From Planctomycetota bacterium (GTDB taxonomy: Bacteria; Planctomycetota; OFTM77): a stretch of 64,000 nt of DNA. The DNA is taken from contig JAJDCO010000108.1 in NCBI GenBank assembly GCA_029260795.1, forward strand, positions 62,001-126,000, read 5' to 3'. The notes below the pieces were generated by a model, which worked only from the letters and a program-made list of their open reading frames with translations, did no database searches and was not told the origin of the DNA. Shown piece after piece: positions 1-64,000 of the stretch (the stretch's first letter is position 1; the number at the start of each line of letters is the position of its first letter). The position numbers and the translations under genes were made by a program.

Positions 1-793
1 TGGGTGACGCTTCGACGGCTTCGATCGTGTTGCGATCGAGGATCTCGAGGGCGGCGGGCACGATGCCCGAGCGGATGATCGCTCCGACCGCTTCGCACGA
101 CGCGTCGAGCTCGGGGAACGGGAAGAGCAGCGTACGGATGGCAGGTGGTGTCGGCACGAGGCGCACGGTGATCTCGGTCGCGATTCCGAGCGTGCCTTCA
201 CTCCCGACGAACGCGCCGCGCAGGTCGTAGCCGGTCGTCCACTGGTCGGCGCGTCCCAGATCGACGACCTCGCCGTCGGGCATCACCACGCGCACGGCGA
301 GGATGTGGTTCGTGGTCGCGCCGTACTTCAAGCAGTGCGGGCCGCCCGAATTCTCGGCCACATTTCCGCCCACCGTGCAGACGGTCTGGCTGGAGGGGTC
401 GGGCGCATAGTGAAGGCCTCCCGAGGCACAGGCCTTGGAGACGTCGACATTGACGATGCCGGCTTCGACGATGGCAAAGCGGTTCTCGAAGTCGATCTCG
501 AGCACGCGCCGCATGCGCGACGTCTCGATGAGCAGCGCATCCTCGACTGGCACAGCGCCACCCGAGAGGCCAGTTCCGGCTCCGCGTGGCACGTAGGGCA
601 CGCCCTGCTCGTGGCAAGCGCGAACGGCAACGGCGACCTCCTCGGTCGAGTTTGGCAGCACGACGGCCATCGGCGTGTGCCGATGCATCGTCACCGCATC
701 GCACTCGTAAACGAGCAGCTCGGCGTCAGCCGTGAGCACGGCCTCGGCCCCGAGCTTCGAACGGATCTCCGCGATGACGGCGTCGAAGGACAT
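1..793 (-). CDS. glcD: GlcD-type FAD-linked oxidase, N-terminal part (runs off the window edge)
   Basis: Reading the minus strand from an ATG at 793 gives 264 codons with no stop before the edge, so the C-terminus lies outside the window. It is probably a glycolate/D-lactate-type oxidase that oxidises a 2-hydroxyacid with FAD. The VAO/PCMH-type FAD-binding fold is visible: P-R-G-A-G-T-G-L-S-G-G near residue 70, the segment G-G-N-V-A-E-N-S-G-G-P-H, and G-S-E-G-T-L-G-I near residue 220. These match the GlcD family (PF01565). The next gene downstream (GlcE/GlcF or other) cannot be seen. Substrate is inferred from family only. Confidence 0.88.
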   Translation of the reverse strand, partial: MSFDAVIAEIRSKLGAEAVLTADAELLVYECDAVTMHRHTPMAVVLPNSTEEVAVAVRACHEQGVPYVPRGAGTGLSGGAVPVEDALLIETSRMRRVLEIDFENRFAIVEAGIVNVDVSKACASGGLHYAPDPSSQTVCTVGGNVAENSGGPHCLKYGATTNHILAVRVVMPDGEVVDLGRADQWTTGYDLRGAFVGSEGTLGIATEITVRLVPTPPAIRTLLFPFPELDASCEAVGAIIRSGIVPAALEILDRNTIEAVEASP

Positions 794-824
794 GCGGGTG
801 ATTCTAGCGAGCGCCGTCCGGAAT

Positions 825-879
825 CACCACGGAGGGCACAGAGGTGAGCTCACCACAGAGGGCACGGGGAGCACGGAGA
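825..879. repeat. Short imperfect direct repeat, CACCAC(G/A)GAGGGCAC type
   Basis: Two copies of a CACCACNGAGGGCAC motif begin at 826 and 851, followed by a further GCACGGAG at 871. They lie between the 5' end of the GlcD-like gene and the 3' end of the gene at 910. From memory, similar CACCACGGAGGCACGGAG-like runs occur as dispersed intergenic repeats in some environmental bacterial genomes. I see no coding potential here and cannot assign a function. Confidence 0.5.
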
Positions 880-909
880 AGATCAACCGGAATAGGCAGC
901 TCTCTCGGG

Positions 910-1556
910 TCAATAGCGAACCCGGTTGACGACTGCGCCTACAAGCCCGCCCGTCACGTGGAACTCGATCTCATGCCGATCAGTCGAGTCGATGTACTGC
1001 CAAACGACGTTGCTCTCACCGGACGTGAAGTGCCTGTCTGGCCGGCCGTAGGCTCGATAGAGGTCGCCAGATCGCCAGCCGAAGTGTTGTTCTCTGAGCT
1101 CTGTCGAATCGTGCCCCACGAGCGCATCGATCCTGTTCACTCGCTTGTCGATGCGTTCGGGCGGTGACCCGGCGCCGAGTCGAGACTCATCTCGCACGAG
1201 TGTCGAGAGCTCCTGCATCGCGGCTCGAAGCTCCGCCAAGGAGGCTTCGAACGCAGCAAGCTCCCTGGTCTCCGTCTCGTTCTCTGGCGCCTCGCGGCTC
1301 GAGACTTCGGCCGGCAAATGCGGGAGTATTCTGCTCGCGCTCACGTCCTGAAGCATCGCCTCGATGTGGCTCAGTCGGTCTCGAACATCGACGAGATCAG
1401 TCCGCATTCGCTCGATCTCGTCCAAGCCTCCTCGAGCCTCGTCTCCAGGCTTCATGATGAAAGCCGCGCCGATCAGCGACACCCCGATGACGAAGGCGAG
1501 GAGGATCCAGGTCCCGCTGTGGGTGGGATGCGTCACGCGTGCTTCACTGTCCTCGT

Positions 1557-1560
<4 letters not shown>
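910..1560 (-). CDS. Membrane-anchored coiled-coil protein with BamE/SmpA-like C-terminus
   Basis: 216 residues from a GTG at 1560 that overlaps the mutS stop (GTGA), so the two genes are translationally coupled. Residues about 12-32 form one hydrophobic transmembrane helix. Residues 40-125 are rich in Glu, Arg and Leu with heptad spacing and probably form a coiled coil. The C-terminal 60 residues (Y-G-R-P-D-R, then V-V-W-Q-Y, then alternating hydrophobic residues) resemble the SmpA/OmlA (BamE) fold. The molecular role is unknown. The start was chosen because upstream in-frame sequence is antiparallel to nothing conserved and lies inside mutS. Confidence 0.7.
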
Positions 1561-4196
<2,636 letters not shown>

Positions 4197-4355
4197 GGGA
4201 GTTTGCTCGGGTGGGGTCGGGACGTCGACACCCAACCGGTGTGACGACGTCCGAAGTGGGACGCGCGATCCGACGGAGCGGATCGATCGCTCGTCAGGAT
4301 ACTGCGCGTTTCCCAGGACCGCCACCCGTCCTGCCCCAGGTCCGGCGAACCATGA

Positions 4356-4390
4356 GAGAAAGCGCAGGAGGCTCACTCCTGCGCTTTCTC
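4356..4390 (-). terminator. Perfect 15-bp hairpin, probable terminator of the 4422-4901 gene
   Basis: Arms 4356-4370 and 4376-4390 are exact inverted repeats (GAGAAAGCGCAGGAG) around a 5-nt loop. It sits 32 nt downstream of the lipoprotein stop. The following tract on the minus strand is only weakly T-rich. It also argues against extending mutS upstream. Confidence 0.75.
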
Positions 4391-4421
4391 GGAATGCGCG
4401 TGTCGGGTTCGATCGGCGGGC

Positions 4422-4901
4422 TCAGAGGCGTGTGCCATTGAAGATCACGTTGGCCGTGCATTCGAACAGGCCTTCGATGACGAGCTGCTGGGTGCCGGAA
4501 CCCGTCAGGGAGGCGCCGTCGGCCGCGACCTCGAAGCGGTAGTCTTCTCGGATCGTGACGTTGAGGCCCGAGTCCTCGTCCTTCTCGATCTGCTCGTGCT
4601 TCGCCGTGATCACGTTGCCGGAGATGCTGCCTTGCCGTTTGGAGCCGTCCGCCAGGATCAGCTCGACCGCATTGCCGTTTTGAATCATCTGAACCGGATC
4701 GTTGGACTCTTCCACTTCGCCGCCACACTCCGTGGCGTCGACTCGCATGTTCATCTCCCAGTCGCCATTGACATCGACGGTCGCGGCCGGAGGAGTGAAG
4801 GCGTTGCCGCCGCCACCGCCACTGCAGGCGACCATGGAGACGAGACCCAAGGCGACGACGAGAAGGCTGAGGCTGCGACGGGTGAGGTTGTTCTGGAACA
4901 T
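4422..4901 (-). CDS. Secreted lipoprotein of unknown function
   Basis: 159 residues. A signal peptide with hydrophobic core S-L-L-V-V-A-L-G-L-V ends in the lipobox S-M-V-A-C, followed by a Ser/Gly linker. That predicts a lipid-anchored envelope protein. The mature part is beta-rich (G-D-W-E-M-N-M-R-V near residue 46 and short alternating strands to the end) and has three further Cys residues. An A/G-rich tract before the ATG at 4901 serves as a plausible ribosome binding site. It is separately transcribed, with its own downstream hairpin. I do not recognise a family. Confidence 0.75.
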   Translation of the reverse strand: MFQNNLTRRSLSLLVVALGLVSMVACSGGGGGNAFTPPAATVDVNGDWEMNMRVDATECGGEVEESNDPVQMIQNGNAVELILADGSKRQGSISGNVITAKHEQIEKDEDSGLNVTIREDYRFEVAADGASLTGSGTQQLVIEGLFECTANVIFNGTRL

Positions 4902-5327
4902 GTTTCTATCTCTCTTTTCGATCTTCTTGTTCGTGTCGGTATCTTTGAGCCGCGGTGGCTCGCTCTCACCCGACTGAGACCCACCCGTCGGGTAACCGAA
5001 CTTTGAAGATCGAAAGAAAGAGTCGCAGCCAATCCAAGCACTCGACGATCCGGACGCCCTCCGCGTCCCGCACCGCCGATCCGGTTACTCAGTTCGCCCG
5101 TGCCGAACGAAGCCCCGGACTGGGCGCCGCCTCAGGACGCCTGTCGTCCGGACATTCCCCGACCAGGTCTTCTGTGCCCCGTCACCAGAGGTCGCACTCG
5201 GCGGCGCAGGGGTTTTGCCGATCGACTCGATCGTGGGAGCGTCCGGGCTCGGGCTGATCGCGCGCTGGCGTTCGACCACCCGGTCACCGGAGAGCGACAG
5301 GCGCGAATCAGAGTCGCGTCAGATGCG
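4902..5327. other. Intergenic stretch with no recognised gene
   Basis: About 426 nt between two minus-strand lipoprotein genes. Frames here are short, Arg/Ser-rich and lack start-site and codon support. The end near 4902-4960 is AT-richer and should hold the promoter of the lipoprotein gene at 4901. A weak CCCGAC/GTCGGG inverted pair lies near 4968-4995. I see no RNA gene. Confidence 0.5.
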
Positions 5328-5825
5328 CTACTTGGGTTTCTCGGCCGAGTCGTCTTCCGGCGTCGCGCCGAGGCCAGATTCGCGACTGTCATCCCGATAG
5401 TCACGATGGCAACCGCTGCAGGTGGCGCCTAGCCGGATGCCGGCCGAGCGCGCTCCTTTCGCATCCGCGGCCTCCATGGGCTCCAGGACCGCCCGAGCGC
5501 GCTCGAGGATGATCGCGTAGTGGTCTTGGAATCCCTGCTCGGAGCTGTAGCTCTTGATGACGTCACTCTCGAGGAGCTCGATCAGCTTCTTCGTGTTGAC
5601 GGCTCCGGTGGCGAGGTCGCGCTTGCTCTTCGAGAAGGCGCTGATGTTGTTCATCACGTCGTCATAGACGATCTGGACCTTCTCCATCGTCTGTCTCATC
5701 TCGCTCTTGGTCTCGACCGGATCCTTCGGGTCGCTCGGATTGTCGTTCCCCTCCGAGGAGCAGGCCGCAATCGAGGCGAGACAGCACGAGATGCTGAGAA
5801 GAGAGGCGAGGGAGATCCGGGACAT
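5328..5825 (-). CDS. Monoheme c'-type cytochrome lipoprotein
   Basis: 165 residues from ATG 5825, with GGAG about 12 nt upstream. The signal peptide ends in a lipobox-like S-I-A-A-C. The body is helical and charged. A single C-terminal heme site C-S-G-C-H lies near residue 140, followed by the R-D-Y-R-D-D tail. A heme motif at the C-terminal end of a helical bundle is typical of cytochrome c'. Likely a periplasmic, membrane-tethered electron carrier or gas-binding protein. A longer frame starting at 5996 adds 57 residues without signal-peptide logic, so I rejected it. Confidence 0.8.
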   Translation of the reverse strand: MSRISLASLLSISCCLASIAACSSEGNDNPSDPKDPVETKSEMRQTMEKVQIVYDDVMNNISAFSKSKRDLATGAVNTKKLIELLESDVIKSYSSEQGFQDHYAIILERARAVLEPMEAADAKGARSAGIRLGATCSGCHRDYRDDSRESGLGATPEDDSAEKPK

Positions 5826-6112
5826 CGTCGAGAAGCTCCATATTCTAGCGGTGACGAAGAGAATGCCCTCAGGTTCCTTTTCGACGGACCTCGAAAGCCG
5901 CTTGAGGATATCGGCATCGGGCGCCGATTCCAACTGGGGCGCTTGATTCCAGGGACCGGCCGACGCGACAACTCTCCGCCCGGCGGCACGGCTCAAGGAC
6001 CGAAGTCCATCTCTCAGAGCGAGTTGGGAATGACGGACTCGCTTCGATCACTCGAGAGCGTTAGAATCGAGGGGTCGATGCCTCCCCGAGAAGAAACCCG
6101 GAATCCGCCCGC

Positions 6113-6763
6113 ATGACCGACGACCGCAAGGCCTCCCCCTTCGATGGGCGCGTCACCATGAAGTTGGTTGCGCGTATCAAGGATGGCGATCGCGAATCGT
6201 TCGACCAGCTCTTCAATCACTACATCGACAAAGCGAAGTTCATCGTTCGCCTGAAGCTCGGCCCGCATTTGCGCCAGAAGGTCGAGTCGATGGACATTCT
6301 CCAAGAGGCCTACCTCGAGGCCTACCGCCAGTTCGAGAAGTTCGAGGTCCGGGAGGACAGCTCCTTCCATCGCTGGCTCAGCACGATCATCCACAACAAG
6401 ATCCACGAGAACTACGAGCGCTACTTCAAGGTCCAGAAGCGTGATGCTCGTCGCGAGGTCTCCCTGGCCGAGCGAGTCCGTCGCGATGGCCAAATCTCGA
6501 CCGATCTGGGGAGCCTGCTGCCCGCGGATCAGAGCTCACCGAGCATGGTCGTCAACAAGAAAGACCAAGTGGCCCTCCTGGTCCAAGCGCTTGACCGGCT
6601 GCCGGAGGACTACCGTCGCATCCTGATCCAGTGGCGCTTCGAGGAGCGACCCATTCAGGAGATCGCCTTGGAGTTCGATCGAAGCGAAGCCGCCTGCCGG
6701 ATGCTGATCGTCCGAGCGACGAAGAGCCTCGCCGACGAGATGAAGCGGCTTTCGAACGACTGA
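6113..6763 (+). CDS. ECF-type RNA polymerase sigma factor
   Basis: 216 residues. Region 2 spans about residues 25-100 (F-D-Q-L-F-N-H-Y ... M-D-I-L-Q-E-A-Y-L-E-A-Y-R ... F-H-R-W-L-S-T-I-I-H-N-K). Region 4 spans about 160-210 (L-P-E-D-Y-R-R-I-L ... I-A-L-E-F-D-R-S-E-A-A-C-R-M-L-I-V-R-A). There is no region 3, which fits the ECF group. The style resembles the expanded ECF families of Planctomycetota. No anti-sigma gene is adjacent. It is convergent with the oxidase operon, whose last gene ends 10 nt away. Target promoters are unknown. Confidence 0.9.
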   Translation: MTDDRKASPFDGRVTMKLVARIKDGDRESFDQLFNHYIDKAKFIVRLKLGPHLRQKVESMDILQEAYLEAYRQFEKFEVREDSSFHRWLSTIIHNKIHENYERYFKVQKRDARREVSLAERVRRDGQISTDLGSLLPADQSSPSMVVNKKDQVALLVQALDRLPEDYRRILIQWRFEERPIQEIALEFDRSEAACRMLIVRATKSLADEMKRLSND

Positions 6764-6773
6764 GCGAAGAACT

Positions 6774-7052
6774 TCAGTCGATGGATGGGCTGTCCGACCA
6801 AGCGGACTCCGCCACGGCTCCGCGTCGACACGATCGATAGATCCAGATCGCAAAGCCTCCGAAGATCGTGAACGGGGCCGCGAGCATGAAGAGGATGCTC
6901 CAGTTGAAGGCCTCGGCGATCCGTGCGGCTGCGGGATCGGAAGCGACCGCTTCCTTACAGTTCGGTCAGCCGAAAGCCGTCCCGGGTAAGACCGCGATCA
7001 CCGCCAGGAGAATCAGGCACCGAGCCCACGGGAATCGTGCGAGCGTCTTCAT
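6774..7052 (-). CDS. Candidate selenoprotein: small secreted/membrane U-x-x-C protein ending the cytochrome oxidase operon
   Basis: One frame of 92 codons from ATG 7052 (GAGGGAG ribosome binding site, 8 nt after the previous stop) to TGA 6774-6776, interrupted by one UGA at 6966-6968 (codon 29). Read through, residues 1-28 are a signal peptide ending T-A-F-G. Next come U-P-N-C-K-E-A, a short linker, one transmembrane helix (S-I-L-F-M-L-A-A-P-F-T-I-F-G-G-F-A-I-W-I-Y) and an Arg-rich cytosolic tail. Codon usage and hydrophobicity continue normally past the UGA. A hairpin fitting the bacterial SECIS pattern follows the UGA. I recall Cys versions (C-P-N-C-K) of such small proteins in planctomycete oxidase operons, so Sec at the first Cys is likely. 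The role may be copper or thiol handling in oxidase assembly. Alternatives are a nonsense mutation or a 28-residue peptide. Confidence 0.8.
6939..6968 (-). promoter_or_regulatory. Candidate bacterial SECIS element (UGA plus hairpin)
   Basis: In mRNA sense, UGA (6968-6966) is followed by 11 nt, then GGAAGC, loop GGUC, then GCUUCC (6954-6939). This is a perfect 6-bp stem. The loop starts 17 nt after the UGA and begins with GG. Known bacterial SECIS elements place the apical loop about 16-37 nt after UGA and need a G in the first two loop positions. The fdhF loop of E. coli also contains GGUC. Fit is by eye, not by software. Confidence 0.7.
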
Positions 7053-7060
7053 GGGCTCCC

Positions 7061-7486
7061 TCAGGGGGCGCGGTCGACGTGGTAGAGCATCCAGTAGATG
7101 AGGACCCCCGTCACCGAGACGTACATCCACATCGGCCAAGTCCAGCGAGCCATCCGACGGTGCTTCTCGCGTCGATCCTTCCAGCCGAGGATCAGGGTCC
7201 ACGGCGCGAGGATCGCCACCGGAACGGCGAGGATTGTGTGAGAGAGCAGGATGGCAAAGTACGTAGTCCGGATCCAGCCCTGACTCTGAAACCCGGTTGC
7301 CCCGTGCTGGAAGTGGTAAGTCAGGTACGAGATCAAGAACAGCGTCGAGACCGTGAAAGCGCCGACCATGCATCGTTTGTGCAGCTCCAGGCGGCCGCTC
7401 TTGACGGCGATGAAGCCGATCAAGAGCAGGATCGCGCTCAGGGAGTTCAACCCGGCATTGACTGCGGGCAGGTCGGCAAAGGTCAT
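7061..7486 (-). CDS. DUF420 (CtaM-like) membrane protein, oxidase biogenesis
   Basis: 141 residues, four to five transmembrane helices (L-N-S-L-S-A-I-L-L-L-I-G-F-I-A; V-G-A-F-T-V-S-T-L-F-L-I-S-Y; Y-F-A-I-L-L-S-H-T-I-L; W-M-Y-V-S-V-T-G-V-L-I-Y). The conserved H-x-R/K residues (L-H-K-R-C-M and H-R-R-M-A-R-W-T-W-P) match DUF420. Family members assist assembly of heme-copper oxidases. The ATG overlaps the SCO stop by ATGA, so it is coupled to it. Confidence 0.88.
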   Translation of the reverse strand: MTFADLPAVNAGLNSLSAILLLIGFIAVKSGRLELHKRCMVGAFTVSTLFLISYLTYHFQHGATGFQSQGWIRTTYFAILLSHTILAVPVAILAPWTLILGWKDRREKHRRMARWTWPMWMYVSVTGVLIYWMLYHVDRAP

Positions 7487-8094
7487 CGAGCATCCTTCGC
7501 CAAGGCTCGAGCACGCGCGACCAGTCGATCCACGGCGTCTTCGGTCTCGCTGCTGAAGTAGCCCTGCACGACGCCGTCCGCATCCACGAGCACGAGACGC
7601 GTGCTGTGAGCGACTTCCTCACCGGGAAGCGCGCCGGGATCCTCCTGCACGCCCAGCCGAAAGCCCTTCTGGATCAGCTCGTAGATCGAGTCCTTGCGGC
7701 CTGTCAGGAAAAGCCAGCGCTCGGAATCGGCGCCGAAGCTCTCGGCGTAGGTGCGCAGTACTTCGGGAGTGTCTCGTTCGGGGTCGACGCTCACCGTGAC
7801 CAGTCGCACCGTCGTATCGGACAGTCGCTGCTGCACGCTCGCCATGACACCGCTGAGACGCGGGCACGGGCCCGCGCAGTTCGTGAAGGCGAAGCCGGCG
7901 ATCCAGGGAGCGCCCAGCAAGGTCTCCTTGCCCACTGCATCGCCGCTTCGCTCGATGAGCTCGAAGTCCGGGAGCTCAAAGCTCGCGCGCTCGGCCGCGG
8001 AAGCTCCTTCGACGGGGAGCTCGGTCTCCTCACTACAGCTGAGGACCGCGAAGGAAGCTGCCAGAGCGAGGAGCCGGAGTCGGGGCGAAGTCAT
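7483..8094 (-). CDS. SCO1/SenC copper chaperone lipoprotein
   Basis: 203 residues with a lipobox-like V-L-S-C at residue 20 and a thioredoxin fold. It carries the copper-binding C-x-x-x-C-P site in T-N-C-A-G-P-C-P (about residue 92) and the distal His in V-A-H-S-T-R (about 161). SCO proteins deliver copper to the CuA centre of subunit II and/or reduce its cysteines. Position between subunit IV and the DUF420 gene fits that role. The copper site is complete. Confidence 0.93.
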   Translation of the reverse strand: MTSPRLRLLALAASFAVLSCSEETELPVEGASAAERASFELPDFELIERSGDAVGKETLLGAPWIAGFAFTNCAGPCPRLSGVMASVQQRLSDTTVRLVTVSVDPERDTPEVLRTYAESFGADSERWLFLTGRKDSIYELIQKGFRLGVQEDPGALPGEEVAHSTRLVLVDADGVVQGYFSSETEDAVDRLVARARALAKDAR

Positions 8095-8125
8095 GGGGCA
8101 GGTTGCTCGCGTTGGAAGGTGCGTC

Positions 8126-8155
8126 GCGGGAGGGGGGCCGGGCCCCCATTCCCGC
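8126..8155 (-). terminator. Strong GC hairpin between subunit IV and SCO genes
   Basis: CGCGGGAGGGGGGC pairs with GCCCCCATTCCCGCG with one bulge and a minimal loop. No T-tract follows on the minus strand. It may attenuate transcription between the oxidase structural genes and the assembly genes, or protect the 3' end of the mRNA. Confidence 0.5.
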
Positions 8156-8169
8156 GAGTGTCCGCGGGT

Positions 8170-8466
8170 CTACATGTTCCGGTTATAGATGTCCGGATGG
8201 AGCGCGAACACGAGAACGGCGGCCAGAAAGGCGACCGGGATGAGCAACGTGTACTTCCAACGCCCCTCGTATTTGAGGTGCATGAAGAAGAGAACGACGA
8301 GAGCGGCCTTGGCGGTGGAGATGGCCATGGCCGCCCAGGCAGTCGCCTCGCGGTCGTTCTTGATGGCATCCACGAACGAGATCGCGTAGGTGCCGGCAGT
8401 GAGAACGATCAGCCCGGCGAACACCATCCAGGTGGGCTTGTCGCTGACTTGAGTCGAATGAGCCAT
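8170..8466 (-). CDS. ctaF: Cytochrome c oxidase subunit IV
   Basis: 98 residues from ATG 8466. Three transmembrane helices (W-M-V-F-A-G-L-I-V-L-T-A-G-T-Y; A-A-L-V-V-L-F-F-M-H-L-K; L-L-I-P-V-A-F-L-A-A-V-L-V-F-A-L). The F-M-H-L-K-Y signature is typical of the prokaryotic COX4 family (PF03626). It lies 32 nt after subunit III. A longer reading to 8541 overlaps subunit III and was not used. Confidence 0.9.
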   Translation of the reverse strand: MAHSTQVSDKPTWMVFAGLIVLTAGTYAISFVDAIKNDREATAWAAMAISTAKAALVVLFFMHLKYEGRWKYTLLIPVAFLAAVLVFALHPDIYNRNM

Positions 8467-8498
8467 TGTCTCTTGTCCTCCGTTTTCGGCGAGCGCCG

Positions 8499-9209
8499 CT
8501 ACGACTGCATGATGTAGAGGAGCGGGAAGAGGAAGATCCAAACGACATCGACGAAGTGCCAGTACAGGCCGAAGTACTCGATGACGTGATGGGATTGCTG
8601 GTTGACGGCCCCGCGCAAGCTGAGCAGCAAGATCACCAGCAGCCAGACCAGACCGCCGATGACGTGGAGCGCATGGCAGCCCGTCAGTAAGAAGTAGGTT
8701 GACGCAAACATGTTCCCGTCGTTCACGACCTCGGGGTCGAGCCCCTTCTCCTCGGCAACGATGGCGCCCAGCTTCTCGGCACCCTCACCTCCGGGATAGA
8801 TCCCGGCGTGGATCTTGTGCTCATACTCCATGGCCTTGACGCCCATGAAGACACAGCCGAGGACGAAGACGAGCACGAGCAACCCGCGCATCCGAGCGAC
8901 TTGATTCCTCAGGATGGCGTTGTGTGCCAGTACGACGAGGACCGAGCTCAGGATGAGCACGAAGGTGTTCAGCGCACCGAAGTGCTTGTTGTTGAGGACG
9001 AAGGGGTCCTCCTCGGGACTGAAGCCGGTGATGTAGTTCGAGGGCCAGGCTTCGGCGCCGAATCGTTCGTTGATGTAAACGGCCACGAGGCCCATGAAGA
9101 ACATGATCTCGGTGCCGAGGAACAGCCAGATGCCCAGCTTTCCGGTGGCGAGCTTCGTTTTGCTGCCCTCCGCGGCGGCGGGCTTCATGGGAGCCACTGC
9201 GGTATCCAT
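8499..9209 (-). CDS. ctaE: Cytochrome c oxidase subunit III
   Basis: 236 residues from ATG 9209 (GGAGGAAGAG upstream; an in-frame TTG at 9215 is less likely). Membrane helices carry subunit III signatures: [33 protein letters not shown] and [13 protein letters not shown]. It is the five-helix quinol/cytochrome oxidase form with a 50-residue loop between helices 1 and 2. Confidence 0.95.
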
Positions 9210-9270
9210 GGTCAACTCTTCCTCCAGTCCAATCTCGTTCGGGAAACCGTCATGCGTAGCGGCGCCCGCT

Positions 9271-10164
9271 TCATGCGACCGCGTGATCCAAGACGAGCAT
9301 CAAGAAGATCAGCGGCAAGTATCCGAGGGATGTCCAAAGCAGGCGTCGCGCCGAGGTCAAGCTCGGCTTGAACGCAAAGACGATCGCCGTTCCCAGGAAG
9401 ACGATCCCGAGGAGACCGGCGACGATGAAGTAAGTGGGCCCAGCTAGCCCGAGCGTGGCCGGCAAGAGGCCGACCGGGACGAGCACCAGAGCGTATCCGA
9501 CGGCTTGACGGCCTGTCATGCCATCACCGCCTGCGATCGTCGGAAGCATCTTGAGACCCGCCCGCGCGTAGTCGTCGCGGTAGATCCAGGCGATCGCCAA
9601 AAAGTGCGGGAACTGCCAGACGAAGATGATCGCGAAGAGCGCCCAAGCGCCCAGCGGAACGGTGCCCTCGACTGCTGCCCAACCGATGACGGGAGGCAGA
9701 GCACCCGGCACGGCGCCCACCAGGGTGTTAAGGCTCGTTCGCCGTTTGAGTGGCGTGTACATGAACACATAACTGAAGAGCGTCAGCGCCGTCAGCGAGG
9801 CGGCGAGCCCGTTGACGAAGATCCAGATCAGCGCGATGCCCCCGACGCCGGTGACGAATCCGAGGCTGAGGACCTCCCGAGCAGACAGTCGCCCCGAAGG
9901 CAAGGGGCGATCCGCCGTGCGCTTCATCAGGGCATCGGTGTCCTGCTCGATCCATTGGTTGAGGGCCGACGAGCTGATGGAGGCCAGCAGCACGCCGACA
10001 ATGGTCAGCACGAGTGGCTGCGGATCGGGCGCTCCCCCTGCGGCGAGGAAGGCGCCGACGCCGACGGCCAGGCCGATGAACACGGCGATTCTCGGCTTGG
10101 CGATGGTCAGGTAGTCAGCCCAGCGAGACGGTCGAATCGGAGTCGAGGCGGTCATCATCGTCAT
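9271..10164 (-). CDS. ctaB: Protoheme IX farnesyltransferase (heme O synthase)
   Basis: 297 residues from ATG 10164, which overlaps the ctaA stop (ATGA). UbiA-type prenyltransferase: A-K-P-R-I near residue 22 and the Asp-rich motif [12 protein letters not shown]-x-R-T near residue 72, with a second motif Y-R-D-D-Y near 195. About nine membrane helices. It attaches farnesyl to heme B, giving heme O for CtaA. Pairing with ctaA and subunit I argues for heme A in the oxidase. Confidence 0.95.
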
Positions 10165-11165
10165 CGAACACTCCCGGCGATCTCGACGGAAGGTCCCGTC
10201 CACTCGGCGGCATCGGAAAGCGCCTCACCCACCGGAAGCTCGAGCCTGGGCTCGGCCGCGAAGCGGTAGGTGCGCGTGAGCAAGGTGACGGAAGTCATCA
10301 ACAGCAGAGCACCAACGAGCACGTGTGAGGTCGCGCTGACGACATCGGCGATCGGGATGGCCGCGCCGGGAACGGTGTTTCGCACCGCCAGCCAAGTGAC
10401 GATTCCGAGGAGGATCTGGATGCCGAGCAGCGTGACAAGCCGGCGAGCCGGCTTAGCGAGGGCCGGGACGTCGGCGAAGGAGCGGCGAACGCTTCGCTGA
10501 GTCAGCGAGCACAGCACCGCCACGATCAAGGCGCCCGCCACATGAGCCAAGACGCTCATTTGGAGATGCCGCACGAGAGCGCCCAGGATCAGCTGGCCGT
10601 ACAAGGCGCCGGTCGTCACGAGCGCGAGCCTGCGAACACGGCGAGTCGCCGACCGAGGCTCTGCAGGAGGCGCCTGGCGCCAGCCGGGTGCGGTCACGAC
10701 GGCGATGACGACCACGAGGCAGAAGAAGGCCTGCGCGAAGGACCCGTGGACGACGGCCAGCACGCGCTCGATCAGCGTGACGCGCAGGCCGCCGAGCACT
10801 CCCTGGATGCAGACGCCGACCAAGGCCGCGAATCCCAGCCAGCGGACCCAGCGACGTGATTCTTGTCGCCAGATCCACAAGGCCAGCCCGACCGTGAGCA
10901 GGCCCACGATCGAGCCCATCAGGCGATGGGAGTGCTCCCAGAAGACGCCCGTCGACTCGAGCATCTTGCCGATCGGATACAAGAACATCTGGTAGCCGAA
11001 GGTCGTGGGCCAATCGGGCACCGCCAAGCCGACCTCGAGGGAGGTGACGATCCCGCCCAGCATGAGCAGCGGAAAGGTCGCCACCGCCGTGAGGATGGCG
11101 AAGCGATGCACTCCATTGCGCGACGTCTCGGCCGCGGGGCCCCGATCCTTCGTCTCCAGGCTCAT
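10161..11165 (-). CDS. ctaA: Heme A synthase
   Basis: 334 residues, COX15/CtaA family, about eight transmembrane helices in two pseudo-repeats. Heme-binding histidines are visible in W-E-H-S-H-R-L-M-G (about residue 78), V-H-G-S-F-A-Q (about 140), H-L-Q-M and S-H-V-L-V-G-A-L-L (about 280). The P-D-W-P motif near residue 51 is family-typical. It oxidises heme O to heme A. It begins right after subunit I (stop TGA at 11168-11170). Confidence 0.95.
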   Translation of the reverse strand: MSLETKDRGPAAETSRNGVHRFAILTAVATFPLLMLGGIVTSLEVGLAVPDWPTTFGYQMFLYPIGKMLESTGVFWEHSHRLMGSIVGLLTVGLALWIWRQESRRWVRWLGFAALVGVCIQGVLGGLRVTLIERVLAVVHGSFAQAFFCLVVVIAVVTAPGWRQAPPAEPRSATRRVRRLALVTTGALYGQLILGALVRHLQMSVLAHVAGALIVAVLCSLTQRSVRRSFADVPALAKPARRLVTLLGIQILLGIVTWLAVRNTVPGAAIPIADVVSATSHVLVGALLLMTSVTLLTRTYRFAAEPRLELPVGEALSDAAEWTGPSVEIAGSVR

Positions 11166-11167
11166 GT

Positions 11168-12961
11168 TCAGATCGCGGCTCCCGGTACCGGAGCCGCGCC
11201 GGGCGTCGGGACGTTCTGAGGCAGGTAGTCCTCTTCGACCTCGGGCGAGGCGTACTCATACGGGCCACGGTAGACGATGGGCGTCGTCTCGAAGTTGCCG
11301 TGAGGCGGGGGCGAAGGCGCGACCCACTCGAGCGTGTTCGAGCGCCACGGATTCCGGTCGGCCTTCTCTCCGCCGAAGATGCTGAAGATGAAGTTCAACG
11401 CGAAGATGACCTGGAACCCTCCGAGCACCAACGCACTGATGGTGATGAAGATGTTCAAGTCCTTCAGGTGTGCGAAGGTCTCGTAATGGTACGGATCGGC
11501 CAAGCGGCGAGGCATTCCAGCGGCGCCGAGGACGTGCATCGGGAAGAAGGTGCAGTTCATGGCGACGAAGGTGCCGAAGAAGTGCACCTTGCCCCAGGAC
11601 TCGTTCATCGTGCGGCCGAACATCTTAGGGAACCAGTAATAGATCCCGGCGAAGATGCCGAACGCGCTTCCGCCCATCAGCACGTAGTGGATGTGGGCGA
11701 CGATGAAGTAGGTGTCGTGGATGTAGATATCGATCGGCGTCGCAGCCATGAAGATGCCGCTGAGCCCGCCGATGGCGAACACCGAGATGAACCCGACTGC
11801 GAACAGCATCGCCGAGGTGAAGATCAGGTTTCCTCGCCAGAGCGTTCCGAGCCAGTTGAACGTCTTGATGGCGGACGGCAGCGCGATCATCATCGTCGAG
11901 ACCATGAAGGTCGCGCCCAGAGCGGGGTTCATGCCGCTCTGGAACATGTGGTGGCCCCACACGACGAAACCCAGCCCGGCGATTCCCGCCACCGAGTAAA
12001 CCATCGGTCGGTAACCGAAGAGCGGTTTTCGAGCGAAGGTCGACAACACGTCGGACACGATCCCCATCGCAGGCAGGATCATGATGTAGACGGCGGGATG
12101 CGAGTAGAACCAGAACAGGTGCTGCCAAAGGATCGGCTGCCCGCCACCGGTCGCCACGGTCACGTTGTTGACTACCAGGCCGGCCGGATTGAAGAAGCCC
12201 GTCTGGAGGGTTCGATCCAGGAGCTGCATGGCCAAGGCCGCGGTCAAGACAGGCAAAGCGAACGCCTGCAAGAGGGCGGTGATGAACATTGCCCAGACCG
12301 TCATCGGCATGCGGAACATGTGCATGCCCGGCGCGCGCATCTTGATGATGGTCGTGATGTAGTTCACCGAGCCCATCATCGAGGAGATGCCCACGAAGAT
12401 CAGAGCCACGAGCCACCAAGTCTGACCGCCGAGTGATCCCGGGGCAGCGGTCTCGATCGTCGAGAGTGGTGGATAGGCTGTCCAGCCGGCGGCGGCCGCC
12501 CCTCCCTCGACGGTGAAGCTGTACCCCATGATCAAGAAGGCGGGCCAGAAGAACCAGTAGGACAGCATGTTCAGCGTCGGGAAAGCCATGTCCGGCGCGC
12601 CGATCATGAGCGGAATACAGAAGTTGGCGAACGCTCCGATCAGCATCGGGATGACGACGAAGAAGATCATCACCGAGGCGTGCATCGTGAACAGCATCGT
12701 GTAGAACTCGGGCGAGATGACGTTGCCCGTGTCCGAGAAGAGCATCTTCCCGATCACCGGCATCTCTTGCCAGGGCCAGGCGAGCTGCCATCGAACAGCC
12801 AAGGCCAAGAGGCCACCGACCATGAAGAACACCAGCGTCGTCAGAAGGAACTGGATGCCGATGATCTTGTGGTCGAGCGAGAAGACGTACTTGCGGAGGA
12901 ATCCCGGCTGAGGGTGATGCCCGTGGCCGCCGGATTCAGAATGGTGTGCGGTCGCGTTCAT
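11168..12961 (-). CDS. ctaD: Cytochrome c oxidase subunit I (aa3 type)
   Basis: 597 residues with 12 or more helices. It holds heme a, heme a3 and CuB. Markers: F-T-M-H-A-S-V-M-I-F (low-spin heme His), W-Q-H-L-F-W-F-Y-S-H-P-A-V-Y (CuB His and cross-linked Tyr), V-W-G-H-H-M-F and H-D-T-Y-F-I-V-A-H-I-H-Y-V-L-M-G (heme a3/a His). The Y-S-H-P form, rather than the canonical G-H-P-E-V-Y, lacks the Glu of A-type oxidases, so the D-channel may be replaced by Y-S residues (A2-like). The start was set at ATG 12961. A GTG at 12979 overlaps the subunit II stop. Confidence 0.96.
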   Translation of the reverse strand: MNATAHHSESGGHGHHPQPGFLRKYVFSLDHKIIGIQFLLTTLVFFMVGGLLALAVRWQLAWPWQEMPVIGKMLFSDTGNVISPEFYTMLFTMHASVMIFFVVIPMLIGAFANFCIPLMIGAPDMAFPTLNMLSYWFFWPAFLIMGYSFTVEGGAAAAGWTAYPPLSTIETAAPGSLGGQTWWLVALIFVGISSMMGSVNYITTIIKMRAPGMHMFRMPMTVWAMFITALLQAFALPVLTAALAMQLLDRTLQTGFFNPAGLVVNNVTVATGGGQPILWQHLFWFYSHPAVYIMILPAMGIVSDVLSTFARKPLFGYRPMVYSVAGIAGLGFVVWGHHMFQSGMNPALGATFMVSTMMIALPSAIKTFNWLGTLWRGNLIFTSAMLFAVGFISVFAIGGLSGIFMAATPIDIYIHDTYFIVAHIHYVLMGGSAFGIFAGIYYWFPKMFGRTMNESWGKVHFFGTFVAMNCTFFPMHVLGAAGMPRRLADPYHYETFAHLKDLNIFITISALVLGGFQVIFALNFIFSIFGGEKADRNPWRSNTLEWVAPSPPPHGNFETTPIVYRGPYEYASPEVEEDYLPQNVPTPGAAPVPGAAI

Positions 12962-12968
12962 GGCGTAC

Positions 12969-13745
12969 TTACTCCCCACCTTGCTGATCGAGCCAGGCCT
13001 GGAACTCCTCGGGCGTGTGCACGTAAACTCGACCCTTCATCTTGTAGTGTCCCCAGCCACACAGCTCGGCGCAGACGAGGTCGTATTCGTTGTCGTCGGT
13101 TCCGCCCTGAATCTGAGCGTCGAACCAGACGGGGATCGTCATCCCGGGAACCGCGTCCTGCTTGATACGAAACTGAGGCACGAAGAAGCTGTGCAGGACG
13201 TCAGCAGCCTCGAGGTCGATGAGGAACTTGCGTGGATCCTCGCCTTCCTTCCAGCCCGGAATGTGCAGCTCGTTGACGGTCTGAACATCGTCGAGAGTGC
13301 CGTAGCGACCGTCCTTGCCCGGGTAGGTGATGCGCCACTCGAACTGCCGCGCGACGACCCGTGCCATCGGGCCGCCTTCGATCCCGAACTCTTGGGTGAA
13401 CTTGATCGCCCTCCAGTCCTTCATCTGCACGAACGCGATGAAGATCAGGATCAGGGCCGGAACGATCGTCCAGATCACCTCGAGCGCGTGATTGCCATGG
13501 ACGTGGGCCGACGCCTTGTTCTGGCGCTTCGACGAGTACCGGAACATGAAATACACCAGGAACGCGTTCACCAGAACGAAGGTGACCCCGGTGATCCACA
13601 GGATCAGGCGGTACAGGTCGTCGATACGATGGCCGAAGCTCGAGACGTTGGTCGGCATCGACCAGCCGTAATCGGGGGCGACCCAGAAGAGCGCCACCGC
13701 ACCCACCGGCACCAACAGGAACAAAAGGCTCCACAGCTTACGCAC
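12969..13745 (-). CDS. ctaC: Cytochrome c oxidase subunit II (CuA)
   Basis: 258 residues from GTG 13745 (AGGAG upstream). Two N-terminal membrane helices, then the periplasmic cupredoxin domain. The CuA site is intact: H in V-L-H-S-F-F-V-P, then C-A-E-L-C-G-W-G-H-Y-K-M. No fused heme domain is present. The electron donor is probably the diheme cytochrome encoded just upstream or the octaheme protein. The aromatic W residues near the CuA site are present. Confidence 0.96.
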   Translation of the reverse strand: MRKLWSLLFLLVPVGAVALFWVAPDYGWSMPTNVSSFGHRIDDLYRLILWITGVTFVLVNAFLVYFMFRYSSKRQNKASAHVHGNHALEVIWTIVPALILIFIAFVQMKDWRAIKFTQEFGIEGGPMARVVARQFEWRITYPGKDGRYGTLDDVQTVNELHIPGWKEGEDPRKFLIDLEAADVLHSFFVPQFRIKQDAVPGMTIPVWFDAQIQGGTDDNEYDLVCAELCGWGHYKMKGRVYVHTPEEFQAWLDQQGGE

Positions 13746-13856
13746 GGGAACGTCTCCTAAAACTCCTCTTCCACGCGGCTCGACATGCTGGATGTCGCTC
13801 CACCGGGCACGCCTCGACTCGCCGAGGCTTGCCGGTCGACTGGATCTCGATGCGCC

Positions 13857-15095
13857 TCACGGCGTGCTGGTCAGGGCCAAGCTTCGAACGAAGCACACCA
13901 GGTCCCAGACGCTGTTCGCCCGATCCTGAATCGCCTCGTCTTCGGGGACGTTCGCGGCCGTTGCCGCTCGCCAAGCTTCGAGAGCCGCCTGATCGGTCGG
14001 TTTCTCTTCCTCGGCATGCTTCTCGAGGAGGGCATCCGTCAGAGGAAGGGTGTTGCCGAAGCCCGGCATCGCGCTTCCCTCGATCCCCGCCTGAACGCGA
14101 CGCCACAAGTCCTCTGGCCTTCCACCACCCCGATACAGACCCCGTCGCAGGTTGGCGGGACGCGCCACGTTGAACCAGCTGTCGGTTGGGATCTGAGTCC
14201 CGTCACCGGTGCCGCTCGTTCCGTGGCAGGACGCGCACTGCGCCGCGGCCGTCGTGTAGAGGTTGCGGCCGCGCTCGACGCTCTCCGGATCACCGAGGCT
14301 CGGGACATCTCCCTCCACCTCGACGACGTTGTCGGCCGCTTCCATCCATTGCCCGAAGACGAGCTCGACCGACTCGAGGATCACGTCCGTCGTGAGCTCT
14401 TCCTCGTCCAGGCCGCTTCCGTCCTCGCCGATCTCGGAGGCGAGGGCCTCGAGATGCTGCCGTCGGAGCTTGGCGAGATCGGCTTTGGAAGGATCCTCCG
14501 GCTCTTCGGGCTTGGTGAAAAGATTGTTGAACAGGTAGTAGCCAAGCTCTTGCTCGACCTGTCCCCGGAAGCTCAGGACCAGGACGTAGTCGAGGACGGC
14601 CTGGAGCTCCTCGGGATCCTCGAGCTTGAACGACGGCATCGAGGTACCGGGCACGCCGTTGTTCAGCGTGCGCATCAGGTCCTCGCGCATGGGCTTGCTG
14701 CCATTCTTCGTCGAAGCGAACTTGTACCGACCGGCCCGGTAGTCCCGAGGCCGAGGGTTCAAGAACGGTGCCGTCGGGCCCATACCATCCCCCGACAGGC
14801 CGTGGCAATGCATGCAGAGCCGACGGAATCCGGCGGCCCCCTTCTTCAAGTGCTCCGAATCGAAGCTAGCCCCTTCGATCTCGAGCTCCAGCTCATTCTT
14901 CGCCATCACCACCGGTCGAGCCGGCGTGCCGAAGTGCTGGAACAAGGCCCCTTCGATGACCGTCTGCTGCTCCTCGGGCAGCAGCTTGGTCTGATCGGAC
15001 AGCCTGTACTTCAGCTCGTCGGGTGAAGAGCCCTGGCATCCGGCGATTAGGAGACCGGACCCGCAGATGAGCACGATGATCCACCGAGCGTTCAC
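13857..15095 (-). CDS. Diheme cytochrome c lipoprotein
   Basis: 412 residues from GTG 15095 (GGAGG upstream). The lipobox L-I-A-G-C gives a membrane-tethered periplasmic protein. Two cytochrome c domains: heme 1 C-M-H-C-H near residue 93 with Met ligand region G-T-S-M-P-S-F, and heme 2 C-A-S-C-H near residue 295 with G-S-A-M-P-G-F. They are linked by an acidic spacer. First gene of the oxidase part, so it is the likely soluble-arm electron donor to CuA. Length is larger than typical CtaC-fused cytochrome domains. Confidence 0.9.
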   Translation of the reverse strand: MNARWIIVLICGSGLLIAGCQGSSPDELKYRLSDQTKLLPEEQQTVIEGALFQHFGTPARPVVMAKNELELEIEGASFDSEHLKKGAAGFRRLCMHCHGLSGDGMGPTAPFLNPRPRDYRAGRYKFASTKNGSKPMREDLMRTLNNGVPGTSMPSFKLEDPEELQAVLDYVLVLSFRGQVEQELGYYLFNNLFTKPEEPEDPSKADLAKLRRQHLEALASEIGEDGSGLDEEELTTDVILESVELVFGQWMEAADNVVEVEGDVPSLGDPESVERGRNLYTTAAAQCASCHGTSGTGDGTQIPTDSWFNVARPANLRRGLYRGGGRPEDLWRRVQAGIEGSAMPGFGNTLPLTDALLEKHAEEEKPTDQAALEAWRAATAANVPEDEAIQDRANSVWDLVCFVRSLALTSTP

Positions 15096-15260
15096 TCGTC
15101 GTCCTCCGTACGCGCACGCCGCTGGGACGTGCGGGAATCCTCTTCTCGCTGATGTTCGCTCACCGAGCGATCCTCCGCGGTTTCCGCCACGGACGAGGTC
15201 TGGCTACCTCGCCCCTCTCGAATCCGAGCCGCCGGGGCCCGGAGATCGAAAGACAAGACA

Positions 15261-15286
15261 GGAGCGAGCCGCATCCGGCTCGCTCC
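15261..15286 (-). terminator. 11-bp hairpin ending the cytochrome bc part of the operon
   Basis: Arms 15261-15271 and 15276-15286 (GGAGCGAGCCG / CGGCTCGCTCC) are exact inverted repeats around CATC, 14 nt after the stop of the cupredoxin gene. Only TGTCTTGTCTTT follows on the minus strand, so it may be a partial terminator that lowers read-through into the oxidase genes. Confidence 0.7.
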
Positions 15287-15299
15287 CCGTCGTAGAGAA

Positions 15300-16043
15300 T
15301 CAGTTCTTCGGCTTGAACTCGAAGTCGATGCCTTCGACCGTACCGTCGGCCTTGACTTCGACCTTCTTGTGCTTGGTCTTGGACTTTCCGAGGCTCTCGT
15401 GCCAGGCGATCAGCTCGTAGGTGCCCGGCGGGACATTCTTGAGCTCGAAGCTGCCGTCCTCGTTGGTCAGAGTGTAGTAGGGGTGGCCGGCGACCACGAT
15501 CCACGAGAGCATCCACTTGTGCACGTCACACGTGACCTTGATGGTCTCTTCCTTCTCGAGCTTCTGCTTGAGGGACTGCCCGGCCGGAATCCCCTGATTG
15601 ATCGGGGTGTTGCGACGCGAGTAGGTGTGGACGTTGTGGAGCACCGGGTCCGAGTTCTTGATGTCGATCTGGGAGCCGACCGGCACGATCATCACGCGGC
15701 TCACGAATTCGCAGTCCTTCTGATCGAAGATGCGAGCGAGCTGGGCTTTCGGCCAACCGTCGGGAGCGTCGATCTTCTTGATCGAGACGACGACGTTCTG
15801 GATGCCCTTGTTCTTAGCGACCATGAGCGACTTGTCGACGTCGCTGCGCTTGCCGCAGACTTCGACGTCCTTGTCGATCTTCAACTTGCCGGCGGCCGGC
15901 ACATTACCGTCGATCAGGCACTTGCCCGTGATCGAGCCACCCGCGGGCTTGGCAGGAGTGTTCTCCTCGGCGGACAGGCCAGCGACCAGTCCGAGGGACA
16001 ACACGCCCCAGGTGGCGAGGCTCATCGCATGCTTTGCAAACAT
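15300..16043 (-). CDS. Secreted cupredoxin-like protein with carboxypeptidase-regulatory-like tail
   Basis: 247 residues, with GAGGAG before ATG 16043. Signal peptide ends near A-G-L-S-A-E. The central domain has the pattern of a type-1 copper site: His in L-H-N-V-H-T-Y (about residue 135) and C-D-V-H-K-W-M (about 172, C-x-x-H-x-x-M). The last 60 residues (Y-Y-T-L-T-N-E-D-G-S-F-E-L-K-N-V-P-P-G-T-Y) resemble the CarboxypepD_reg/transthyretin-like fold. Such plastocyanin-like proteins occur near respiratory genes. It may carry electrons from the bc complex to the oxidase. Two further Cys (G-K-C, V-C-G) are unexplained. Confidence 0.8.
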   Translation of the reverse strand: MFAKHAMSLATWGVLSLGLVAGLSAEENTPAKPAGGSITGKCLIDGNVPAAGKLKIDKDVEVCGKRSDVDKSLMVAKNKGIQNVVVSIKKIDAPDGWPKAQLARIFDQKDCEFVSRVMIVPVGSQIDIKNSDPVLHNVHTYSRRNTPINQGIPAGQSLKQKLEKEETIKVTCDVHKWMLSWIVVAGHPYYTLTNEDGSFELKNVPPGTYELIAWHESLGKSKTKHKKVEVKADGTVEGIDFEFKPKN

Positions 16044-16215
16044 CGTAAACTCCTCGAGTTCATTTTTGTGTCCGCGCCGGCTCGCTCTGAGTCGAGGAGC
16101 GACGCGTTGGAATGGGCGGGTCGATCGATCCGACTCCCGCCGGGTCGTCCACTTCGGACGAGCCCGATTGTTCTGGAGCCAATCGCGTGCCCGCTCGCTC
16201 TTTGGGTTTTTTGAA

Positions 16216-19200
16216 TCAACGCGGATTGCTCGCCGCTGCCGGCGAGGCCGTCCAATTCATGAGCAGATCCTTGATCGCTTCCACCTGATGACCGGACGGG
16301 GCGGCAAAGGCCTCTTGGTACCGCTCCTCGTCGGAGAGGAACAGCTGCGGCATCTTGGTCCCCGGTTGGAAACCTTGTGGATCGAAGATCCACGAGCGAA
16401 TCCACTCCGGCCTCAAGCGTTCGTGGGCCATCGACAAGTCCGGCGCCCAGCTCGAAGGATCCCCTTCCGGTGTCTTCTCTCCCTGCATGTGGCAGTTGAA
16501 GCAGTTGACCTGCGGATCCTGCATCAGAGCCCAAGCGTTTTCGAGATACTGCTCGGGTTGATCGTCGCTCCGGGCTGCGAGGTAGCTCGCCGCCGACTCG
16601 TCATAGTAGTTGTAGGGGTACTGACGCCGATCCTTGGCACCGAAGTAGTTCGCGAGCGTCGTCGCCTCCTCCTGAGTGAACCCGAAGGTCGGCATCCGCA
16701 CCTCGAACCAAGGGCGGAGCGGATACGGGTTCATGAGGAACTCGAATGCCCAGGGCGTCTGGATCTTCTGGCCTTCGCGAAACAGCACGGGCGGCTTGTA
16801 GGGATCGATGGTCGGCTGGATATCGTTGAAGTACTCGTCCGTGTCGAACGGGTCGAGATCCTCGTTTTGAGCGTAGGCCAGCTCGAGCGATCGGCCGAGG
16901 CGGCCTCCCAGTGCAAGGCTCGGGTCGATGAGCTGCACGATCTTGTCGCGCGTCAGCTCGAGCTCGGCAAAGGCGTCGAGGCCCAGCTCCTCGATGGGCT
17001 TCATCAAGCCGAAGGTCAACGAGCCTTCCTCGAGGTCGGCCGAGGTGATCTTGCCGTAGGCGAGGTGGATCTGGCCATCCTCACCAATGAATCGGATGGC
17101 CGTGAAGAGAGAGACGTCCGCCTGAATGTCTGCTTCGACGCCGAGCTCGAGAGTCGTCCCGACCGGGTCCAGCACACTCACGCTTTCGAGGTCCGTGATC
17201 TTCTCACCGGCCAGCATTCGGATCTTCTCGGGATTGCTGAACATCTCGTAGGCAATCGGAACCGAGTCGGCGCCGTAGATCGTCTGCGCGGCCGCGAAGT
17301 CGGTCTGCCCCTTTTGCGTCAGGGCGATCTGATCGGTCCAGGCCCGGAAGAAGCTGACCTCGTCTTCGACCGAGACCTCGGTGACCTGCCCGATGGCGTG
17401 TCGGCGGAGGGCGTCGTCGTCCAAATAGCTGATCTCATGCATCTCGAACTGGTGGCATCCGTAGCAATTCGAGTCGTGGATGATCCTCTCACCACCGGCG
17501 ATCACTTGGGCGTCCCCTTGCAGGTTCGCCTTCATGATTTCGGGAATCAGCTCTTTCCGATTGCCGAACAGGTAGGTGACGAGCGCCTCGATTTGATCGT
17601 CCTTGAACTCGAAGTTCGGCATGCGCGAAGCGTCTTTGTAGGCCTTGTAGCGGCCTCGATCGAAGATGCGCGGGTAGCGAATCTTCATGCCCAGCCAGCT
17701 GTGGAGAGTGTGGTCGATGTGATAGGTCTTCTCTTCGCCCGTCACGCGATCGACGCCATCGACCTCGTGAAGCTCGAGTCCGAAATCGACGGTGTGCAGA
17801 TCCTTCGTACCGTGCTCGGAGAGCTCGGCCCCGATGCCCTTGGCATCCTCGTATCCGTTCACCCAGTGGCAGCCGGTGCAGCCGTAGCGCTCGACGAGCT
17901 TCTGACCGACGAAGGTGCGCTTTTGGTCGAGGCTCATCGCATCGGCCTTCGCTTGGGCATCCGCGATCGGAAGATCGTCGAGGTAGTTCTCGATGATGCG
18001 GGCATCGAGGAAGCTCAGATAGTCAGCATCCGAACGATCCGGAGAGCCCCGGAAAGGGGACTCGGTCTGGAATGCTTCGAGGAGATAGGAGGCAATGTCC
18101 AGCGCTTCTTGGTCTTCGAGGCGCAGGCTAGGCATGCGTCCGTCCGGATGATACTGCTTCGGGTCCTTCACCCAGTGATAGAGCCAGGCGAGATTGAGCT
18201 TCTCGCCGACCCGAGACAGGTTGGGACCAAAGTTGTTGCCCGGCGCGAAGGGAAGGGAGTCGACGGCGTGGCAGCCTAGGCAGCCACGGTTCTCGAACAG
18301 CGTTTTGCCGCTCTCGGTATCGGCTTCGAGCCCGTCGGGAAGGGGCAAGTCCATCGGCACCGACTGTTGGAACAGGAAGGCCGTGATCGAGTCGGCCTCG
18401 ACCTGATTGAACTTCTGCATCTGCTCACGATGAGCTCGCGTATCCAGCTCACCGCCGCTGTTCGAGAGCCCAAAGAACTTGGGCATCTTGGTCGTCGGGC
18501 GAAACGCCTTCGGATCGAGCAGCCAGGCGTACACCCAGTCGGGCTCGAGCTTCGCCCCCACCTGGCGCAGGTCGGGTCCGACCTTTCGTGGCGACTCGAA
18601 GTCCTTCATGGCGTGACAGCCATGGCAACCGTACTCGTAGAAGATCATGCGTCCGGCATTGACGCTGTTGTGCCCGGCCAGGGTGGCACCCTCGTCGACG
18701 GTGTTCCAGGCCGGTGAAGAGGCGGCGAGCTCGACAGTGGTCGGCCCGGCTTCGGGAATCGTCCAGCTGTCCCCGTGACACTTGAGGCAGGAGGAGTAGA
18801 TGTACTGGGTAGGCACCATGGGGAACTCCCAGTGCATGAAGGCCTTGGGCGTCCAGCCGTACTTCTCCTCCCACTGCTCACGCTGCGCGTCATCGCGCGG
18901 CACGTGAGCACTGCCCTTGAAGGTCAGGTCCTGGCCGCGACCTTGGTGGCAGACGGTGCAGCCGAAGTCGAGATAGGAGTGCGGCGAGCTGGGAGAGACG
19001 AAGAGGTCGAGGCGCGGGTGCGAGCGGAAGGGATGCTCCCAGTTGTCCCCGGTGTATCCGATGCCATCGATCGCCATGTGGCAGGTCTTGCACATGTCGA
19101 TGCGCTCGGCCTGAGTGAAGTTGAGGTCGTCCCGGAGATTCGGCGGCTTGACCCACTCGACCTTGGTCACCGGATCGATGAAGTCCATCATCGGCGTGCG

Positions 19201-19887
19201 ATCGAGCACGGTATTCCTGAAACCGGACTCGGTGCGCTCGATCTTGCGAGCGAGGATGTCGCGCTTCTCGGTCAGGCTGCGAATCTCGTCATCGTAGACC
19301 GTGACCTGCTTCTCGAGCTCTCCGAGCTCATCGCTGATGGACTTCTCTTGCTTCTTGAGCTCGTTCAGATCGTTGGAGAGCTTTGCGATGTCCTGCTCAT
19401 TCTTGACGACGAGATCGTAGCGATCGCGCAGACCTTCTGGGAACTCTGCCGGATCGATCCGACCCTCTCCGTGCTCCACCCGAAAGTGAGTGAGCTCGGA
19501 TTCGTACTCGTAGCGAAGAACGTCCAGCTTGGCCCGGGCGAACTTCACGAGCTGATCGGCGCGGTAGATCTGCTCTCGCTGCAGCTTGTCGAGCTGATCC
19601 CGTTTCGCCTCGATATCGCTTTCGATTCGAGTGAGGGTCTGAGTCTTGGATTCCTGAGCTTGCTCGAGGGCGGCCTGATTCTGCTCGTCGAGCTCCTCGA
19701 TCTGAAGGCGGGCGCGCTCACGATCCCGGGCGAAGAAGTCCCGTTGGAAGTGCTTCCATTCGCGATCGTAATCGTCGATCACCATCCAGATGACGGACGC
19801 GATGAGAGCCAATGCTGAAAACAGAAAGACAACGTTCAAACGCTGGATGTTGAACGCGTGATCCGTCTTGCGCTTGGGGGTGGCCAA
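16216..19887 (-). CDS. Giant membrane-anchored octaheme cytochrome c with coiled coil
   Basis: 1223 residues from a TTG start at 19887 (GGAG upstream). Residues about 17-37 form a membrane anchor. Residues 50-220 form a long charged coiled coil. Then come eight C-x-x-C-H sites in order: CKTCH, CTVCH, CLKCH, CHGCH, CLGCH, CTGCH, CYGCH, CFNCH. Several are followed by cytochrome c Met regions (T-K-M-P-K, G-R-M-P-S, S-R-M-P-N, V-R-M-P-T, T-K-M-P-Q). It lies 3' of split cytochrome b and Rieske genes, where cytochrome c1/f would stand. I infer it is the c-type subunit of this bc complex, wiring it to the oxidase. I do not know a named family. Confidence 0.88.
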   Translation of the reverse strand: MATPKRKTDHAFNIQRLNVVFLFSALALIASVIWMVIDDYDREWKHFQRDFFARDRERARLQIEELDEQNQAALEQAQESKTQTLTRIESDIEAKRDQLDKLQREQIYRADQLVKFARAKLDVLRYEYESELTHFRVEHGEGRIDPAEFPEGLRDRYDLVVKNEQDIAKLSNDLNELKKQEKSISDELGELEKQVTVYDDEIRSLTEKRDILARKIERTESGFRNTVLDRTPMMDFIDPVTKVEWVKPPNLRDDLNFTQAERIDMCKTCHMAIDGIGYTGDNWEHPFRSHPRLDLFVSPSSPHSYLDFGCTVCHQGRGQDLTFKGSAHVPRDDAQREQWEEKYGWTPKAFMHWEFPMVPTQYIYSSCLKCHGDSWTIPEAGPTTVELAASSPAWNTVDEGATLAGHNSVNAGRMIFYEYGCHGCHAMKDFESPRKVGPDLRQVGAKLEPDWVYAWLLDPKAFRPTTKMPKFFGLSNSGGELDTRAHREQMQKFNQVEADSITAFLFQQSVPMDLPLPDGLEADTESGKTLFENRGCLGCHAVDSLPFAPGNNFGPNLSRVGEKLNLAWLYHWVKDPKQYHPDGRMPSLRLEDQEALDIASYLLEAFQTESPFRGSPDRSDADYLSFLDARIIENYLDDLPIADAQAKADAMSLDQKRTFVGQKLVERYGCTGCHWVNGYEDAKGIGAELSEHGTKDLHTVDFGLELHEVDGVDRVTGEEKTYHIDHTLHSWLGMKIRYPRIFDRGRYKAYKDASRMPNFEFKDDQIEALVTYLFGNRKELIPEIMKANLQGDAQVIAGGERIIHDSNCYGCHQFEMHEISYLDDDALRRHAIGQVTEVSVEDEVSFFRAWTDQIALTQKGQTDFAAAQTIYGADSVPIAYEMFSNPEKIRMLAGEKITDLESVSVLDPVGTTLELGVEADIQADVSLFTAIRFIGEDGQIHLAYGKITSADLEEGSLTFGLMKPIEELGLDAFAELELTRDKIVQLIDPSLALGGRLGRSLELAYAQNEDLDPFDTDEYFNDIQPTIDPYKPPVLFREGQKIQTPWAFEFLMNPYPLRPWFEVRMPTFGFTQEEATTLANYFGAKDRRQYPYNYYDESAASYLAARSDDQPEQYLENAWALMQDPQVNCFNCHMQGEKTPEGDPSSWAPDLSMAHERLRPEWIRSWIFDPQGFQPGTKMPQLFLSDEERYQEAFAAPSGHQVEAIKDLLMNWTASPAAASNPR

Positions 19888-19965
19888 GGGAGCTTCTCCG
19901 TCGGAAGACCGGTCGCGAGGTCAGCCGCCGCTCCGGCGACCGTTCTCGGGTTGCCCGCAGGGGCG

Positions 19966-21045
19966 TCAGATGTTGAAGAAGTACTCAGGGAATGCGACGA
20001 GGTACTTGAGATTGAACATCCAGCGCAACGCCATCTTGATTGGCAAAGAAGCCATCATCAGGAAGAGGAAGATCATGACGTTGAATCGAATGGGACCCAT
20101 CTCCGCGTAGAACTTGCGGAAAACGGTCTTGGCCAGGATCGGAGGAAGCAAGAAGAGGTAACCGGCGGTCACGATGAGACCCGGCAGCTCTCGCAACAAC
20201 GGGTTCGTCGGTCGGCCACCATCCAGCCAGATCACCCAGAAGTACTCGGAGAGGTCGACATTCACGAGGGCCTCGAGCTTGGCGACGTCCCACCGCTCGA
20301 ACAGACCGAAGAAGTTCCAGTTTGGCCCTCTTAAGAATGTCCCGATGAAGATGAGCGTCACCCAGAGGATCAGGAAGCCGAACAGGAAAGTCGTGATCGC
20401 GAACTTCCGCTCTTTCCAGGTGTAGTAGCCGTTGCCTTTCGGATTGGGATCGAAGTAGGGCACCGCCATCAGGCCGACGATGATCAGCCCGGGCAAGAGC
20501 ACGCCGGCAATCCACGGGTCGTAGTAGACGAGCATCTCTTGCAACCCGAGGAAGTACCAAGGAGCCTTCGACGGGTTCGGTGTTCGAGTGGGGTTGGCCG
20601 GCTCTTCGAGCGGGGCATCGAGCAGGATGGACCAGATGATCAAGCCGACCGTACACAGGATGATCGCGAGGAACTCGATGTAGACCAGGTCGGGCCAGAC
20701 GAAGACCTTCTGCTTGGTCTCGCGGCGCTCCATCGTCTCCTGACCCGCTTCCATGAGCTGATCGTTGATGACTGCCCGGCGCATGCCCAGCCAGGTGAAG
20801 AACCCGACCAGCACGACCATCATCACGATCGGCACGTTGTCGGCCTTCGCGACGATCAGCATGAAGTTCTCGTCCGTCATGCTGAGGCCGAAGAAGACCA
20901 CCGACGCGGCCGCGCCGGCGATCGCGACGATCGGCTTCGTGAAGAAGCGGATAAAGATCAAGCCGGCGGCGAACATCACCACCGACAAGATCAGCAAAAT
21001 CTTCGGATTCGTCAGGAAGTTGACGATTTCCTTGAAGGTTTCCAC
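19966..21045 (-). CDS. Cytochrome b C-terminal half (subunit IV-like, bc complex)
   Basis: 359 residues from GTG 21045 (AGGAG upstream). Six or more helices. The conserved quinol-site loop reads S-K-A-P-W-Y-F-L-G-L-Q-E-M-L (about residue 167), the P-W-Y-F variant of the PEWY motif found in menaquinol-type bc complexes. An N-terminal extension of about 120 residues with three helices precedes the usual subunit IV region. There are no heme-ligating His pairs, as expected for the half that follows the diheme b6 part. Confidence 0.9.
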   Translation of the reverse strand: METFKEIVNFLTNPKILLILSVVMFAAGLIFIRFFTKPIVAIAGAAASVVFFGLSMTDENFMLIVAKADNVPIVMMVVLVGFFTWLGMRRAVINDQLMEAGQETMERRETKQKVFVWPDLVYIEFLAIILCTVGLIIWSILLDAPLEEPANPTRTPNPSKAPWYFLGLQEMLVYYDPWIAGVLLPGLIIVGLMAVPYFDPNPKGNGYYTWKERKFAITTFLFGFLILWVTLIFIGTFLRGPNWNFFGLFERWDVAKLEALVNVDLSEYFWVIWLDGGRPTNPLLRELPGLIVTAGYLFLLPPILAKTVFRKFYAEMGPIRFNVMIFLFLMMASLPIKMALRWMFNLKYLVAFPEYFFNI

Positions 21046-21159
21046 CGAACCGAATCTCCTCTGAGAGGGCTCCGCCGCGTCGACTGACTGACGACTGACA
21101 CGGCCTGCGAGCCCGGCTCGTTCCTCACCACCCGGGAGCGATCCCGAACGAAGTCGAGA

Positions 21160-21942
21160 TCAAAGAGGCCCCGAGATCCCGCCGTCCTTCCGCACGCGCC
21201 AGAAGTGAACCGCCATCAGCACGGCCGCAGCGAGCGGAATCGCGATGCAGTGCAGCACGTAGAATCGAAGCAAGGCTCCAGCGGCCACGAATCGACCGCC
21301 CAGCAGGGCGAAGCGCACATCCGATCCCGCGTGCACGAGGGGTGTGTCCCCGATCGCCAACAACGCGGCGCCTGGACCCTCGTTTCCGAGGAACGGTGTC
21401 GCTCGTGCCATGTTCGTTCCCACGGTCACCGCCCACATGGCGAGCTGATCCCACGGGAGCAGATACCCCGTGAAGGACAGCAGTAGCGTCAACACCAGCA
21501 GGATCACCCCCACGTTCCAGTTGAACTCCCGAGGCGGCTTGTAGGAGCCGGTCAGGAAGACTCGGAACATGTGGAGCCACACCGTGATAACCATGGCGTG
21601 GGCGCCCCAGCGATGCAGCTCGCGCATGATGCCGAGCGGCACGTGCGCGCCGAGCGCCTGGATGTCCTCGAAGGCGAACTCGGCTGTCGGGCGGTAGTAG
21701 AACATCAACAAGATCCCGGTCACTGATTCGACCAGGAAGATGAAGAACGTCAAACCACCCATGCACCATGTGTAGGAAAGCCGCACACCGCTCTTCCGCA
21801 CCTTCGTGGGGTGCAGATGCAGGAACACGTTGCTCAGTACGACCAGAACGCGGTTGCGGTCGTCGCTCGGCATCTTGTGCCGAAAGACCGAGCGCCAAAC
21901 CGGATTCTCGGTCAGCACCTTCATCACCTTGCTGCGAGCCAC
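21160..21942 (-). CDS. Cytochrome b6-type subunit (diheme N-terminal half of cytochrome b)
   Basis: 260 residues from GTG 21942 (GAGAGGAG upstream; an in-frame GTG at 21981 is possible). Four helices with both bis-His heme pairs: L-H-R-W-G-A-H-A-M ... W-L-H-M-F-R and F-Y-V-L-H-C-I ... [16 protein letters not shown]. The W-G-T/V-T-V quinone loop appears as [11 protein letters not shown] Cys near residue 52 (Y-T-W-C-M-G-G) sits where b6 has the heme c(n) Cys region, so a third covalent heme is possible. Confidence 0.92.
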
Positions 21943-22003
21943 CGGACTCCTCTCTGCTTTTCCCTGGGGCCCTCGAGTCACTCCGACGCGAGCACGCTCA
22001 ACG

Positions 22004-22642
22004 TCAGAGGCGGAGGAACGAGGCGGGATCTTTCCACTGCCCCTTTTCCTCTTGGAACAACCGGCTCTTGTCGATCAGCACCTGACCGTCGTCGGCAAGC
22101 GAGATCGCGTAGCGCTCCAACGGTCGGGGTGCCGGCCCCTCGAAGTTGATACCGCTCATGCGAAAGCCACTCCCGTGGCAAGGACACTTGAACTTCTGCT
22201 CCGCGGCTAGCCAGTTCGGCGTGCAACCAAGATGGGTGCACACCGTCGACAAGACGTACATCCCCTCCTGGTTTCGCACGATCCAAACACCGTACTGAGC
22301 CTTGAACCGCTCTTCCACAGCACCGACTGCATAGTCCGACGGCAAACCAGCCCGGAACGAAGAGGGCGGCTCGTAACGGACGTTCGGAAACAGAAACCGC
22401 GTGGAAGCCGCCAGGAAGGCGCCCGACGCGCCGACGAAAGTCAACCATCCCAGACCCAGCGCCGAGAACAGCCCGCGACGGGTCACGCCCTCGTCGGCGG
22501 GAGCACTCGGCGCCTTGACCGGCACGGCCTTCTTGACCGGCACCAGCTTCGGGCGCTTCACCGCCGTCGCCTCGGGCGCCGCTGGCGTCTCCGAGGCCTC
22601 GGCCCCCGCGCCTGGACTCTCTTGCTTTTCGTCCGACATCAT
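22004..22642 (-). CDS. Rieske iron-sulfur protein of the bc complex
   Basis: 212 residues from ATG 22642 (GGAG before it; a second ATG follows at once). A Pro/Ala/Lys-rich N-terminal segment precedes a twin-arginine-like T-R-R-G-L-F and one hydrophobic helix, so export is likely by Tat. The Rieske 2Fe-2S ligands are intact: C-T-H-L-G-C near residue 136 and C-P-C-H-G-S near 155. First gene of the respiratory operon, 22642 being about 135 nt downstream of the predicted transcription start. Confidence 0.94.
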
Positions 22643-22783
22643 TCGCTCCAAGGACCCTCGAGATCGTGAGCCCGGTGCCCGCCGACACCCCGACCGCACC
22701 GACGCACATCCACCGGGGATGCGTCGTCGAGCACGCGCCAGAAGTGCGTTGCAGACGGATCCGGCCTCGGGGCAAGGTGCCTT

Positions 22784-22811
22784 ATTGTAGGGACTACCTT
22801 AGTCGAGTCAA
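22784..22811 (-). promoter_or_regulatory. Sigma-70-like promoter for the respiratory operon
   Basis: On the minus strand, TTGACT (22811-22806), 16-nt spacer, TACAAT (22789-22784). Both boxes are near consensus and lie in a local AT-rich island. Expected start near 22777, giving a leader of about 135 nt before the Rieske ATG. Confidence 0.75.
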
Positions 22812-23214
22812 GAGTTTTAGTCGTGGCGTAAATACTTCAGCAGGCAAGACTTAACTCGAAGCCCCTCACCCGAATCGCGCGCGAAATATCACCCGCTCGC
22901 GGGCTGAGGATGCGAAATATCCCGCACCTCCGGCCAAGGCAACGAGCACGGCACATTCGCCGCAAGCCACGACAAGGTAATGCGCTAGGCCATGCCGACC
23001 GCGAACCGGTGTTCGACCAGGCTCCGCGGATCACAAAGCGCGTTCCAATCGCAAGATCTCCTCCGGAAGGAGCCGAGCAGCCTGACACGACCGCAGATTC
23101 TCCAGCCTTCTCCATGGTCACGACGCTCGCGCCCAGCGAGCTTCGTCTCCAGACATCGATCACGCTACAATCACGAATCGGCATCCCGCTCGCCCCTCAC
23201 CCAATGGCATCACC
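22812..23214. other. Intergenic region between divergent respiratory operon and secreted protein gene
   Basis: About 400 nt. Near 22812-22855 it is AT-rich (upstream element of the operon promoter). The rest shows no conserved frame, tRNA or strong hairpin. It should contain the promoter of the plus-strand gene at 23215, which I could not place. Confidence 0.5.
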
Positions 23215-25860
23215 ATGCTCCACGCCCTCCTGCTCTCCCTCGCCTGCGCCTCGCCTCAAGACGACATCGTCGACCACCTGCGCTTCGGAGAGGAGCGCAT
23301 CGAGATTCGCGCCACCGGCGAGCTCGGTCGACGCCGCATCGGCGATCCCGAGACCGAGATCGGACGCCTGCTCGAGCGCGCCTCCGCCCGAGAGCGGCGA
23401 GAGCGCCTGCAGGGGCGAGTCATTCCCGAGTGGCGAGTCGTGCTGCTGATCGTGCGCCACCTCGAGACCGAGCGAGCCGACGGTGAGCGCGGTCCCACCC
23501 AGCGCACCTCGATGAGCGAGGCCGAGGTCCTGCATTGTCTCGAGTCGTACGGGACGTTCGTCGACCTCGCCCATGCCGCCAGCGAAGGCCGCGTCAAGAT
23601 CCGCACCGAGACCGTCATCGCCGAGCGGCCGATTCGGGTCCCGGCGGACGAGCCGATCAGCTGGCTACCGACGTCCGGGCAAGAGATCGTCGACTTCCTG
23701 TCACCGGGCGACGCCGACAGCGTCATCGCTTTCTACAAGCCGGGCTCCCTGCCGATCCGGCAGTGGGGCGCGACGCAGGGCGGCGAATTCGGACCGGGTG
23801 GTGCCGCGATATCGAGCCTGGCGCTCGTGCCCGAGCGAGAGAAGGCCGAGCCCGACGCCCTGGCGCTCGCGACTCTGCACGAGTGGCTCCACCAGGTCGA
23901 ATGGCTCGCCCAGGCCCAGCTCGGATACGAAGGATTGCCCGGCTCGCACGACATGGCCGCCAACGGCTACGACTGGGCCCCGGGCAAGAGCTGGGACCTC
24001 TATCGCGACCTGCTGCGCTTCTATCTGCCGCGCGACTTCTTCGACCGCGCTTCTCTGCGCACCTGGGCTCGCCATCGCTCCGCCAAGCTGAAGGCGGGTG
24101 CCGATCCGCTCGGCGGCCTGAATCCCGGACTGCCGCCGATGCCCGAGCGCGTGCAGGTGCCCGAGTACACGGGCGAGACGTATGACTGGGAGGACGTGCG
24201 CGACGATCCGTTCGGCCGGTTGCCTCGGCTGAGCACCCAGTCGCTGGGGACGTTGATACCAGAAGCCGTTCTCTACTCGGACCCCCACGTGCTCTCGATC
24301 GCGGGTGGCGGCTACCCCCGACTGAGGGACCCCGACTGGGTCTCCCTGGCCCCCGTCATCGACCCCGTGCTGCGCGTCCGGCTGGGGATTCGATCGCAGC
24401 CGGCCCTCGACCGTGCCCTCGACTTCCATCACGAATCCGTCGCCCTCTGCCGAGCCTGGAAAGCCGAAAGCCCCGGGCACCTGATTCTGGTGAGGCCGGA
24501 CCTGGCCCAGCTCGTCTACGAGCGACTGGCCACGAGCTCGGGCGAGCGGCCCCGTGCCGTCGGCACGATCCTGTCGGAGCGACGCGCTGCGATCGTCTTT
24601 CTGGCCGAGCTGTTCCGAGAACCGAGGCACGTGCTCGACCTCCTCGAGCACCCGGTTCCGGACGCCCTCGGTGCGGGACGATCCCGGAGGCTTCGCGCTT
24701 GGATCGAAGGACCCGCCATCCGAGGCCGTGAGGTGACGGTGCGCATGGCCTGGAGCGATGGCGAATCGGCGGAGGAGCCGCTCGTGGCTCGATGGTGGCG
24801 ACGAAGCCCTCGACCGACTCTCCTCGATTCGCACCGCCGGGACGGCATGACTTGGTCGATTCCGACCGATGCGGATTCGCCGCTCGGCACTTGGGTCCTG
24901 TCCGCCGAATGTCGAACCGACTCCGATCGACCCGCGTTTCGACCGTTGGCCTTCGAGCTTCAGGATCCGGTCGACATCCACTTGTCGGTGAATGCCGAGC
25001 CGACCGAAGACACGAGGGTGCTGGGAGTCGTTCTCGAAAAGAGAGTCTCCGATCGAGTCCGAGGCGCTCTGACATTTCAACTGCCGTCGGGTTGGGTCTC
25101 GGACGACGGTGACGAGTGGCTCGTCCTCGACGAACCCCGCCGAGCCTTGACGCGGCTCATCCGCCGCAGGGGAGCCGACGGGGCATTCGGCGCGGCAACG
25201 GTCTCGGTGACGTTCACGCCCGAGAGCGACTGGCTGCCGAGCCACGGGCGCACTCGCCTTGTCGCAACGGACGCCGAAGGCCGTCTGTTCTTCCACGACT
25301 TCGAGCGACGTGGCGAGGAGCCTTCCTTCCTTCCTCGCGAGGGGCGAGACGGGCCGGGCGAGTACTCGATCTCGTGGGATACGAGCGATCCGATATCGGG
25401 CGCGCGCTCGTTGCGCATCGATGACGGTGGCGGCTCGCGATATGGGCGAGTGCAGCTCTTTGGTGATCCCGATGATCCACGGGTTCCGATCACCGAGCGC
25501 ACGCGATTGCCCATCACGCCGAAGACCACGATCGAGCTGGCCCTTCGACCCGAGAGCCCCACCGGCGAGCTCGCCGTGTCGCTTCGCATCGACGGCGAGT
25601 GGTACTCGGCGCCGCTGACTCCCCAGGCGACGGCACTGGCCACCGAGGCCGGTCGCACCGTGCTCGAGAAGGTCGAGACCGAGTTCGGCGCCGACGGTGC
25701 TCAGCACGTGCGCATCGCGATTGGCGAGGAGCTCGGTGATCGCAAGCGACAGATCGATCGCATCGACCTCGGCGATCCCCGTCCGATCGTCTCGAATCGA
25801 TTCCGCGGTCAACCGACCGGGACGATCGTGATCGATGACTTCGTGATTCGGGAGCGCTGA
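23215..25860 (+). CDS. Large secreted protein with HExxH metallopeptidase-like motif
   Basis: 881 residues. A short hydrophobic start (L-H-A-L-L-L-S-L-A-C-A-S) looks like a signal peptide, possibly lipidated at Cys 11. Near residue 223 is L-H-E-W-L-H-Q-V-E-W, an HExxH motif with helical context, typical of zincin metallopeptidases. About 20 residues downstream is G-S-H-D-M-A-A-N-G-Y-D, which could supply a third ligand. The C-terminal 400 residues look beta-rich (carbohydrate-binding or Ig-like). I know no named family. It stands alone, convergent with the response regulator gene. Confidence 0.75.
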   Translation: MLHALLLSLACASPQDDIVDHLRFGEERIEIRATGELGRRRIGDPETEIGRLLERASARERRERLQGRVIPEWRVVLLIVRHLETERADGERGPTQRTSMSEAEVLHCLESYGTFVDLAHAASEGRVKIRTETVIAERPIRVPADEPISWLPTSGQEIVDFLSPGDADSVIAFYKPGSLPIRQWGATQGGEFGPGGAAISSLALVPEREKAEPDALALATLHEWLHQVEWLAQAQLGYEGLPGSHDMAANGYDWAPGKSWDLYRDLLRFYLPRDFFDRASLRTWARHRSAKLKAGADPLGGLNPGLPPMPERVQVPEYTGETYDWEDVRDDPFGRLPRLSTQSLGTLIPEAVLYSDPHVLSIAGGGYPRLRDPDWVSLAPVIDPVLRVRLGIRSQPALDRALDFHHESVALCRAWKAESPGHLILVRPDLAQLVYERLATSSGERPRAVGTILSERRAAIVFLAELFREPRHVLDLLEHPVPDALGAGRSRRLRAWIEGPAIRGREVTVRMAWSDGESAEEPLVARWWRRSPRPTLLDSHRRDGMTWSIPTDADSPLGTWVLSAECRTDSDRPAFRPLAFELQDPVDIHLSVNAEPTEDTRVLGVVLEKRVSDRVRGALTFQLPSGWVSDDGDEWLVLDEPRRALTRLIRRRGADGAFGAATVSVTFTPESDWLPSHGRTRLVATDAEGRLFFHDFERRGEEPSFLPREGRDGPGEYSISWDTSDPISGARSLRIDDGGGSRYGRVQLFGDPDDPRVPITERTRLPITPKTTIELALRPESPTGELAVSLRIDGEWYSAPLTPQATALATEAGRTVLEKVETEFGADGAQHVRIAIGEELGDRKRQIDRIDLGDPRPIVSNRFRGQPTGTIVIDDFVIRER

Positions 25861-25881
25861 CCGAGCTCGGGCGCCCTTCGA

Positions 25882-26949
25882 CTACTCCGTCTCTCCCAGG
25901 CAGCGTCGGCGAACGAGCTCGAGGGTCTCGAGCGACTCGTCGATTCGGCCTTGGATCAAGCCCGAGATGGCCGAGTCGATGAGGTCGATGATGTCTGGAA
26001 GTTCTTCGTCGACGCCCGACTCCTCGGCCGATGCCCAGCTCTCGAGATCTCCGAAGGGGTTCTCGTCGTCATCGGAAGTGCCGAGGCGCGGAAAGTCGTC
26101 GACGCCTTGATCGAGCTGAAAGGACTCGAGCGTCGCGTATCCGGCCGGGTCGATCGGCTCGTCCTCGTCCTCCTCCGCGTACTCGGGCTCCTCGAGCGGC
26201 GAATCGTTGCTCTCGATGGGTACGTGGCGACTCTCGTCCTGACGCCGAGCGTGCTCGAGCAGAAGGTGCATCCAATCACGCTCGATGCTCCGCTTGGGCG
26301 TATGCAGCAACGGACGCGTGGTGATGTCTCCGCTGCGACACTCGAGCAGCTGGTGCAGGGCCTCTTCACCGCCGACGCTTCCATCGGTGACGTGAACGAT
26401 CTGACCCGACTCGAGGAAGATCCGGCCCTCGGGTTGGCCGGGCGAGCGCACCAAGATCTCGACGGTCTCGTTGGCCGTGCAGTAGAGCTGGATGATGTCG
26501 CGGAGCTGGAGGCGGTAGAGGGCGCTGCGGGTGCCGCCCCGGCGCTGGGAGGCATTGAGCTGGAGGCAACGGCGCACTTGCTCGATGAGCTCGCGCGTTC
26601 GGACCGGCTTCTCGAGATAGTGAAAGGCGCCGAGGCCGAGGGCTTGTCGCTGGAGGCGCCGCGTGCCGTAGGCGGTCATGATGATGACCTGGATCTCGGG
26701 CCGGTCGGCCTTGAGGCGAGAAAGGAGCTCGAGCCCTCCTTGGCCGGGCATGCGGATGTCCGAGATGACGACCTCGAGATCGTGATGCTGCGCGATCTCG
26801 AGCGCTTCCTCGGTCGAGTGCACGCCTCGTGCCTGCCATCCATCGACCTTGTTCAAGCTCTGCACGAGGCTCTCGACCAGGACCTCCTCGTCGTCGACGA
26901 TCAAGATCTGGGCAGCGCGCGTGCTGGTGACGTCGGGCGCGGTCGTCAT
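25882..26949 (-). CDS. Response regulator with PATAN/DUF4388 domain
   Basis: 355 residues. Receiver domain about 14-130: D-D-E-E acidic pocket, phosphoacceptor Asp in V-I-S-D-I-R-M-P-G, Thr in M-T-A-Y-G and Lys in L-E-K-P-V-R. Next comes a DUF4388/PATAN-like domain, about 145-240 (L-Q-L-R-D-I-I-Q-L-Y-C ... G-R-I-F-L-E-S-G-Q-I-V-H-V). A very acidic linker and a helical tail follow. No DNA-binding domain, so it probably acts by protein contacts. Its ATG overlaps the kinase stop (ATGA), so the kinase at 26946 is its partner. Confidence 0.92.
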   Translation of the reverse strand: MTTAPDVTSTRAAQILIVDDEEVLVESLVQSLNKVDGWQARGVHSTEEALEIAQHHDLEVVISDIRMPGQGGLELLSRLKADRPEIQVIIMTAYGTRRLQRQALGLGAFHYLEKPVRTRELIEQVRRCLQLNASQRRGGTRSALYRLQLRDIIQLYCTANETVEILVRSPGQPEGRIFLESGQIVHVTDGSVGGEEALHQLLECRSGDITTRPLLHTPKRSIERDWMHLLLEHARRQDESRHVPIESNDSPLEEPEYAEEDEDEPIDPAGYATLESFQLDQGVDDFPRLGTSDDDENPFGDLESWASAEESGVDEELPDIIDLIDSAISGLIQGRIDESLETLELVRRRCLGETE

Positions 26950-28010
26950 GAGGAGAACTCCCTGGAAGCCGAAGACAATCGCTCAGCCGGCTCGATCGGG
27001 ATCGAGATCGAGACCCGCGAGCCGGCTCCGGGTGAGGTATCGAGACAGATGCTCCCGCCCAGCTTTTGAGCGAAGCGAGCTGCGACGCACAGGCCAAGGC
27101 CGAAACCGTCCGGCCGCATGGCGAAGAAGGGCTCGAGGACTCGATCGGCGTCCCGCGTCGCGACGCCAATTCCATCGTCCGCGACTTCGACGCGGAGATG
27201 GGGCGCGTCGCCGCGCTCGGTGTGCAGGAGGATCTCGATCGTTCCCCGGGACGGAATCGCGTCGACGGCGTTGATCAGGACGTTGAGGATCGCGGCCTGG
27301 AACAGACCGGAATCGAGTCGACACCGAATCGGATGTGTTGGACGATCGAAGCGGACTCGAATCCGATCGGCCATCTCGCTGGCAAGGAGCTCGAGTGTCT
27401 CCTCGATGAGCAGAGCGGGGTCGTGATGAGTCTCGTTGCGACGGCCCCGGCCACCACTGCGACCGAGCAGGTGCACGAGGCAAGACGTTCGCCCGACCTG
27501 TCCGAGTAAGATCCGCATGGGAGGGGCGAGCGGGGATCCGAAGCTGAGCAGCTCGTCTTGAACGAGCTCGGCGGTCGAGAGGACGCCGCCGAGAGCGTTC
27601 TTGATCTCGTGCACGAGTCGACTGTTCATCTCGGCAGCGGGTTGCGGAGCCGGTTCCGAACCGAGCCCGGGCAAGCTCGGAAGACGCACCACGACCTGAT
27701 CCCCTTGCAAGAGCTCGGTATTGGAGTCGGCGAGCGCTTGAAGGTGGTTGACGAGCTGGTGGACCTCGGTGCCTCGCTCGATACAGAGGTCGAGGAAACC
27801 TTCGATCTCGGGATCTCCGGAGCGCTTCTTCAGCGCATCCGCTCGTGCCATGACGACGGCGAACGCGTTGTTCACGTGATGAGAGATCGTTCCCAAGACA
27901 TCGTGAAAGACCTCGGCCTTCCAAGCTTCGAGCTGCCGACCCGAGAGTCCGAAGTCCGGAGACGTGGCCGGCGGATCTCCCGGCGGTAAGGCACTACGGC
28001 TCACGGACAT
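26946..28010 (-). CDS. Histidine kinase with two H-box-like segments
   Basis: 354 residues from ATG 28010. No membrane helix, so soluble. A first H-box-like segment, F-H-D-V-L-G-T-I-S-H-H-V-N-N-A-F, lies at about 35-50. A second, L-V-H-E-I-K-N-A-L-G-G-V, lies at about 130. The ATPase domain is complete: N-box N-V-L-I-N-A-V-D-A-I, G1 D-D-G-I-G-V, F-box P-F-F-A-M-R, G2 G-F-G-L-G-L. The frame extends to 28214, but that part is Arg/Pro-rich and unconserved. Partner of the PATAN response regulator. The signal is unknown. Confidence 0.88.
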   Translation of the reverse strand: MSVSRSALPPGDPPATSPDFGLSGRQLEAWKAEVFHDVLGTISHHVNNAFAVVMARADALKKRSGDPEIEGFLDLCIERGTEVHQLVNHLQALADSNTELLQGDQVVVRLPSLPGLGSEPAPQPAAEMNSRLVHEIKNALGGVLSTAELVQDELLSFGSPLAPPMRILLGQVGRTSCLVHLLGRSGGRGRRNETHHDPALLIEETLELLASEMADRIRVRFDRPTHPIRCRLDSGLFQAAILNVLINAVDAIPSRGTIEILLHTERGDAPHLRVEVADDGIGVATRDADRVLEPFFAMRPDGFGLGLCVAARFAQKLGGSICLDTSPGAGSRVSISIPIEPAERLSSASREFSS

Positions 28011-28219
28011 CCCCCCACGGCGCGCTTCACCGGACACATTGGATGCGTTGGATGCGCCTCTCGGTGCCCTCGTCGTGAAGGTCGGCAGGCGCCTTCTCCT
28101 ATCGGAAGCTGGAGCGTGGGCCCTTGAAGGGTCCTGTCGCGGTGGTGTTCGGCGAGATTCCGGGGAAAGCGCCGGAGACAGGTGCGCCGGCAGAGTGGAT
28201 CGATGGTGAACCAATGAGA

Positions 28220-28248
28220 CCGGGAACGAAGGGGTTCTTCGTTCCCGG
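28220..28248 (-). terminator. 11-bp perfect hairpin between the small lipoprotein and kinase genes
   Basis: Arms 28220-28230 and 28238-28248 (CCGGGAACGAA / TTCGTTCCCGG) with a 7-nt loop. It lies 90 nt downstream of the small lipoprotein and 210 nt upstream of the kinase start, so it likely separates the two transcripts. T-run is poor. Confidence 0.65.
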
Positions 28249-28337
28249 ATCTGTGCCCTCAGAGGGCGTATGTCGATCGACCGCCGAAGCGATCGATAAT
28301 CGGCTTCTTCGAGAGGATGAAGCCTGAGAAGAGAGCT

Positions 28338-28463
28338 TTACTTCTTCTCGCCGCCGCAAGCCGGCTTGTCGCCACCACAGGCGGCCTCGTCCTTGCTGCC
28401 ACAAGCGAAACCGACACACACCATCACCGCCACGAGGGCCAAAGCAATAAGCCGCTTCATCAT
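28338..28463 (-). CDS. 41-residue Cys-rich lipoprotein
   Basis: Frame from ATG 28463 (AAGGAG 6 nt upstream, near-ideal) to TAA 28338-28340. Residues 1-20 are a signal peptide (two Met, K-R, then a hydrophobic run) ending in a lipobox-like G-F-A-C. The mature peptide is about 21 residues with C-G-G repeats (A-A-C-G-G-D-K-P-A-C-G-G-E-K-K). It could bind metal or simply be a small lipoprotein. It lies downstream of an orphan terminator at 28647-28673, so it has its own promoter in 28464-28646. No family recognised. Confidence 0.75.
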   Translation of the reverse strand: MMKRLIALALVAVMVCVGFACGSKDEAACGGDKPACGGEKK

Positions 28464-28646
28464 GAAACTCCTTGAGTGTACGACGCCCCGGGGCCTTTCC
28501 CTTCCGGGAGGGTCCGTTGGATGGACGTCAGGTCTAGAAAGCCTAGGGATTGCCAGAGGCAGAAAGGAACGGAAATGAGTGATGCGCCGACATTAGACCA
28601 GCGGGTCTCGATTGTTTGCAAAGACTAATTCCGTGCGAAGCCACTG

Positions 28647-28673
28647 AAAAAAAAACGAGCCCCGAAGGGCTCG
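28647..28673 (-). terminator. Textbook intrinsic terminator with no upstream protein gene
   Basis: Minus-strand CGAGCCC-TTCG-GGGCTCG followed by nine T. A UUCG tetraloop on a 7-bp stem plus a long U tract is the strongest terminator in the window. The nearest minus-strand gene upstream lies beyond 32 kb, behind several plus-strand genes. It must therefore end a short RNA that starts between about 28680 and 29010. Confidence 0.9.
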
Positions 28674-28809
28674 AATCGGGGCCAGAATCGAGTCCCGCAA
28701 CCCCTGCGCGTTGCCCTGGGATTGGCAATGACCTCGCCCGGGTTTCAGCGGCGCCACCGGACTCTTGCGAGGTCCGAGGCAGCCACTCGTACTCCCCACC
28801 GACCGACCC
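28647..28809 (-). ncRNA. Candidate small structured RNA (about 160 nt)
   Basis: Inferred from the orphan terminator. A possible -10 (CATTAT) lies near 28818-28813 on the minus strand. The transcript would begin near GGGTCGG (28809-28803), which can pair with CCGATTC just before the terminator, closing the molecule as in 6S RNA. Inside are hairpins CGGAC/GTCCG (28776-28758) and TTGCC/GGCAA. GGGACTCGA (about 28695-28687) can also pair with TCGAGCCC, competing with the terminator stem. It is not a tRNA, tmRNA or SRP RNA by motif. No -35 is clear. Ends are estimates. Confidence 0.45.
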
Positions 28810-29012
28810 TATAATGACCGCCGTTCGATGAACGCAGGGACCCCTTCGCCCCTTGGCCGGGGCTTCCATCCGTCCCAAAGCCTCCGCCCCAGGACACGTG
28901 TCAGCACCCTCACGACTTCGGTCTCCCGTGACCGGATTCGGGTGAGTCTTGTCATGACCGGGGTTGCGTCGTCTCGAGTCGCCCCCCAAGAGAGACCAAC
29001 TGCCAGGACCAG
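28810..29012. other. Leader region of the mannosyltransferase gene
   Basis: A plus-strand TATAAT stands at 28810-28815 and could be the -10 of the glycosyltransferase gene, giving a leader of about 190 nt, although no TTGACA-like box is seen 16-18 nt upstream. The rest is GC-rich with no conserved frame. The minus-strand frame through here crosses the terminator and was rejected. Confidence 0.4.
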
Positions 29013-29813
29013 ATGAACACTGCTGCCGCTGCTCGACTTCGTGGGCTCGTCGTCTTGCCCACCTACAACGAGCGCGACAATCTTCCGGAGCTGGTCGAGG
29101 CTGTCCTGGCGGTGGATCCCGGGCTCTCTGTCCTCATCGTCGACGACAACTCACCCGATGGAACCGGTGATCTCGCCGACGCCTTGAAAGAGCGGCACTC
29201 CCGTCGCGTCTCGGTGCTTCACCGTGAGTCCAAGCAGGGATTGGGAACCGCCTATCTCGCCGGATTCCGAGAGGCGCTGACGCGGGAGGTCGATCTCGTC
29301 TTCGAGATGGACGCAGACTTCTCTCATGCGCCTCATCATCTCACCGCGCTGATCGAAGCGGCACGAGACGCCGACCTCGTGATCGGCTCCCGGTATGTGC
29401 CCGGAGGTGGGATTCGCGACTGGGGCGGTGGCCGACGCCTCCTGAGCGCCGGCGGAAACGTGTACGCACGCTGGATCCTCGGGCTGCCGATCCGCGATCT
29501 GACGAGCGGGTTCAAGTGCTACCGTCGATCGGTCGTCGAGATACTCGAGAAGAGCGGGATTCGCTCCAACGGCTATGCCTTCCAGATCGAAACGACCTAT
29601 CGTTGTCATCTCGCCGGCTTTCGGATCCGCGAGGTTCCGATCGTCTTCGAGGATCGCCGAGTCGGTCAGTCGAAGATGTCCTCGGCGATCTTTCGCGAGG
29701 CGGTTCGCCTGGTGCCAGCGCTCCGACTTCGCAAGTCGCGTCTGAGCGAGGAGTGCCGTGAACTTCGAAGGCGCCTCGAGGGAGGGGAGCGTGGTGTATG
29801 CTCCCCCGGCTGA
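29013..29813 (+). CDS. Polyprenol-phosphate mannosyltransferase (DPM1-like GT2)
   Basis: 266 residues. GT-A fold of the dolichol-phosphate mannose synthase group: V-V-L-P-T-Y-N-E-R-D-N-L, D-D-N-S-P-D-G-T-G, G-L-G-T-A-Y-L-A-G-F, the metal-binding E-M-D-A-D-F-S-H-x-P, then S-G-F-K-C-Y-R-R and the end motif E-V-P-I-V-F-E-D-R-R-V-G-Q-S-K-M. It transfers mannose or glucose from a sugar nucleotide to a polyprenyl phosphate at the inner membrane. No C-terminal membrane helix is present. It overlaps the next gene by 16 nt. Confidence 0.93.
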   Translation: MNTAAAARLRGLVVLPTYNERDNLPELVEAVLAVDPGLSVLIVDDNSPDGTGDLADALKERHSRRVSVLHRESKQGLGTAYLAGFREALTREVDLVFEMDADFSHAPHHLTALIEAARDADLVIGSRYVPGGGIRDWGGGRRLLSAGGNVYARWILGLPIRDLTSGFKCYRRSVVEILEKSGIRSNGYAFQIETTYRCHLAGFRIREVPIVFEDRRVGQSKMSSAIFREAVRLVPALRLRKSRLSEECRELRRRLEGGERGVCSPG

Positions 29814-31012
29814 GGTCCAAGAACCCGCTCGACGTCCTGCTCGTCAACCCGCCCGCCAGTGCCGGCACGGTGGTCGACCGCCAGGGTGCCTCCGGGCTCG
29901 GTGCCATTCTGACGCAGCGCCATGCTCGGCCCCTTCCGCCCCTGGCTCTGGTCCAAGTCGCGGCAAATGCTCGCGCGGTCGGGTTGTCGGTCGGCGCTCT
30001 CGACTTGACGCGCAGCCCAGCTCGCCGACTCGAGAGTGTGCTGGGCCGAGTCGGGGTCGTCGTGGGCGTGCTCGTTTCCCAGAAGACGCTGACGATGGAC
30101 TTGGATTTCATCCGCTCGCTTCGCGCCCGATTGGGAGTGGAGAAAGTCCTGCCGTTCGGCATCTCCACCTGGTTTCACGCCGACGAGCTCCGAGGACCCA
30201 ATGGTCAAGGTGTCGTTCTCGTCGGGGAGCCCGAGAACAAGTTCGGCCGGGCGGCTCTCTACTTGGCGGGACGCGCTTCCGCACCACCGCCAGGACTTCT
30301 GCTCACCTCGGATCAGCCACGCGGCCATCTGGAGGACCTCCTGGTCGAGAATCTGGACGATCTCCCAACGCCAGCCTGGGAGCTCCTCGGGAGGCGTTGG
30401 AAGACGCTGTCGATCTATGCGAGTCGAGGTTGCGACGACCGCAGTCGGGCCTGCCCGCATTCGGTGGCTCAAGGAGCTCAGTTGCGAGGCCGCTCTGCGG
30501 TCAGTGTCATCGCGGAGATTCGGTCGCTGGAGCGTCGGCTCGGGACCCGGCACTTCGTCTTCCTGGATCCGGCGTTCGCGACCGATCCGGATCGAACGTT
30601 GGAGCTCTGCCGCATGCTTCAAGCTCGTCGATCCCGGTCGACTTGGAGCTGCTCGTCGCGACCTGAGCACCTGCCGGCCGACCTGATTGGATGCATGGCC
30701 GACGCCGGCTGCCGTGAGATTCGAATCGAGCTGGAGTCGCTCGACCCACAGTTGCTTCATCACTTCGGTCGAATCGAGGATGTTCGCGATGTCGACTTCT
30801 TCCGCGAGCGAGTGGAGATCTTCGTCAAGACGGCCTTGCGATTGGGGATCCATCCCCAGGTGACCGTCGTCGATGGGCTCCCCGGTCAGATTCACGGAGA
30901 TGTCGACGCCACGGCTCGCTTCGCCCGCGCTCTCGGTGTCCGACGCATTCGCTATTCCCACCACGCTCACTACGCGGCCCTTCACCAGTCCAACGGCACC
31001 TCGACACTCTGA
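29798..31012 (+). CDS. B12-binding/radical-SAM-like protein with altered cluster motif
   Basis: 404 residues. The N-terminal half (D-V-L-L-V-N-P-P, P-P-L-A-L-V-Q-V-A) is a cobalamin-binding-like Rossmann domain. The second half is a radical-SAM barrel (I-Y-A-S-R-G-C ... R-G-R-S ... F-V-F-L-D-P-A-F-A-T-D-P-x-R-T ... I-E-L-E-S-L-D). The cluster motif should be C-x3-C-x2-C, but the middle position is Ser (AGT; TGT is one base away): C-D-D-R-S-R-A-C. The 4Fe-4S cluster and SAM chemistry are therefore doubtful. Conserved position next to sugar transferases suggests a lipid or sugar modification role. Either an inactive paralogue or a recent mutation. Confidence 0.8.
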   Translation: MLPRLRSKNPLDVLLVNPPASAGTVVDRQGASGLGAILTQRHARPLPPLALVQVAANARAVGLSVGALDLTRSPARRLESVLGRVGVVVGVLVSQKTLTMDLDFIRSLRARLGVEKVLPFGISTWFHADELRGPNGQGVVLVGEPENKFGRAALYLAGRASAPPPGLLLTSDQPRGHLEDLLVENLDDLPTPAWELLGRRWKTLSIYASRGCDDRSRACPHSVAQGAQLRGRSAVSVIAEIRSLERRLGTRHFVFLDPAFATDPDRTLELCRMLQARRSRSTWSCSSRPEHLPADLIGCMADAGCREIRIELESLDPQLLHHFGRIEDVRDVDFFRERVEIFVKTALRLGIHPQVTVVDGLPGQIHGDVDATARFARALGVRRIRYSHHAHYAALHQSNGTSTL

Positions 31013-31136
31013 CACCGCTGACGCCGGGTCGCCCGATTCCGTGCACGTCCGAGCTCCCGTCCCGTGGTAACGCCGGGATCGCGGCACTCGGAGCACCGCA
31101 TCCCCTTCGAATCACTTGAGAGCCCATGGCTTATGG

Positions 31137-31209
31137 CAACCCGGGTAAGCAGGTCCGGTGCCACCCCGGGCAAGCAGCTCGACCGACCCCGGGCAAGCAG
31201 CCCGACCGA
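31137..31209. repeat. Three 23-bp tandem repeats (CCCCGGGCAAGCAG core)
   Basis: Units at 31164-31186 and 31187-31209 differ only in the last third. A degenerate first unit starts near 31137 (CCCGGGTAAGCAG). They lie in a 409-nt gap (31013-31421) between the radical-SAM-like gene and the next glycosyltransferase. The rest of the gap shows no supported gene. Confidence 0.75.
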
Positions 31210-31421
31210 ATGGCGAGAAGCGGAGTCGGGCCCCGCGAGCGCCACTCAGACCTCATGACGCCCCTTCAGAGCGAGAGCCGCAGGTTGTCGACTCCAACGT
31301 TTCTTACTGTGGAATTGGGGTTTACTGCAGCCGGAGGCGGGAATAGACTCGAACGATCCTCGCCGCGCACAAGAAGCCGGTGCTCGGAAACGAGGATCTT
31401 CCACGCCTCAACACGGTCCTC

Positions 31422-32402
31422 ATGAATCACCATGCCCCAGCGTCTGTTCACGCCGACATCCGATCGGACGCGATCGAGACTCCGCCCCTCGCCTGCACCA
31501 TCGCAATCCTCGTCCACAACGAGGCGACCAACATCGCCCGCTGCCTCGATTCGGTGCTCGATCAACAAACGGAGAACGTTGTCGTCGAGCGGATCGTCGT
31601 CGTCTCGAGCGGCTCTCAGGACGGCACCAACGAGATCGTGGCTCAGTTCCGCGCGGATCACCCGTCTTTGGAGCTCGTCATCGAATCCGAGCGTCGTGGA
31701 AAGATCGCCGCTTGGAACCTCTTGCTCCGAAAAGGAAGTGCTGGAGACATCCTCGTCTCGATCGGAGGGGACATCATCGCGCAACCCGGTTGGCTCGAGG
31801 CACTGGTGGATCCGCTTCACGATCCTCGCGTCGGTATGACCGGAGGCCGACCGGTCCCGGTCGATGACGAGTCGAGCTTCTGCGGGTACTTGGCCAACGT
31901 GCTGTGGCGAGTGCATCATCGAGTTGCGACGGTCTCCCCGAAACTCGGCGAGTCGATTGCCTTTCGTCATCCAGGCGTCGAGATCCCTGAGTGGGTCATC
32001 GTCGATGAGGCTTACCTGGAGTGCCACTGGCTCAGGCAGGGCCGTCGCCTCGAGTATGTGCCCGAGGCGGTCGTCTCCAACAAAGGGCCAGAAACCGTTC
32101 GCGACTTCGTGCGTCAGTACCGCCGTAACGTGGCGGGGCACCTTCTTCTGAAGAAGCGGTTCGACTACGCAGTGGCGACGCTGTCCATCCGCCAAGCGCT
32201 CCGTGCGCTCCGACCGGAGCTCGCCGCATCACCGCGCCGACTCCTCCGGCTCGCGGCGATCCTCGGTCTTTCGCTCTACGGACGCCTTCTGGGGCATTGG
32301 GACTCTCGCTTCCGACCCGATCGCCATCGAATCTGGCGAATCGCTACGACGACGAAGCGGCTCGAGGCGGCTTTGCCTAAGCCGACCCCCGCGGCGCGCT
32401 GA
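31422..32402 (+). CDS. Family 2 glycosyltransferase
   Basis: About 326 residues from ATG 31422 (an in-frame GTG at 31380 would add 14). GT-A signatures: I-A-I-L-V-H-N-E-A-T-N-I-A-R-C-L, V-V-S-S-G-S-Q-D-G-T, an I-G-G-D motif in place of D-x-D (S-I-G-G-D-I-I), and V-D-E-A-Y-L for the catalytic Asp/Glu. The C-terminus has a weakly hydrophobic segment (L-L-R-L-A-A-I-L-G-L-S-L-Y) like membrane-associated GT2 enzymes. Acceptor unknown. It converges with and overlaps the next minus gene by 26 nt. Confidence 0.85.
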   Translation: MNHHAPASVHADIRSDAIETPPLACTIAILVHNEATNIARCLDSVLDQQTENVVVERIVVVSSGSQDGTNEIVAQFRADHPSLELVIESERRGKIAAWNLLLRKGSAGDILVSIGGDIIAQPGWLEALVDPLHDPRVGMTGGRPVPVDDESSFCGYLANVLWRVHHRVATVSPKLGESIAFRHPGVEIPEWVIVDEAYLECHWLRQGRRLEYVPEAVVSNKGPETVRDFVRQYRRNVAGHLLLKKRFDYAVATLSIRQALRALRPELAASPRRLLRLAAILGLSLYGRLLGHWDSRFRPDRHRIWRIATTTKRLEAALPKPTPAAR

Positions 32403-33267
32403 GACGCCCGAGTACGAGACCGGCGTCTCGCGCGAGGAGAAACCAGGGAGCGAGGAGAGCGGCGCGCCGGGGATGGATCGGAAAGCTGAGGAAGCTCCCC
32501 CACGCCTCGAGATGCTTGAGCAGGCGCGTCGAGGATCGACGGCTCACTCCGCTCGACTCGGGGAATCGCCCTCCAAGCCACGCGGCGGCTCGTCCGTTCC
32601 GAAAGCCCTGGCCAAAGACTCCATGGAGGCTACGGCGGAATCGATGAGCCACAATGGCCCGGTGAGCGAAAACGAGCTTCTGGCCGAGCTCTTTCTGCAA
32701 GCGCCAACACAGATCGAAGTCGGCTCCCGTCGTTCGCGACTCGTCGAAGCCTCCGAGCTTCTCGAGCGAAGACCGCCGCACGGCGAGATTCGCCGTCGCG
32801 GCCGCGGCCCAGGGACGTCGTGCATGAAAGGACGACTGATCGAGGAGGCCGGCCCATTCCGAGAGCTGCTCCCACGGGTTGTCAGGCTCACTCGGCACGA
32901 TGGGACCACACACGCCGGCGACCCGGGGATCCGAGAAGGGCGTTCGCAGTCCTTCCAACCACCCGGGCTCCGGTCGACAGTCTGCGTCGGTGAAGGCGAT
33001 GATCTCGGCATCGGAGTCCTTCCAGCCTCGGTTTCTGGCGAGGTAGGAGCTCGGCCAGTCGGTCGCCTGCAGGACGGTCAGCTCCGGATGACCGGCGAGG
33101 ACGCGCGCGGTCTCGTCGGTCGATCCGTTGTCGACCACGATCCGGCGGGTCGCGGGCTCCAGGCCGCGGAGCCTCGCCAGAGCCTCCAGCAGACCGGGCA
33201 AGTCACGCGCTCCGTCGCGGACGGGAACGACGATGTCGATCCTCGACTGGCGGCTCGCATCCCGCAT
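32377..33267 (-). CDS. Family 2 glycosyltransferase
   Basis: 296 residues from ATG 33267 (GAGGG further upstream; a longer TTG start at 33366 adds 33 unconserved residues). Motifs: I-V-V-P-V-R-D-G-A, V-V-D-N-G-S-T-D-E-T-A, A-F-T-D-A-D-C-R-P-E-P-G-W-L (D-x-D), G-G-F-D-E-S, and D-F-D-L-C-W-R (catalytic). Likely builds an exported glycan with its neighbours. The last 40 residues are hydrophobic (F-L-S-F-P ... A-L-L-A-P-W-F-L-L-A). Confidence 0.88.
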   Translation of the reverse strand: MRDASRQSRIDIVVPVRDGARDLPGLLEALARLRGLEPATRRIVVDNGSTDETARVLAGHPELTVLQATDWPSSYLARNRGWKDSDAEIIAFTDADCRPEPGWLEGLRTPFSDPRVAGVCGPIVPSEPDNPWEQLSEWAGLLDQSSFHARRPWAAAATANLAVRRSSLEKLGGFDESRTTGADFDLCWRLQKELGQKLVFAHRAIVAHRFRRSLHGVFGQGFRNGRAAAWLGGRFPESSGVSRRSSTRLLKHLEAWGSFLSFPIHPRRAALLAPWFLLARDAGLVLGRLSAPRGSA

Positions 33268-33431
33268 CTCCGTCAGTGCCCTCGCTCTCACTTCAGACTT
33301 CGGAATCGAAAAGACCTCAGGTCTCTGGGGCTTCTCACCCGATACAACCGTCACGGCGAGTCGCAACAGGAGCGACCAACTCGATCGCCGCCGGATTCGT
33401 TCGGCAACCCCCGAGACTGATCGACCCGCTC

Positions 33432-34109
33432 ATGAAGATCGACGAACTCTACCTCGACATCGATAGCCAAGGCGACCTGATGCTTCCGGATGGAGGCTTC
33501 TATGTCCAAGGGGCGGCCGCGATTCTGCCGCGAATCCGTGGGCTGATCCAGCACGCGGGGGAGCACCGTCAGCTGGTCGTATCGACGATGCAGACCTACG
33601 CCGCCAACTCGGCCGAGTTCGAGCACCTCCCGCTCCACTGCGTCGATGGCACGCCCGGCTGGAGCAAGGTGCCGGTGACCTTGCTGAATCCCCACTACTT
33701 CGCGGAAGCCACCCGCGATGCGTCCGCGGACTGGAAATCCATCGCCTCCGAGAACGCTCAGATCGTCGTTCGCAAGGGCACTCTCGCGCCGTTCGATGAC
33801 GCTCTGATGCGAGTAGTCTTCGAACAGCTGGCGCCGAAGCGGGTCACGATCTTCGGAGTCACTTCAGACTACGGGGTCATCCCGTCAGCCGAGTACCTCC
33901 TCGATCAAGGTTGTGAAGTCCGCATCATCTTCGACGCGATGCGCGGAGTCTCGGACGACAATGCTTCCAAGGCCCAAGGGCAGCTGGAGCGACGCGGCGC
34001 CGAGCTGGCATCGACAGCCGACATCATCGGAAGCGCACACCGCCGAAGACCGACCTCTCGCTCCCTCGCCAACGGACGCCGAAAGGCCTCCAAGGCGACC
34101 CAAAGCTGA
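33432..34109 (+). CDS. Isochorismatase/nicotinamidase-fold protein lacking the catalytic Cys
   Basis: 225 residues from ATG 33432. Cysteine-hydrolase fold: catalytic Asp region D-I-D-S-Q-G-D-L-M-L-P-D-G, G-A-A-A-I-L-P-R-I, Lys in V-V-R-K-G-T. At the position of the nucleophilic Cys (normally x-D-Y-C-V) it has S-D-Y-G-V, with a GGG codon. EntB/PhzD-type isochorismatases also lack that Cys, so it may hydrolyse an enol ether or be inactive as an amidase. It stands 183 nt before NAD synthetase, which hints at NAD metabolism, but that link is circumstantial. The last 25 residues are basic and poorly conserved. Confidence 0.75.
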   Translation: MKIDELYLDIDSQGDLMLPDGGFYVQGAAAILPRIRGLIQHAGEHRQLVVSTMQTYAANSAEFEHLPLHCVDGTPGWSKVPVTLLNPHYFAEATRDASADWKSIASENAQIVVRKGTLAPFDDALMRVVFEQLAPKRVTIFGVTSDYGVIPSAEYLLDQGCEVRIIFDAMRGVSDDNASKAQGQLERRGAELASTADIIGSAHRRRPTSRSLANGRRKASKATQS

Positions 34110-34119
34110 GCCGAGGCCT

Positions 34120-34144
34120 CACGGGCCCAGAGCCTGGGCCCGTG
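34120..34144 (+). terminator. 11-bp hairpin after the isochorismatase-like gene
   Basis: Arms 34120-34130 and 34134-34144 (CACGGGCCCAG / CTGGGCCCGTG) with a 3-nt loop, 10 nt after the stop. No T-tract. A TACAAT just downstream (34157-34162) could be the -10 of the NAD synthetase promoter. Confidence 0.65.
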
Positions 34145-34292
34145 TCGGGATCGTGCTACAATCCGCGGCCTGGTTCCGGTCGGCTCCGTGGCCGCGGGTG
34201 ACACCCGCACAGCCTTCGAGCTCTTCCCGTTCGCAGAGCCGCATGCGCGGCTCCACTCCGGAGCCGTTCGCGACGACCCAAAGAGCGCAGCG

Positions 34293-35948
34293 ATGAGGAT
34301 CGGCCTCGCCCAGATCAACACGACTGTTGGAGACCTCGTCGCCAATGCTCGCCGTCTACTGACGGCTTATGAAGAAGCGGTCCGAGCGGGCGCCGAGATC
34401 GTGGTCTTCCCCGAGCTCACGCTGACGGGATATCCTCCCAAGGACCTCCTCGAGAGCGACGAGTTCGTCGAGGCGAACCAGTCGGCCTTGGCTTCTGTCG
34501 CCGAGCGAATCGGAGCCGCTCCGGCTCTGGTAGGCTTCGCCGAACCGAACCCGGCCGAGCACGGCAACCCTCTCTTCAATGCTGCCGCTTGGATCGAAGA
34601 CGGTCGGGTGCGCGCCATCCACCGAAAGCTCCTGCTTCCCACCTACGACGTCTTCGACGAGGACCGCTACTTCGAGCCCAGCTCGGAAGCGATCGTCGTC
34701 GACTTTGGCGGTCGACGCATCGGCATCACCATCTGTGAGGACGTGTGGACCGAAGGTCTGCCACGCTCTCTCTACGAGGTCGATCCGGTGACGTTGCTCG
34801 CCGAGCAAGGCGCCGATCTGGTGCTCAACCTCTCGTCCTCCCCGTTCGAGGTCGGAAAGGACGCGTTGCGACACCGTCTCGTCTCGGGACACGCTCGAGA
34901 GCACGCTCTCCCCTTCGTCTACGTCAACCTGGTCGGTGGCAACGACGATCTCGTCTTCGACGGCAACTCCTTCGTGTGCGACGCGAAGGGCAACATCACG
35001 CACACGCTCGCGCCCTTTGCCGAAGAGGTCCGTGTCGTGGACGTCGATGCCCCGGCGAGCCACCCAGCGGCCACCCTTCCCGAGGACATCGACTCGGTCT
35101 ATCGAGCGCTGGTCTTGGGAACCCGGGACTACGCTCACAAGTGCGGCTTTCGATCGGCCGTACTCGGTCTGTCGGGTGGAATCGACTCGGCACTGACGGC
35201 GGCCATCGCGGCCGAGGCCTTCGGAAAGGACAACGTTCTCGGCGTCACGATGCCATCGCAATACTCCTCTGCCGGAAGCGTCGACGACAGCGTGGCCTTG
35301 GCAAGGAACCTTGGCATCCGCTGCTCGGCGATCCCGATCGAGGGCATCTTCGGCTCGTTCCTCGAGGCTCTGGCGCCCGAGTTCGAAGGGCTCGCACCCG
35401 ACGTCACCGAGGAAAACCTGCAAGCCCGCATTCGAGGCACGTTGCTCATGGCCATCTCCAACAAGCGCGGTCATCTCTTGCTCACGACGGGGAACAAGTC
35501 CGAGATGGCCGTCGGATACTGCACCCTCTACGGTGACATGAATGGTGGCCTCGCCGTGATCTCCGACGTGCCCAAGACGATGGTCTACGAGCTCTGTCGG
35601 TTCCTGAATCGAGACCGCGAGACGATTCCGGTCTCCACGATCGAGAAGCCTCCGTCCGCCGAGCTCCGACCGGATCAAAAGGACACGGATTCGTTGCCAG
35701 ACTACGAGGTGCTCGATCCGCTGCTGCGCCAGATCATCGAGGAGCACGCGGGGCGCAACGAGCTGATCGCCTTGGGCTACGAGGCGGCCCTCGTCGATCG
35801 CATCGTGCGGCTGGTCGATCGAAATGAGTACAAGCGGAAGCAAGCCGCGCCCGGTCTCAAGGTCACGTCAAAGGCATTCGGTACCGGACGTCGCATCCCG
35901 CTGGCGATGCGACGCTCCGGCTTTCGCCGCGAGGACTTGGACTCGTGA
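34293..35948 (+). CDS. nadE: Glutamine-dependent NAD+ synthetase
   Basis: 551 residues from ATG 34293. The N-terminal nitrilase-type glutaminase has its Glu (F-P-E-L-T-L-T-G-Y-P-P), Lys (R-K-L-L-L-P) and Cys (I-T-I-C-E-D-V-W). The C-terminal synthetase has the P-loop S-G-G-I-D-S-A-L-T, then N-K-S-E-M-A-V-G-Y and S-T-I-E-K-P-P-S-A-E-L. It amidates NaAD to NAD+ with glutamine and ATP. Both active sites are complete. The stop overlaps the next GTG (GTGA), so the sulfatase-fold gene is co-transcribed. Confidence 0.96.
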   Translation: MRIGLAQINTTVGDLVANARRLLTAYEEAVRAGAEIVVFPELTLTGYPPKDLLESDEFVEANQSALASVAERIGAAPALVGFAEPNPAEHGNPLFNAAAWIEDGRVRAIHRKLLLPTYDVFDEDRYFEPSSEAIVVDFGGRRIGITICEDVWTEGLPRSLYEVDPVTLLAEQGADLVLNLSSSPFEVGKDALRHRLVSGHAREHALPFVYVNLVGGNDDLVFDGNSFVCDAKGNITHTLAPFAEEVRVVDVDAPASHPAATLPEDIDSVYRALVLGTRDYAHKCGFRSAVLGLSGGIDSALTAAIAAEAFGKDNVLGVTMPSQYSSAGSVDDSVALARNLGIRCSAIPIEGIFGSFLEALAPEFEGLAPDVTEENLQARIRGTLLMAISNKRGHLLLTTGNKSEMAVGYCTLYGDMNGGLAVISDVPKTMVYELCRFLNRDRETIPVSTIEKPPSAELRPDQKDTDSLPDYEVLDPLLRQIIEEHAGRNELIALGYEAALVDRIVRLVDRNEYKRKQAAPGLKVTSKAFGTGRRIPLAMRRSGFRREDLDS

Positions 35949-37852
35949 GAGGCACGCGCGCGCCGGAATCCGAGAGATGCCTTCGTCGGCTCGCACGATT
36001 CCTGGCAACGTTCGTCCTCATCTCGATCTCGCTCGCCTGTAGTGATTCACGTCCGTCCGTCCTGCTGATCAGCATCGACACGCTGCGTGCCGATCGACTC
36101 GGCTGCTTCGGACACGAGCCCGCCCGAACGCCGCATCTCGACCAGCTTGCCCGGGACGGCGTGCTCTTTCTCGATGCCCAGGCGCCCGCTCCGCTCACCT
36201 TGCCTTCGCACACGACCCTGATGACGGGACAGGACCCCTACGACCACGGGGTTCACGACAATGGGCTCTTCGTCGTCCCGGCCTCCGCCCGAACGCTCGC
36301 CGAGCGGCTGCGAGCCGCCGAGTACTGGACGGGGGCGGTGATCGGTGCCTACCCCCTCGTTCGCCGTTTCGGCCTCGAGCAGGGCTTTAGGACCTACGAT
36401 GATCGGCTAGCGACCAGCACTGCGAACACGGGCGAGATTGTGGAGCGCCCGGCCGCCGAGGTCACGGATCGGACGATCGCCCTGCTGAAGAAGGCCGATG
36501 AGGCAGGGGAGCCCTTCTTTCTCTGGGCGCACTACTTCGATCCCCACTTTCCTTACGAGGCACCCGAGTCCTACCGCCGGGGCGGAGCCGATCCCTACGA
36601 CGCTGAGATCGCGTACGCGGACGCCGAGATCGGGCGCCTACTGAAATCGCTCGAGGAGCTAGGTCGGCGAGACGACACGTTAGTCGTGATCACCGCGGAT
36701 CATGGTGAGAGCCTCGGCGAGCATGGTGAGCCGACGCACGGGACGTTCGCCTACAATGCGACGTTACATGTTCCCTGGCTGATGCGTTGGCCGGGAACGA
36801 TCCCCTCCGGCCTCGAGGTGAACCGCATGGTTCGACTCCAGGACGTCGCTCCGACCATTCTGGACATGATCGGGATCGAGCGGGACGCGGACCTCGGAGG
36901 CGCATCGGTCCGCCCTCTACTTGGAGCACCCGATCGCAGCACCGAGCGCATTGGTTACTGCGAGACCTTCGCTCCCGAGTTCTCGTTCGGTTGGAGCAAG
37001 ATCGTCGGCCTCCGCACCGAACGACACCGCTTCCTCTTGAGCCCTCACCCCGAGCTGTACGACATCCGAAAGGACCCGGACGAGCTTGAGGACATCGCGG
37101 AGCAGGAGCCGGATCAGGTGCGTGCCTTCCTGAAACGACTCGAGCGCATTCGAGAGGCGAGTGCGCGAACGATTGCAGCCGGTCAGATCGGTCGCCCCGA
37201 CTTCACGTCGCTGGCCGCGCTCGGCTACACCTCGAGGCCGCGGGACATCACGCCTTGGGTCGACGAGACTCTCCCCTCGGCGAGTAAGCGAGCGCATCTC
37301 CTCGAGTCATTCTCCGAGCTCGAACGTTGGACGGCCGGAGGTCGGACCGAACGAGCGCTGCCACTGGCCCGAGAGGTTTTGGCCGAGGACCCCGACAACT
37401 CTCACGTCCGAGAGATTCTCGCCTTCAATCTTCAGGGCGCCGGTGAGATCGAAGAGGCCATCACCGAGTACGAGCGCGCCATCGCGCTCAATCCTCGGAA
37501 TCCGTTTCTGTACAACACGATCGCAAAGCTCTGCGCGGACCGCGGCAACACGGAGCGGGCACGACGCTGGCTCGCGGCCGGCCTGCAAGCGGCACCGGAC
37601 GAACCGAGCCTGGCGATGGGCTTGGCCCAAATGCAGTTCATGGAAGGGGAGAAAGAAGCGGCACTCGAGACGCTCACCGAGGCGGTGGATCGAAGCCCGA
37701 GCGATGCATCACTCCGACTCACGCTGGCCGGCGTCTATCTCCGGCTCAAACGTCCGCAGGAGGCGCGACGCGAGGTGGAACGCGTTCTCGATCGAGATCC
37801 CGAGAATGCCCAGGCGATTCAAATGCAGCGACGGCTCGGTAGTGGTCGCTGA
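35945..37852 (+). CDS. Sulfatase-fold hydrolase fused to TPR repeats (Thr-type active site)
   Basis: 635 residues with an N-terminal signal peptide ending I-S-L-A-C (possible lipoprotein). Alkaline-phosphatase superfamily domain about 35-410: metal Asp in L-I-S-I-D-T-L-R-A-D, nucleophile segment L-T-L-P-S-H-T-T-L-M-T-G, and V-I-T-A-D-H-G-E-S-L-G-E-H-G. The nucleophile is T-L-P-S-H, not the C/S-x-P-x-R needed for formylglycine, so it is probably not a classic sulfatase. A Thr nucleophile occurs in phosphoglycerol and phosphoethanolamine transferases. Residues about 450-635 hold four TPR repeats. Linked to nadE by overlap. Confidence 0.88.
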   Translation: MRGTRAPESERCLRRLARFLATFVLISISLACSDSRPSVLLISIDTLRADRLGCFGHEPARTPHLDQLARDGVLFLDAQAPAPLTLPSHTTLMTGQDPYDHGVHDNGLFVVPASARTLAERLRAAEYWTGAVIGAYPLVRRFGLEQGFRTYDDRLATSTANTGEIVERPAAEVTDRTIALLKKADEAGEPFFLWAHYFDPHFPYEAPESYRRGGADPYDAEIAYADAEIGRLLKSLEELGRRDDTLVVITADHGESLGEHGEPTHGTFAYNATLHVPWLMRWPGTIPSGLEVNRMVRLQDVAPTILDMIGIERDADLGGASVRPLLGAPDRSTERIGYCETFAPEFSFGWSKIVGLRTERHRFLLSPHPELYDIRKDPDELEDIAEQEPDQVRAFLKRLERIREASARTIAAGQIGRPDFTSLAALGYTSRPRDITPWVDETLPSASKRAHLLESFSELERWTAGGRTERALPLAREVLAEDPDNSHVREILAFNLQGAGEIEEAITEYERAIALNPRNPFLYNTIAKLCADRGNTERARRWLAAGLQAAPDEPSLAMGLAQMQFMEGEKEAALETLTEAVDRSPSDASLRLTLAGVYLRLKRPQEARREVERVLDRDPENAQAIQMQRRLGSGR

Positions 37853-37862
37853 ATGAGACGGG

Positions 37863-38327
37863 TCAGAACTGGAGCTCGAGGTAGCTTCGTGAGCGGGCGA
37901 ATCCGAGCTCGCCGAGTCGGCGCAGCTCTTCTTCATTGCTCGGTTCGGCCAGGGTCAAGCCGCCGCACCCCATCTCCTTCGCCTCCTCGATCGCTCGCGA
38001 AAGAAGCCGGTCTTCGACAGCCGTCACATCCGCGTCCGAATCGATGACCAGGTCGAGCACGTGAGCACATGGGCTCGGCTGGGTGATCGGCGTGCACGCG
38101 GTGGCGCCCAGAAACCCGACCGGAGTCTTTCCTTGAAGAGCCACCAAGCTGAGGGCGTCGTAGCGCTCGTTGAGACGCTCGAGCCGCTTTGCGAGCAAGT
38201 CGGCCGAAACGGCCCAGGGGCCGTCGGCCGTCGTCCGGTGCTTTTCGAAGAGGGCCAAGAGGCCGTCGGTGTGCGCGCGCGTCGCTCGTTGGATGACGAC
38301 GGATTCCTCTCGAGCTGTGCGACCCAT
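37863..38327 (-). CDS. GNAT-family N-acetyltransferase
   Basis: 154 residues from ATG 38327 (GGAGGCGAG upstream). GNAT features: I-Q-R-A-T start, V-G-F-L-G-A-T near residue 70 (beta strands 2-4), H-V-L-D-L-V-I-D then A-V-E-D-R-L-L-S-R-A-I-E-E-A (acetyl-CoA loop and helix), and L-T-L-A-E near 125. The pyrophosphate loop is poorly conserved. Substrate unknown. It converges with the TPR gene, 10 nt away. Confidence 0.75.
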   Translation of the reverse strand: MGRTAREESVVIQRATRAHTDGLLALFEKHRTTADGPWAVSADLLAKRLERLNERYDALSLVALQGKTPVGFLGATACTPITQPSPCAHVLDLVIDSDADVTAVEDRLLSRAIEEAKEMGCGGLTLAEPSNEEELRRLGELGFARSRSYLELQF

Positions 38328-38515
38328 CGACTCGCCTCCGTTGTTGGGACTCCTCGGATTATAGGCACGCGACGCAGCCAGCGGAACGACTTCATTCTAG
38401 CCTTCGACGCTTTCTCCCTGACAGCCCCGTTGCGACCTGGTATGGGAGGTCCGCCCCAGACAACGGGACGAAGAGCTCGTTCATTCCCGGTCGATGGAAC
38501 AAGGAGAACCGAGAG

Positions 38516-39994
38516 GTGTGGTCCCGCGTCGCGCTCATCTTGCGATTCAAGCTGCGGGTGGCGCTGAAGACCTATCTGAATCCTGCGAACGTCTTCTTGC
38601 TGTTGTTGACGACGGCCGGACTCTGGGTGCTCACTCGCAGCCTAGTCGCGGTCGGCCTGGAATCGGGGTTCTCGCCGGTCTCGCTGCTGACGCTCTGGTT
38701 CACCGGGATCTGGTCCCTGACGACGGCCGCGCACCTCCCGATCGCGAGCCGTCTCCTCTTCCGCTCGCCCGAATGCGAGCTCCTCCTCTCCCAACCGTTG
38801 TCCCCTCGACACTTTCTCTGGGAGCGCGGCGTCGAGCTGATGATGCCTCAGCTGCTCTGGTGGTTTGCTACCGGGATGTTCCTGTACTCCTGGACGGACC
38901 TGAGCGACGCGAGCGGCCTCGCCGCCATCGCCGGATTGGTTGCGGGGCTGATCATGAACGTTTTCTGCGTTCTCTATCAGCTTCTGTCCAGCCTCGTCAT
39001 TGGACACCTGCGCGGTCGAAGCGCCCGAGCCACGGTCGCCGTCGCGGTCACGCTGCTTCCTTGGGCACCTGCGTCGTTCGGAGGACCGGAGCTCGGGGAT
39101 TGGGCGGCAGCCCTGCAAGGTGTCTTTTTTTGGCCGAGCTCTGCAGCAAGCCTGATTTCCACGGGGATTGCCTTGGGATGGCTGGGCGCCGTCGCCTTGG
39201 TGCTCGGCGTCGCCGGGCTCGCGATCGGTGTCGATCGGGCCTTCGGTCGATGGCACCGTGCGGACTACAGCGCGGCCCTCGCTCGGTCTCAGAAGGCGAG
39301 ACGTCGACTTTGGCCCTGGGCGAACAGCTTGCTGCGACCGTTCCCGCGCTCTGTTCGGGGGCTCGTGACGAGAGACCTGGCGTTGCTCGTGCGGGGAATG
39401 TATCCGAGTGCACTGCTCGCCCTGGTCGGGCTCGGCGCCGTGCACGTGCTATTCGCGGCCGCGGTGCGCGATCCCAAAGACGTCCGTCTCGCCTTGGTGA
39501 TGACTCAGTTCTTCGGGATCTTCGAGGTGGTCTTGGTCGCGTGGGTGTTCGCCTTCGATTGGTTGAAGTTCCGTTCGGAGTGGCTGGGGCTCGAACGATC
39601 GTCGCCCGTCGCACCGCGAACGATGCTGGCTGCCAGCTTGGTCACCGCGGTCGTTCCCGGCTTGTCGACCGCCGCCAGCCTGGGTGTTCTCGCGATCGCC
39701 GTTCGACCTGAGCTGATGTCGTGGTGGCCACAGCTCCTGATCAGCCTCGGCCTGGTCGGGGGTGTGATCCCGGCTTTGGCCGTGCAGGCCGCTTGGGCCG
39801 GCTTCCGGGATCGCGTCATCCCCGAAGAGACGGCCTTCGGAATGTCTGGTGGATTCACCGGAATGATCCTCGTGCTGGCGACTTGGCTGCCCCCTTGGAT
39901 CGGACTGGCAGGCTGCCTGTTCTTGGCCCCGGCCGTCTTCCGGATGTTCCGAAGTAGCCTCGACTGCATTCGACGGCTGGAGGTGACCTGGTGA
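38516..39994 (+). CDS. ABC exporter permease
   Basis: 492 residues, GTG start after AGGAGAACCGAGAG. About 10-12 hydrophobic helices and few charged loops. N-terminal R-F-K-L-R-V-A-L-K-T-Y-L-N-P is typical of putative ABC-2-type exporters. Stop overlaps the start of the ATPase gene (39991), so they form one transporter of unknown substrate. Confidence 0.85.
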   Translation: MWSRVALILRFKLRVALKTYLNPANVFLLLLTTAGLWVLTRSLVAVGLESGFSPVSLLTLWFTGIWSLTTAAHLPIASRLLFRSPECELLLSQPLSPRHFLWERGVELMMPQLLWWFATGMFLYSWTDLSDASGLAAIAGLVAGLIMNVFCVLYQLLSSLVIGHLRGRSARATVAVAVTLLPWAPASFGGPELGDWAAALQGVFFWPSSAASLISTGIALGWLGAVALVLGVAGLAIGVDRAFGRWHRADYSAALARSQKARRRLWPWANSLLRPFPRSVRGLVTRDLALLVRGMYPSALLALVGLGAVHVLFAAAVRDPKDVRLALVMTQFFGIFEVVLVAWVFAFDWLKFRSEWLGLERSSPVAPRTMLAASLVTAVVPGLSTAASLGVLAIAVRPELMSWWPQLLISLGLVGGVIPALAVQAAWAGFRDRVIPEETAFGMSGGFTGMILVLATWLPPWIGLAGCLFLAPAVFRMFRSSLDCIRRLEVTW

Positions 39995-40752
39995 TACTCG
40001 CGATCGAGGCTGTCCGAAAGCGCTACGACCGAGTTGAGGCCGTGCGAGGTGTGTCGTTTTCTATCTCGCGTGGTGAGGTCTTCGGGCTACTGGGAGAGAA
40101 CGGCTCTGGCAAGAGCACTCTGAACAAGATGATCGTCGGCCTCCTCCGGCCGGATGAGGGATCGATCGTCGTCGATGGACACGATGTCCAAGAGGCGCCC
40201 GAGCTCGCGAAGTCGGCCATCGGCTTCTTGCCCGAAGTGCCATACCTGTATCCCGCGATGACCGGCCGCGAGTACGTGCGATTCATTGCCGCGCTGAGGG
40301 GGCTCGACGAGCGAGTCGTGCTGGGTTTGGCGGAGCGACTCTTCGGTGCTTTCGAGCTCGGAGCAGCCCAGGACCAAGCGATCGGTTCTTACTCGGCCGG
40401 CATGCGAAAGAAAGCGGCGCTGATCGGGGCGTTGGCAGGCACGCCTCCCCTGGTAATCCTCGATGAGCCGACAAACGCTCTCGATCCATACAGTATCTTC
40501 CTGCTGCGAGAGATCATCTCCGAGCTTCGCGAGCGCGGCTCGGCGGTTCTGGTGACGAGCCACATTCTCGAGTTCATCGAAAAGTGTGCGGACCGTATCG
40601 GGATCATCGCGCGCGGCGAGCTCCTCGTGACCGGCACTCAGAGTGAAGTGGCAGAGCGAACGGGGCGCCCGGGCGAGAACCTCGAGACCGTCTTTCTGAA
40701 CCTCGTGGGAAGAGACACGACGAGTCTCCCCCGCCTCCTCGGCTCGAAGTAG
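39991..40752 (+). CDS. ABC transporter ATPase
   Basis: 253 residues. Walker A G-E-N-G-S-G-K-S-T, Q-loop P-E-V-P, signature Y-S-A-G-M-R-K-K (Q replaced by K), Walker B L-V-I-L-D-E-P, switch His in V-T-S-H. It powers the permease at 38516. The stop TAG is the first part of the tandem repeat at 40750. Confidence 0.95.
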   Translation: MILAIEAVRKRYDRVEAVRGVSFSISRGEVFGLLGENGSGKSTLNKMIVGLLRPDEGSIVVDGHDVQEAPELAKSAIGFLPEVPYLYPAMTGREYVRFIAALRGLDERVVLGLAERLFGAFELGAAQDQAIGSYSAGMRKKAALIGALAGTPPLVILDEPTNALDPYSIFLLREIISELRERGSAVLVTSHILEFIEKCADRIGIIARGELLVTGTQSEVAERTGRPGENLETVFLNLVGRDTTSLPRLLGSK

Positions 40753-40957
40753 GCCTCCGGGGTAGGCCTCCGGGGTAGGCCTCCGGGGGAAGCCTTCCGG
40801 GGGAAGCCTCCGGGGTAGGCCTCCGGGGGAAGCCTGCCTCCGGGGTAGGCCTCCGGGGTAGGCCTCCGGGGTAGGCCTCCGGGGGAAGCCTTCCGGGGGA
40901 AGCCTCCGGGGTAGGCCTCCGGGGTAGGCCTCCGGGGTAGGCCTCCGGGGGAAGCGG
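40750..40957. repeat. About 15-unit GC-rich minisatellite between convergent stop codons
   Basis: Fifteen head-to-tail units of 12-17 bp, two main variants (GGTAGGCCTCCGG and GGGAAGCC(T)TCCGG). The array starts inside the ATPase stop and ends one base before the M24 peptidase stop (40958-40960). Every unit holds the palindrome AGGCCT or a near form, so both strands can fold. Minus-strand frames through it give artificial Pro/Gly/Arg repeats. It may act as a bidirectional terminator or be a neutral expansion. Confidence 0.9.
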
Positions 40958-42127
40958 TCACTCGCAGAACGGTCCTTCGAGTCGGTCCTGGCGGCAGCCG
41001 AGGTACTCACAGGAGTCCTCGGTGATGTGGATGATGGTCTCCAAACGAACTCCGAATTCGCCGGGCAGGTAGATTCCGGGCTCGTTGCTGAAGGTCATGC
41101 CCGGCTCGAGGATGATCTCCGAGCCTTCGACGAGGCAAGGCCATTCATGCCCTTCAAGACCGATGCCATGGCCGAGTCGGTGTGAGAACGTGCGATATCC
41201 AGGGCCGAAGCCGGCGTCGTCGATCACCGACCGGGCGGCGCGATCGATCTCCTGGCATGCGATGCCGGGCCGCGCTGCTGCAAATGCCGCCTGCTGAGCG
41301 CGATCGACGACATCCCAAACCTGCCGTTGGCGATCGGAGGGATTCCCGAAGACCGTGGTGCGCGTCACGTCAGATTGATAGCCGAAGACATCGGTACCAC
41401 AATCGGTCAGGACGACCTCACCAGGCCGCAGGCCATGGCCATCGTCCTTGCCATGAGGATAGGCGGCGTTTTCACCGAAGAGTACCAGAGCCCATCCAGG
41501 CGGTGCTCCGAGAGCGACGTGGGCGTCTTGGATGAGTCGTGACAGATCGTTCTGGGTCATTCCAGAACGCAAATGGGCGAGGCCGTGGGCGATGGCGCGT
41601 TGTGTAATCTGATTGGCGAGTCGCATTCGTTCGATCTCGAGCGCCGACTTCCTGCCACGACAGGAGTTGACGACAGGCGCGCCACTCACGAGACCGTTGG
41701 GTGCGATGGCTTTCCGTAGGCCCTCGAGTACGAAGTACCGAGTCGTCGAGCCGCAGGCGAGGGGACGAGGATCTCTCGAGTGCTTCAGCCACCAGTCCGT
41801 GAGCTTGCTGAAGGGGTCTTCGTGTTCTTGCCACGGCAGAATCATCAGGGTATCGAAAGCCTCCAGGCGCTCGGCCGCTCGGCGTTCCTCGAAGGCCGGG
41901 CACAGGACAGCTGCAGGTCCGGAGTTCGTGAGAAGGAGCCCGAAGGGGCGTTCACTGAGATGCCAATCGATGCCCGAAAAGTAACGAAGGGTGGCTCCTC
42001 CTTCGAGGAAGAGCCCGCTCAATCCGTAATCGGAGAGTCGATTCCGGAGAAGCTCGCGTCGTTCCGCGAGCTCCATGGGTGAGGGGGGCGAAGTGTCACT
42101 CATCATCGATCGAAAGTCGATTGGCAT
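40958..42127 (-). CDS. M24 family Xaa-Pro aminopeptidase-like peptidase
   Basis: 389 residues from ATG 42127 (AGGAG 6 nt upstream). Pita-bread metallopeptidase with creatinase-type N-terminal domain. All five metal ligands are visible: D in L-T-D-C-G-T-D and S-D-V-T-R-T, H in G-H-G-I-G-L-E-G-H-E, E in S-N-E-P-G-I-Y, E in V-R-L-E-T-I-I. Probably cleaves an N-terminal residue before Pro from small peptides. Cytoplasmic, as there is no signal peptide. Confidence 0.94.
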   Translation of the reverse strand: MPIDFRSMMSDTSPPSPMELAERRELLRNRLSDYGLSGLFLEGGATLRYFSGIDWHLSERPFGLLLTNSGPAAVLCPAFEERRAAERLEAFDTLMILPWQEHEDPFSKLTDWWLKHSRDPRPLACGSTTRYFVLEGLRKAIAPNGLVSGAPVVNSCRGRKSALEIERMRLANQITQRAIAHGLAHLRSGMTQNDLSRLIQDAHVALGAPPGWALVLFGENAAYPHGKDDGHGLRPGEVVLTDCGTDVFGYQSDVTRTTVFGNPSDRQRQVWDVVDRAQQAAFAAARPGIACQEIDRAARSVIDDAGFGPGYRTFSHRLGHGIGLEGHEWPCLVEGSEIILEPGMTFSNEPGIYLPGEFGVRLETIIHITEDSCEYLGCRQDRLEGPFCE

Positions 42128-42152
42128 GCTGGCTCCTGAGGAAAGACACGGA

Positions 42153-42659
42153 TCACTTCAAGGGCACTACGAGGGCGAAGGCCTGATCGAGCACATCACG
42201 AGGCCTTGCTTCGGCTCGCTGAATCTCGTCCAGAACGACGCTTCGCGCTGCTTCGGTAATGTCTTCCAAAGAAGCCACCACCCATCGAGGCCTTTCGCCG
42301 GACCGCTTCGGCGAGATTGATCTCAACTGCTCCCACTTTCCTGGAGCGATGGGCTGGGAACTAACGAGCCATCGAGCTTGAGGCGGTCCTTCGAGGACTG
42401 CGGCAAAGAATGCTTGCGAGGCCTGAAGACGCACTTCAATCACGGTGGAGCGCTCTCGCACCTCGAGTTGAGGCTTTCCGCTCAACTTAGAGAAAAACAG
42501 GCCTCCCATCACCAAGATGAACGATGCCAAGAGGACTGAAAGTGTGATGTAGAGGGACGTGAACAACAACCTCCGGCGCCGGCTTCGGTGTGCCCGCAGT
42601 CGGAGCTCTCGGATCTCATCGGGCATTCGGATCGCGCTCTCGGGTTTGTTTGGGACCAT
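42153..42659 (-). CDS. Single-pass membrane protein of unknown function
   Basis: About 168 residues from ATG 42659 (ATG 42626 also possible). A basic N-terminal region (L-R-L-R-A-H-R-S-R-R-R-R) precedes one transmembrane helix, then a periplasmic beta-rich part of about 100 residues. The longer frame to 42800 runs through a GC repeat and is not credible. It lies 25 nt before the M24 gene, probably in one operon. Confidence 0.6.
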   Translation of the reverse strand: MVPNKPESAIRMPDEIRELRLRAHRSRRRRLLFTSLYITLSVLLASFILVMGGLFFSKLSGKPQLEVRERSTVIEVRLQASQAFFAAVLEGPPQARWLVSSQPIAPGKWEQLRSISPKRSGERPRWVVASLEDITEAARSVVLDEIQRAEARPRDVLDQAFALVVPLK

Positions 42660-42715
42660 GCGGCCAGACAGCATACCGGGCGACGGGAGGCCGCTGAAAG
42701 GGCATGCCGACGGGC

Positions 42716-42777
42716 CGCGACCCCGACCGCGACCCCGACCGCGACCCCGACCCGCGACCCCGACCGACCCCGACCGA
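42716..42777. repeat. Five-copy CGCGACCCCGAC tandem repeat
   Basis: About five 12-bp units, slightly degenerate, between the divergent starts of the 42153 and 42911 genes. It would encode artificial D-R-D-P or R-G-R-G repeats if read, so I treat it as noncoding. Confidence 0.85.
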
Positions 42778-42910
42778 GGTAAGGAATCCGCCCGCGTCAC
42801 GTAACCCTCGTCTCGATTCGACGACTGTTAATCGGAGAGCCCGCCAGTCCGGGAGCGCAGGTCGTTCCCGGCGGGACTTCCGAGGCGAGTCGATTCGAGG
42901 GAGAGTGGTG

Positions 42911-43804
42911 ATGCATCCGCGACGCATTGTGCCCGGTCAGGTCTGGTTCGTGACGCGCCGCTGCTTTCAGGGCCGATACCTTCTTCGACCCGACGCTGTG
43001 GTCAATCAGATCGTCCTTTACGCTATGGCGTTGGCGGCGCAGGAGACCAACATCCGGATCTTTGCGGTCGTTCAGATGTCCAACCATTGGCATCTCCTGT
43101 TGGAAGATGTCGAAGGGCGTCTGTCCGAGTTTCTGCAGAAGGCACATTGGCTAATAGCGAGGGCTGTGAACCGCGTGCGTGGGCGGACCGATTGCTTCTT
43201 CGAAGCGGGTTCTACACACTGCCAGCCCGTCGAGACGCTCGAGGATGCCCTCCGTATCGCGGCATACATCGAAGCAAACCCGGTCAAGAGCGGGCTCGTT
43301 CGACGTTCGAGAGAATGGCCAGGAGTCAGCTCTGTTGATCTGAAAGAAGGTAGAAACGTCGATGTTCCGCGGCCCAAGGTTTACTTCGCCGAAGACGGTG
43401 ATGAGCCCGAGTGGGTCACTTTTCAACTCTCCCCGTTTCCTACCTTTGGAAGCGGACTCACGTCAAAGCATCTTCGAACGCGGATTCGCCGCCGCGTCCG
43501 TTGCTTAGAGAAGAAGGCTGCAGCGACTCATGGCTCAGTCCTCGGCGTCAAACGCATTCGGTCACAAGACCCAGAAGGCCGGCCGGACGAGCCTCCCATG
43601 CCCAAGCCGGTGCTCTGGTCGTGTGTGCCCGAGGTCGCCAAACGTCTCAAAGAGCGCGAATTGGCCTTCCGAAGGGCCTACCAGGAGTCCCGTCGCCGCT
43701 GGATCCAAGACAAGTCGGTCCGGTTGCCCTTCGGCACGTACTGGCTGCGTGTCTTTGCCGGAGCGAGGTGCGAGGAGGCGCCTCCCGACTATCGGGTGGC
43801 GTAG
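42911..43804 (+). mobile_element. REP-associated (RAYT) / IS200-like Y1 transposase
   Basis: 297 residues from ATG 42911 (start R-R-I-V-P-G-Q-V-W-F-V-T-R-R). It has the HUH motif M-S-N-H-W-H-L-L-L-E near residue 57 and Y-I-E-A-N-P-V-K-S-G near 120, the catalytic-Tyr helix region of Y1 transposases. The C-terminal 120 residues are basic, longer than in minimal IS200. No IS ends or inverted repeats are obvious. RAYTs are domesticated single-copy enzymes tied to REP palindromes. Tandem repeats lie on both sides (42716 and 44069). Confidence 0.85.
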
Positions 43805-44287
43805 GTTCGACAGGAGCCAGATCAACCGTGGCCATTTCGGGTGTTCCCACCTGGATCGATGTCGACGGCCGTCGATATCCGACGGCTCACCCCGTCGATC
43901 CGTGCTCAGACTCGATGATTCGGCCTCGAGGCGACGCCCTGGGATCCTCATTTGCCGAATCGGCATGCCTCGGATCCTCTGCGCCTACTGGACCCGGTCG
44001 AATCCAGGATCCATCCGGCATCTTGGCCATCGGGCTGGACACCTTGCCCGGGAGGCACCCGATTTGGCGACCCTTCCCGGGCATCGACCCTTCCCGGGCA
44101 TGGGGCATGGCATGGGGCATGGCATGGGCATGGCATCGGGTGGCGGTGGTGAGGCTTGTGGTGACTGCGGGCGGTACCTCGTGTACGAGCCCTTTTGAGA
44201 CGGCCTCAACAGAGCGGCACACTCTGGTCGATAGAAACATCGGTGTCCTGACGACAACGTGGCCCCGAGATGGCGCGCGAGGAGTGC
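43805..44287. repeat. Intergenic region with two tandem repeat types
   Basis: About 480 nt between the transposase and the TPR gene. At 44069-44102 there are two 17-bp units (GACCCTTCCCGGGCAT plus C or G). At 44103-44138 there is a run of GGGCATGGCAT-type units. The longest frames here are repeat-derived and unsupported. The first 200 nt show no repeat or gene. Confidence 0.65.
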
Positions 44288-46348
44288 ATGGTAACCGACA
44301 TCGCAGTCCCGAATCGCTGGTCAGACTCCTGCCGGCAACTCCTCGAGCTCGGCCGACTCGATGCCGCTCGCGAGCTCATCGGGACACACCTCGACGCCGA
44401 CCCCCAGGATGTCGAGGCAGCAGGCCTCCTCGGATTATGGATGGCCATGGCCGGGCGGCCCGCCGACGCGGAAGCCCATTGGCGAAACCTGATCGAGACC
44501 TGTAGCGCGGCGCCTCTTCAGCTCGAACGTCTCGGACACTTCTTGGCGGAGCTCGGACGAGAAGACCTGGTCGCCGAGATCGTCCGCTGGCTCCGCGAGA
44601 CTTCCCCGGATTCGGCCATCGCCGAGTACTTCGAGGGTCGATCGGCCCAGATCCTTGGTCAAGCGACCGAGGCCACCGAGCGTTGGCGAGAAGCCCTGCT
44701 TCGTGATCCAACCTGCCAGCTCGCACGTCTGGCTCTCACTCAGCAGCTCGAGCAACTCGGTGCATTCGACGAAGCGTTGGAGCACTGCGAGATTCTCATC
44801 GCGCAAGCTGGAGAGTCTCCAGAACGCCTGAGCCACAAGGGGCGTCTGCTCCTCGAGCTCGGAAACGCCGCCCAGGCAACGCCCGTCCTCGAGAAGGCTC
44901 GTGCAGCCGGTCACTCCGACCTCGAACCGTGGCTCGCTCGCAGCCTCCGGCTCCAAGGTGATTGCGAAGCGGCTCTCGAGCTGCTCTCCAAGCCTCATCT
45001 TACCGGCTCAGCCGCGGTCGCACAGGAACGCGCCCTCGCCCTCGAAGCCCTCGGACGCTTCGACGAGGCCCACCGGACTGCCGCCGAAGCCCTCGTCACG
45101 ACTCCCGATCAACCGGACTTACAGTGGCTTTCTCATCGCCTCGCACGATCCGAAGCTCCCGACCAGGCAACGCCTCCCGCCGTGCTGGGAGGCTTCATGG
45201 GACGGGTCCACTTTCAACGGCGCCGCGAGCGCCTTCGCGTGGCTTGCCTCCCCTTCTCTTCCCTCGGTCAAGATCGCGTCAACCTAGCGCTGGCACGTGG
45301 CATTGCCCCGGTTCTGGCTCGGAGCCTGTCGTCGTTCTGTGAAGCTCAGGCCATCCCCTTCTACAAGGATCGCGCCGGAGCGGAGCCGTTCAACTTTGAC
45401 TTCTTGCCCGGTCATCCCGATCTCTCCAAGTGGGGCAAGGCTGCCGGCGCACAAGTCCTCGTCAGCGGTGAGAGCTACCTCTTTGATGAATGCGTCTTCC
45501 GAGTTCGAGTGACTCATCTCGAAAAAGACCGGGAGGTCACCTGCCGCGAGATCCGCGGGCCGCGAGCTGCCCTCGTCGAACTCGTCGAGGCTGCCTACCA
45601 AGCCTGTGTTGCTGCTCTGGAGAAGCTCGGCCTACAGCCCGAGAGTGAATCGCCAGCACCCTTTGAGATCCATGTGCCTCCCCCAGCCTTTCTTCACTAT
45701 GTCTTGGCGGCCCCGCCTCCGGCACATTCGCTCAAACGGTGCCGCGCCTTGCTCGCGGCAACCGAATTCTCGGAGCGATTCCCATGGGCTGAGCGAGAGC
45801 TTCTCGACGAGATCGCACACCTCGAGTCGGAGGGGCGGCGAGAGCTCGGCCTTCAGATTCTCGCCACCTTCGCCGCCGCTCGACCTGCCGACACTCCGAT
45901 TCAAAGGAGCTTGGCCGAGAAGGCTCTCACCGCCGGCAATCCCAGCCTGGCTCTGACCGCCTACGAACGTTGTCGCGCGGCCGATCCCGATGCAGCGGTG
46001 CCCGCCTTCACCGTGGCGCAAATGCTCCATGCTGAAGGACGGCTCGACGAAGCCATCGAGGCCTATCGAGAGGCGACCCGAAGCGGGGACCAGGTCGCAG
46101 CAGCTCATGGCGAGCTCGCGGGGCTCCTCGCGCGGCGTGAGCGATTCGATGACGCGCTCATCCACTGGCGCCAAGCGGTCAAGATCGATCCGTCGCTCGT
46201 GCGCTACCGTCTTCGTATCGCGGAGCTCTCGCTCCAGCGAGGCGATCCCGAGTCAGCCCGCGAGCAGATTCGAGAGCTGGAGACTTGCCAACCTCCCCCC
46301 CCCGGTTTGGAGGCCCTCCGACGACGGCTTCCTGAGGAGCGCCCATGA
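44288..46348 (+). CDS. TPR protein with central FlgO/TolB-like domain
   Basis: 686 residues from ATG 44288 (GAGGAG upstream; ATG 44270 is less likely). N-terminal TPRs (L-D-A-A-R-E-L ... L-G-L-W-M-A-M-A-G-R-P-A-D-A-E) run to about 330. A middle domain of about 140 residues (R-V-A-C-L-P-F-S-S-L-G, I-A-P-V-L-A-R-S-L-S-S-F, A-A-G-A-Q-V-L-V-S-G-E-S-Y) has the L-P-F ... L-x-G layout of TolB-N/FlgO-like domains. Further TPRs follow from about 540. No signal peptide. The stop overlaps the next gene (ATGA). Role unknown, probably an assembly or regulatory scaffold. Confidence 0.75.
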   Translation: MVTDIAVPNRWSDSCRQLLELGRLDAARELIGTHLDADPQDVEAAGLLGLWMAMAGRPADAEAHWRNLIETCSAAPLQLERLGHFLAELGREDLVAEIVRWLRETSPDSAIAEYFEGRSAQILGQATEATERWREALLRDPTCQLARLALTQQLEQLGAFDEALEHCEILIAQAGESPERLSHKGRLLLELGNAAQATPVLEKARAAGHSDLEPWLARSLRLQGDCEAALELLSKPHLTGSAAVAQERALALEALGRFDEAHRTAAEALVTTPDQPDLQWLSHRLARSEAPDQATPPAVLGGFMGRVHFQRRRERLRVACLPFSSLGQDRVNLALARGIAPVLARSLSSFCEAQAIPFYKDRAGAEPFNFDFLPGHPDLSKWGKAAGAQVLVSGESYLFDECVFRVRVTHLEKDREVTCREIRGPRAALVELVEAAYQACVAALEKLGLQPESESPAPFEIHVPPPAFLHYVLAAPPPAHSLKRCRALLAATEFSERFPWAERELLDEIAHLESEGRRELGLQILATFAAARPADTPIQRSLAEKALTAGNPSLALTAYERCRAADPDAAVPAFTVAQMLHAEGRLDEAIEAYREATRSGDQVAAAHGELAGLLARRERFDDALIHWRQAVKIDPSLVRYRLRIAELSLQRGDPESAREQIRELETCQPPPPGLEALRRRLPEERP

Positions 46349-47679
46349 GCCGGCTCGCTTTCCTCCTGACTGTGTTGTCACTCATCGTGCCGATCGCTCC
46401 TGCTCAAGACACTCCGATCCCCGCTCCGAGATCGAGCTGGGCGACGGACCAGGTGACACTCGACAATGGCGCCCTCTTCGAGGGACGCATCGTCGCCGAG
46501 AGCGACACCACGATGACGCTTCGCATCGGCTTCGGCGGCACGATCGATCTGCCCCTTTGGCGCATCGTCGAGCGCCTCGACCTCGAGCCCTCCGGCGACG
46601 ATGCCCCTCTCGAAACGCAGACCGAATGGTATCGGCTCCACGATCGCTTCGGCTCCCACATCGGGACCCGCCGGATCGTGCAGCGCGCCAGCGAGTACCA
46701 AAGACGCCCCTGCCACCTCCTGGAAGAGATCCTCCATCTTCAGCCCAACGAAGGCCCCACGCTTCACATCACGTGGCAGGAGAGCCTTTCTCGAGACGGT
46801 GAGATACTCGGGTTCTTCTATCGCGAGGCCGAAGGCGACCGCGAGCGCACGATTCGCGGAGACTTCGAAGCCGACGGACGGGTACTGCTCGAAGAGGTTC
46901 GCAACGGAAAGCGCCGACATTGGCGCGAGACTTGGCCGGAGGATCGTTGGCTCCCGCTCACCTATCGACTGGCGCGCCCGGCCAGCCCCGCCGTGTGCCG
47001 AGTCTGGGATCCTCGTCGAGGGGGTGATCTGATTTGGACGCGGTCCGAGCTGCCCGCCCGAACCGTCGCTCTCGGAGCCGGGCCCGTTCGCGTCGAGCGC
47101 TTCCGAATCGAACGCGCGGGAATCGCCTCCGAGCTTTGGATCGACCCCGAACGTGACCTCATCTTGAACGAGGAGCTCCAAGGCCCCGACCTGCGCGCGA
47201 TGAGCTGGCTACCAGAAGCCGAGGCGTCCGAGCTGGCACCGATCCGACACCTGGAGCTCGGCTTCCACGATGGGCTCAAGCGGGTCGCGGCCTTCGCTCC
47301 CCATCCCGGCTGGATGGTTCGGCTACCCGCCCGTCGACCCGACGAGGTCGTCACGATCTTCGAGCGAGCCACCGGAGCCGAGATCGCCGTCCTCATGCCA
47401 CGCGGTGACCGGTCCCACGCCGAGCTCGCCGAGCTCCTGGCCCTCGAGTTTGCCGGTCCCGGCTCGTTGATACGGCGCACTTTTGCGACCAGCTACCGAA
47501 ACCGGGCGGTCTCCGGCGCGATCGCGACTCTCGGTGACCAGCGAACCGTTCGATCGCTCATCTGGGAGTGGGACGGCGAGCCTCTCGCGATCATCTTTGT
47601 GGCGGCTCCGGACGATCTCGACGAACTGGGCGAAGACTTCGACCGCTTCCTCGCCCGTCTGCGATGCGGCGAACGGTGA
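46345..47679 (+). CDS. Secreted protein of unknown function
   Basis: 444 residues with a clear signal peptide (R-L-A-F-L-L-T-V-L-S-L-I-V-P-I-A-P-A-Q). Then a short segment V-T-L-D-N-G-A-L-F-E-G-R-I-V that recalls the small beta domains planctomycetes often have near their signal peptides. The rest is beta-rich with many Trp and Arg. It is translationally coupled to the TPR gene and ends 4 nt before the stop of efp on the other strand. No family recognised. Confidence 0.7.
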   Translation: MSRLAFLLTVLSLIVPIAPAQDTPIPAPRSSWATDQVTLDNGALFEGRIVAESDTTMTLRIGFGGTIDLPLWRIVERLDLEPSGDDAPLETQTEWYRLHDRFGSHIGTRRIVQRASEYQRRPCHLLEEILHLQPNEGPTLHITWQESLSRDGEILGFFYREAEGDRERTIRGDFEADGRVLLEEVRNGKRRHWRETWPEDRWLPLTYRLARPASPAVCRVWDPRRGGDLIWTRSELPARTVALGAGPVRVERFRIERAGIASELWIDPERDLILNEELQGPDLRAMSWLPEAEASELAPIRHLELGFHDGLKRVAAFAPHPGWMVRLPARRPDEVVTIFERATGAEIAVLMPRGDRSHAELAELLALEFAGPGSLIRRTFATSYRNRAVSGAIATLGDQRTVRSLIWEWDGEPLAIIFVAAPDDLDELGEDFDRFLARLRCGER

Positions 47680-47683
47680 GGGC

Positions 47684-48250
47684 TCAGGTCTTCACGCGCT
47701 CAATGAAATCACCCGTTCGCGTGTCCACTTTGACCGCCTCGCCTTCGTTGATGTAGTTGGGCACTTTGATCTCGAGCCCGGTCTCGAGCGTCGCTGGCTT
47801 GAAGACGTTGTTGACCGTGTCGCCCTTGACCCCCGGCTCCGTCGTCTTGACCGTGAGAATCACCGATGACGGCAGGTCGACCGAGAGTGGCTTGCCTTCG
47901 TGGAAGGTCACCTGAACGGTCTGGTTCTCGATGATGTAGTGCATCGTGTCTTCCACGAACTCCGGCTCGAGCGTGAACTGCTCGTAGTTCTCGCTGTCCA
48001 TGAAGACGTAGCCCGTGGAGTCTCGATACAGGTACTCGCAGTCCTTCCGCTCCAAGAAGGCCGGCTCGATGCGGTCCGAGGCGCTGAATCGAACCTGCTT
48101 CGACGCGCCGGAAGCCAGGCTCTTCAGCTTGGCTTGGATGAATGCGCGCAGGTTCCCAGGCGTCCGGTGCTGAAACTCGGTGACGAGCTGAAGCTCGCCC
48201 TCGTACATCAACACCATGCCCTTGCGAATGTCCGTCGCAGTGATCGCCAT
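47684..48250 (-). CDS. efp: Translation elongation factor P
   Basis: 188 residues, three OB-like domains. It relieves ribosome stalling at polyproline. The tip loop reads H-R-T-P-G-N-L-R-A-F, so the residue equivalent to Lys34 of E. coli is Asn33. A modified Lys or Arg is therefore absent. The domain III end is G-D-F-I-E-R-V-K-T. The TPGN-type tip suggests an unmodified subgroup. GGAAGG precedes ATG 48250. Confidence 0.95.
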   Translation of the reverse strand: MAITATDIRKGMVLMYEGELQLVTEFQHRTPGNLRAFIQAKLKSLASGASKQVRFSASDRIEPAFLERKDCEYLYRDSTGYVFMDSENYEQFTLEPEFVEDTMHYIIENQTVQVTFHEGKPLSVDLPSSVILTVKTTEPGVKGDTVNNVFKPATLETGLEIKVPNYINEGEAVKVDTRTGDFIERVKT

Positions 48251-48332
48251 CGTCCGGATCCCTTCCTGTGTCGGCGGTCAGGTGTAAACCGGGATTGAAT
48301 CATGCCACCCCAGCCGGCTCAAGGCCCGCCCT

Positions 48333-48347
48333 GGGGCGATTCGCCCC
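48333..48347 (-). terminator. Short GC hairpin after lptG
   Basis: GGGGCG-ATT-CGCCCC inverted repeat in a GC-rich gap 60 nt after the LptG stop on the minus strand. No T-tract. May end the lptF-lptG transcript before efp. Confidence 0.45.
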
Positions 48348-48406
48348 GGCCCGGCCCCATGGCCCGGACGCGGACCGGCCTGAACGAGCCTCCGACCGCT
48401 CTCCCG

Positions 48407-49504
48407 TCAGGTCGGCAGATCCATGAAGAACACGATTCCCAACGACCCGAAGAACAGCGTGGGAACCCACATGCTGACGGCCGGATCGAAAAACGCCTGC
48501 CGCCCGAGCTCCTGGCCGACGATGTCGCCCGCGAAGTACGCCAGACAGATCAGAAGCGCGAACCCGATGCCCCAGAAAAGCGAGCGCGACTCGAAGCGCA
48601 GCACCCACGGAATCCCGAGCATCACCAAGATTAGGTTCGCCAGCGGGTACGTCATGTGGCGATGGATCAAGGTGCGCGTCGACAGCCGATTCGGATACCG
48701 CTCCGCCAGCTTGATCAACATCGAAAGGCTCAGATCGAGCTTGTCCTGCCCTGCGACAACGAGATCCTCGGGACGGACATCGGTGTCGCCGAAGTAGTCG
48801 ATCGTCTCCGATGAGGATTGATCTCCCTCCCGAAGCTCGCGCACGCCCCGCGTCAGGTACCAGCCCGCACCCAGTCGCCCCTCGTCTTGCCACTGGGCCT
48901 CGAAGGCACGAATGGTCTCGACGTCCGCACCCGCTTTCGGGGTCGCCAGTGTCACGTGCAGATCGGTCCCCAGCCTCGCGGTGACGTCGAACGTCCCCAT
49001 GAAGACGACGTTGCCGTACTGATCGGTGATCGCGTTGATATCATCGAGCTCGAATGATCGCTTCTGCTTGTCGAGCATGTACTCGTAGGCCGCCCGCTGG
49101 AGCGAGTATCGCGGCACGAGCCATTCCTGGAACACGAGCATGAGCACGCCCGCGCCCCCGGCCAGCACCAGCACCGGAAACACGACCCGGTAGAGGCTCG
49201 TCCCGCCGAACACCATCGGCACCAGCTCGTTCTGATGACGCAGCTTTGCCATCGTGAACATCGCCGCCATCGCCGTGATGAAGGGCGCGATCTGCAGGTA
49301 GATCCACGGAAGCGAGAGCAGGTAGTACGTGACGACCAACATCTGGACGTCGATGCCCAGCTTCCCGAGCTCCCGGCCCGACTTGATGTAGTCGTTCGAC
49401 TTCCCGATGAAGTCGATGACCAAGTAGATGCCCAAGAAGAACGTGAAGCAGACCCCGTACGTCCAAAGGAAGTTGCGACCGACGTAGAGATCGATCTTCT
49501 TCAC
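48407..49504 (-). CDS. lptG: LPS export permease LptG
   Basis: 365 residues, GTG start at 49504. LptF/LptG fold: three N-terminal helices, large periplasmic beta-jellyroll (about 130-250), three C-terminal helices (L-A-N-L-I-L-V-M-L-G-I-P). It pairs with LptF and an LptB ATPase (not in this window) to extract LPS from the inner membrane. Assigned as G by order. Confidence 0.85.
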   Translation of the reverse strand: MKKIDLYVGRNFLWTYGVCFTFFLGIYLVIDFIGKSNDYIKSGRELGKLGIDVQMLVVTYYLLSLPWIYLQIAPFITAMAAMFTMAKLRHQNELVPMVFGGTSLYRVVFPVLVLAGGAGVLMLVFQEWLVPRYSLQRAAYEYMLDKQKRSFELDDINAITDQYGNVVFMGTFDVTARLGTDLHVTLATPKAGADVETIRAFEAQWQDEGRLGAGWYLTRGVRELREGDQSSSETIDYFGDTDVRPEDLVVAGQDKLDLSLSMLIKLAERYPNRLSTRTLIHRHMTYPLANLILVMLGIPWVLRFESRSLFWGIGFALLICLAYFAGDIVGQELGRQAFFDPAVSMWVPTLFFGSLGIVFFMDLPT

Positions 49505-49519
49505 GCCGCCTGCGTTCCC

Positions 49520-50626
49520 TCAGCTCCGGAACAGCTTGAACATCAGTGACCCGCCCACCAGCAAGCTGACCGCATCCGCCAGCCACGCCCCGACCTCCGG
49601 CGAGATCTTGCCGTTGCTCGCCAGCGAGTCACCCGCGACCATGAACGGGTAGTAGAAAACCATCACGAGCAGAAAGCTGACCAGGAACGCCTCGAGCTGT
49701 CCACCGCGTCGAAAGAAGATTCCCAGGGGTGCCCCGATCAGCACGAAGACCAAGCACGCGAAAGCGCTCGCGATCCGCTTGTGGTACTCGAGCGTGTACC
49801 GGTACCCGAAGTACCTCAGCTCCAACCCGGCCGCCCGGTAGCCGAGCAGCTCGGTGCTCGTCAGCTCATCGACGTTGCGCTCCCGCTGACGATCTTCGAG
49901 GAGCTCTGAAAAAGCCCACGCCAGCTGCGTGTCCCGAGACGACGCCCGGTTCACGGTCTTTTCGTCTTCTTGCTGGGCCTGCACGTCCCGGAGCTCGACG
50001 ACGAACATGCTGTTGACCGAGTCCACGCGCGGTCGCGCCCGAGCCGCCTTGACCGGAAAGCCGTCTTGCAGACGCAGGATGTCCGAGTCCCCCCGAGTCA
50101 TCATGTAGATCGTGACGTCGTGGAACCAGTCCTCCTCGTCCCGAAAACGATAGTGCATTCTGAAGCGATCGAGCTTCAGATTGTTCGCGTCCGTCGTCAA
50201 CGACTTGAGGTAGGTAGAGACGCTCGTCTTCACCAACGCGTCGCGAACCTCGCGCGCCCTCGGCACGAACTCGGTGTTGATGAACAGATTCACGAAGCTC
50301 AGCACGATTCCGACCAGCAGCGCCGGAGACAGGATCCAGTAGGGATGCACTCCTCCCATCAGCACCGCGATCATCTCGTTGTCGCTCGCCAAACGGCCGT
50401 ACGACAGCACCACGGCCACCAACAAGCTCATCGGCACCGTGACCGACGAGGTCTGGATCATGATCAGCGGCAGGACGCGCAGGAACGACACCACGTCCAG
50501 CGAGCCGTCCTTCGAATACAGCACGCGGACACAGCCCGCGATGAAGAACACGCCCGTGATCACCAAGAACGTGACGACGAAGTTCAGGACGAGCGAGCGA
50601 AGCACGTAGCGCTGCAGGATGAGCAT
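49520..50626 (-). CDS. lptF: LPS export permease LptF
   Basis: 368 residues from ATG 50626 (GGAAGGG upstream). Same fold as LptG: M-L-I-L-Q-R-Y-V-L-R-S start and T-S-S-V-T-V-P-M-S-L-L-V-A-V-V-L-S-Y-G-R-L, E-M-I-A-V near residue 85 and a C-terminal set of three helices. Together they show the cell has an asymmetric outer membrane. Confidence 0.88.
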   Translation of the reverse strand: MLILQRYVLRSLVLNFVVTFLVITGVFFIAGCVRVLYSKDGSLDVVSFLRVLPLIMIQTSSVTVPMSLLVAVVLSYGRLASDNEMIAVLMGGVHPYWILSPALLVGIVLSFVNLFINTEFVPRAREVRDALVKTSVSTYLKSLTTDANNLKLDRFRMHYRFRDEEDWFHDVTIYMMTRGDSDILRLQDGFPVKAARARPRVDSVNSMFVVELRDVQAQQEDEKTVNRASSRDTQLAWAFSELLEDRQRERNVDELTSTELLGYRAAGLELRYFGYRYTLEYHKRIASAFACLVFVLIGAPLGIFFRRGGQLEAFLVSFLLVMVFYYPFMVAGDSLASNGKISPEVGAWLADAVSLLVGGSLMFKLFRS

Positions 50627-50763
50627 CGAGCCCTTCCGCCGGCTGGCGGCAATGTCACGCCCCTCGAGGCGGTGGCGCCCTGGCCCCGCCGGCGTGCGGT
50701 GATTCCCGAGCGTGCGTTCCCAAGCCGATCGGTCCGCCCGATTCCGCCGCGCCCCGTCCTTTG

Positions 50764-52302
50764 ATGCTCACCATTATACGACCCGAGATCCTCCTCACCA
50801 CCCCTCCCGCCGATCAGTGGATCGCCGGCGATAGCTCCACGCCGCCCCCTCGGGAGTCCCTCGCCCGGCTCGACCTCGACGCCGCCGAGACGCTCAAGTG
50901 CGGTCCCCACCGCCGCGTCCTCCGATACGCCGACTGGATTCTCAAGATCTCACCCCGTCGAGGCCTCCTCAGATCCAGGGCTCGGCGAGAGGCCGGGCGG
51001 CTCCGGTCTGCGCACGAGGCTGGGCTCCCAGTGCCGATTCCCATTGCCTGGGCCGTCACACCGACGCACGATTGGCTCGTCCTCGAACGACTCGATGGGA
51101 ACGACGCCGCCCTCGAGGCTCGCGATCCTCGCCGCCGTCGTCTCCTCGCCCCCCTCATCGGCCAGGCCGTGTGCACTCTGCATCAGGCTGGCTGGCAGCA
51201 CCGCGATCTTCACCTCGAGAACCTCTGGATCCGAGACGGTCGAATCTGGTGGCTCGACGCCTCCGCCCTGAAGAGGACCTCTCGACGACCCGACCTGGCC
51301 GCACTCTTGGCGGCGCTGCCTCCCACCTGGTCTCGCACCGACCGCTGGCGAGTCACGCTCGCGTACTTCGGCGACCGCGAGACGGCACGACGCCATGCGA
51401 CCCGTCTCGCGCCCGCGCTTCGACGCGCTCGCTTGCGCATCTGGAAGCGAAGGGCGCGCCGCTGCCTTCGACGCAATCGCTCCTTCACTCCGATCCAGTC
51501 CGGCCTCATGACCGGCTGGGCCCGGGTCGAGCGGCCGGCCACAGTCAGGTCGTGGATCGAGCGGGTCGAAGAACGCCTGGACGATCCGCGTCTCGAGACG
51601 CTCAAGAGCGGACGCACGACCGCCGTCTTCGCGCTTTCGCAACCGCCCTTGATCCTGAAGCGCTACCACCGAGATGGCGGCACGATCCGCCAGCTCCTCG
51701 GTCGGCTCACCCCGACGCGCGGTCGGCGTGCCTGGCTGCGCACGGAAGCCCTCGCCGTTCGCCACCTCCCGGTGGCCAGGGCCTGGGCCTATGTGGAATC
51801 GCCTCGCGGCCGCCGACGACGGAGCTGGATCTTCACCGAGCGGCTGGCCGCAGACGGCCTCGACGTCGCTTGGCATCGCTCGAATCGCGCCGAGCGCCTC
51901 GCCCTCATCGACACGACGGCTCGGCTCGTCGCGACGCTGCATCGGCGAGGAGTCAGCTGCCGCGACCTCAAGGCCGCCAACCTCCTGGTTCGATGGGACG
52001 GATCTCGGCCGATCCTCGCGATCGTAGATCCCGACGGAGTCCGCGAGCATCGATTCGGACCGAGTGCTCGGCGATGCCGCCGCGACCTCGTCCGCCTCGA
52101 TGCGTCGTTTGCCCCCGGTGAGGCCACCAGTGGCGACCGGCTTCGTTGGTGGCTCGCTTACACGCGCCGCCTCGGGCTCCCCGGGCGGCGCCACGATCTT
52201 CGCCTCCTGCGACGAGCGACCCGCCGCAAGTGGCGACGCTGGGCGAAGGAGAGCTTGGTCGCGCCGGGGAAAGCATTTCGCCCTCCGCGCGGAGCGGTAT
52301 AG
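50764..52302 (+). CDS. Tandem LPS-kinase-like (WaaP/KdkA) fusion protein
   Basis: 512 residues from ATG 50764. Two protein-kinase-like domains. First (about 20-235): V-L-R-Y-A-D-W-I-L-K (Lys), H-R-D-L-H-L-E-N-L and W-W-L-D-A. Second (about 260-480): A-V-F ... L-I-L-K-R-Y (Lys), S-C-R-D-L-K-A-A-N-L and I-V-D-P-D-G. Both sets of catalytic residues look complete. The family phosphorylates LPS core heptose or Kdo. The neighbours (LptF/G, MsbA, acyltransferase) fit that role. Very Arg-rich. Confidence 0.82.
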   Translation: MLTIIRPEILLTTPPADQWIAGDSSTPPPRESLARLDLDAAETLKCGPHRRVLRYADWILKISPRRGLLRSRARREAGRLRSAHEAGLPVPIPIAWAVTPTHDWLVLERLDGNDAALEARDPRRRRLLAPLIGQAVCTLHQAGWQHRDLHLENLWIRDGRIWWLDASALKRTSRRPDLAALLAALPPTWSRTDRWRVTLAYFGDRETARRHATRLAPALRRARLRIWKRRARRCLRRNRSFTPIQSGLMTGWARVERPATVRSWIERVEERLDDPRLETLKSGRTTAVFALSQPPLILKRYHRDGGTIRQLLGRLTPTRGRRAWLRTEALAVRHLPVARAWAYVESPRGRRRRSWIFTERLAADGLDVAWHRSNRAERLALIDTTARLVATLHRRGVSCRDLKAANLLVRWDGSRPILAIVDPDGVREHRFGPSARRCRRDLVRLDASFAPGEATSGDRLRWWLAYTRRLGLPGRRHDLRLLRRATRRKWRRWAKESLVAPGKAFRPPRGAV

Positions 52303-52311
52303 TGATTCGGC

Positions 52312-54138
52312 ATGGAGACGCTGAAGCGAGTCCTGGTCCGGTTTCTCGCCGATCGGCGCCGTGTTGCCGCCGTGGTGGTGCTCTCGTTGGTCACGGCCGC
52401 GCTCCGTTTTGCCAGCGTCGGTGCCTTGATTCCCTTCTTCGATGTCCTCTTTGGTCAGGGCGGAGTCGATCGACGGGCCGGAGTCACACGCTCACTCATC
52501 GATGGCTTCCATCGCGCGGGAATCCCGACCCAAGGCCTGACCGCCTTGGCAGTGCTCGCGTCTTTTCTCCTCCTCTGTCTCGTGCTCAAGGGCATCGCGA
52601 CCTGGGCACTCGAGATCAACGCGGGCCATCTGACACACGCCTGCGTTCAAGGCTTGACTGATGACCTCCATGCGGCCGTTCTCCGCCAGCCTCAATCGTT
52701 CTTCTCGGCCGTCGGCTCGGGAGACCTCTTGGCGCGGTACACCAGCGACCTCGAGGACGTGCGCCTGGGCCTACGGAAGATCTCGGGCAAGCTGATCAGT
52801 CAGCCGCTCTATGCCATCGCCGCGCTGACGGCGACATTCTGGATCGCCCCGGGCCTGGCCGTGATGTCATTGCTCTTTCTGCCGCTCGTGGGCCTCGGTC
52901 TCGCCACCTTCACACGACGCGCGAAGCATCGCTCCCGAGAGCTCGTCGGGCAGCGCAAGGACCTGGTCGGTCGGGCCGGCGAGCACATTCGGGGCGCTCG
53001 CGTCCTCAAGGCTTTCGGCCTCGAAGGTCGCGCTCGCGACGACCTAGCCGGGGACAGTCGCGCCGTACATTCCCACCAGATGTCGGTGGTCCGCATCGAA
53101 GCGCTCGCGTCCCCGGTGATCGAGATCTTGGGCTCGGCCGCCGTGCTCGTGATCGTGCTGGCTGGCGGACGCGCCGTGCTTCAGGGCGCCTTGACCTACG
53201 GCGAGTTCACGGCGTTCTATGTCGCGCTGGTCTCGGTGTTCGACCCGGTCCGCAAGCTCGCCAACACGCAGGTGCGGCTGCAGCGCCTCCGCGCAGGCGC
53301 CGAGCGCGTCTTCGAGATCCTCGACCTGCCGGGCGAGGAGGCCACGGCGGGCGACGTGCCCCCGCCCCTGGGCACAGGACTTCGTTTCGAGGGCATCGGG
53401 CTCGTGTATCCAGACTCCGTGACGGCAGCGCTCGACGATGTGAGCTTCACGGTCTCTCCGGGAGAGATCGTCGCGCTGGTCGGCGGTTCGGGCGCGGGCA
53501 AGTCGACGGTGGCCAACCTCGTCGCGCGTCTCGAGGAGCCTCAGCGCGGCCGCTTGCTGTGGAGCGATCGGGACGTTGCGACCTTCGATCGCACGGCCTG
53601 GCGTCAGCGCATCGGTTTCGTCACCCAGGAGATCCTGCTCTTCGACACGACGGTGCGTGAGAACATCGCCCTCGGACATCCCCAAGCCACGGAGGCGGCG
53701 ATTCGTGCAGCCGCAGAGCAAGCGCAGGCTGCAACCTTCATCGAGGCCTTGCCGGACGGCTACGACACGCGCATCCGGGAGGACGGAGCCCGGCTCTCCG
53801 TCGGTGAGCGTCAGCGCCTCTGCATCGCGCGCGCTCTCGTCCGTCGGCCGGAGATCTTGATCTTGGACGAGGCGAGCTCGGCACTCGACCCGGAGAACGA
53901 GGCCCTGATCCGGCGGGCACTCGAGATCGATCGGGCTCGCCGCGTCACTCTGCTGATCGCACACAGCGAGCGCCTGGCTCGATCCGCCGATCGAGCGGTC
54001 GTTCTCGAGGGCGGCCGAGTGCAAGGAATCGGGTCGCCTTCGCAGCTCGCGCTGACGTGCTCCGCGTGGCGCCGCCTGTTCGAGACGCCGCGCCCGGAAA
54101 CCCCGATCGCTGCCCAGACTGAGACGGACTCAAAATGA
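52312..54138 (+). CDS. MsbA-type lipid A/LPS ABC exporter
   Basis: 608 residues, half-transporter: six-helix membrane domain (about 15-325), ATPase after 340. Walker A G-G-S-G-A-G-K-S-T, Q-loop V-T-Q-E, signature L-S-V-G-E-R-Q, Walker B I-L-I-L-D-E-A-S-S-A-L-D, switch I-A-H-S. It probably flips lipid A-core. Starts 10 nt after the kinase gene and overlaps the acyltransferase (ATGA). Confidence 0.9.
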   Translation: METLKRVLVRFLADRRRVAAVVVLSLVTAALRFASVGALIPFFDVLFGQGGVDRRAGVTRSLIDGFHRAGIPTQGLTALAVLASFLLLCLVLKGIATWALEINAGHLTHACVQGLTDDLHAAVLRQPQSFFSAVGSGDLLARYTSDLEDVRLGLRKISGKLISQPLYAIAALTATFWIAPGLAVMSLLFLPLVGLGLATFTRRAKHRSRELVGQRKDLVGRAGEHIRGARVLKAFGLEGRARDDLAGDSRAVHSHQMSVVRIEALASPVIEILGSAAVLVIVLAGGRAVLQGALTYGEFTAFYVALVSVFDPVRKLANTQVRLQRLRAGAERVFEILDLPGEEATAGDVPPPLGTGLRFEGIGLVYPDSVTAALDDVSFTVSPGEIVALVGGSGAGKSTVANLVARLEEPQRGRLLWSDRDVATFDRTAWRQRIGFVTQEILLFDTTVRENIALGHPQATEAAIRAAAEQAQAATFIEALPDGYDTRIREDGARLSVGERQRLCIARALVRRPEILILDEASSALDPENEALIRRALEIDRARRVTLLIAHSERLARSADRAVVLEGGRVQGIGSPSQLALTCSAWRRLFETPRPETPIAAQTETDSK

Positions 54139-55118
54139 TCAATTCAGGTTACCTGCGATTTCGATACAAGCGCATCCAACGTCGACTCATCACCTGGGCG
54201 GCTCTGCCGTTCTGGTGGCTCGGGCAGTGTCTCCCCATCGCCTGGACACATCCGACGGCCGGGGGGTTCGCCTGGCTGGTCGGTCGGCTCTTTCGGAAGG
54301 GGCGCCATCAGGCGAGGGATCACTTGGCGGCCGCTTTCCCGGAGCGGTCCTGCGACGAGATCGAGACAATCGTCGATCAGATGTACCGCGGCCTGGGCTG
54401 GTCGGTGGCCGAGATGCTCGCCGTCTACCGTCGGGGCGGGCTGTGGAGTCGAGGCTTGGTCGAGAACGACTCACCCGAAGCAATCGAGATCCTGCGTGAG
54501 GTGATCGATCGAGGCCGAGGAGTCATCATCGCTTCGCCGCACTTTGGCAACTTCGAGCTCTTGGCGGTCTATCTCTGCACCTACTTCCACCACGGGTCGA
54601 CGATCGTGCGCCGGTACTCGAATGAAGGTTTGAACGCCATGGTCCAGGCGCGACGAACCAAGCTGGGCCTGCGAATCTTCTATCAGGACGACCCGCCTCG
54701 CGAGATGCTGCGCTGGCTCAAGCAGGGATACCCTCTGGGTGCCGTTCCCGACCAAGATCTCGACAAGAATGCCGGCATCTTCATCGACTTCTTCGGCCGA
54801 CCGGCTTACACGACCACGGGCCCCGCGACCATCGCTCGCCTCGGGGGCGCACCGATCGTCTGCAGCTACCTGATTCGGCAGCCCAGTGGTCGGTATCGCG
54901 TCGAGCTGGATCCTCCGATCGAGCCCCCCGAGACCGGGGACCGAGCCCGCGATGTTGAAATCATGACGCGCGCGTGGTCGGATGCCTTCGAGCGCCGGAT
55001 CCGGCAGCACCCTGAGCAGTGGGTCTGGACGCACCGACGCTGGCGCACGACTCCCGAGCGCCTGCAAGCCCGACGCGCGCGACGCGCTCGGCGCGCTGCC
55101 ACGAAGTCGTCCTCTTGA
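54135..55118 (+). CDS. Lipid A biosynthesis acyltransferase (LpxL/HtrB family)
   Basis: 327 residues with an N-terminal hydrophobic anchor. Catalytic H-x4-D/E: S-P-H-F-G-N-F-E near residue 135. Then V-P-D-Q-D-L-D-K-N-A-G-I-F-I-D-F-F-G and a late E-Q-W-V-W-T-H-R-R-W. It adds a secondary acyl chain to lipid A. C-terminus is Arg/Ala-rich. Confidence 0.93.
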   Translation: MINSGYLRFRYKRIQRRLITWAALPFWWLGQCLPIAWTHPTAGGFAWLVGRLFRKGRHQARDHLAAAFPERSCDEIETIVDQMYRGLGWSVAEMLAVYRRGGLWSRGLVENDSPEAIEILREVIDRGRGVIIASPHFGNFELLAVYLCTYFHHGSTIVRRYSNEGLNAMVQARRTKLGLRIFYQDDPPREMLRWLKQGYPLGAVPDQDLDKNAGIFIDFFGRPAYTTTGPATIARLGGAPIVCSYLIRQPSGRYRVELDPPIEPPETGDRARDVEIMTRAWSDAFERRIRQHPEQWVWTHRRWRTTPERLQARRARRARRAATKSSS

Positions 55119-55128
55119 GGATCCGTCC

Positions 55129-56220
55129 ATGCCTGCAGCTCGGCGAGTGCTCCTGATCAGCCCCCGGCTCGATCTCCGTGGCACGTCTCTTTACACCGTC
55201 AATCTGGCGATCGGGCTGAAGCGCGCGGGTCACCTTCCCCATGTGATCTCCGACGGCGGCTACTTCGTCGCCGAGCTTCTCGAGAATGCGATCCCGCATA
55301 CGCCCTTCGACTTGAGTGGTAGCTTCGCCAACGATCTGTTCCGCGTGCGCGAGCTGATGGCAATCATCCAGCAGCTCGATCCGCAGGTCCTCCACTTCCA
55401 AACCGAGCATTTGGCCCCGATCGCCAGCGTCGTCGCTCGCCTGCTCAAACGCCCGTACTTCCTGACGGCCCACTCGCTCCAACAGCGACGGCTCTGGTTG
55501 AGCTCGCCCCACCTGAGCCGGCTCATCACGATCTCTCAAGAGACCCGAGAAGCACTCGTCAACGATGCCCGTGTGCCTCGCTCCCTGATCTCGGTCGTCC
55601 CCAATGGTGTGGACATCTCGCCGATTCCCTCTGCCGAAGAGACGCCTGCCGGCACAAAGGTCACGCCGCCTCCCATCGTCGGAGCCCTCACTCGCCTCGA
55701 GCGAGTCAAGGGCGTCTCCTTCTTCCTGGAAGCCGCTCGCCTGATCCTCGATCGCCCCAACGTGCCTCATCCGTTCTTCTTCGTCGCGGGCGAGGGGCCG
55801 GACGATCACCGACTCCGAAGACAGATTCGAGACCGACAGCTCAGCGAGCGCGTCACCATTAGCCTCCCCGCCATCGACCATCGGCGCCTGCTGACCCGCT
55901 TCGATGTTTTCGTCCTCCCCTCGCTGAGCGAGGGTCTCGGCATCTTCATGCTCGAGGCGATGGCACTCGAGAAGCCGGTCGTCGCCGCGGGCTCGGGCGG
56001 TGTGTTCTCGATCATCGAAGACGGTGCGAACGGGCTTCTCGTGCCCAAGGGGAATGCCGAGGGCATCGCCGACAAGACGATCGAGCTACTCGAGAACGAA
56101 GACCAGCGCCATCGCCTGGGGCGCGCTGCCCGCGAGTTCGTCCGTGAGCACTATCCGCTCGAGGCGATGGTCCGGCAAACCCTCGACGTCTACGGAATCC
56201 CGCAGCTTGTCGAGGCGTGA
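55129..56220 (+). CDS. Family 4 glycosyltransferase
   Basis: 363 residues from ATG 55129 (GAGG upstream). GT-B fold: N-terminal D-L-R-G-T-S-L-Y-T-V-N-L-A, V-P-N-G-V-D near residue 160, then L-E-R-V-K-G-V, V-A-G-E-G-P and the nucleotide-sugar site P-S-L-S-E-G-L-G-I-F-M-L-E-A-M-A. Probably glycosylates LPS core or a surface glycan. Last gene of the envelope cluster. Confidence 0.92.
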   Translation: MPAARRVLLISPRLDLRGTSLYTVNLAIGLKRAGHLPHVISDGGYFVAELLENAIPHTPFDLSGSFANDLFRVRELMAIIQQLDPQVLHFQTEHLAPIASVVARLLKRPYFLTAHSLQQRRLWLSSPHLSRLITISQETREALVNDARVPRSLISVVPNGVDISPIPSAEETPAGTKVTPPPIVGALTRLERVKGVSFFLEAARLILDRPNVPHPFFFVAGEGPDDHRLRRQIRDRQLSERVTISLPAIDHRRLLTRFDVFVLPSLSEGLGIFMLEAMALEKPVVAAGSGGVFSIIEDGANGLLVPKGNAEGIADKTIELLENEDQRHRLGRAAREFVREHYPLEAMVRQTLDVYGIPQLVEA

Positions 56221-56339
56221 GGGACGAGAGCACTTGCAGGACTTGGGTGAGCCGGCGGGCGGATCTCACCGCGGACTCGACGATGAGGTTCGACAGCGCC
56301 GCAGCACTCGACACGACGACCGTCGACGCGACGAATGTC

Positions 56340-56397
56340 GTCAGCGGCTCTGATCGAGGCGCTCGACGCGGTGTGCCTTGTCAGCGGCTCTGATCGA
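56340..56397. repeat. 18-bp direct repeat bordering an aminotransferase remnant
   Basis: GTCAGCGGCTCTGATCGA occurs at 56340-56357 and again at 56380-56397, 40 nt apart. The second copy covers the stop of the aminotransferase remnant. Such direct repeats often mark a duplication or deletion. Confidence 0.8.
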
Positions 56398-56520
56398 TCC
56401 GCCAGATCTGGCCCTTCAACGGGCCGAGGCCACCGCCGATCTCGATACCGTGCGCTTCGAGCAGATGCTGTCGCACCCGCAGCTCGTTGACGCCCGCGGG
56501 CACCGTCGACGCCACTTCCT
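56381..56520 (-). pseudogene. C-terminal remnant of a class-V aminotransferase (alanine-glyoxylate type)
   Basis: The minus-strand frame ending TGA 56381-56383 reads [11 protein letters not shown] then [19 protein letters not shown]. This is the C-terminal pattern of serine-pyruvate/alanine-glyoxylate aminotransferases. Upstream of about 56520 the homology stops and the rest of the gene is missing. It lies directly downstream of the DapA-family gene. The other 200 nt of the gap (56221-56560) show no gene. Confidence 0.75.
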
Positions 56521-56560
56521 GGGACACTTGCACCGGGCAAGCTCATGATCGTGCGGCTCC

Positions 56561-57472
56561 TCAGCTCGGGGACGATCTCTCGAATCCCAACGCTCGGAGC
56601 TCGACACCGAGCGACTGTCTTTCAGCGGCGGTCAGCTCGCGAAGCGGAGGGCGCACCAAGACCGCAGCGAGGCCCGCCAGGCGGGTCGCTTCCTTCAACG
56701 CGGCCTGCATCGGATAGCGTTCGAAGATCGTGCGCCAGCCCGACAGCTCGGACTGGGCCTCCTCGACTCCTTCGCCCGTCATCCAACCATCGAGCAGTCG
56801 ACGATGCACGCGAGGAATGACGTTCGCCAGCGCCGTGATCCCACCGACCGCACCGAACTTCAGCCCCTCGGCCATCAGATGATCGTTTCCGACGTAGATC
56901 TGCAGATCGGGAAACCGCGCGCATCGATCTCGCACCACCGACGGATCCGAGACCGACAGCTTCAGCCCGGCCAGGCGGGGATGACCGGCCAGCCGCGCGA
57001 TCACCTCGGAGCTCACCTCGACCACGCATTGCTTCGGGAAGTCGTAGAGCAGAACCGGAAGCTCGACGCGATCGAGCACGTACTCAAAGGCGGCGGCCAC
57101 CTCGGCGGCCCCGACTCCCTTGAAGTAGTACGGTGGCGGCACCAGAAACGCCTCGTAACCCAGCTCGCCGGCGAGCTGCCCGAGCGCGACGGTCTCGGTG
57201 ATCGAAGGCGACGCTCCGCCCGCGATCACGCGAAGGGATCCTCGCTCGGCGGCGATGTGGTCCAAGACCGCCCGCCGTTCGCGATAGGAGAGGCTGGGAA
57301 ACTCGCCGTTGGTTCCCAGAGCCAGCACGCCGTCGAGGCCGCGATCAGCGAGGAAGGCGAGATGCCGGCTCATCCATTCCAGATCCAGATCCAGCTCCTC
57401 GCCACGGAACGGCGTGACGAGCGGAGCGAACACCGCGGGAGAGCTCGAGGCTTGGGGTGATGTCTCGGACAC
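56561..57472 (-). CDS. DapA/NanA-family aldolase (dihydrodipicolinate synthase-like)
   Basis: 303 residues, GTG start at 57472. TIM-barrel Schiff-base lyase: G-T-N-G-E-F near residue 53, catalytic Tyr in L-L-Y-D-F-P (about 144), Schiff-base Lys in G-L-K-L-S-V (about 173). The substrate cannot be set: DapA itself, keto-deoxy sugar aldolase or N-acetylneuraminate lyase are possible. The sialidase 4 kb away makes the last one tempting but unproven. Confidence 0.9.
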   Translation of the reverse strand: MSETSPQASSSPAVFAPLVTPFRGEELDLDLEWMSRHLAFLADRGLDGVLALGTNGEFPSLSYRERRAVLDHIAAERGSLRVIAGGASPSITETVALGQLAGELGYEAFLVPPPYYFKGVGAAEVAAAFEYVLDRVELPVLLYDFPKQCVVEVSSEVIARLAGHPRLAGLKLSVSDPSVVRDRCARFPDLQIYVGNDHLMAEGLKFGAVGGITALANVIPRVHRRLLDGWMTGEGVEEAQSELSGWRTIFERYPMQAALKEATRLAGLAAVLVRPPLRELTAAERQSLGVELRALGFERSSPS

Positions 57473-57593
57473 AGGGCTCAGGTTCCTTCCATCCAGATCG
57501 GCACCACGGTGCGCTCATGATCCCCGCTGGCCGCACCCGTTGCAATGCACAACCTTACCGATGGAGCCTGGTTTGCTAGTGGTTGAGCTCCTC

Positions 57594-57621
57594 TAGACAA
57601 GCCTTCGCGAGCCCGTATAGT
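57594..57621 (+). promoter_or_regulatory. Sigma-70-like promoter for the FHA gene
   Basis: TAGACA (57594-57599), 16-nt spacer, TATAGT (57616-57621). Expected start near 57628, leader about 40 nt to ATG 57667. Confidence 0.5.
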
Positions 57622-57666
57622 GGCCGGGTCAAAACAAGCGTTTCCCACCTGACAACTCCGAGCAGC

Positions 57667-59331
57667 ATGAAACTCAGCCTGCACGTCTCCATTCCTGGGG
57701 AGGGAGTGCGCATCGTGCGGTTGGACCGGGATCGATTCGAGATCGGACGACACCCCGACTCGGACATCGTTCTGGCCGGTTCCGCCGTTTCGCGTTGCCA
57801 TGCTCTGCTGCTGCGCACCGAGAAGAGCTACTGCGTCGAGGATCTCGGGGGCTTCAACGGGGTCTTCGTCGGGGGCCGACGCGTGCAGACTCACGAGCTC
57901 GCGCCCGGAGACGAGGTCGTCATCGGCGACAACCGACTTCTCTTCTCGGTCGAGACCGAGAGCGCCCCGGAGCCAGGTATCGTCGAGACCTTCAGCCCCT
58001 TGGAGGCGCAGCAGCCGTGGCCAACTCTCGCGCCGCTGCGCGAGATTGCCGGAGACATTGCCAGCGACATCGAGTTGCTCGTCCGCTCGGTCGCCGAGCT
58101 CGACGGCCACCGTTCGATGCCCGACGCACTCGGAGAGCTCGCGCGCCGCTTGATCGATCACCTCGGGGCCGATCGCGTCGTTTGGTGGCTGGGGCCGGGG
58201 ACTTCGCTCGAGCCTCCACTCGTCATCGAGCGGCATCGAAACCGAACTCTCGCCCGCGAGCCTCTCGATGAAGACCTCATCGAGTGCGTCGCTCGCTCCA
58301 GCAAGCCCTTCGTGCGTCGTGTCACCACCGGTCACGGGACACGCTCCTGGATCGCTGCGCCGATCCCGCTGGCTCGTCGCCCCGGGGCCGTTCTGATCGC
58401 GGAGCGAGGCGCACAGCCCTTCGCGTTCGGCCCTCGAGAGCTCAAGCTCATCAGTGATCTCGGGCGCACGATCGCACACACCATCCATCGATGGCTCGAG
58501 CACGAGCACCTAGCTCGCAGCTACGACGATCTCGCTCGAGACAATCGCGCGTTGCGGAGCAGCCTGCAGATCGATGGCGACTTCAGCGCATTCGGCGGAC
58601 AGACCCTCTCGGTTCGCCGCGCCCGCAGGCGAGCCCAGGCCTGGGTCGATGCGACTGGCCCGATCTTGATTCATGGAGAATCCGGAACCGGGCGCCGCCG
58701 GCTGGCCGAGCTGCTCCACTTCAATCGATCGTGGGCGTGGGGTCCCCTGATTGCAATCTCCTGCGCTTTGCAACCTGCCGGCGAGCTGGAGAGCCAGCTC
58801 TTCGGCCAGCGTGACGAGCCGGGCGACATCGCTGCGGCGCGCGGAGGTTCGCTCGTGCTTCTGCACGTCGAGAAGCTGCCGTCCGACCTCGCCCAGCCCC
58901 TCGCAAACCTCGTTCGCGGAGGCTCGACCTCGCTCGCGACGGGTGACACCGTCCGTGCGACCGACGTCCGATTCCTCGCCGTCGCCAACCGACCGCCCGG
59001 CAATCTCGTCAAGCGGCGACCGCAGCTCGCCGAGCTGATTGAAGCCTTCGAGTATCGACTGCCGCTCCCTCCTCTTCGGCGCATCCCCGACGACATCCCA
59101 ATCCTCGCCGACGAATGTCTCCAAACCGCCAGTCGCGAGCTGGGCAAACACTTGCCGGGCATCGCGCCGAGCTGCGCCGCGCTTCTCTCTCGCTATCGAT
59201 GGCCCGGGAACCGCCGAGAGCTCGAAGCCGTCATGCATCGCTGTGCGCTGCGTCTGAAAGATGGCGAAAGGCTGTCGACGAAGCACTTGAGCGCTCTGGG
59301 CGAGTTCGGTGCGGCCTCCGCCGAGACTTGA
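57667..59331 (+). CDS. FHA-GAF protein with degenerate sigma-54-activator-like AAA+ domain
   Basis: 554 residues. FHA about 20-100 (I-G-R-H-P-D-S-D-I-V-L, V-S-R-C-H-A, N-G-V-F-V), GAF-like about 150-290, AAA+ about 320-550. The AAA+ Walker A reads G-E-S-G-T-G-R-R-R (Lys replaced by Arg). Walker B is L-V-L-L-H-V-E instead of L-F-L-D-E. The sigma-54 contact loop G-A-F-T-G-A is missing (L-F-G-Q-R-D-E-P-G-D). The R-Y-x-W-P-G-N-x-R-E-L segment remains. No C-terminal HTH. So it cannot act as a normal enhancer-binding protein. It may be a phosphothreonine-reading scaffold. Confidence 0.85.
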   Translation: MKLSLHVSIPGEGVRIVRLDRDRFEIGRHPDSDIVLAGSAVSRCHALLLRTEKSYCVEDLGGFNGVFVGGRRVQTHELAPGDEVVIGDNRLLFSVETESAPEPGIVETFSPLEAQQPWPTLAPLREIAGDIASDIELLVRSVAELDGHRSMPDALGELARRLIDHLGADRVVWWLGPGTSLEPPLVIERHRNRTLAREPLDEDLIECVARSSKPFVRRVTTGHGTRSWIAAPIPLARRPGAVLIAERGAQPFAFGPRELKLISDLGRTIAHTIHRWLEHEHLARSYDDLARDNRALRSSLQIDGDFSAFGGQTLSVRRARRRAQAWVDATGPILIHGESGTGRRRLAELLHFNRSWAWGPLIAISCALQPAGELESQLFGQRDEPGDIAAARGGSLVLLHVEKLPSDLAQPLANLVRGGSTSLATGDTVRATDVRFLAVANRPPGNLVKRRPQLAELIEAFEYRLPLPPLRRIPDDIPILADECLQTASRELGKHLPGIAPSCAALLSRYRWPGNRRELEAVMHRCALRLKDGERLSTKHLSALGEFGAASAET

Positions 59332-59585
59332 CGATGCGGAGTGTGTCCGCGCAAGGAAGCGGAACGGGCACGATCTCTGCCCCTCCCGGGCGCCGCGTGG
59401 CGTCCGCAAGCGACGTAGACGGATGCTCGGCTTGGCACGCCGATAGAGACGAGGTGCCTCCGCCAGCGGGTCGCGGAAGCGCTGACATCATTAGACGCGA
59501 ACACTCACATGAAGCTATTCTCTGAAGAAGCGGTACGACGGAAGCCGTCTTCCGCGACTTGAAATCACGACCGAGGAGCCGCTCG
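59332..59585. other. Intergenic region after the FHA gene
   Basis: 254 nt without a supported gene. A weak GCGGA/TCCGC stem near 59336-59350 follows the stop and may be a poor terminator. Minus-strand frames here are low quality. Confidence 0.4.
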
Positions 59586-59810
59586 ATGTCTCCTGACTCG
59601 CTCCTGGCTTCGTGCCGGGTCCCCACTCCCGACGAGCTTCCAAAGGGGAGGCGGCGAGGCGATCGACGCTCCCAGCGCAACGTGGCCGAGAAAATCTCCG
59701 AGTGCGGCGGGCAGAGGATTCGGATCTTGCTCGAAGTGGACACCATCTTCGAGGAAGTCCGAGTGCGGCACCTCGACGGCCGACAAACGGACTTCCTGCT
59801 CATTCGGTGA
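59586..59810 (+). CDS. Small hypothetical protein upstream of the ASCH gene
   Basis: 74 residues from ATG 59586 with GAGGAG 7 nt upstream. The second half (R-I-R-I-L-L-E-V-D-T-I-F-E-E-V-R-V-R) has normal codon usage. It stops 12 nt before the ASCH gene, whose ribosome binding site lies in the gap, so a two-gene operon is likely. No family recognised. It could also be noncoding. Confidence 0.4.
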   Translation: MSPDSLLASCRVPTPDELPKGRRRGDRRSQRNVAEKISECGGQRIRILLEVDTIFEEVRVRHLDGRQTDFLLIR

Positions 59811-59822
59811 GAGGAGTACCCG

Positions 59823-60425
59823 ATGCTCTTTCAGAAGCGATTTCACGACGGCATCCGCCACGGAACGATCACGCAGACTTTTCGCGCCTGGGAGACGCCC
59901 CGGGTGCGGGCGGGGCGCCCCTACCGATGCCCGCCGATTGGCTTGATCGAAGTGGATGCCGTCGAGGAGGTCAGGCTGGGCGAGGTCGAGGACGGCGCGG
60001 CGTCCGCGGCAGGGTTCGAGGACGCCTCCGAGCTGCGCTCGTTTCTTCAGAGCTCGACCACCCGTCGGATCACCTCTCGCTCGCGGGTGTTTCGCGTGCG
60101 GTTTCGATTCCGCACCCAAGCGGTCGACCCTCGTGAGGCGAAACAGCTCGACACCTCGAAGCCGGGCCTCGACGACGTCATCCTGAGGCTGGAATCCATC
60201 GACCGGCGGAGCCGACGAGGACCCTGGACGCGACAGGTGCTCGAGCTCATCGCACAACATCCGCGCACATCCGCCGCCCGGCTGGCTCCGCAAGCCGATC
60301 GGGAACGCCTGCCCTTCAAGGCGGACGTTCGAAAGCTCAAGGAGCTTGGCCTCACGATCAGTCACGACGTCGGGTACTCGCTATCAAGGCGAGGCGAAGC
60401 CGTACTGAAGCGGCTGAAGGGTTGA
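59823..60425 (+). CDS. ASCH-domain protein with C-terminal winged-helix-like region
   Basis: 200 residues from ATG 59823 (AGAGGAG 6 nt upstream). N-terminal part: F-Q-K-R-F-H-D-G-I-R-H-G-T-I-T-Q-T-F-R-A-W, V-R-A-G-R-P-Y, I-E-V-D-A-V, G-F-E-D-A-S-E-L, the layout of ASCH (PUA-like) domains that bind RNA or hydrolyse modified nucleosides. Residues 140-200 (V-L-E-L-I-A-Q-H-P, V-R-K-L-K-E-L-G-L-T, L-S-R-R-G-E-A-V-L) resemble a winged helix. Fusion of ASCH with such a region is uncommon. Confidence 0.7.
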   Translation: MLFQKRFHDGIRHGTITQTFRAWETPRVRAGRPYRCPPIGLIEVDAVEEVRLGEVEDGAASAAGFEDASELRSFLQSSTTRRITSRSRVFRVRFRFRTQAVDPREAKQLDTSKPGLDDVILRLESIDRRSRRGPWTRQVLELIAQHPRTSAARLAPQADRERLPFKADVRKLKELGLTISHDVGYSLSRRGEAVLKRLKG

Positions 60426-60555
60426 GACGCTCTTTCACCGCCTCAGCGCTCGGCGGCTTGCGCTCCTTCTCTCCCAGCCGCTTTCTGGGCTTGAGCCTGA
60501 CCGAGGCTCTCGGCACACTCGACGCTCTCATTCCGCTCGACCTGGAGGTGTCACC

Positions 60556-61725
60556 TTGCGAAGCTCGACCTGCATCATCCTGCTGGCACTGGCTGCGACG
60601 CCGTCGCTGATCGCTCAGCCCGAGTTCACTTCGGAGTCGCTTCCCGAGTGGCGCGAGTACCTTCTTCCCGACGAGCCGGCGAGCTGTTGGCGCGGAATCC
60701 CGTGGCAGCCCAGCTTCGCGCGCGCCGTGGTCGAGGCTCAAAAGAAGGACCAGCCCGTGCTCTTGTGGGCCATGAATGGCCATCCGCTCGGCTGCACCTG
60801 AAACAACGGCGTACGCGCCAGGCAGGCTGTCTGGTCGGACCCCACCGTCCTCGATCTGACGCACTCCTTCGTCCCCGTCGCCGATGAGGTCGGACGACTT
60901 CAGAGACACACGGGCGCCGAGTGTGAGCTCTTTCAGAAGATCGCCGAGCAAGGACACGACGCCGGGCGCGAGCGACCGACAGGCACTCGCCAGGGCATCT
61001 ATGCAACCGCGCCGAGCGGCAGACTCCTGGCCTCGGTCAACACGGTCGACCCGGGTCGCCTGGCAAAGATGCTGCGACGGGCTCTTGCCGAGTGGGAGCG
61101 CCTTCCTCGAGCAGAGCGAGCTCACCCCGACCCCGAGGCCCTCCTCGCCGCCGACGCGAAGCGGTGGGAGCGGCTCTATCCCGAGGACGGCCTCGTCCTG
61201 CTCGTGTACTCCCGCGACCTTCCGCGTAAGCGAGCACCCACCGGATGGCACGCAGACGCCCGGAACCAGGACTATGCATGGTTCCGCAAGGTGGAGATCT
61301 CGAAGCTGCTTCCCGAGCCGGTCGAGGTCGGAGCGACAGCCAAGCTTCCGGAGAACATCGTGCGGCGCCTGGTGCGACTGCATCTGCTGGACAATGTCCG
61401 AGGTCAGACCGGCCCCCTCCAGGACGAGGACATTCAGCGAGCGCGTTGGTCGCTCACCGTAACCGCCACCGAGGGCGATCTCATCGAGCTCTCGCTCGAT
61501 GGAGAGAGCCGCGCCGTGGCGAGGGGGCAGTGGCCGGTCTCCGGGTATCAGGACCGTGAGAGCCCGAAGGCTCAAGAGCGCGGCATGGACCTCCGGTGGT
61601 TGGGCAACTTCCACTCTGCCGTGATACCCGTGATGCCCTTGCCGAACAGGACACGGACTTCGGCACCGCCCAGCCGTCTTTCAAGCCCTACTGCCATGAT
61701 GACGATTTCGTGGTCGACGGCGTGA
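60556..61725 (+). CDS. Candidate selenoprotein: secreted thioredoxin-like protein with C-T-U motif
   Basis: TTG start at 60556 with GGAGGTG 7 nt upstream. Signal peptide residues 1-20 (I-I-L-L-A-L-A-A-T-P-S-L-I-A-Q). The frame reaches UGA 60799-60801 at codon 82 and then stays open, in the same frame, to 61725. Before it is V-L-L-W-A-M-N-G-H-P-L-G-C-T, after it N-N-G-V, then a long domain with T-R-Q-G-I-Y-A-T-A-P-S-G-R-L-L-A. A thioredoxin-fold redox motif with UGA in place of the second Cys indicates selenocysteine. A SECIS-like hairpin follows. From about 61615 the frame seems to shift (see 61596), so the C-terminus is doubtful. Role in thiol redox is inference. Confidence 0.78.
60799..60834 (+). 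promoter_or_regulatory. Candidate bacterial SECIS element (UGA plus hairpin)
   Basis: UGA 60799-60801, 16 nt, then CCAGGCA (60818-60824), loop GGC (60825-60827), UGUCUGG (60828-60834). A 7-bp stem with one G-U pair. The loop starts 23 nt after the UGA and begins with GG, inside the bacterial SECIS range. A smaller GGCG/CGCC stem lies nearer the UGA. Not tested by software. Confidence 0.65.
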
Positions 61726-61859
61726 TCATCCCCGAGCTGTTCGAGTGGTGCACGAGCGAGCCGCAGCGCCTCTTCAGCACCGCGGCCCACGAGCTCTCTC
61801 CGACGACCGTATCCCTCGCTACTTCCGGAGCCACGCCTCATCGAAGCGAGCGAATGTGA
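61596..61859 (+). other. Shifted-frame segment after the thioredoxin-like protein
   Basis: From about 61615 the coding signal (GC-rich third positions) seems to move to another frame, with F-V-V-D-G-V-I-I-P-E-L-F. This looks faintly like the start of a PhyH-type dioxygenase. It ends inside the sialidase 3' end. Probably a frameshift or deletion junction. Identity is weak. Confidence 0.3.
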
Positions 61860-63423
61860 TCCTCCGATACTCGTCTCGCTCGAAGAGCAAGCCGATCCCA
61901 GCGTTTGGAAGCGCGACCAGGCAAGAGTAGGCGGCCGATCCGGCGTGAACCGTCTTCGCGACCGGCCAGGTCGCGCCGTCGTCTTCACTGAGGCGAACCG
62001 TCATGTGATGCCTCCCGTCGGTCGAAGCCGGGTTCGCGAACAGAACCACTCCCGGTCGCGACTCCGAGCTCCAGCGGGACCGAATCAGGCTCGCCTGACA
62101 GACGGGCTCAATGAGGACGGGGTCATACGCCACGGCCGACCACGAATGGCCGCCGTCGGTGCTGGTCGCGATCGCTCGGCACGTCCTGGATCGCTCGTAG
62201 TTGCGCATGTTGAGCAACAGGCTCCCGTCCTCGCGCTCGATGACCTGGCACTCGTTCACGCCTGCCGAGAGTGCCTCGCCCCGACGCCAGCTCGCCCCGT
62301 GGTCGTCGCTCATGATCACGTGAGAGCCGTAGCCGCTGGGGACATCGGCGTTCGGACTCGAGTGATCGCACGGGATCACGAGCCGGCCCGCCTGCTCGCC
62401 TCGAGTCAGCTGGATCCCGACTCCCGGCCCGGTCGCATACCAACGCCACTCGGGATGTTTCGTCGTCACCGTGATGTCGCGGGGTGTCGACCAGGTGCGA
62501 CCATCATCCTCGGAGTGGCACACGAAGACGCGACGCGAGTCCTCGCCGGTGCCGGCCTTGATGGCGCTTTCGTGATCGGTGCCGAGGTTCCAGGTCATCA
62601 ACAGCCAGAGGTGCCCGGTGGTTCGATCGACGACCGGGCAGGGGTTGCCACAGGTATTGGAGCCGTCATCCCACACGACCTCGAGGTCGGACCAAGTCGT
62701 ACCGTCATCGGTGCTGCGGCGCATGACGAGATCGATGTCTCCCGTATCGCTCCGGCTCCGACGCCGCCCTTCGGCGAAGGCCAAGAGGTTACCCCCCGCC
62801 GTTCGAACCGCGGCCGGAATGCGAAACGTGTCGTAGGCTTCCTGGCCACTCACGAACACGTCGGTCTCGAAAGGCGGTCGCGACTCGATGGGCGACGGAG
62901 AGATCGCTCCGTTGATGGACCACGACTCGATGTGCATCGTCGCCCGATGCGGACGCAACCCGATCGCGGCCACCAGCGGAACCGTGAGAGCGACCTCATG
63001 GGCCGTCTCGCCATCGATCTCGATCGTCAGCTTCCCGTTGCTTCGTCTGACCTCGAGCGCGAACGCTCGCTCCTCTTCGACCCTCGGCTCACCCAGCATC
63101 GCCTGGCCGCCGAAGAGCGAGCCCTCGACGAACATCTCGCCCGTCCGCCCCTCGAATCCGAAGTGGCTGCCGTCGATGACGAACGACGCGGCGCTGCCTT
63201 CCAATTCGGTGATCGACAGCTTCGCCTTCACCGTCCACTCTCCGGGGCCGACCCGGGGTGTCGCCCACAGCACGGTCCCGACACCGGACCCGGTGAGGGC
63301 TCCATCCACCGTCTTCCACTCTCCCTCGGCGCGAACCGAATGGACTCTTCCGCGCTCGATCAAGACCTGGTCATCGGGGACGGCATCGATCAGCAGCGAG
63401 AGGAGCAGGAACCAGACAGACAT
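61819..63423 (-). CDS. Secreted exo-sialidase (GH33-like)
   Basis: 534 residues with a signal peptide (V-W-F-L-L-L-S-L-L-I-D-A). An N-terminal beta-sandwich/lectin-like part (about 25-175), then a six-bladed propeller. F-R-I-P (T-F-R-I-P-A) near residue 200 and at least five Asp boxes: S-T-D-D-G-T-T-W, S-E-D-D-G-R-T-W, S-D-D-H-G-A-S-W, S-T-D-G-G-H-S-W, S-E-D-D-G-A-T-W. It would remove terminal sialic acid from host or marine glycans. The Tyr/Glu nucleophile pair was not traced in detail. Confidence 0.9.
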   Translation of the reverse strand: MSVWFLLLSLLIDAVPDDQVLIERGRVHSVRAEGEWKTVDGALTGSGVGTVLWATPRVGPGEWTVKAKLSITELEGSAASFVIDGSHFGFEGRTGEMFVEGSLFGGQAMLGEPRVEEERAFALEVRRSNGKLTIEIDGETAHEVALTVPLVAAIGLRPHRATMHIESWSINGAISPSPIESRPPFETDVFVSGQEAYDTFRIPAAVRTAGGNLLAFAEGRRRSRSDTGDIDLVMRRSTDDGTTWSDLEVVWDDGSNTCGNPCPVVDRTTGHLWLLMTWNLGTDHESAIKAGTGEDSRRVFVCHSEDDGRTWSTPRDITVTTKHPEWRWYATGPGVGIQLTRGEQAGRLVIPCDHSSPNADVPSGYGSHVIMSDDHGASWRRGEALSAGVNECQVIEREDGSLLLNMRNYERSRTCRAIATSTDGGHSWSAVAYDPVLIEPVCQASLIRSRWSSESRPGVVLFANPASTDGRHHMTVRLSEDDGATWPVAKTVHAGSAAYSCLVALPNAGIGLLFERDEYRRITFARFDEAWLRK

Positions 63424-63519
63424 CGAGATCGCCTCAGTAATAGGATGACGGGATGAGCTCGCGCAGTGCCGAGGCTCGAATCGAGCTCATTGTGACCGAT
63501 CTCTCAAAGGAGTTGCACA

Positions 63520-63858
63520 GTGCCGACGGTCGGATGGATCGGTGTCATCCTGGGTGTGTCGCTCGGGGTCGCGGGTGCAGTCTTCGGAACCGTGATGGGC
63601 CTTCGCAGCGCGCGGTCTCCACGCGAACGATCGTTCCTCGTGAAGGGAGCCCTCCTGACCTGGGCCTTGGCCACGGGCTTCGTCGCTGCCCTCTTACTGA
63701 TCGAGACCTGGCATCGCCACCTCCTGTGGCCGGTCTACGCGATTGCGCTGATCGCGCTGGTCAACTTCGTCAATCGCAAGCAGGAGCTGATCCGACGCGC
63801 CGAAGCGGGGGGTGCCGATGCGCTCGACCAGGAAGCCGAGCCACGCGAACCCAAATGA
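63520..63858 (+). CDS. Small membrane protein with three helices
   Basis: 112 residues, GTG 63520 with AAAGGAG 7 nt upstream. Helices: G-V-I-L-G-V-S-L-G-V-A-G-A-V-F-G, G-A-L-L-T-W-A-L-A-T-G-F-V-A-A-L-L-L-I, L-W-P-V-Y-A-I-A-L-I-A-L-V-N-F-V. An Arg/Glu-rich tail follows. No family recognised. Confidence 0.7.
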   Translation: MPTVGWIGVILGVSLGVAGAVFGTVMGLRSARSPRERSFLVKGALLTWALATGFVAALLLIETWHRHLLWPVYAIALIALVNFVNRKQELIRRAEAGGADALDQEAEPREPK

Positions 63859-63910
63859 GACCTCCGGAATAACTTCAGGGGAGCGCTCCACTGACGAGGC
63901 CTTCGGGCTC

Positions 63911-64000
63911 TCACTCTCTTTCCTCGCTGTTCTCCTCGACGAGGGCCTCAACCATTCGCTTCGAGGGGGAGGCTGCTCCGCTGCGGCTCGTCCAGAGCGC
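63911..64000 (-). CDS. Possible C-terminal end of a minus-strand gene (partial)
   Basis: A frame open from the window edge to TGA 63911-63913 (29 codons) reads K-R-M-V-E-A-L-V-E-E-N, with coding-like composition. It cannot be judged without the sequence beyond the edge. Confidence 0.3.
   Translation of the reverse strand, partial: ALWTSRSGAASPSKRMVEALVEENSEERE

Follow-up and report, generated by a model that had tools for sequence, protein, structure and literature searches.

Selenoproteins with a UGA-coded selenocysteine (Sec) in a CxxC-type motif are known among redox proteins, as UxxC or CxxU forms of thioredoxin, of DsbA/DsbG-like proteins, of a thiol:disulfide interchange protein and of GOS_C. 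Like the family described here they have Cys homologues and a bacterial SECIS element right after the UGA, and several of them are exported thiol redox proteins. They adopt a thioredoxin-like fold, which is also reported for GOS_C (PMC2398784), a near neighbour by motif, whereas the proteins found here consist of a signal peptide and a single membrane helix, fit none of the models for those proteins and are encoded in cytochrome oxidase operons. A precedent for Sec at either motif cysteine of one domain is provided by thioredoxin-like Sec.1 (CxU) and Sec.2 (UxC) (PMC13188914, Table 1), although their fold, spacing and gene context are unlike those of the new family. The oxidase assembly factors SCO, CtaM/DUF420, CtaK, PCuAC and TlpA resemble it in being encoded with the oxidase or needed for it and in being membrane-anchored or periplasmic, and SCO and TlpA are likewise thiol proteins; however, no sequence relation to any of these factors was found, and none of them is listed in the 2026 selenoprotein table. 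Also comparable are two membrane metal transporters that contain Sec, the mercuric transport protein and SO_0444 Cu/Zn efflux (PMC13188914, Table 1), in which a membrane protein with a link to soft metals likewise has Sec within a small motif. They are different families, however, and the sole trace of a relation was a weak MerE match (E=0.004) in 1 of 20 members.

Neither the 2026 catalogue of 119 prokaryotic selenoprotein families (PMC13188914) nor the 2025 deep-Sep additions (PMC12013277) contains a small, single-helix, oxidase-linked family, and comparison of 20 members with Pfam and NCBIfam (June 2026) gave no match to a selenoprotein model, with a few entries that have no model (e.g. GOS_A) lying outside this comparison. 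Because no such family appears in these two sources or among the Pfam and NCBIfam models, we call it, as predicted from sequence, a new bacterial selenoprotein family. No literature on a Sec protein tied to cox operons or to CuA assembly was found, bioRxiv and most subscription papers being outside the scope of the search; it is not excluded that a Planctomycetes genome paper mentions one in its supplementary table of selenoproteins (PMC4807772). The family is widespread and testable, is truncated by gene callers and is missing from the catalogues searched. It would link selenium to the building of an aerobic terminal oxidase, a role of which we found no report.

The candidate gene, its operon and the Sec machinery of the genome

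The first-pass annotation of the window (the whole stretch of 64,000 nucleotides that was analysed) had proposed a Sec codon in a short gene at the end of a cytochrome oxidase operon. When the coordinates were recomputed, a single in-frame UGA was indeed located in an otherwise intact gene of 92 codons, preceded by a good ribosome-binding site just ahead of its ATG; what the annotation had omitted is that the gene lies on the minus strand (ATG 7052-7050, in-frame UGA 6968-6966, final stop TGA 6776-6774; Table 1). With the UGA translated as Sec the product reads MKTLARFPWARCLILLAVIAVLPGTAFG-U-PNCKEAVASDPAAARIAEAFNWSILFMLAAPFTIFGGFAIWIYRSCRRGAVAESAWSDSPSID. In this translation a signal peptide ending in GTAFG is followed by UPNCKEAVAS, which a short linker connects to a single hydrophobic helix; this agrees with the described placement of UPNC after a signal peptide and before a single membrane helix. 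Standard gene calling would stop at residue 28 and would truncate members of the family in this way. The position at the operon's end was also borne out, since Pfam matches assign the genes on the same strand, in the order CoxB-CtaD-CtaA-CtaB-CtaE-CoxIV-SCO-DUF420, to the oxidase and its assembly, and the candidate gene follows DUF420 as the last one. Upstream of the cox operon a multi-haem cytochrome c-like protein of 1223 residues is encoded (window 16216-19887, minus strand).

Table 1. Candidate selenoprotein gene and cytochrome oxidase operon (positions in the window)
Feature	Position	Strand	Evidence
Predicted selenoprotein gene (92 codons + stop; signal peptide, UPNC, one membrane helix)	6774..7052	-	translation with TGA=U; homologues with U or C in that column
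In-frame UGA, predicted to be read as Sec; residue 29, first residue of UxxC	6966..6968	-	
Putative SECIS hairpin, 6-bp stem GGAAGC/GCUUCC, GGUC loop from +18 after the UGA; also encodes EAVAS	6939..6954	-	
Ribosome-binding site GAGGGAG, overlaps stop codon of the DUF420 gene	7056..7062	-	sequence
DUF420 (CtaM-like) oxidase assembly protein, next gene upstream	7061..7486	-	PF04238, E=2e-43
SCO1/SenC copper chaperone, 4-base overlap with DUF420	7483..8094	-	PF02630, E=1e-27
Cytochrome oxidase subunit IV (COX4_pro)	8170..8541	-	PF03626
Cytochrome oxidase subunit III (CtaE)	8499..9215	-	PF00510
Heme O synthase (CtaB)	9271..10203	-	PF01040
Heme A synthase (CtaA)	10161..11165	-	PF02628
Cytochrome oxidase subunit I (CtaD)	11168..12979	-	PF00115
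Cytochrome oxidase subunit II (CoxB), CuA ligands CAELCGWGHYKM	12969..13745	-	PF02790 + PF00116

Absence of selA, selB, selC and selD from the genome had been named as grounds for rejecting the Sec codon. All four genes are present. In the source genome selA (525 bits), selB (360 bits) and a tRNA-Sec with UCA anticodon (80 bits) were detected, and selD lies between the tRNA-Sec gene and selA on one contig (G000:C101:18951-21573, locus L186), with selB on contig C113. The selD gene has an in-frame Sec UGA of its own, and its sequence SAGUAAKI fits UxxK, the Sec motif given for SelD (PMC13188914). Judged by its gene content, the organism is one that decodes Sec. Sec decoding looks unusually common in the phylum, selA being present in 245 and selB in 231 of 392 genomes.

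Exchange of Sec and Cys in the family

A protein search of 99 genomes returned homologues, many of them with exactly one TGA. A profile (A1) built from 20 homologues was then used on 392 genomes of the phylum and detected the family in 110 of them. Reading 81 hits at the motif gave 32 UxxC, 14 CxxU and 34 CxxC members and one odd case, with the window gene as the 33rd UxxC. The UxxC members show the variants UPNC, UDSC, UPSC, UPGC, UESC, UPMC, UAGC and UPAC, and the CxxU members CAMU, CVMU, CPMU, CPGU, CEMU, CSMU and CALU. Homologues with Cys or Sec at exactly the position of the UGA, the lack of which would have spoken against the first-pass annotation, were thus found. Neither TAA nor TAG occurred at the motif positions of the family genes read, TGA being the only stop codon there. 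A sequencing error is ruled out because dozens of separate genomes have the UGA in this column together with a covarying SECIS hairpin. The odd case (G288, locus L144) is a divergent member with adjacent Cys-Sec (SCUPPQ) in place of CxxC, and in another genome (G075, locus L147) two paralogues of the family share a contig at a distance of about 5 kb.

Past the UGA, pN was lower than pS in 7 of 8 close pairs; the eighth (G062/G211) is almost without synonymous change. By this comparison purifying selection is inferred to persist downstream of the UGA, and the coding sequence is conserved to either side of it.

The Sec forms co-occur with the machinery that decodes them, as selA or selB was present in 44 of 46 Sec-form genomes vs 25 of 58 Cys-form genomes (Fisher's test, p=4e-9, genome relatedness ignored). 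The test counts one genome (G147, upstream CLTC, not a Cys form) among the Cys forms, an assignment that slightly weakens the difference. The two Sec-form genomes without selA and selB (G211, G301) are incomplete assemblies, 77-79% complete. A tree computed without the motif and the SECIS-coded columns, which is poorly resolved, implies no fewer than 8 switches between U and C. With repeated Sec/Cys switches and Sec at either cysteine with a matching SECIS, the family is a good case for the study of selenoprotein origin and loss.

The hairpin downstream of the UGA

A perfect 6-bp hairpin with a GGUC loop had been described after the UGA, and it was recovered with 17 bases between the UGA and the loop. 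The classical SECIS of E. coli fdhF likewise has GGUC in its apical loop. An Rfam scan of the region gave no match to a SECIS family. Hairpins that loosely resemble a SECIS come after about 20% of the window's 1698 TGA triplets, and a hairpin by itself is therefore weak evidence. A 6-bp stem with a GGUC loop that starts at +18, however, is found at only one of the 1698, the UGA of the candidate gene, and comparison with homologues places the finding far outside chance. The single-sequence fold z-score is an unremarkable -1.3, and the hairpin was therefore judged by covariation.

In a comparison of 32 UxxC genes, 88% of the cells for the six stem pairs are paired, and five of the six pairs show compensatory double changes, for example from A-U to C-G or from G-C to C-G. 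Double-change cells numbered 24 in the stem vs 7.5 in shuffles, and the covariation score of 0.386 fell to 0.143 or less when the partner was slid by 1-3 columns, which destroys the signal. The demand that a bacterial SECIS hairpin place an early loop G about 16-37 nt past the UGA is thereby met by an element that is conserved with compensatory changes.

GGUC at +18 was detected in 26 of 33 UxxC genes vs 2 of 34 Cys genes. The peptide AVA, encoded by stem and loop, is present in 23 of 33 UxxC proteins vs 1 of 34 Cys proteins, and its Val codon is GTC in 29 of 29 UxxC genes. A peptide near-fixed in the UxxC forms only, with the codon always GTC, is what is expected if the RNA and not the peptide is conserved. 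The exact GGUC element is absent from 7 of the 33 UxxC genes, which would need a different SECIS-like hairpin. The two Cys forms that still have GGUC at +18 (L153 in G020, L176 in G184) possibly carry remnants of a former SECIS. In CxxU genes the UGA lies nine bases further on, and in 12 of 14 a GGU is found at +19 to +22 from their own UGA, demonstrating that the SECIS element relocated with the codon; several CxxU genes have a new stem.

These observations bear on two other readings of the UGA. If it were an ordinary stop, or the mark of a decayed copy, the gene would be a pseudogene or a chance ORF; the end of standard gene calls at residue 28 is in keeping with this, as is the frequency of loose hairpins after TGAs in the window. 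It is nevertheless difficult to reconcile with a motif UGA in 47 genes that is Cys in the others and never TAA or TAG, with conservation and purifying selection past the UGA, or with the covarying SECIS and the co-occurring Sec machinery, and we regard it as very improbable. Readthrough by itself leaves the inserted residue unidentified, so that a code change or a suppressor might have the UGA decoded as Trp or Cys. This appears less credible still, since many family genes, the window gene included, end in UGA as their normal stop codon, the homologous residue is Cys, the genome encodes a full Sec system with a Sec-type selD, and the hairpin is retained only in UGA genes. That the UGA in the oxidase-operon gene is a Sec codon is, in our estimation, close to certain; all the evidence is comparative and no protein has been observed.

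Genomic neighbourhood, predicted structure and proposed role

Genes for cytochrome oxidase (cox) were found within about 5 kb of 31 of 32 UxxC members (window excluded), 28 of 34 Cys members and 6 of 14 CxxU members. DUF420 and SCO are the commonest immediate upstream neighbours of UxxC genes, and the lone UxxC member without cox neighbours starts 7 bases from a contig end. The gene order varies (in family f8 it is CtaE, selenoprotein, SCO, DUF420), indicating that the oxidase linkage has outlived rearrangement. As a recognised cox gene within about 5 kb is missing for 8 of the 14 CxxU members, the oxidase link may not extend to the CxxU branch. CxxU members outside any recognisable cytochrome oxidase cluster are found at loci L131, L142, L143 and L132 (G348, G319, G132 and G301, respectively).

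An AlphaFold2 model computed from 67 family members (alignment A3; mean pLDDT 81.9) predicts a signal helix at residues 8-21, a helix at 30-38 that is opened by the CxxC motif, and a long helix at 40-86. In this alignment C29 and C32 are the only invariant columns, with S52 and M56 nearly invariant. A thioredoxin fold was not found, as the predicted model has helices only and no thioredoxin-like match was obtained in Pfam or NCBIfam. Pfam, NCBIfam and profile comparisons revealed no sequence relative of known function. A relation to the N-terminus of cytochrome oxidase subunit II (QoxA, COX2_TM) was considered on account of a weak QoxA match (best E=0.001, 3 of 20 members) and was ruled out, there being no COX2_TM match and an hhalign probability of only 0.4% to CoxB of the window operon.

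In the proposed mechanism the ribosome would read the in-frame UGA as Sec by means of SelB and tRNA-Sec, guided by the downstream hairpin with its GGUC loop, and the selenoprotein would be co-expressed with cytochrome c oxidase, its gene coming at the end, behind SCO and DUF420/CtaM. The inferred topology puts the Sec/Cys pair on the periplasmic side, at the surface of the membrane, and the protein is inferred to serve copper-site assembly there. As a membrane-tethered selenol/thiol couple it might maintain the copper-handling cysteines in SCO and at the CuA site in the reduced state; alternatively, the couple might hold copper or pass it on during oxidase assembly. In related bacteria the versions with CxxU or with Cys alone presumably have this function too. 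Of the role in oxidase assembly or copper/thiol handling that had been suggested for the gene, the setting is supported by the conserved cox neighbourhood, and the biochemical part remains an inference from neighbourhood and motif. With that reservation, a role in oxidase assembly as a whole is probable.

Both versions of this role are compatible with Sec. The cysteines must be reduced for CuA to be assembled, a step at which TlpA and SCO act in other bacteria, TlpA keeping cysteines reduced in Bradyrhizobium (PMC9145763). UxxC/CxxC might accordingly be a thiol-selenol reductant of the SCO and CuA cysteines, a minimal, non-thioredoxin stand-in for TlpA/ResA. Sec at either Cys of the CxxC motif is the usual sign of a redox pair, and SCO adjoins the family gene in most genomes, but there is no thioredoxin fold, no obvious partner that supplies electrons and no biochemical data, and we hold a reductant to be plausible without being established as the better part of the probability. 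The other possibility is that the Sec/Cys pair is a soft-metal ligand that hands Cu(I) between DUF420/CtaM, SCO and the oxidase. Copper-handling proteins are its neighbours, one proposal for CtaM/DUF420 is that it exports or reduces copper destined for SCO, with SCO-DUF420 fusions noted in planctomycetes (PMC13344008), and a metal-ligand role of Sec has been proposed for several membrane selenoproteins (PMC13188914). Only two candidate ligands are available to such a protein, however, a conserved His cluster is absent, and conservation is essentially limited to C29, C32, S52 and M56; copper transfer is put forward only tentatively. The reductant is slightly favoured, because Sec can replace either cysteine, as is usual for redox pairs. 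We consider it rather likely, on balance, that this is the first selenoprotein family tied to the assembly of an aerobic heme-copper oxidase: a minimal membrane protein, predicted to have a single helix, with Sec at either CxxC cysteine according to lineage, a SECIS that relocates along with it, and selenium chemistry that would act on CuA thiols or on copper.

The family was also detected in 68 of 85 Poribacterial genomes. Two of these (G428, G430) had been flagged with one TGA and proved to be Cys forms whose TGA is an ordinary terminator. At the Poribacterial loci L049-L064, 16 of 16 members are Cys forms located inside a cox cluster near CtaB and CtaE.

Follow-up and report, generated by a model that had tools for sequence, protein, structure and literature searches.

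We consider it likely that the window (the whole 64,000-nucleotide stretch of a Planctomycetota contig analyzed here) encodes a quinol-oxidizing, b6-type Rieske/cytochrome b complex with an eight-heme c-type subunit, and that this complex would pass its electrons to a blue-copper protein (cupredoxin)—or to a diheme lipoprotein—and from there to the CuA site of an aa3-type oxidase. In mitochondria and plants, a one-heme subunit stands at the octaheme protein's place in the quinol-oxidizing complex. The link between quinol and oxygen in planctomycetes other than the anammox bacteria has been poorly described so far.

What kind of protein is the octaheme cytochrome? It is encoded by a 1223-aa open reading frame on the minus strand (16216-19887), with a TTG start and a GGAG-type site 5' of it, and its third-position GC of 0.81 is consistent with a real coding frame. 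CxxCH motifs lie at residues 266, 310, 367, 421, 536, 670, 808, and 1129; shuffled sequences contained 0.0065 such sites on average and one at most, which rules out chance as the source of the eight. A single transmembrane helix (aa 19-37; 19777-19833, minus strand; hydropathy 2.7), preceded by basic residues, anchors the N terminus. The initial annotation of this DNA had described a protein of just this length, heme number, and topology, all of which the sequence bears out. Hemes 1-3 belong to a triheme module (aa 260-375; 18763-19110, minus strand) with sub-threshold Cytochrome_C7/c3-like matches, and hemes 4-8 to five class-I cytochrome c modules (aa 404-1212; 16252-18678, minus strand) with Cytochrom_C, CBB3, and FixO matches. 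Candidate distal ligands were judged from a 62-row alignment (MAFFT, fast setting), whose members were selected for eight motifs, such that the heme count there holds by construction and the ligands do not. The candidate distal histidines of the triheme module (H290, H303, and H328) are kept in 62/62 sequences, as are M468, M585, M756, and M1065, while M1179 is found in 98%, putting the five candidate distal methionines of hemes 4-8 at 98-100% conservation. Three conserved histidines and five conserved methionines for eight hemes suggest three bis-His and five His/Met hemes.

Two features of family architecture were seen alongside. A variable insert at aa ~850-1020 (16828-17340 of the window), between heme 7 and its methionine ligand, explains part of the family's length range of 849-1865 aa. 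Five-heme proteins related to the C-terminal half of the octaheme protein also occur, two of them in the window's own genome (L046:7348-9723 and L047:8631-11459) and others at L072-L076 and L078; they mostly have no membrane anchor and lie away from bc genes, and one has a PA14 insert. The octaheme protein may be a fusion of a five-heme module with an anchored triheme part.

To which complex does the cytochrome belong? Its gene follows those for a Rieske protein, a cytochrome b6-type protein, and a subunit-IV-type protein, in that order on the same minus strand and with gaps of 22, 114, and 78 bp, confirming the earlier claim that it shares an operon with Rieske and split cytochrome b genes. 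The Rieske [2Fe-2S] protein (22004-22699, minus strand; PF00355 and PetC models) has intact CTHLGC and CPCHGS motifs, both of which are found in 57/57 relatives. The cytochrome b6-type protein (21160-21981, minus strand), identified by alignment and by PF00033, PRK03735, and ExtP matches, contains the histidine pairs 123/137 and 244/259 as well as a cysteine in the pattern TWCMGG, which recurs in 44 cytochrome b sequences, that of the window included. By comparison with b6, we take this cysteine to be a candidate linkage position for heme cn. The subunit-IV-like protein corresponding to the C-terminal part of cytochrome b (19966-21045, minus strand; PF00032, cytb6_f_IV, and ExtQ matches) has APWY at the position of the Qo motif, and 56/58 relatives have APWYFLG. 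A weak promoter-like site lies 5' of the Rieske gene (22784-22811, minus strand), the number of such sites found being not above chance. The gene content supports a place for the octaheme protein in a Rieske/cytochrome b complex, as its c-type subunit.

The operon varies among relatives in two respects that we note in passing. Glycine replaces the cysteine at the heme cn position in nine loci (L060, L061, L062, L064-L067, L126, and L127), and these complexes form one clade in the cytochrome b tree (support 100/99), which suggests a single loss of heme cn. In two distant relatives, a HEAT-repeat gene lies directly 5' of the Rieske gene (L028:5364-6230 and L116:4477-5526).

Is a conventional c-type subunit encoded elsewhere? 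Neither cytochrome c1 (PF02167) nor cytochrome f (PF01333) had a match anywhere in the genome, and the Synechococcus control for cytochrome f was positive. This absence supports the initial annotation's proposal that the octaheme protein stands in place of cytochrome c1/f. The operon itself, which encodes cytochrome b and a Rieske protein, is not one for alternative complex III, nor does it have the c1 and unsplit cytochrome b of a bc1 complex. The genome holds two further Rieske/cytochrome b pairs. One (L045:7285-9544, on contig G000:C40) has a PEWY motif, and its cytochrome b is fused to a diheme c domain, much as Kuste3096-3097 have been described; the other (L048:7312-8983, on contig G000:C125) has an unsplit cytochrome b with a PEWF Qo motif and a NapB-like tetraheme ORF ~4 kb away.

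How widespread is the octaheme protein among planctomycetes? The 16 PSD1 domains of the window's genome, and the occurrence in its phylum of a family (f42) with HzsA-sized hydrazine-synthase genes, point to Planctomycetota. A profile built from 24 relatives and applied with a cut-off of 1e-70 matched 117/294 Planctomycetota genomes, or 70/154 among those of good quality. The cytochrome b profile likewise matched 117/294. The two occurred together in 113 genomes, and each was found alone in four. Where both were present, the genes lay less than 10 kb apart in 97 genomes, 10-20 kb apart in 4, and on separate contigs in 12. All complete homologues in the 64 loci examined have eight CxxCH motifs, copies with fewer being truncated at contig ends. 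The complete homologues sit with Rieske/cytochrome b genes, and our survey of these operons found none apart from bc genes. Alternative complex III has been reported in Phycisphaerales (PMC11266412), consistent with the many genomes of the phylum in which the octaheme protein is missing.

The closest described parallel comes from anammox bacteria: in Kuenenia stuttgartiensis (Kustd1480-1485), cytochrome f gives way to a cytochrome with eight or six hemes (PMC12954380). Multiheme replacement of cytochrome f is therefore already known. For our comparison, family f42 was taken as anammox because its genomes carry one or two HzsA-sized ORF copies of 810-830 aa. PF18582 (HZS_alpha) alone was rejected as an anammox marker, as it has matches outside f42; in genomes outside the anammox family (e.g., G144, G276, and G159), large ORFs contain as many as 16 copies of it. 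Each of the 8/8 anammox-family genomes has one strong full-profile octaheme match. These relatives keep all eight hemes, and no oxidase genes lie near the locus. In nine f42 loci, the genes for cytochrome b and subunit IV are separated by one for a 568-aa protein that combines pyridine-nucleotide and 4Fe-4S domains, which is the gene arrangement published for Kustd1480-1485; this NAD(P) oxidoreductase insertion is present in none of the other loci, and the window has 114 bp there. One anammox genome also encodes a second octaheme protein (L104, on contig G152:C1), of 849 aa, with its own Rieske and cytochrome b and no NAD(P) oxidoreductase match.

What lies between the membrane anchor and the first heme? 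The initial annotation saw a coiled coil of about 170 residues in this part of the protein. Its coiled-coil character stood up: the region (aa 38-229; 19201-19776, minus strand) has a heptad signal with z = 4.8 against shuffles, and Pfam and NCBIfam give weak coiled-coil matches over it. A single rod, however, is probably the wrong picture. In the ~190 residues from the membrane helix to heme 1, a low-confidence AlphaFold2 model predicts two long helices (~38-138 and 151-229), interrupted briefly at aa 139-150, which probably form an antiparallel two-helix hairpin. The full-length model, from an alignment of two sequences only, has a mean pLDDT of 33 and was used just for these N-terminal helices; at that confidence, heme placement and an electron path are not traceable from it. 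The distance between anchor and heme 1 is 195 residues in f42 anammox proteins, 228 in the window, and about 212-235 in most others, and this near constancy suggests a structural ruler or clamp. Anammox and window proteins both show the heptad signal. In some families (e.g., f14 and f8) it is weak, and not every member therefore needs a strict coiled coil. In the Kuenenia model, the long helices of Kustd1485 wrap around both the Rieske protein and the complex as a whole (PMC12954380).

Which proteins might receive the electrons? Downstream of the octaheme gene lies one for a secreted protein with a cupredoxin domain and a C-terminal CarboxypepD-like domain (15300-16043, minus strand). The cupredoxin domain contains the complete His, Cys, His, Met set of type-1 copper ligands (H136, C172, H175, and M178), each kept in 98-100% of 47 sequences, and amicyanin is matched by the family profile at 1e-6 with the copper ligands aligned; the product is very probably a blue-copper protein. 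A structure model of the cupredoxin alone had a mean pLDDT of 39 and was not used, so that the fold itself is putative. A terminator-like hairpin with a 12-bp stem (15260-15287, minus strand), identified by consensus match only, follows the cupredoxin gene and parts it from the oxidase genes, making co-transcription of the operon with the oxidase only putative. Beyond it, a diheme c-type lipoprotein (13857-15095, minus strand; lipobox LIAGC, two CxxCH, and Cytochrom_C and CBB3 matches) is a candidate second carrier. The oxidase genes comprise ctaC for subunit II (12969-13745, minus strand; TIGR02866 above cut-off), with a full CuA site CAELCGWGHYKM and no c heme, ctaD for subunit I (11168-12979, minus strand; PF00115 and TIGR02891), and ctaA, ctaB, ctaE, a small ctaF-like gene, and an SCO1-like gene (7483-11165, minus strand), those from ctaA onward being named from sequence. 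The gene order from ctaA to the SCO1-like gene is the same in relatives (blastp). A cupredoxin gene lies 3' of the octaheme gene in most non-anammox loci, often before ctaC-ctaD. Loci of families f40 and f49, as well as L028, contain the octaheme gene with neither cupredoxin nor oxidase nearby; a cupredoxin carrier is thus not universal. The f42 anammox loci have no cupredoxin, and two loci of f74, another hydrazine-synthase-positive family, have one.

How, then, would electrons move through this complex? Quinol would be oxidized at the Qo site of the b6-type core in Q-cycle turnover, one electron returning across the membrane via the b hemes and the other passing to the Rieske cluster and on to the octaheme subunit, whose helical hairpin probably clamps or spaces the complex. 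From the outer end of the octaheme subunit, the electron would most likely go to the blue-copper protein, or else to the diheme lipoprotein, before reaching CuA of the aa3 oxidase. The initial annotation had proposed a multiheme wire between the bc complex and the oxidase. In its strongest form, the octaheme protein would run directly from the Rieske protein to CuA within a III-IV supercomplex, with no mobile carrier, and the coiled coil would serve as spacer or dimerizer. Eight hemes would give a long reach, actinobacterial bcc-aa3 supercomplexes are a precedent, and oxidase genes do adjoin the octaheme operon in the window, as they do in many relatives. However, the anammox relatives retain every heme in loci devoid of oxidase genes, which ties the octaheme protein to the Rieske/cytochrome b core rather than to the oxidase and argues against a dedicated direct wire. 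In most oxidase-linked loci, moreover, the conserved blue-copper gene is interposed between the octaheme gene and ctaC, and the terminator-like hairpin precedes the oxidase genes. From the anammox loci and the usual position of the blue-copper gene, we rate a mobile carrier no less likely than a direct wire. Thus, a connection to the oxidase survives from the original proposal, whereas the direct wire itself we regard as unlikely.

Other roles would take the electrons elsewhere. Multiheme cytochromes often serve as enzymes or as exits to extracellular acceptors, and the NCBIfam models nearest to the cytochrome b proteins, although below cut-off, are those of Geobacter ExtP/ExtQ. An enzymatic function (e.g., reduction of nitrite or an oxyanion) would nevertheless sit poorly with a conserved candidate sixth ligand for each heme and no obvious open substrate site, and genes for a porin or an outer-membrane cytochrome, as might serve an extracellular exit, were not noticed in the operon; we hold either role to be highly improbable. 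Even less probable is bifurcation as proposed for Kuenenia, with electrons going both to NAD(P)+ and, via the octaheme protein, to a second acceptor. The window shares the subunit family and the type of cytochrome b with the anammox operon, but the NAD(P) oxidoreductase gene accompanies 9/9 f42 loci of that layout and no other locus. The octaheme complex feeding a blue-copper or diheme lipoprotein carrier and the aa3 oxidase remains our preferred reading.

What does this arrangement mean for the phylum? We found no description of the form linked to cupredoxin and aa3 in other planctomycetes, an absence that is weak evidence given poor coverage of subscription journals. Tentatively, and with somewhat more doubt than conviction, we propose that much of the Planctomycetota has the octaheme form as its ordinary complex III, of ancient origin and partnered by a blue-copper carrier and an aa3 oxidase. 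It would then stand alongside bc1 and b6f as a third architecture, and the NAD(P)-linked complex of anammox bacteria would have been derived from it by insertion of one reductase gene. The octaheme protein is conserved even in loci without the reductase and, for that reason, is separable from the NAD(P)H role put forward for anammox bacteria. A phylum-wide complex with an invariant eight hemes would imply that textbooks understate how replaceable the c-type arm of complex III is. Cultured planctomycetes with the octaheme complex would allow direct tests of the electron path.

How does the window's complex compare with known systems? It resembles cytochrome b6f in its split cytochrome b, the 14 residues between its second histidine pair, the cysteine at the heme cn position, its PetC-like Rieske protein, and a probable blue-copper acceptor; it differs in having an octaheme subunit and no cytochrome f in the genome, and in its APWY rather than PEWY. 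With the actinobacterial bcc complex and bc1, it shares a Rieske protein, cytochrome b, a c subunit that carries extra heme, and a position next to an aa3 oxidase, and QcrC is weakly similar to single octaheme modules; in contrast to these complexes, however, its cytochrome b is split, its hemes number eight instead of one or two, and no c1 is matched. Geobacter ExtP/ExtQ models match its cytochrome b and subunit IV below their curated cut-offs. Like Kuenenia Kustd1480-1485, it has a b6-type cytochrome b, subunit IV, and a Rieske protein in one operon, and cytochrome f's place is taken by a large multiheme cytochrome that has long helices and a single membrane anchor, the link to Kustd1485 resting on layout and description. 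Unlike that operon, the window's lacks an NAD(P) oxidoreductase gene but includes one for a cupredoxin and adjoins those for an aa3 oxidase, and the missing oxidoreductase makes it a variant rather than a full member of the Kustd1480-1485 type.

Follow-up and report, generated by a model that had tools for sequence, protein, structure and literature searches.

What does a strong transcription terminator end when the strand on which it lies offers no gene to be ended? This question is raised by a site on the minus strand of the 64,000-nucleotide stretch of DNA analysed here (hereafter the window, to which all positions refer unless another contig is named). Read as RNA, the minus strand from 28673 to 28647 is CGAGCCC-UUCG-GGGCUCG-U9, that is, a G+C-rich stem-loop with a UUCG loop, followed directly by an uninterrupted run of nine T. 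By its sequence this is a textbook intrinsic terminator, at which release of RNA polymerase is predicted, and an earlier note on this DNA, which described a perfect UUCG-loop terminator with nine U, had thus read the site correctly. In its perfect G+C stem, UUCG tetraloop and U9 it is like known UUCG-loop intrinsic terminators, but unlike the usual intrinsic terminator it has no annotated gene before it. The features on which the following argument is based are collected in Table 1.

Table 1. Features of the orphan terminator and its surroundings (positions in the window)
Feature	Position	Strand	Basis or remark
T9 tract of the terminator	28647..28655	-	sequence reading
Terminator hairpin CGAGCCC-TTCG-GGGCTCG	28656..28673	-	7 perfect pairs, 6 of them G-C; UUCG tetraloop
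GGGACTCGATT, possible antiterminator	28686..28696	-	can pair with the 5' arm of the terminator and its flank; marginal against shuffles
Predicted noncoding RNA, about 158 nt	28647..28804	-	5' end predicted from the position of the -10 element
Predicted -10 element TATAAT, glycosyltransferase gene	28810..28815	+	perfect sequence match
CATTAT, -10 element overlapping TATAAT	28811..28816	-	A at position 2, T at position 6; start predicted near 28804
Promoter-like TTGCAA-18-TCTAAT	28592..28621	-	between the terminator and the 41-aa ORF; 9/12 matches
Small Cys-rich lipoprotein-like ORF, 41 aa	28338..28463	-	AAGGAG ribosome-binding site upstream
Glycosyltransferase family 2 gene, divergent neighbour	29013..29813	+	Pfam PF00535, E 3.3e-30

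The terminator is located inside a 549-bp intergenic region. To its right, the first plus-strand gene with a Pfam domain is a glycosyltransferase gene beginning at 29013, which is followed by a radical-SAM-like gene whose score lies below Pfam's own cut-off. On the left side, the minus strand carries the 41-aa ORF, which has no match in Pfam or NCBIfam, then a histidine kinase gene (ending at 26946 and probably starting at 28010) and a response regulator gene whose product carries DUF4388. Between the 41-aa ORF and the kinase gene, at 28220-28248, two 12-bp arms form a perfect inverted repeat around a 5-nt loop; this repeat has no T-run. The nearest minus-strand gene upstream of the terminator is another glycosyltransferase gene (33366..32377), situated 3.5 kb away, so no gene is available for the terminator to end; it had been claimed that no same-strand gene lies upstream for more than 3 kb, and indeed none ends within 3.5 kb.

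It was plausible to look for a gene within the intergenic region itself. A hidden protein gene is rejected on codon scores, as every intergenic ORF of 20 aa or more scored negative, i.e. as non-coding, and all 11 neighbouring genes and ORFs scored positive, though nine of these 11 had served to train the codon model, which leaves the kinase gene and the 41-aa ORF as the only independent positives. A tRNA or tmRNA was likewise rejected, with none present in the 64-kb window. We thus reasoned that a strong terminator on a strand which has no gene to be ended probably ends a short noncoding RNA, here a predicted transcript.

The strength of this argument depends on how easily such a site could arise by chance. 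A generic scanner run over 10 kb returned 5 terminator-like sites against 5.3 expected, which is no excess; weak matches are therefore meaningless, and the case depends on the quality of this particular site. In the whole window, its T9 is the sole T-run of at least eight, and only one further run of at least seven exists (a T7 at 39125). A stricter hairpin scan of the window found two sites, and a long T-run accompanied only the one at 28647..28673. In the 8.1-Mb assembly, eight T following another base occur at 31 places, of which 30 were examined. A strict hairpin abuts the T-run at three of them, with 0.063 expected from a hairpin background of 126 in 59,910 positions (0.21%), measured over the initial 30 kb of the window. 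The three sites are the orphan terminator, a site behind tRNA-Glu (L155) and a site designated L143, located near an ORF which, from its sequence, we take to encode an IS3-like transposase. At two more of these places, L151 and L156, the hairpins are longer-looped or imperfect. The regions preceding the T-runs of L143, L151, L155 and L156 showed no useful similarity to the orphan locus beyond the T-run itself.

A genome-wide search for the UUCG hairpin pattern followed by five or more T returned 24 rows, corresponding to 19 distinct places, while the reversed control gave 19 rows. A stem of at least seven pairs was found at only two of the 19 places, namely the orphan terminator and the tRNA-Glu site. 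At the latter (L155/L187, contig C152 near 39002), tRNA-Glu(CUC) is followed by a UUCG hairpin and T8; no third terminator of this type was found in the genome. Among other stable RNA genes of this genome, the RNase P gene has a G+C hairpin with a short T-run at its end, and no clear hairpin with a T-run was seen at the ends of the tmRNA and SRP RNA genes. Occurrence of the terminator is thus better than expected by chance, and such sites are rare in the genome. The inference drawn in the earlier note, from an orphan terminator to a probable unannotated short RNA, stands up to these results: the site is real and rare, and the one UUCG terminator comparable to it lies behind a tRNA gene.

Conservation of the locus was assessed at several levels. 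A BLAST search with 261 nt of the locus in 59 genomes produced matches in 45, including the source genome, the best one elsewhere covering 35 nt at E 0.0076 per genome. A single-sequence covariance model, run on 119 genomes, recovered its own locus and one other match at E 0.009 per genome; as about one match of this quality is expected by chance over 118 other genomes, we read it as a chance match. Relatives of the locus beyond chance were thus found neither in the 58 (BLAST) nor in the 118 (model) other genomes, all of which are phylum-level relatives. Conservation, suggested earlier as a check, was thus not found among 118 genomes whose kinship is at phylum level only. Matches of the kinase in phylum relatives and in 77 named genome contigs were domain-level only, so synteny of the locus could not be traced. 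Plasmids and phages gave short matches only (E 0.2-1), several of them on the terminator alone; the first 23 bases of the terminator also occur in four E. coli plasmid-collection records (E 0.2), where they are unannotated.

One might thus suppose that the hairpin is silent, i.e. a chance or relic terminator which ends no transcript. The lack of detected conservation would fit this, as would the lack of structure beyond the hairpin (see below), and 27 of the 30 examined T8 sites have no strict hairpin, from which it follows that T-runs alone can arise without function. What makes this explanation unlikely is the excess of strict hairpins at T8 sites, three among 30 where 0.063 would be expected.

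If the terminator does end a transcript, a promoter should be sought upstream of it on the minus strand. TATAAT occurs three times in the 64-kb window, with 4.4 occurrences expected. The two copies outside the intergenic region lie 36 and 152 nt before same-direction ORFs of at least 100 aa, and a TATAAT is also found just upstream of the RNase P gene of this genome. Since these copies precede genes, the copy at 28810-28815 fits a -10 element serving the glycosyltransferase gene. Within the opposite strand between the terminator and 29339, CATTAT alone combines at least 4/6 matches with the key A and T. When starts were placed seven bases from each -10 element, they fell at 28822 on the plus strand and 28804 on the minus strand. 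The locus thus has what is characteristic of a bidirectional promoter: -10 elements of opposite strands overlap, the key A and T are present, and the predicted starts lie 18 bp apart. Excerpts of two papers (PMC12825309, PMC10268837) describe near-symmetric -10 elements as giving divergent transcription, and 18 bp as the commonest spacing of divergent starts in bidirectional promoters. TATAAT overlapped by an opposite -10 element, together with the 18-bp spacing, is thus common to those promoters and to our locus, where the starts are predicted ones.

On the other hand, the locus differs from the bidirectional promoters described in these excerpts in two respects. The T at -18 relative to the start, according to the excerpt of PMC10268837 a preference rather than a strict rule, is replaced by G at the minus-strand position here, and the divergent RNA would meet a strong terminator. 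A search for a -35 element on the minus strand found none, the best match being 1/6 at a spacing of 16-18. Moreover, CATTAT matches the -10 consensus at only 4/6 positions, and as any TATAAT automatically yields a complement with 4/6 matches, this weakens CATTAT as evidence for a minus-strand -10 element. The arrangement is not a general one, since neither of the other two TATAAT copies has a T-run of at least six on its divergent side within 600 nt (0/2).

Taking these observations together, we tentatively propose, with a probability of roughly 0.45, that the terminator ends a short noncoding transcript which is divergent from the plus-strand glycosyltransferase promoter. RNA polymerase would use TATAAT in its main direction, toward the glycosyltransferase gene, and, because this hexamer is nearly symmetric, it might also recognise it on the minus strand as CATTAT. 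The leftward RNA would then start near 28804 and be released, after about 158 nt, at the UUCG hairpin and U9. In this way, the terminator may protect the genes for the lipoprotein, histidine kinase and response regulator from leftward transcription, while the lipoprotein/kinase unit could be served by its own promoter-like site past the terminator; it should be borne in mind that at least one site as good as TTGCAA-18-TCTAAT was found in 22.5% of shuffles. The freed RNA, having a stable 3' hairpin and a U-tail, may in addition work as a trans-acting sRNA. With intergenic trans-acting sRNAs (excerpts of PMC3526491 give general background on their discovery) the predicted RNA has in common that it is non-coding, falls within 100-200 nt and has a 3' end formed by a hairpin and a U-run. 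No conservation was found to accompany this likeness in the phylum-level relatives searched.

The body of the predicted RNA was then compared with shuffled sequences. With the ends given in the earlier note, its fold reached a z of -1.66; starting from 28804, two runs gave -1.70 and -1.36; without the terminator, z was -1.08, and 60 of 400 shuffles were as good. The RNA body is thus not unusually stable in comparison to shuffles. The fold predicted from 28804 is a three-way junction. Two structural claims made earlier were not borne out by this comparison. That the body folds with paired ends in a 6S-like manner is not above chance (142 of 1000 shuffles did as well), and an alternative pairing said to compete with the terminator is marginal, being equalled by 103 of 1000 shuffles when 130 nt are considered and by 26 of 1000 when only the nearest 40 nt are.

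These results bear on what we keep as the main rival of the divergent transcript, namely a dedicated gene for a regulatory sRNA, transcribed from a separate, unrecognised promoter. Its product would base-pair with target mRNAs, and its strong terminator would reflect strong expression. The T9 and perfect hairpin are as strong as the terminator of tRNA-Glu, whereas the RNase P gene has only a short T-run at its end and the tmRNA and SRP RNA genes show no clear hairpin with a T-run. A transcript made incidentally in the divergent direction should have no need of such a signal, and none accompanies the other two TATAAT copies. The strength of the terminator thus suggests that the RNA may not be a mere side product, and for this reason the idea is retained. 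However, CATTAT is the sole minus-strand promoter match in the 340 nt upstream, the fold z is only -1.1 to -1.7, and no homologue was detected in any genome searched, so that a dedicated sRNA gene appears possible but somewhat doubtful.

A different role for the same segment would be that of a leader, acting as an attenuator or riboswitch. Transcription would again start near 28804, and the balance between the terminator and a competing pairing would set how much transcription continues into the genes for the lipoprotein, kinase and response regulator. Such a scheme would make use of the ability of GGGACUCGAUU to pair with the 5' arm of the terminator, and the downstream genes do lie on the same strand. 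Yet the competing pairing is marginal at the shuffle frequencies given above, the ORF starts about 184 nt beyond the T-run, and no riboswitch or leader class of Rfam matches the region at E<=10. The promoter-like site located between the T-run and the ORF also argues against a leader switch, and we thus assign this scheme a low probability.

A likeness to 6S RNA has also been suggested, and a strongly diverged 6S could be the one common housekeeping RNA that is missing from this genome. Similar length and a possible closing helix are common to 6S RNA (RF00013) and the predicted RNA. Moreover, the whole genome gave no 6S match at E<=10 but did yield SRP RNA, RNase P RNA and tmRNA, and 24 of the 59 genomes of the phylum set do have 6S matches. 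The remaining 35, including the source genome, have none, which suggests that lack of 6S in the source genome is real but common.

The Rfam check recommended for this suggestion was run and proved negative, as RF00013 gave no match at E<=10 within 28450-29020 even under permissive filters, nor anywhere in the genome. Two phylum-specific models were also built from 20 of the 24 6S matches of the phylum; the RNAalifold structure of the first was poor, and it was replaced by a second one whose structure was set by hand after Rfam's pattern. At the locus these models scored at most 3.6 and 7.1 bits, respectively, and the best matches of both were on the plus strand, i.e. the wrong one. In a control, seven 6S genes from the building set of the second model scored 75.8 to 122 bits. 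The predicted RNA also differs from 6S RNA in its shape, since a three-way junction takes the place of a rod with a long closing helix and a single-stranded central bubble. A 6S identity is therefore rejected, and a diverged 6S is largely refuted, excluded as far as models can do so, which leaves it with a very slight chance indeed.

Other known families did not provide a better candidate. Rfam gave 0 matches at gathering score in the whole window, and the three hits that the region gave at E<=10 (an animal lncRNA, a microRNA and RAGATH-32) were all far below gathering and are read as chance matches.

Going beyond the divergent transcript proposed above, one may speculate that the locus represents an sRNA gene near its birth: a lineage-specific, highly expressed noncoding RNA, which would have originated in the divergent activity of a symmetric promoter and become fixed on acquiring a terminator that ranks among the strongest of the genome, possibly in a lineage from which recognisable 6S has disappeared. 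We consider this scenario quite improbable. The locus is a real and locally rare terminator of an ordinary kind, and a noncoding RNA function is putative. Should the locus be transcribed, it would illustrate clearly how the inherent two-way activity of a bacterial promoter, combined with a terminator, can give rise to a short noncoding RNA, and this in a genome with very few T-run terminators; if not transcribed, it is an ordinary terminator. For annotation, a strong orphan terminator may serve as an informative flag for RNA genes in genomes poor in T-run terminators. One further candidate for an orphan terminator was noted in the same genome, at L156 (contig C154, oriented, about 1470-1510), where a T8 terminator-like hairpin, GGCCCGAGATACG...CGTCTCGGGCC, is located in an intergenic region bordered by genes that appear to be on the opposite strand.
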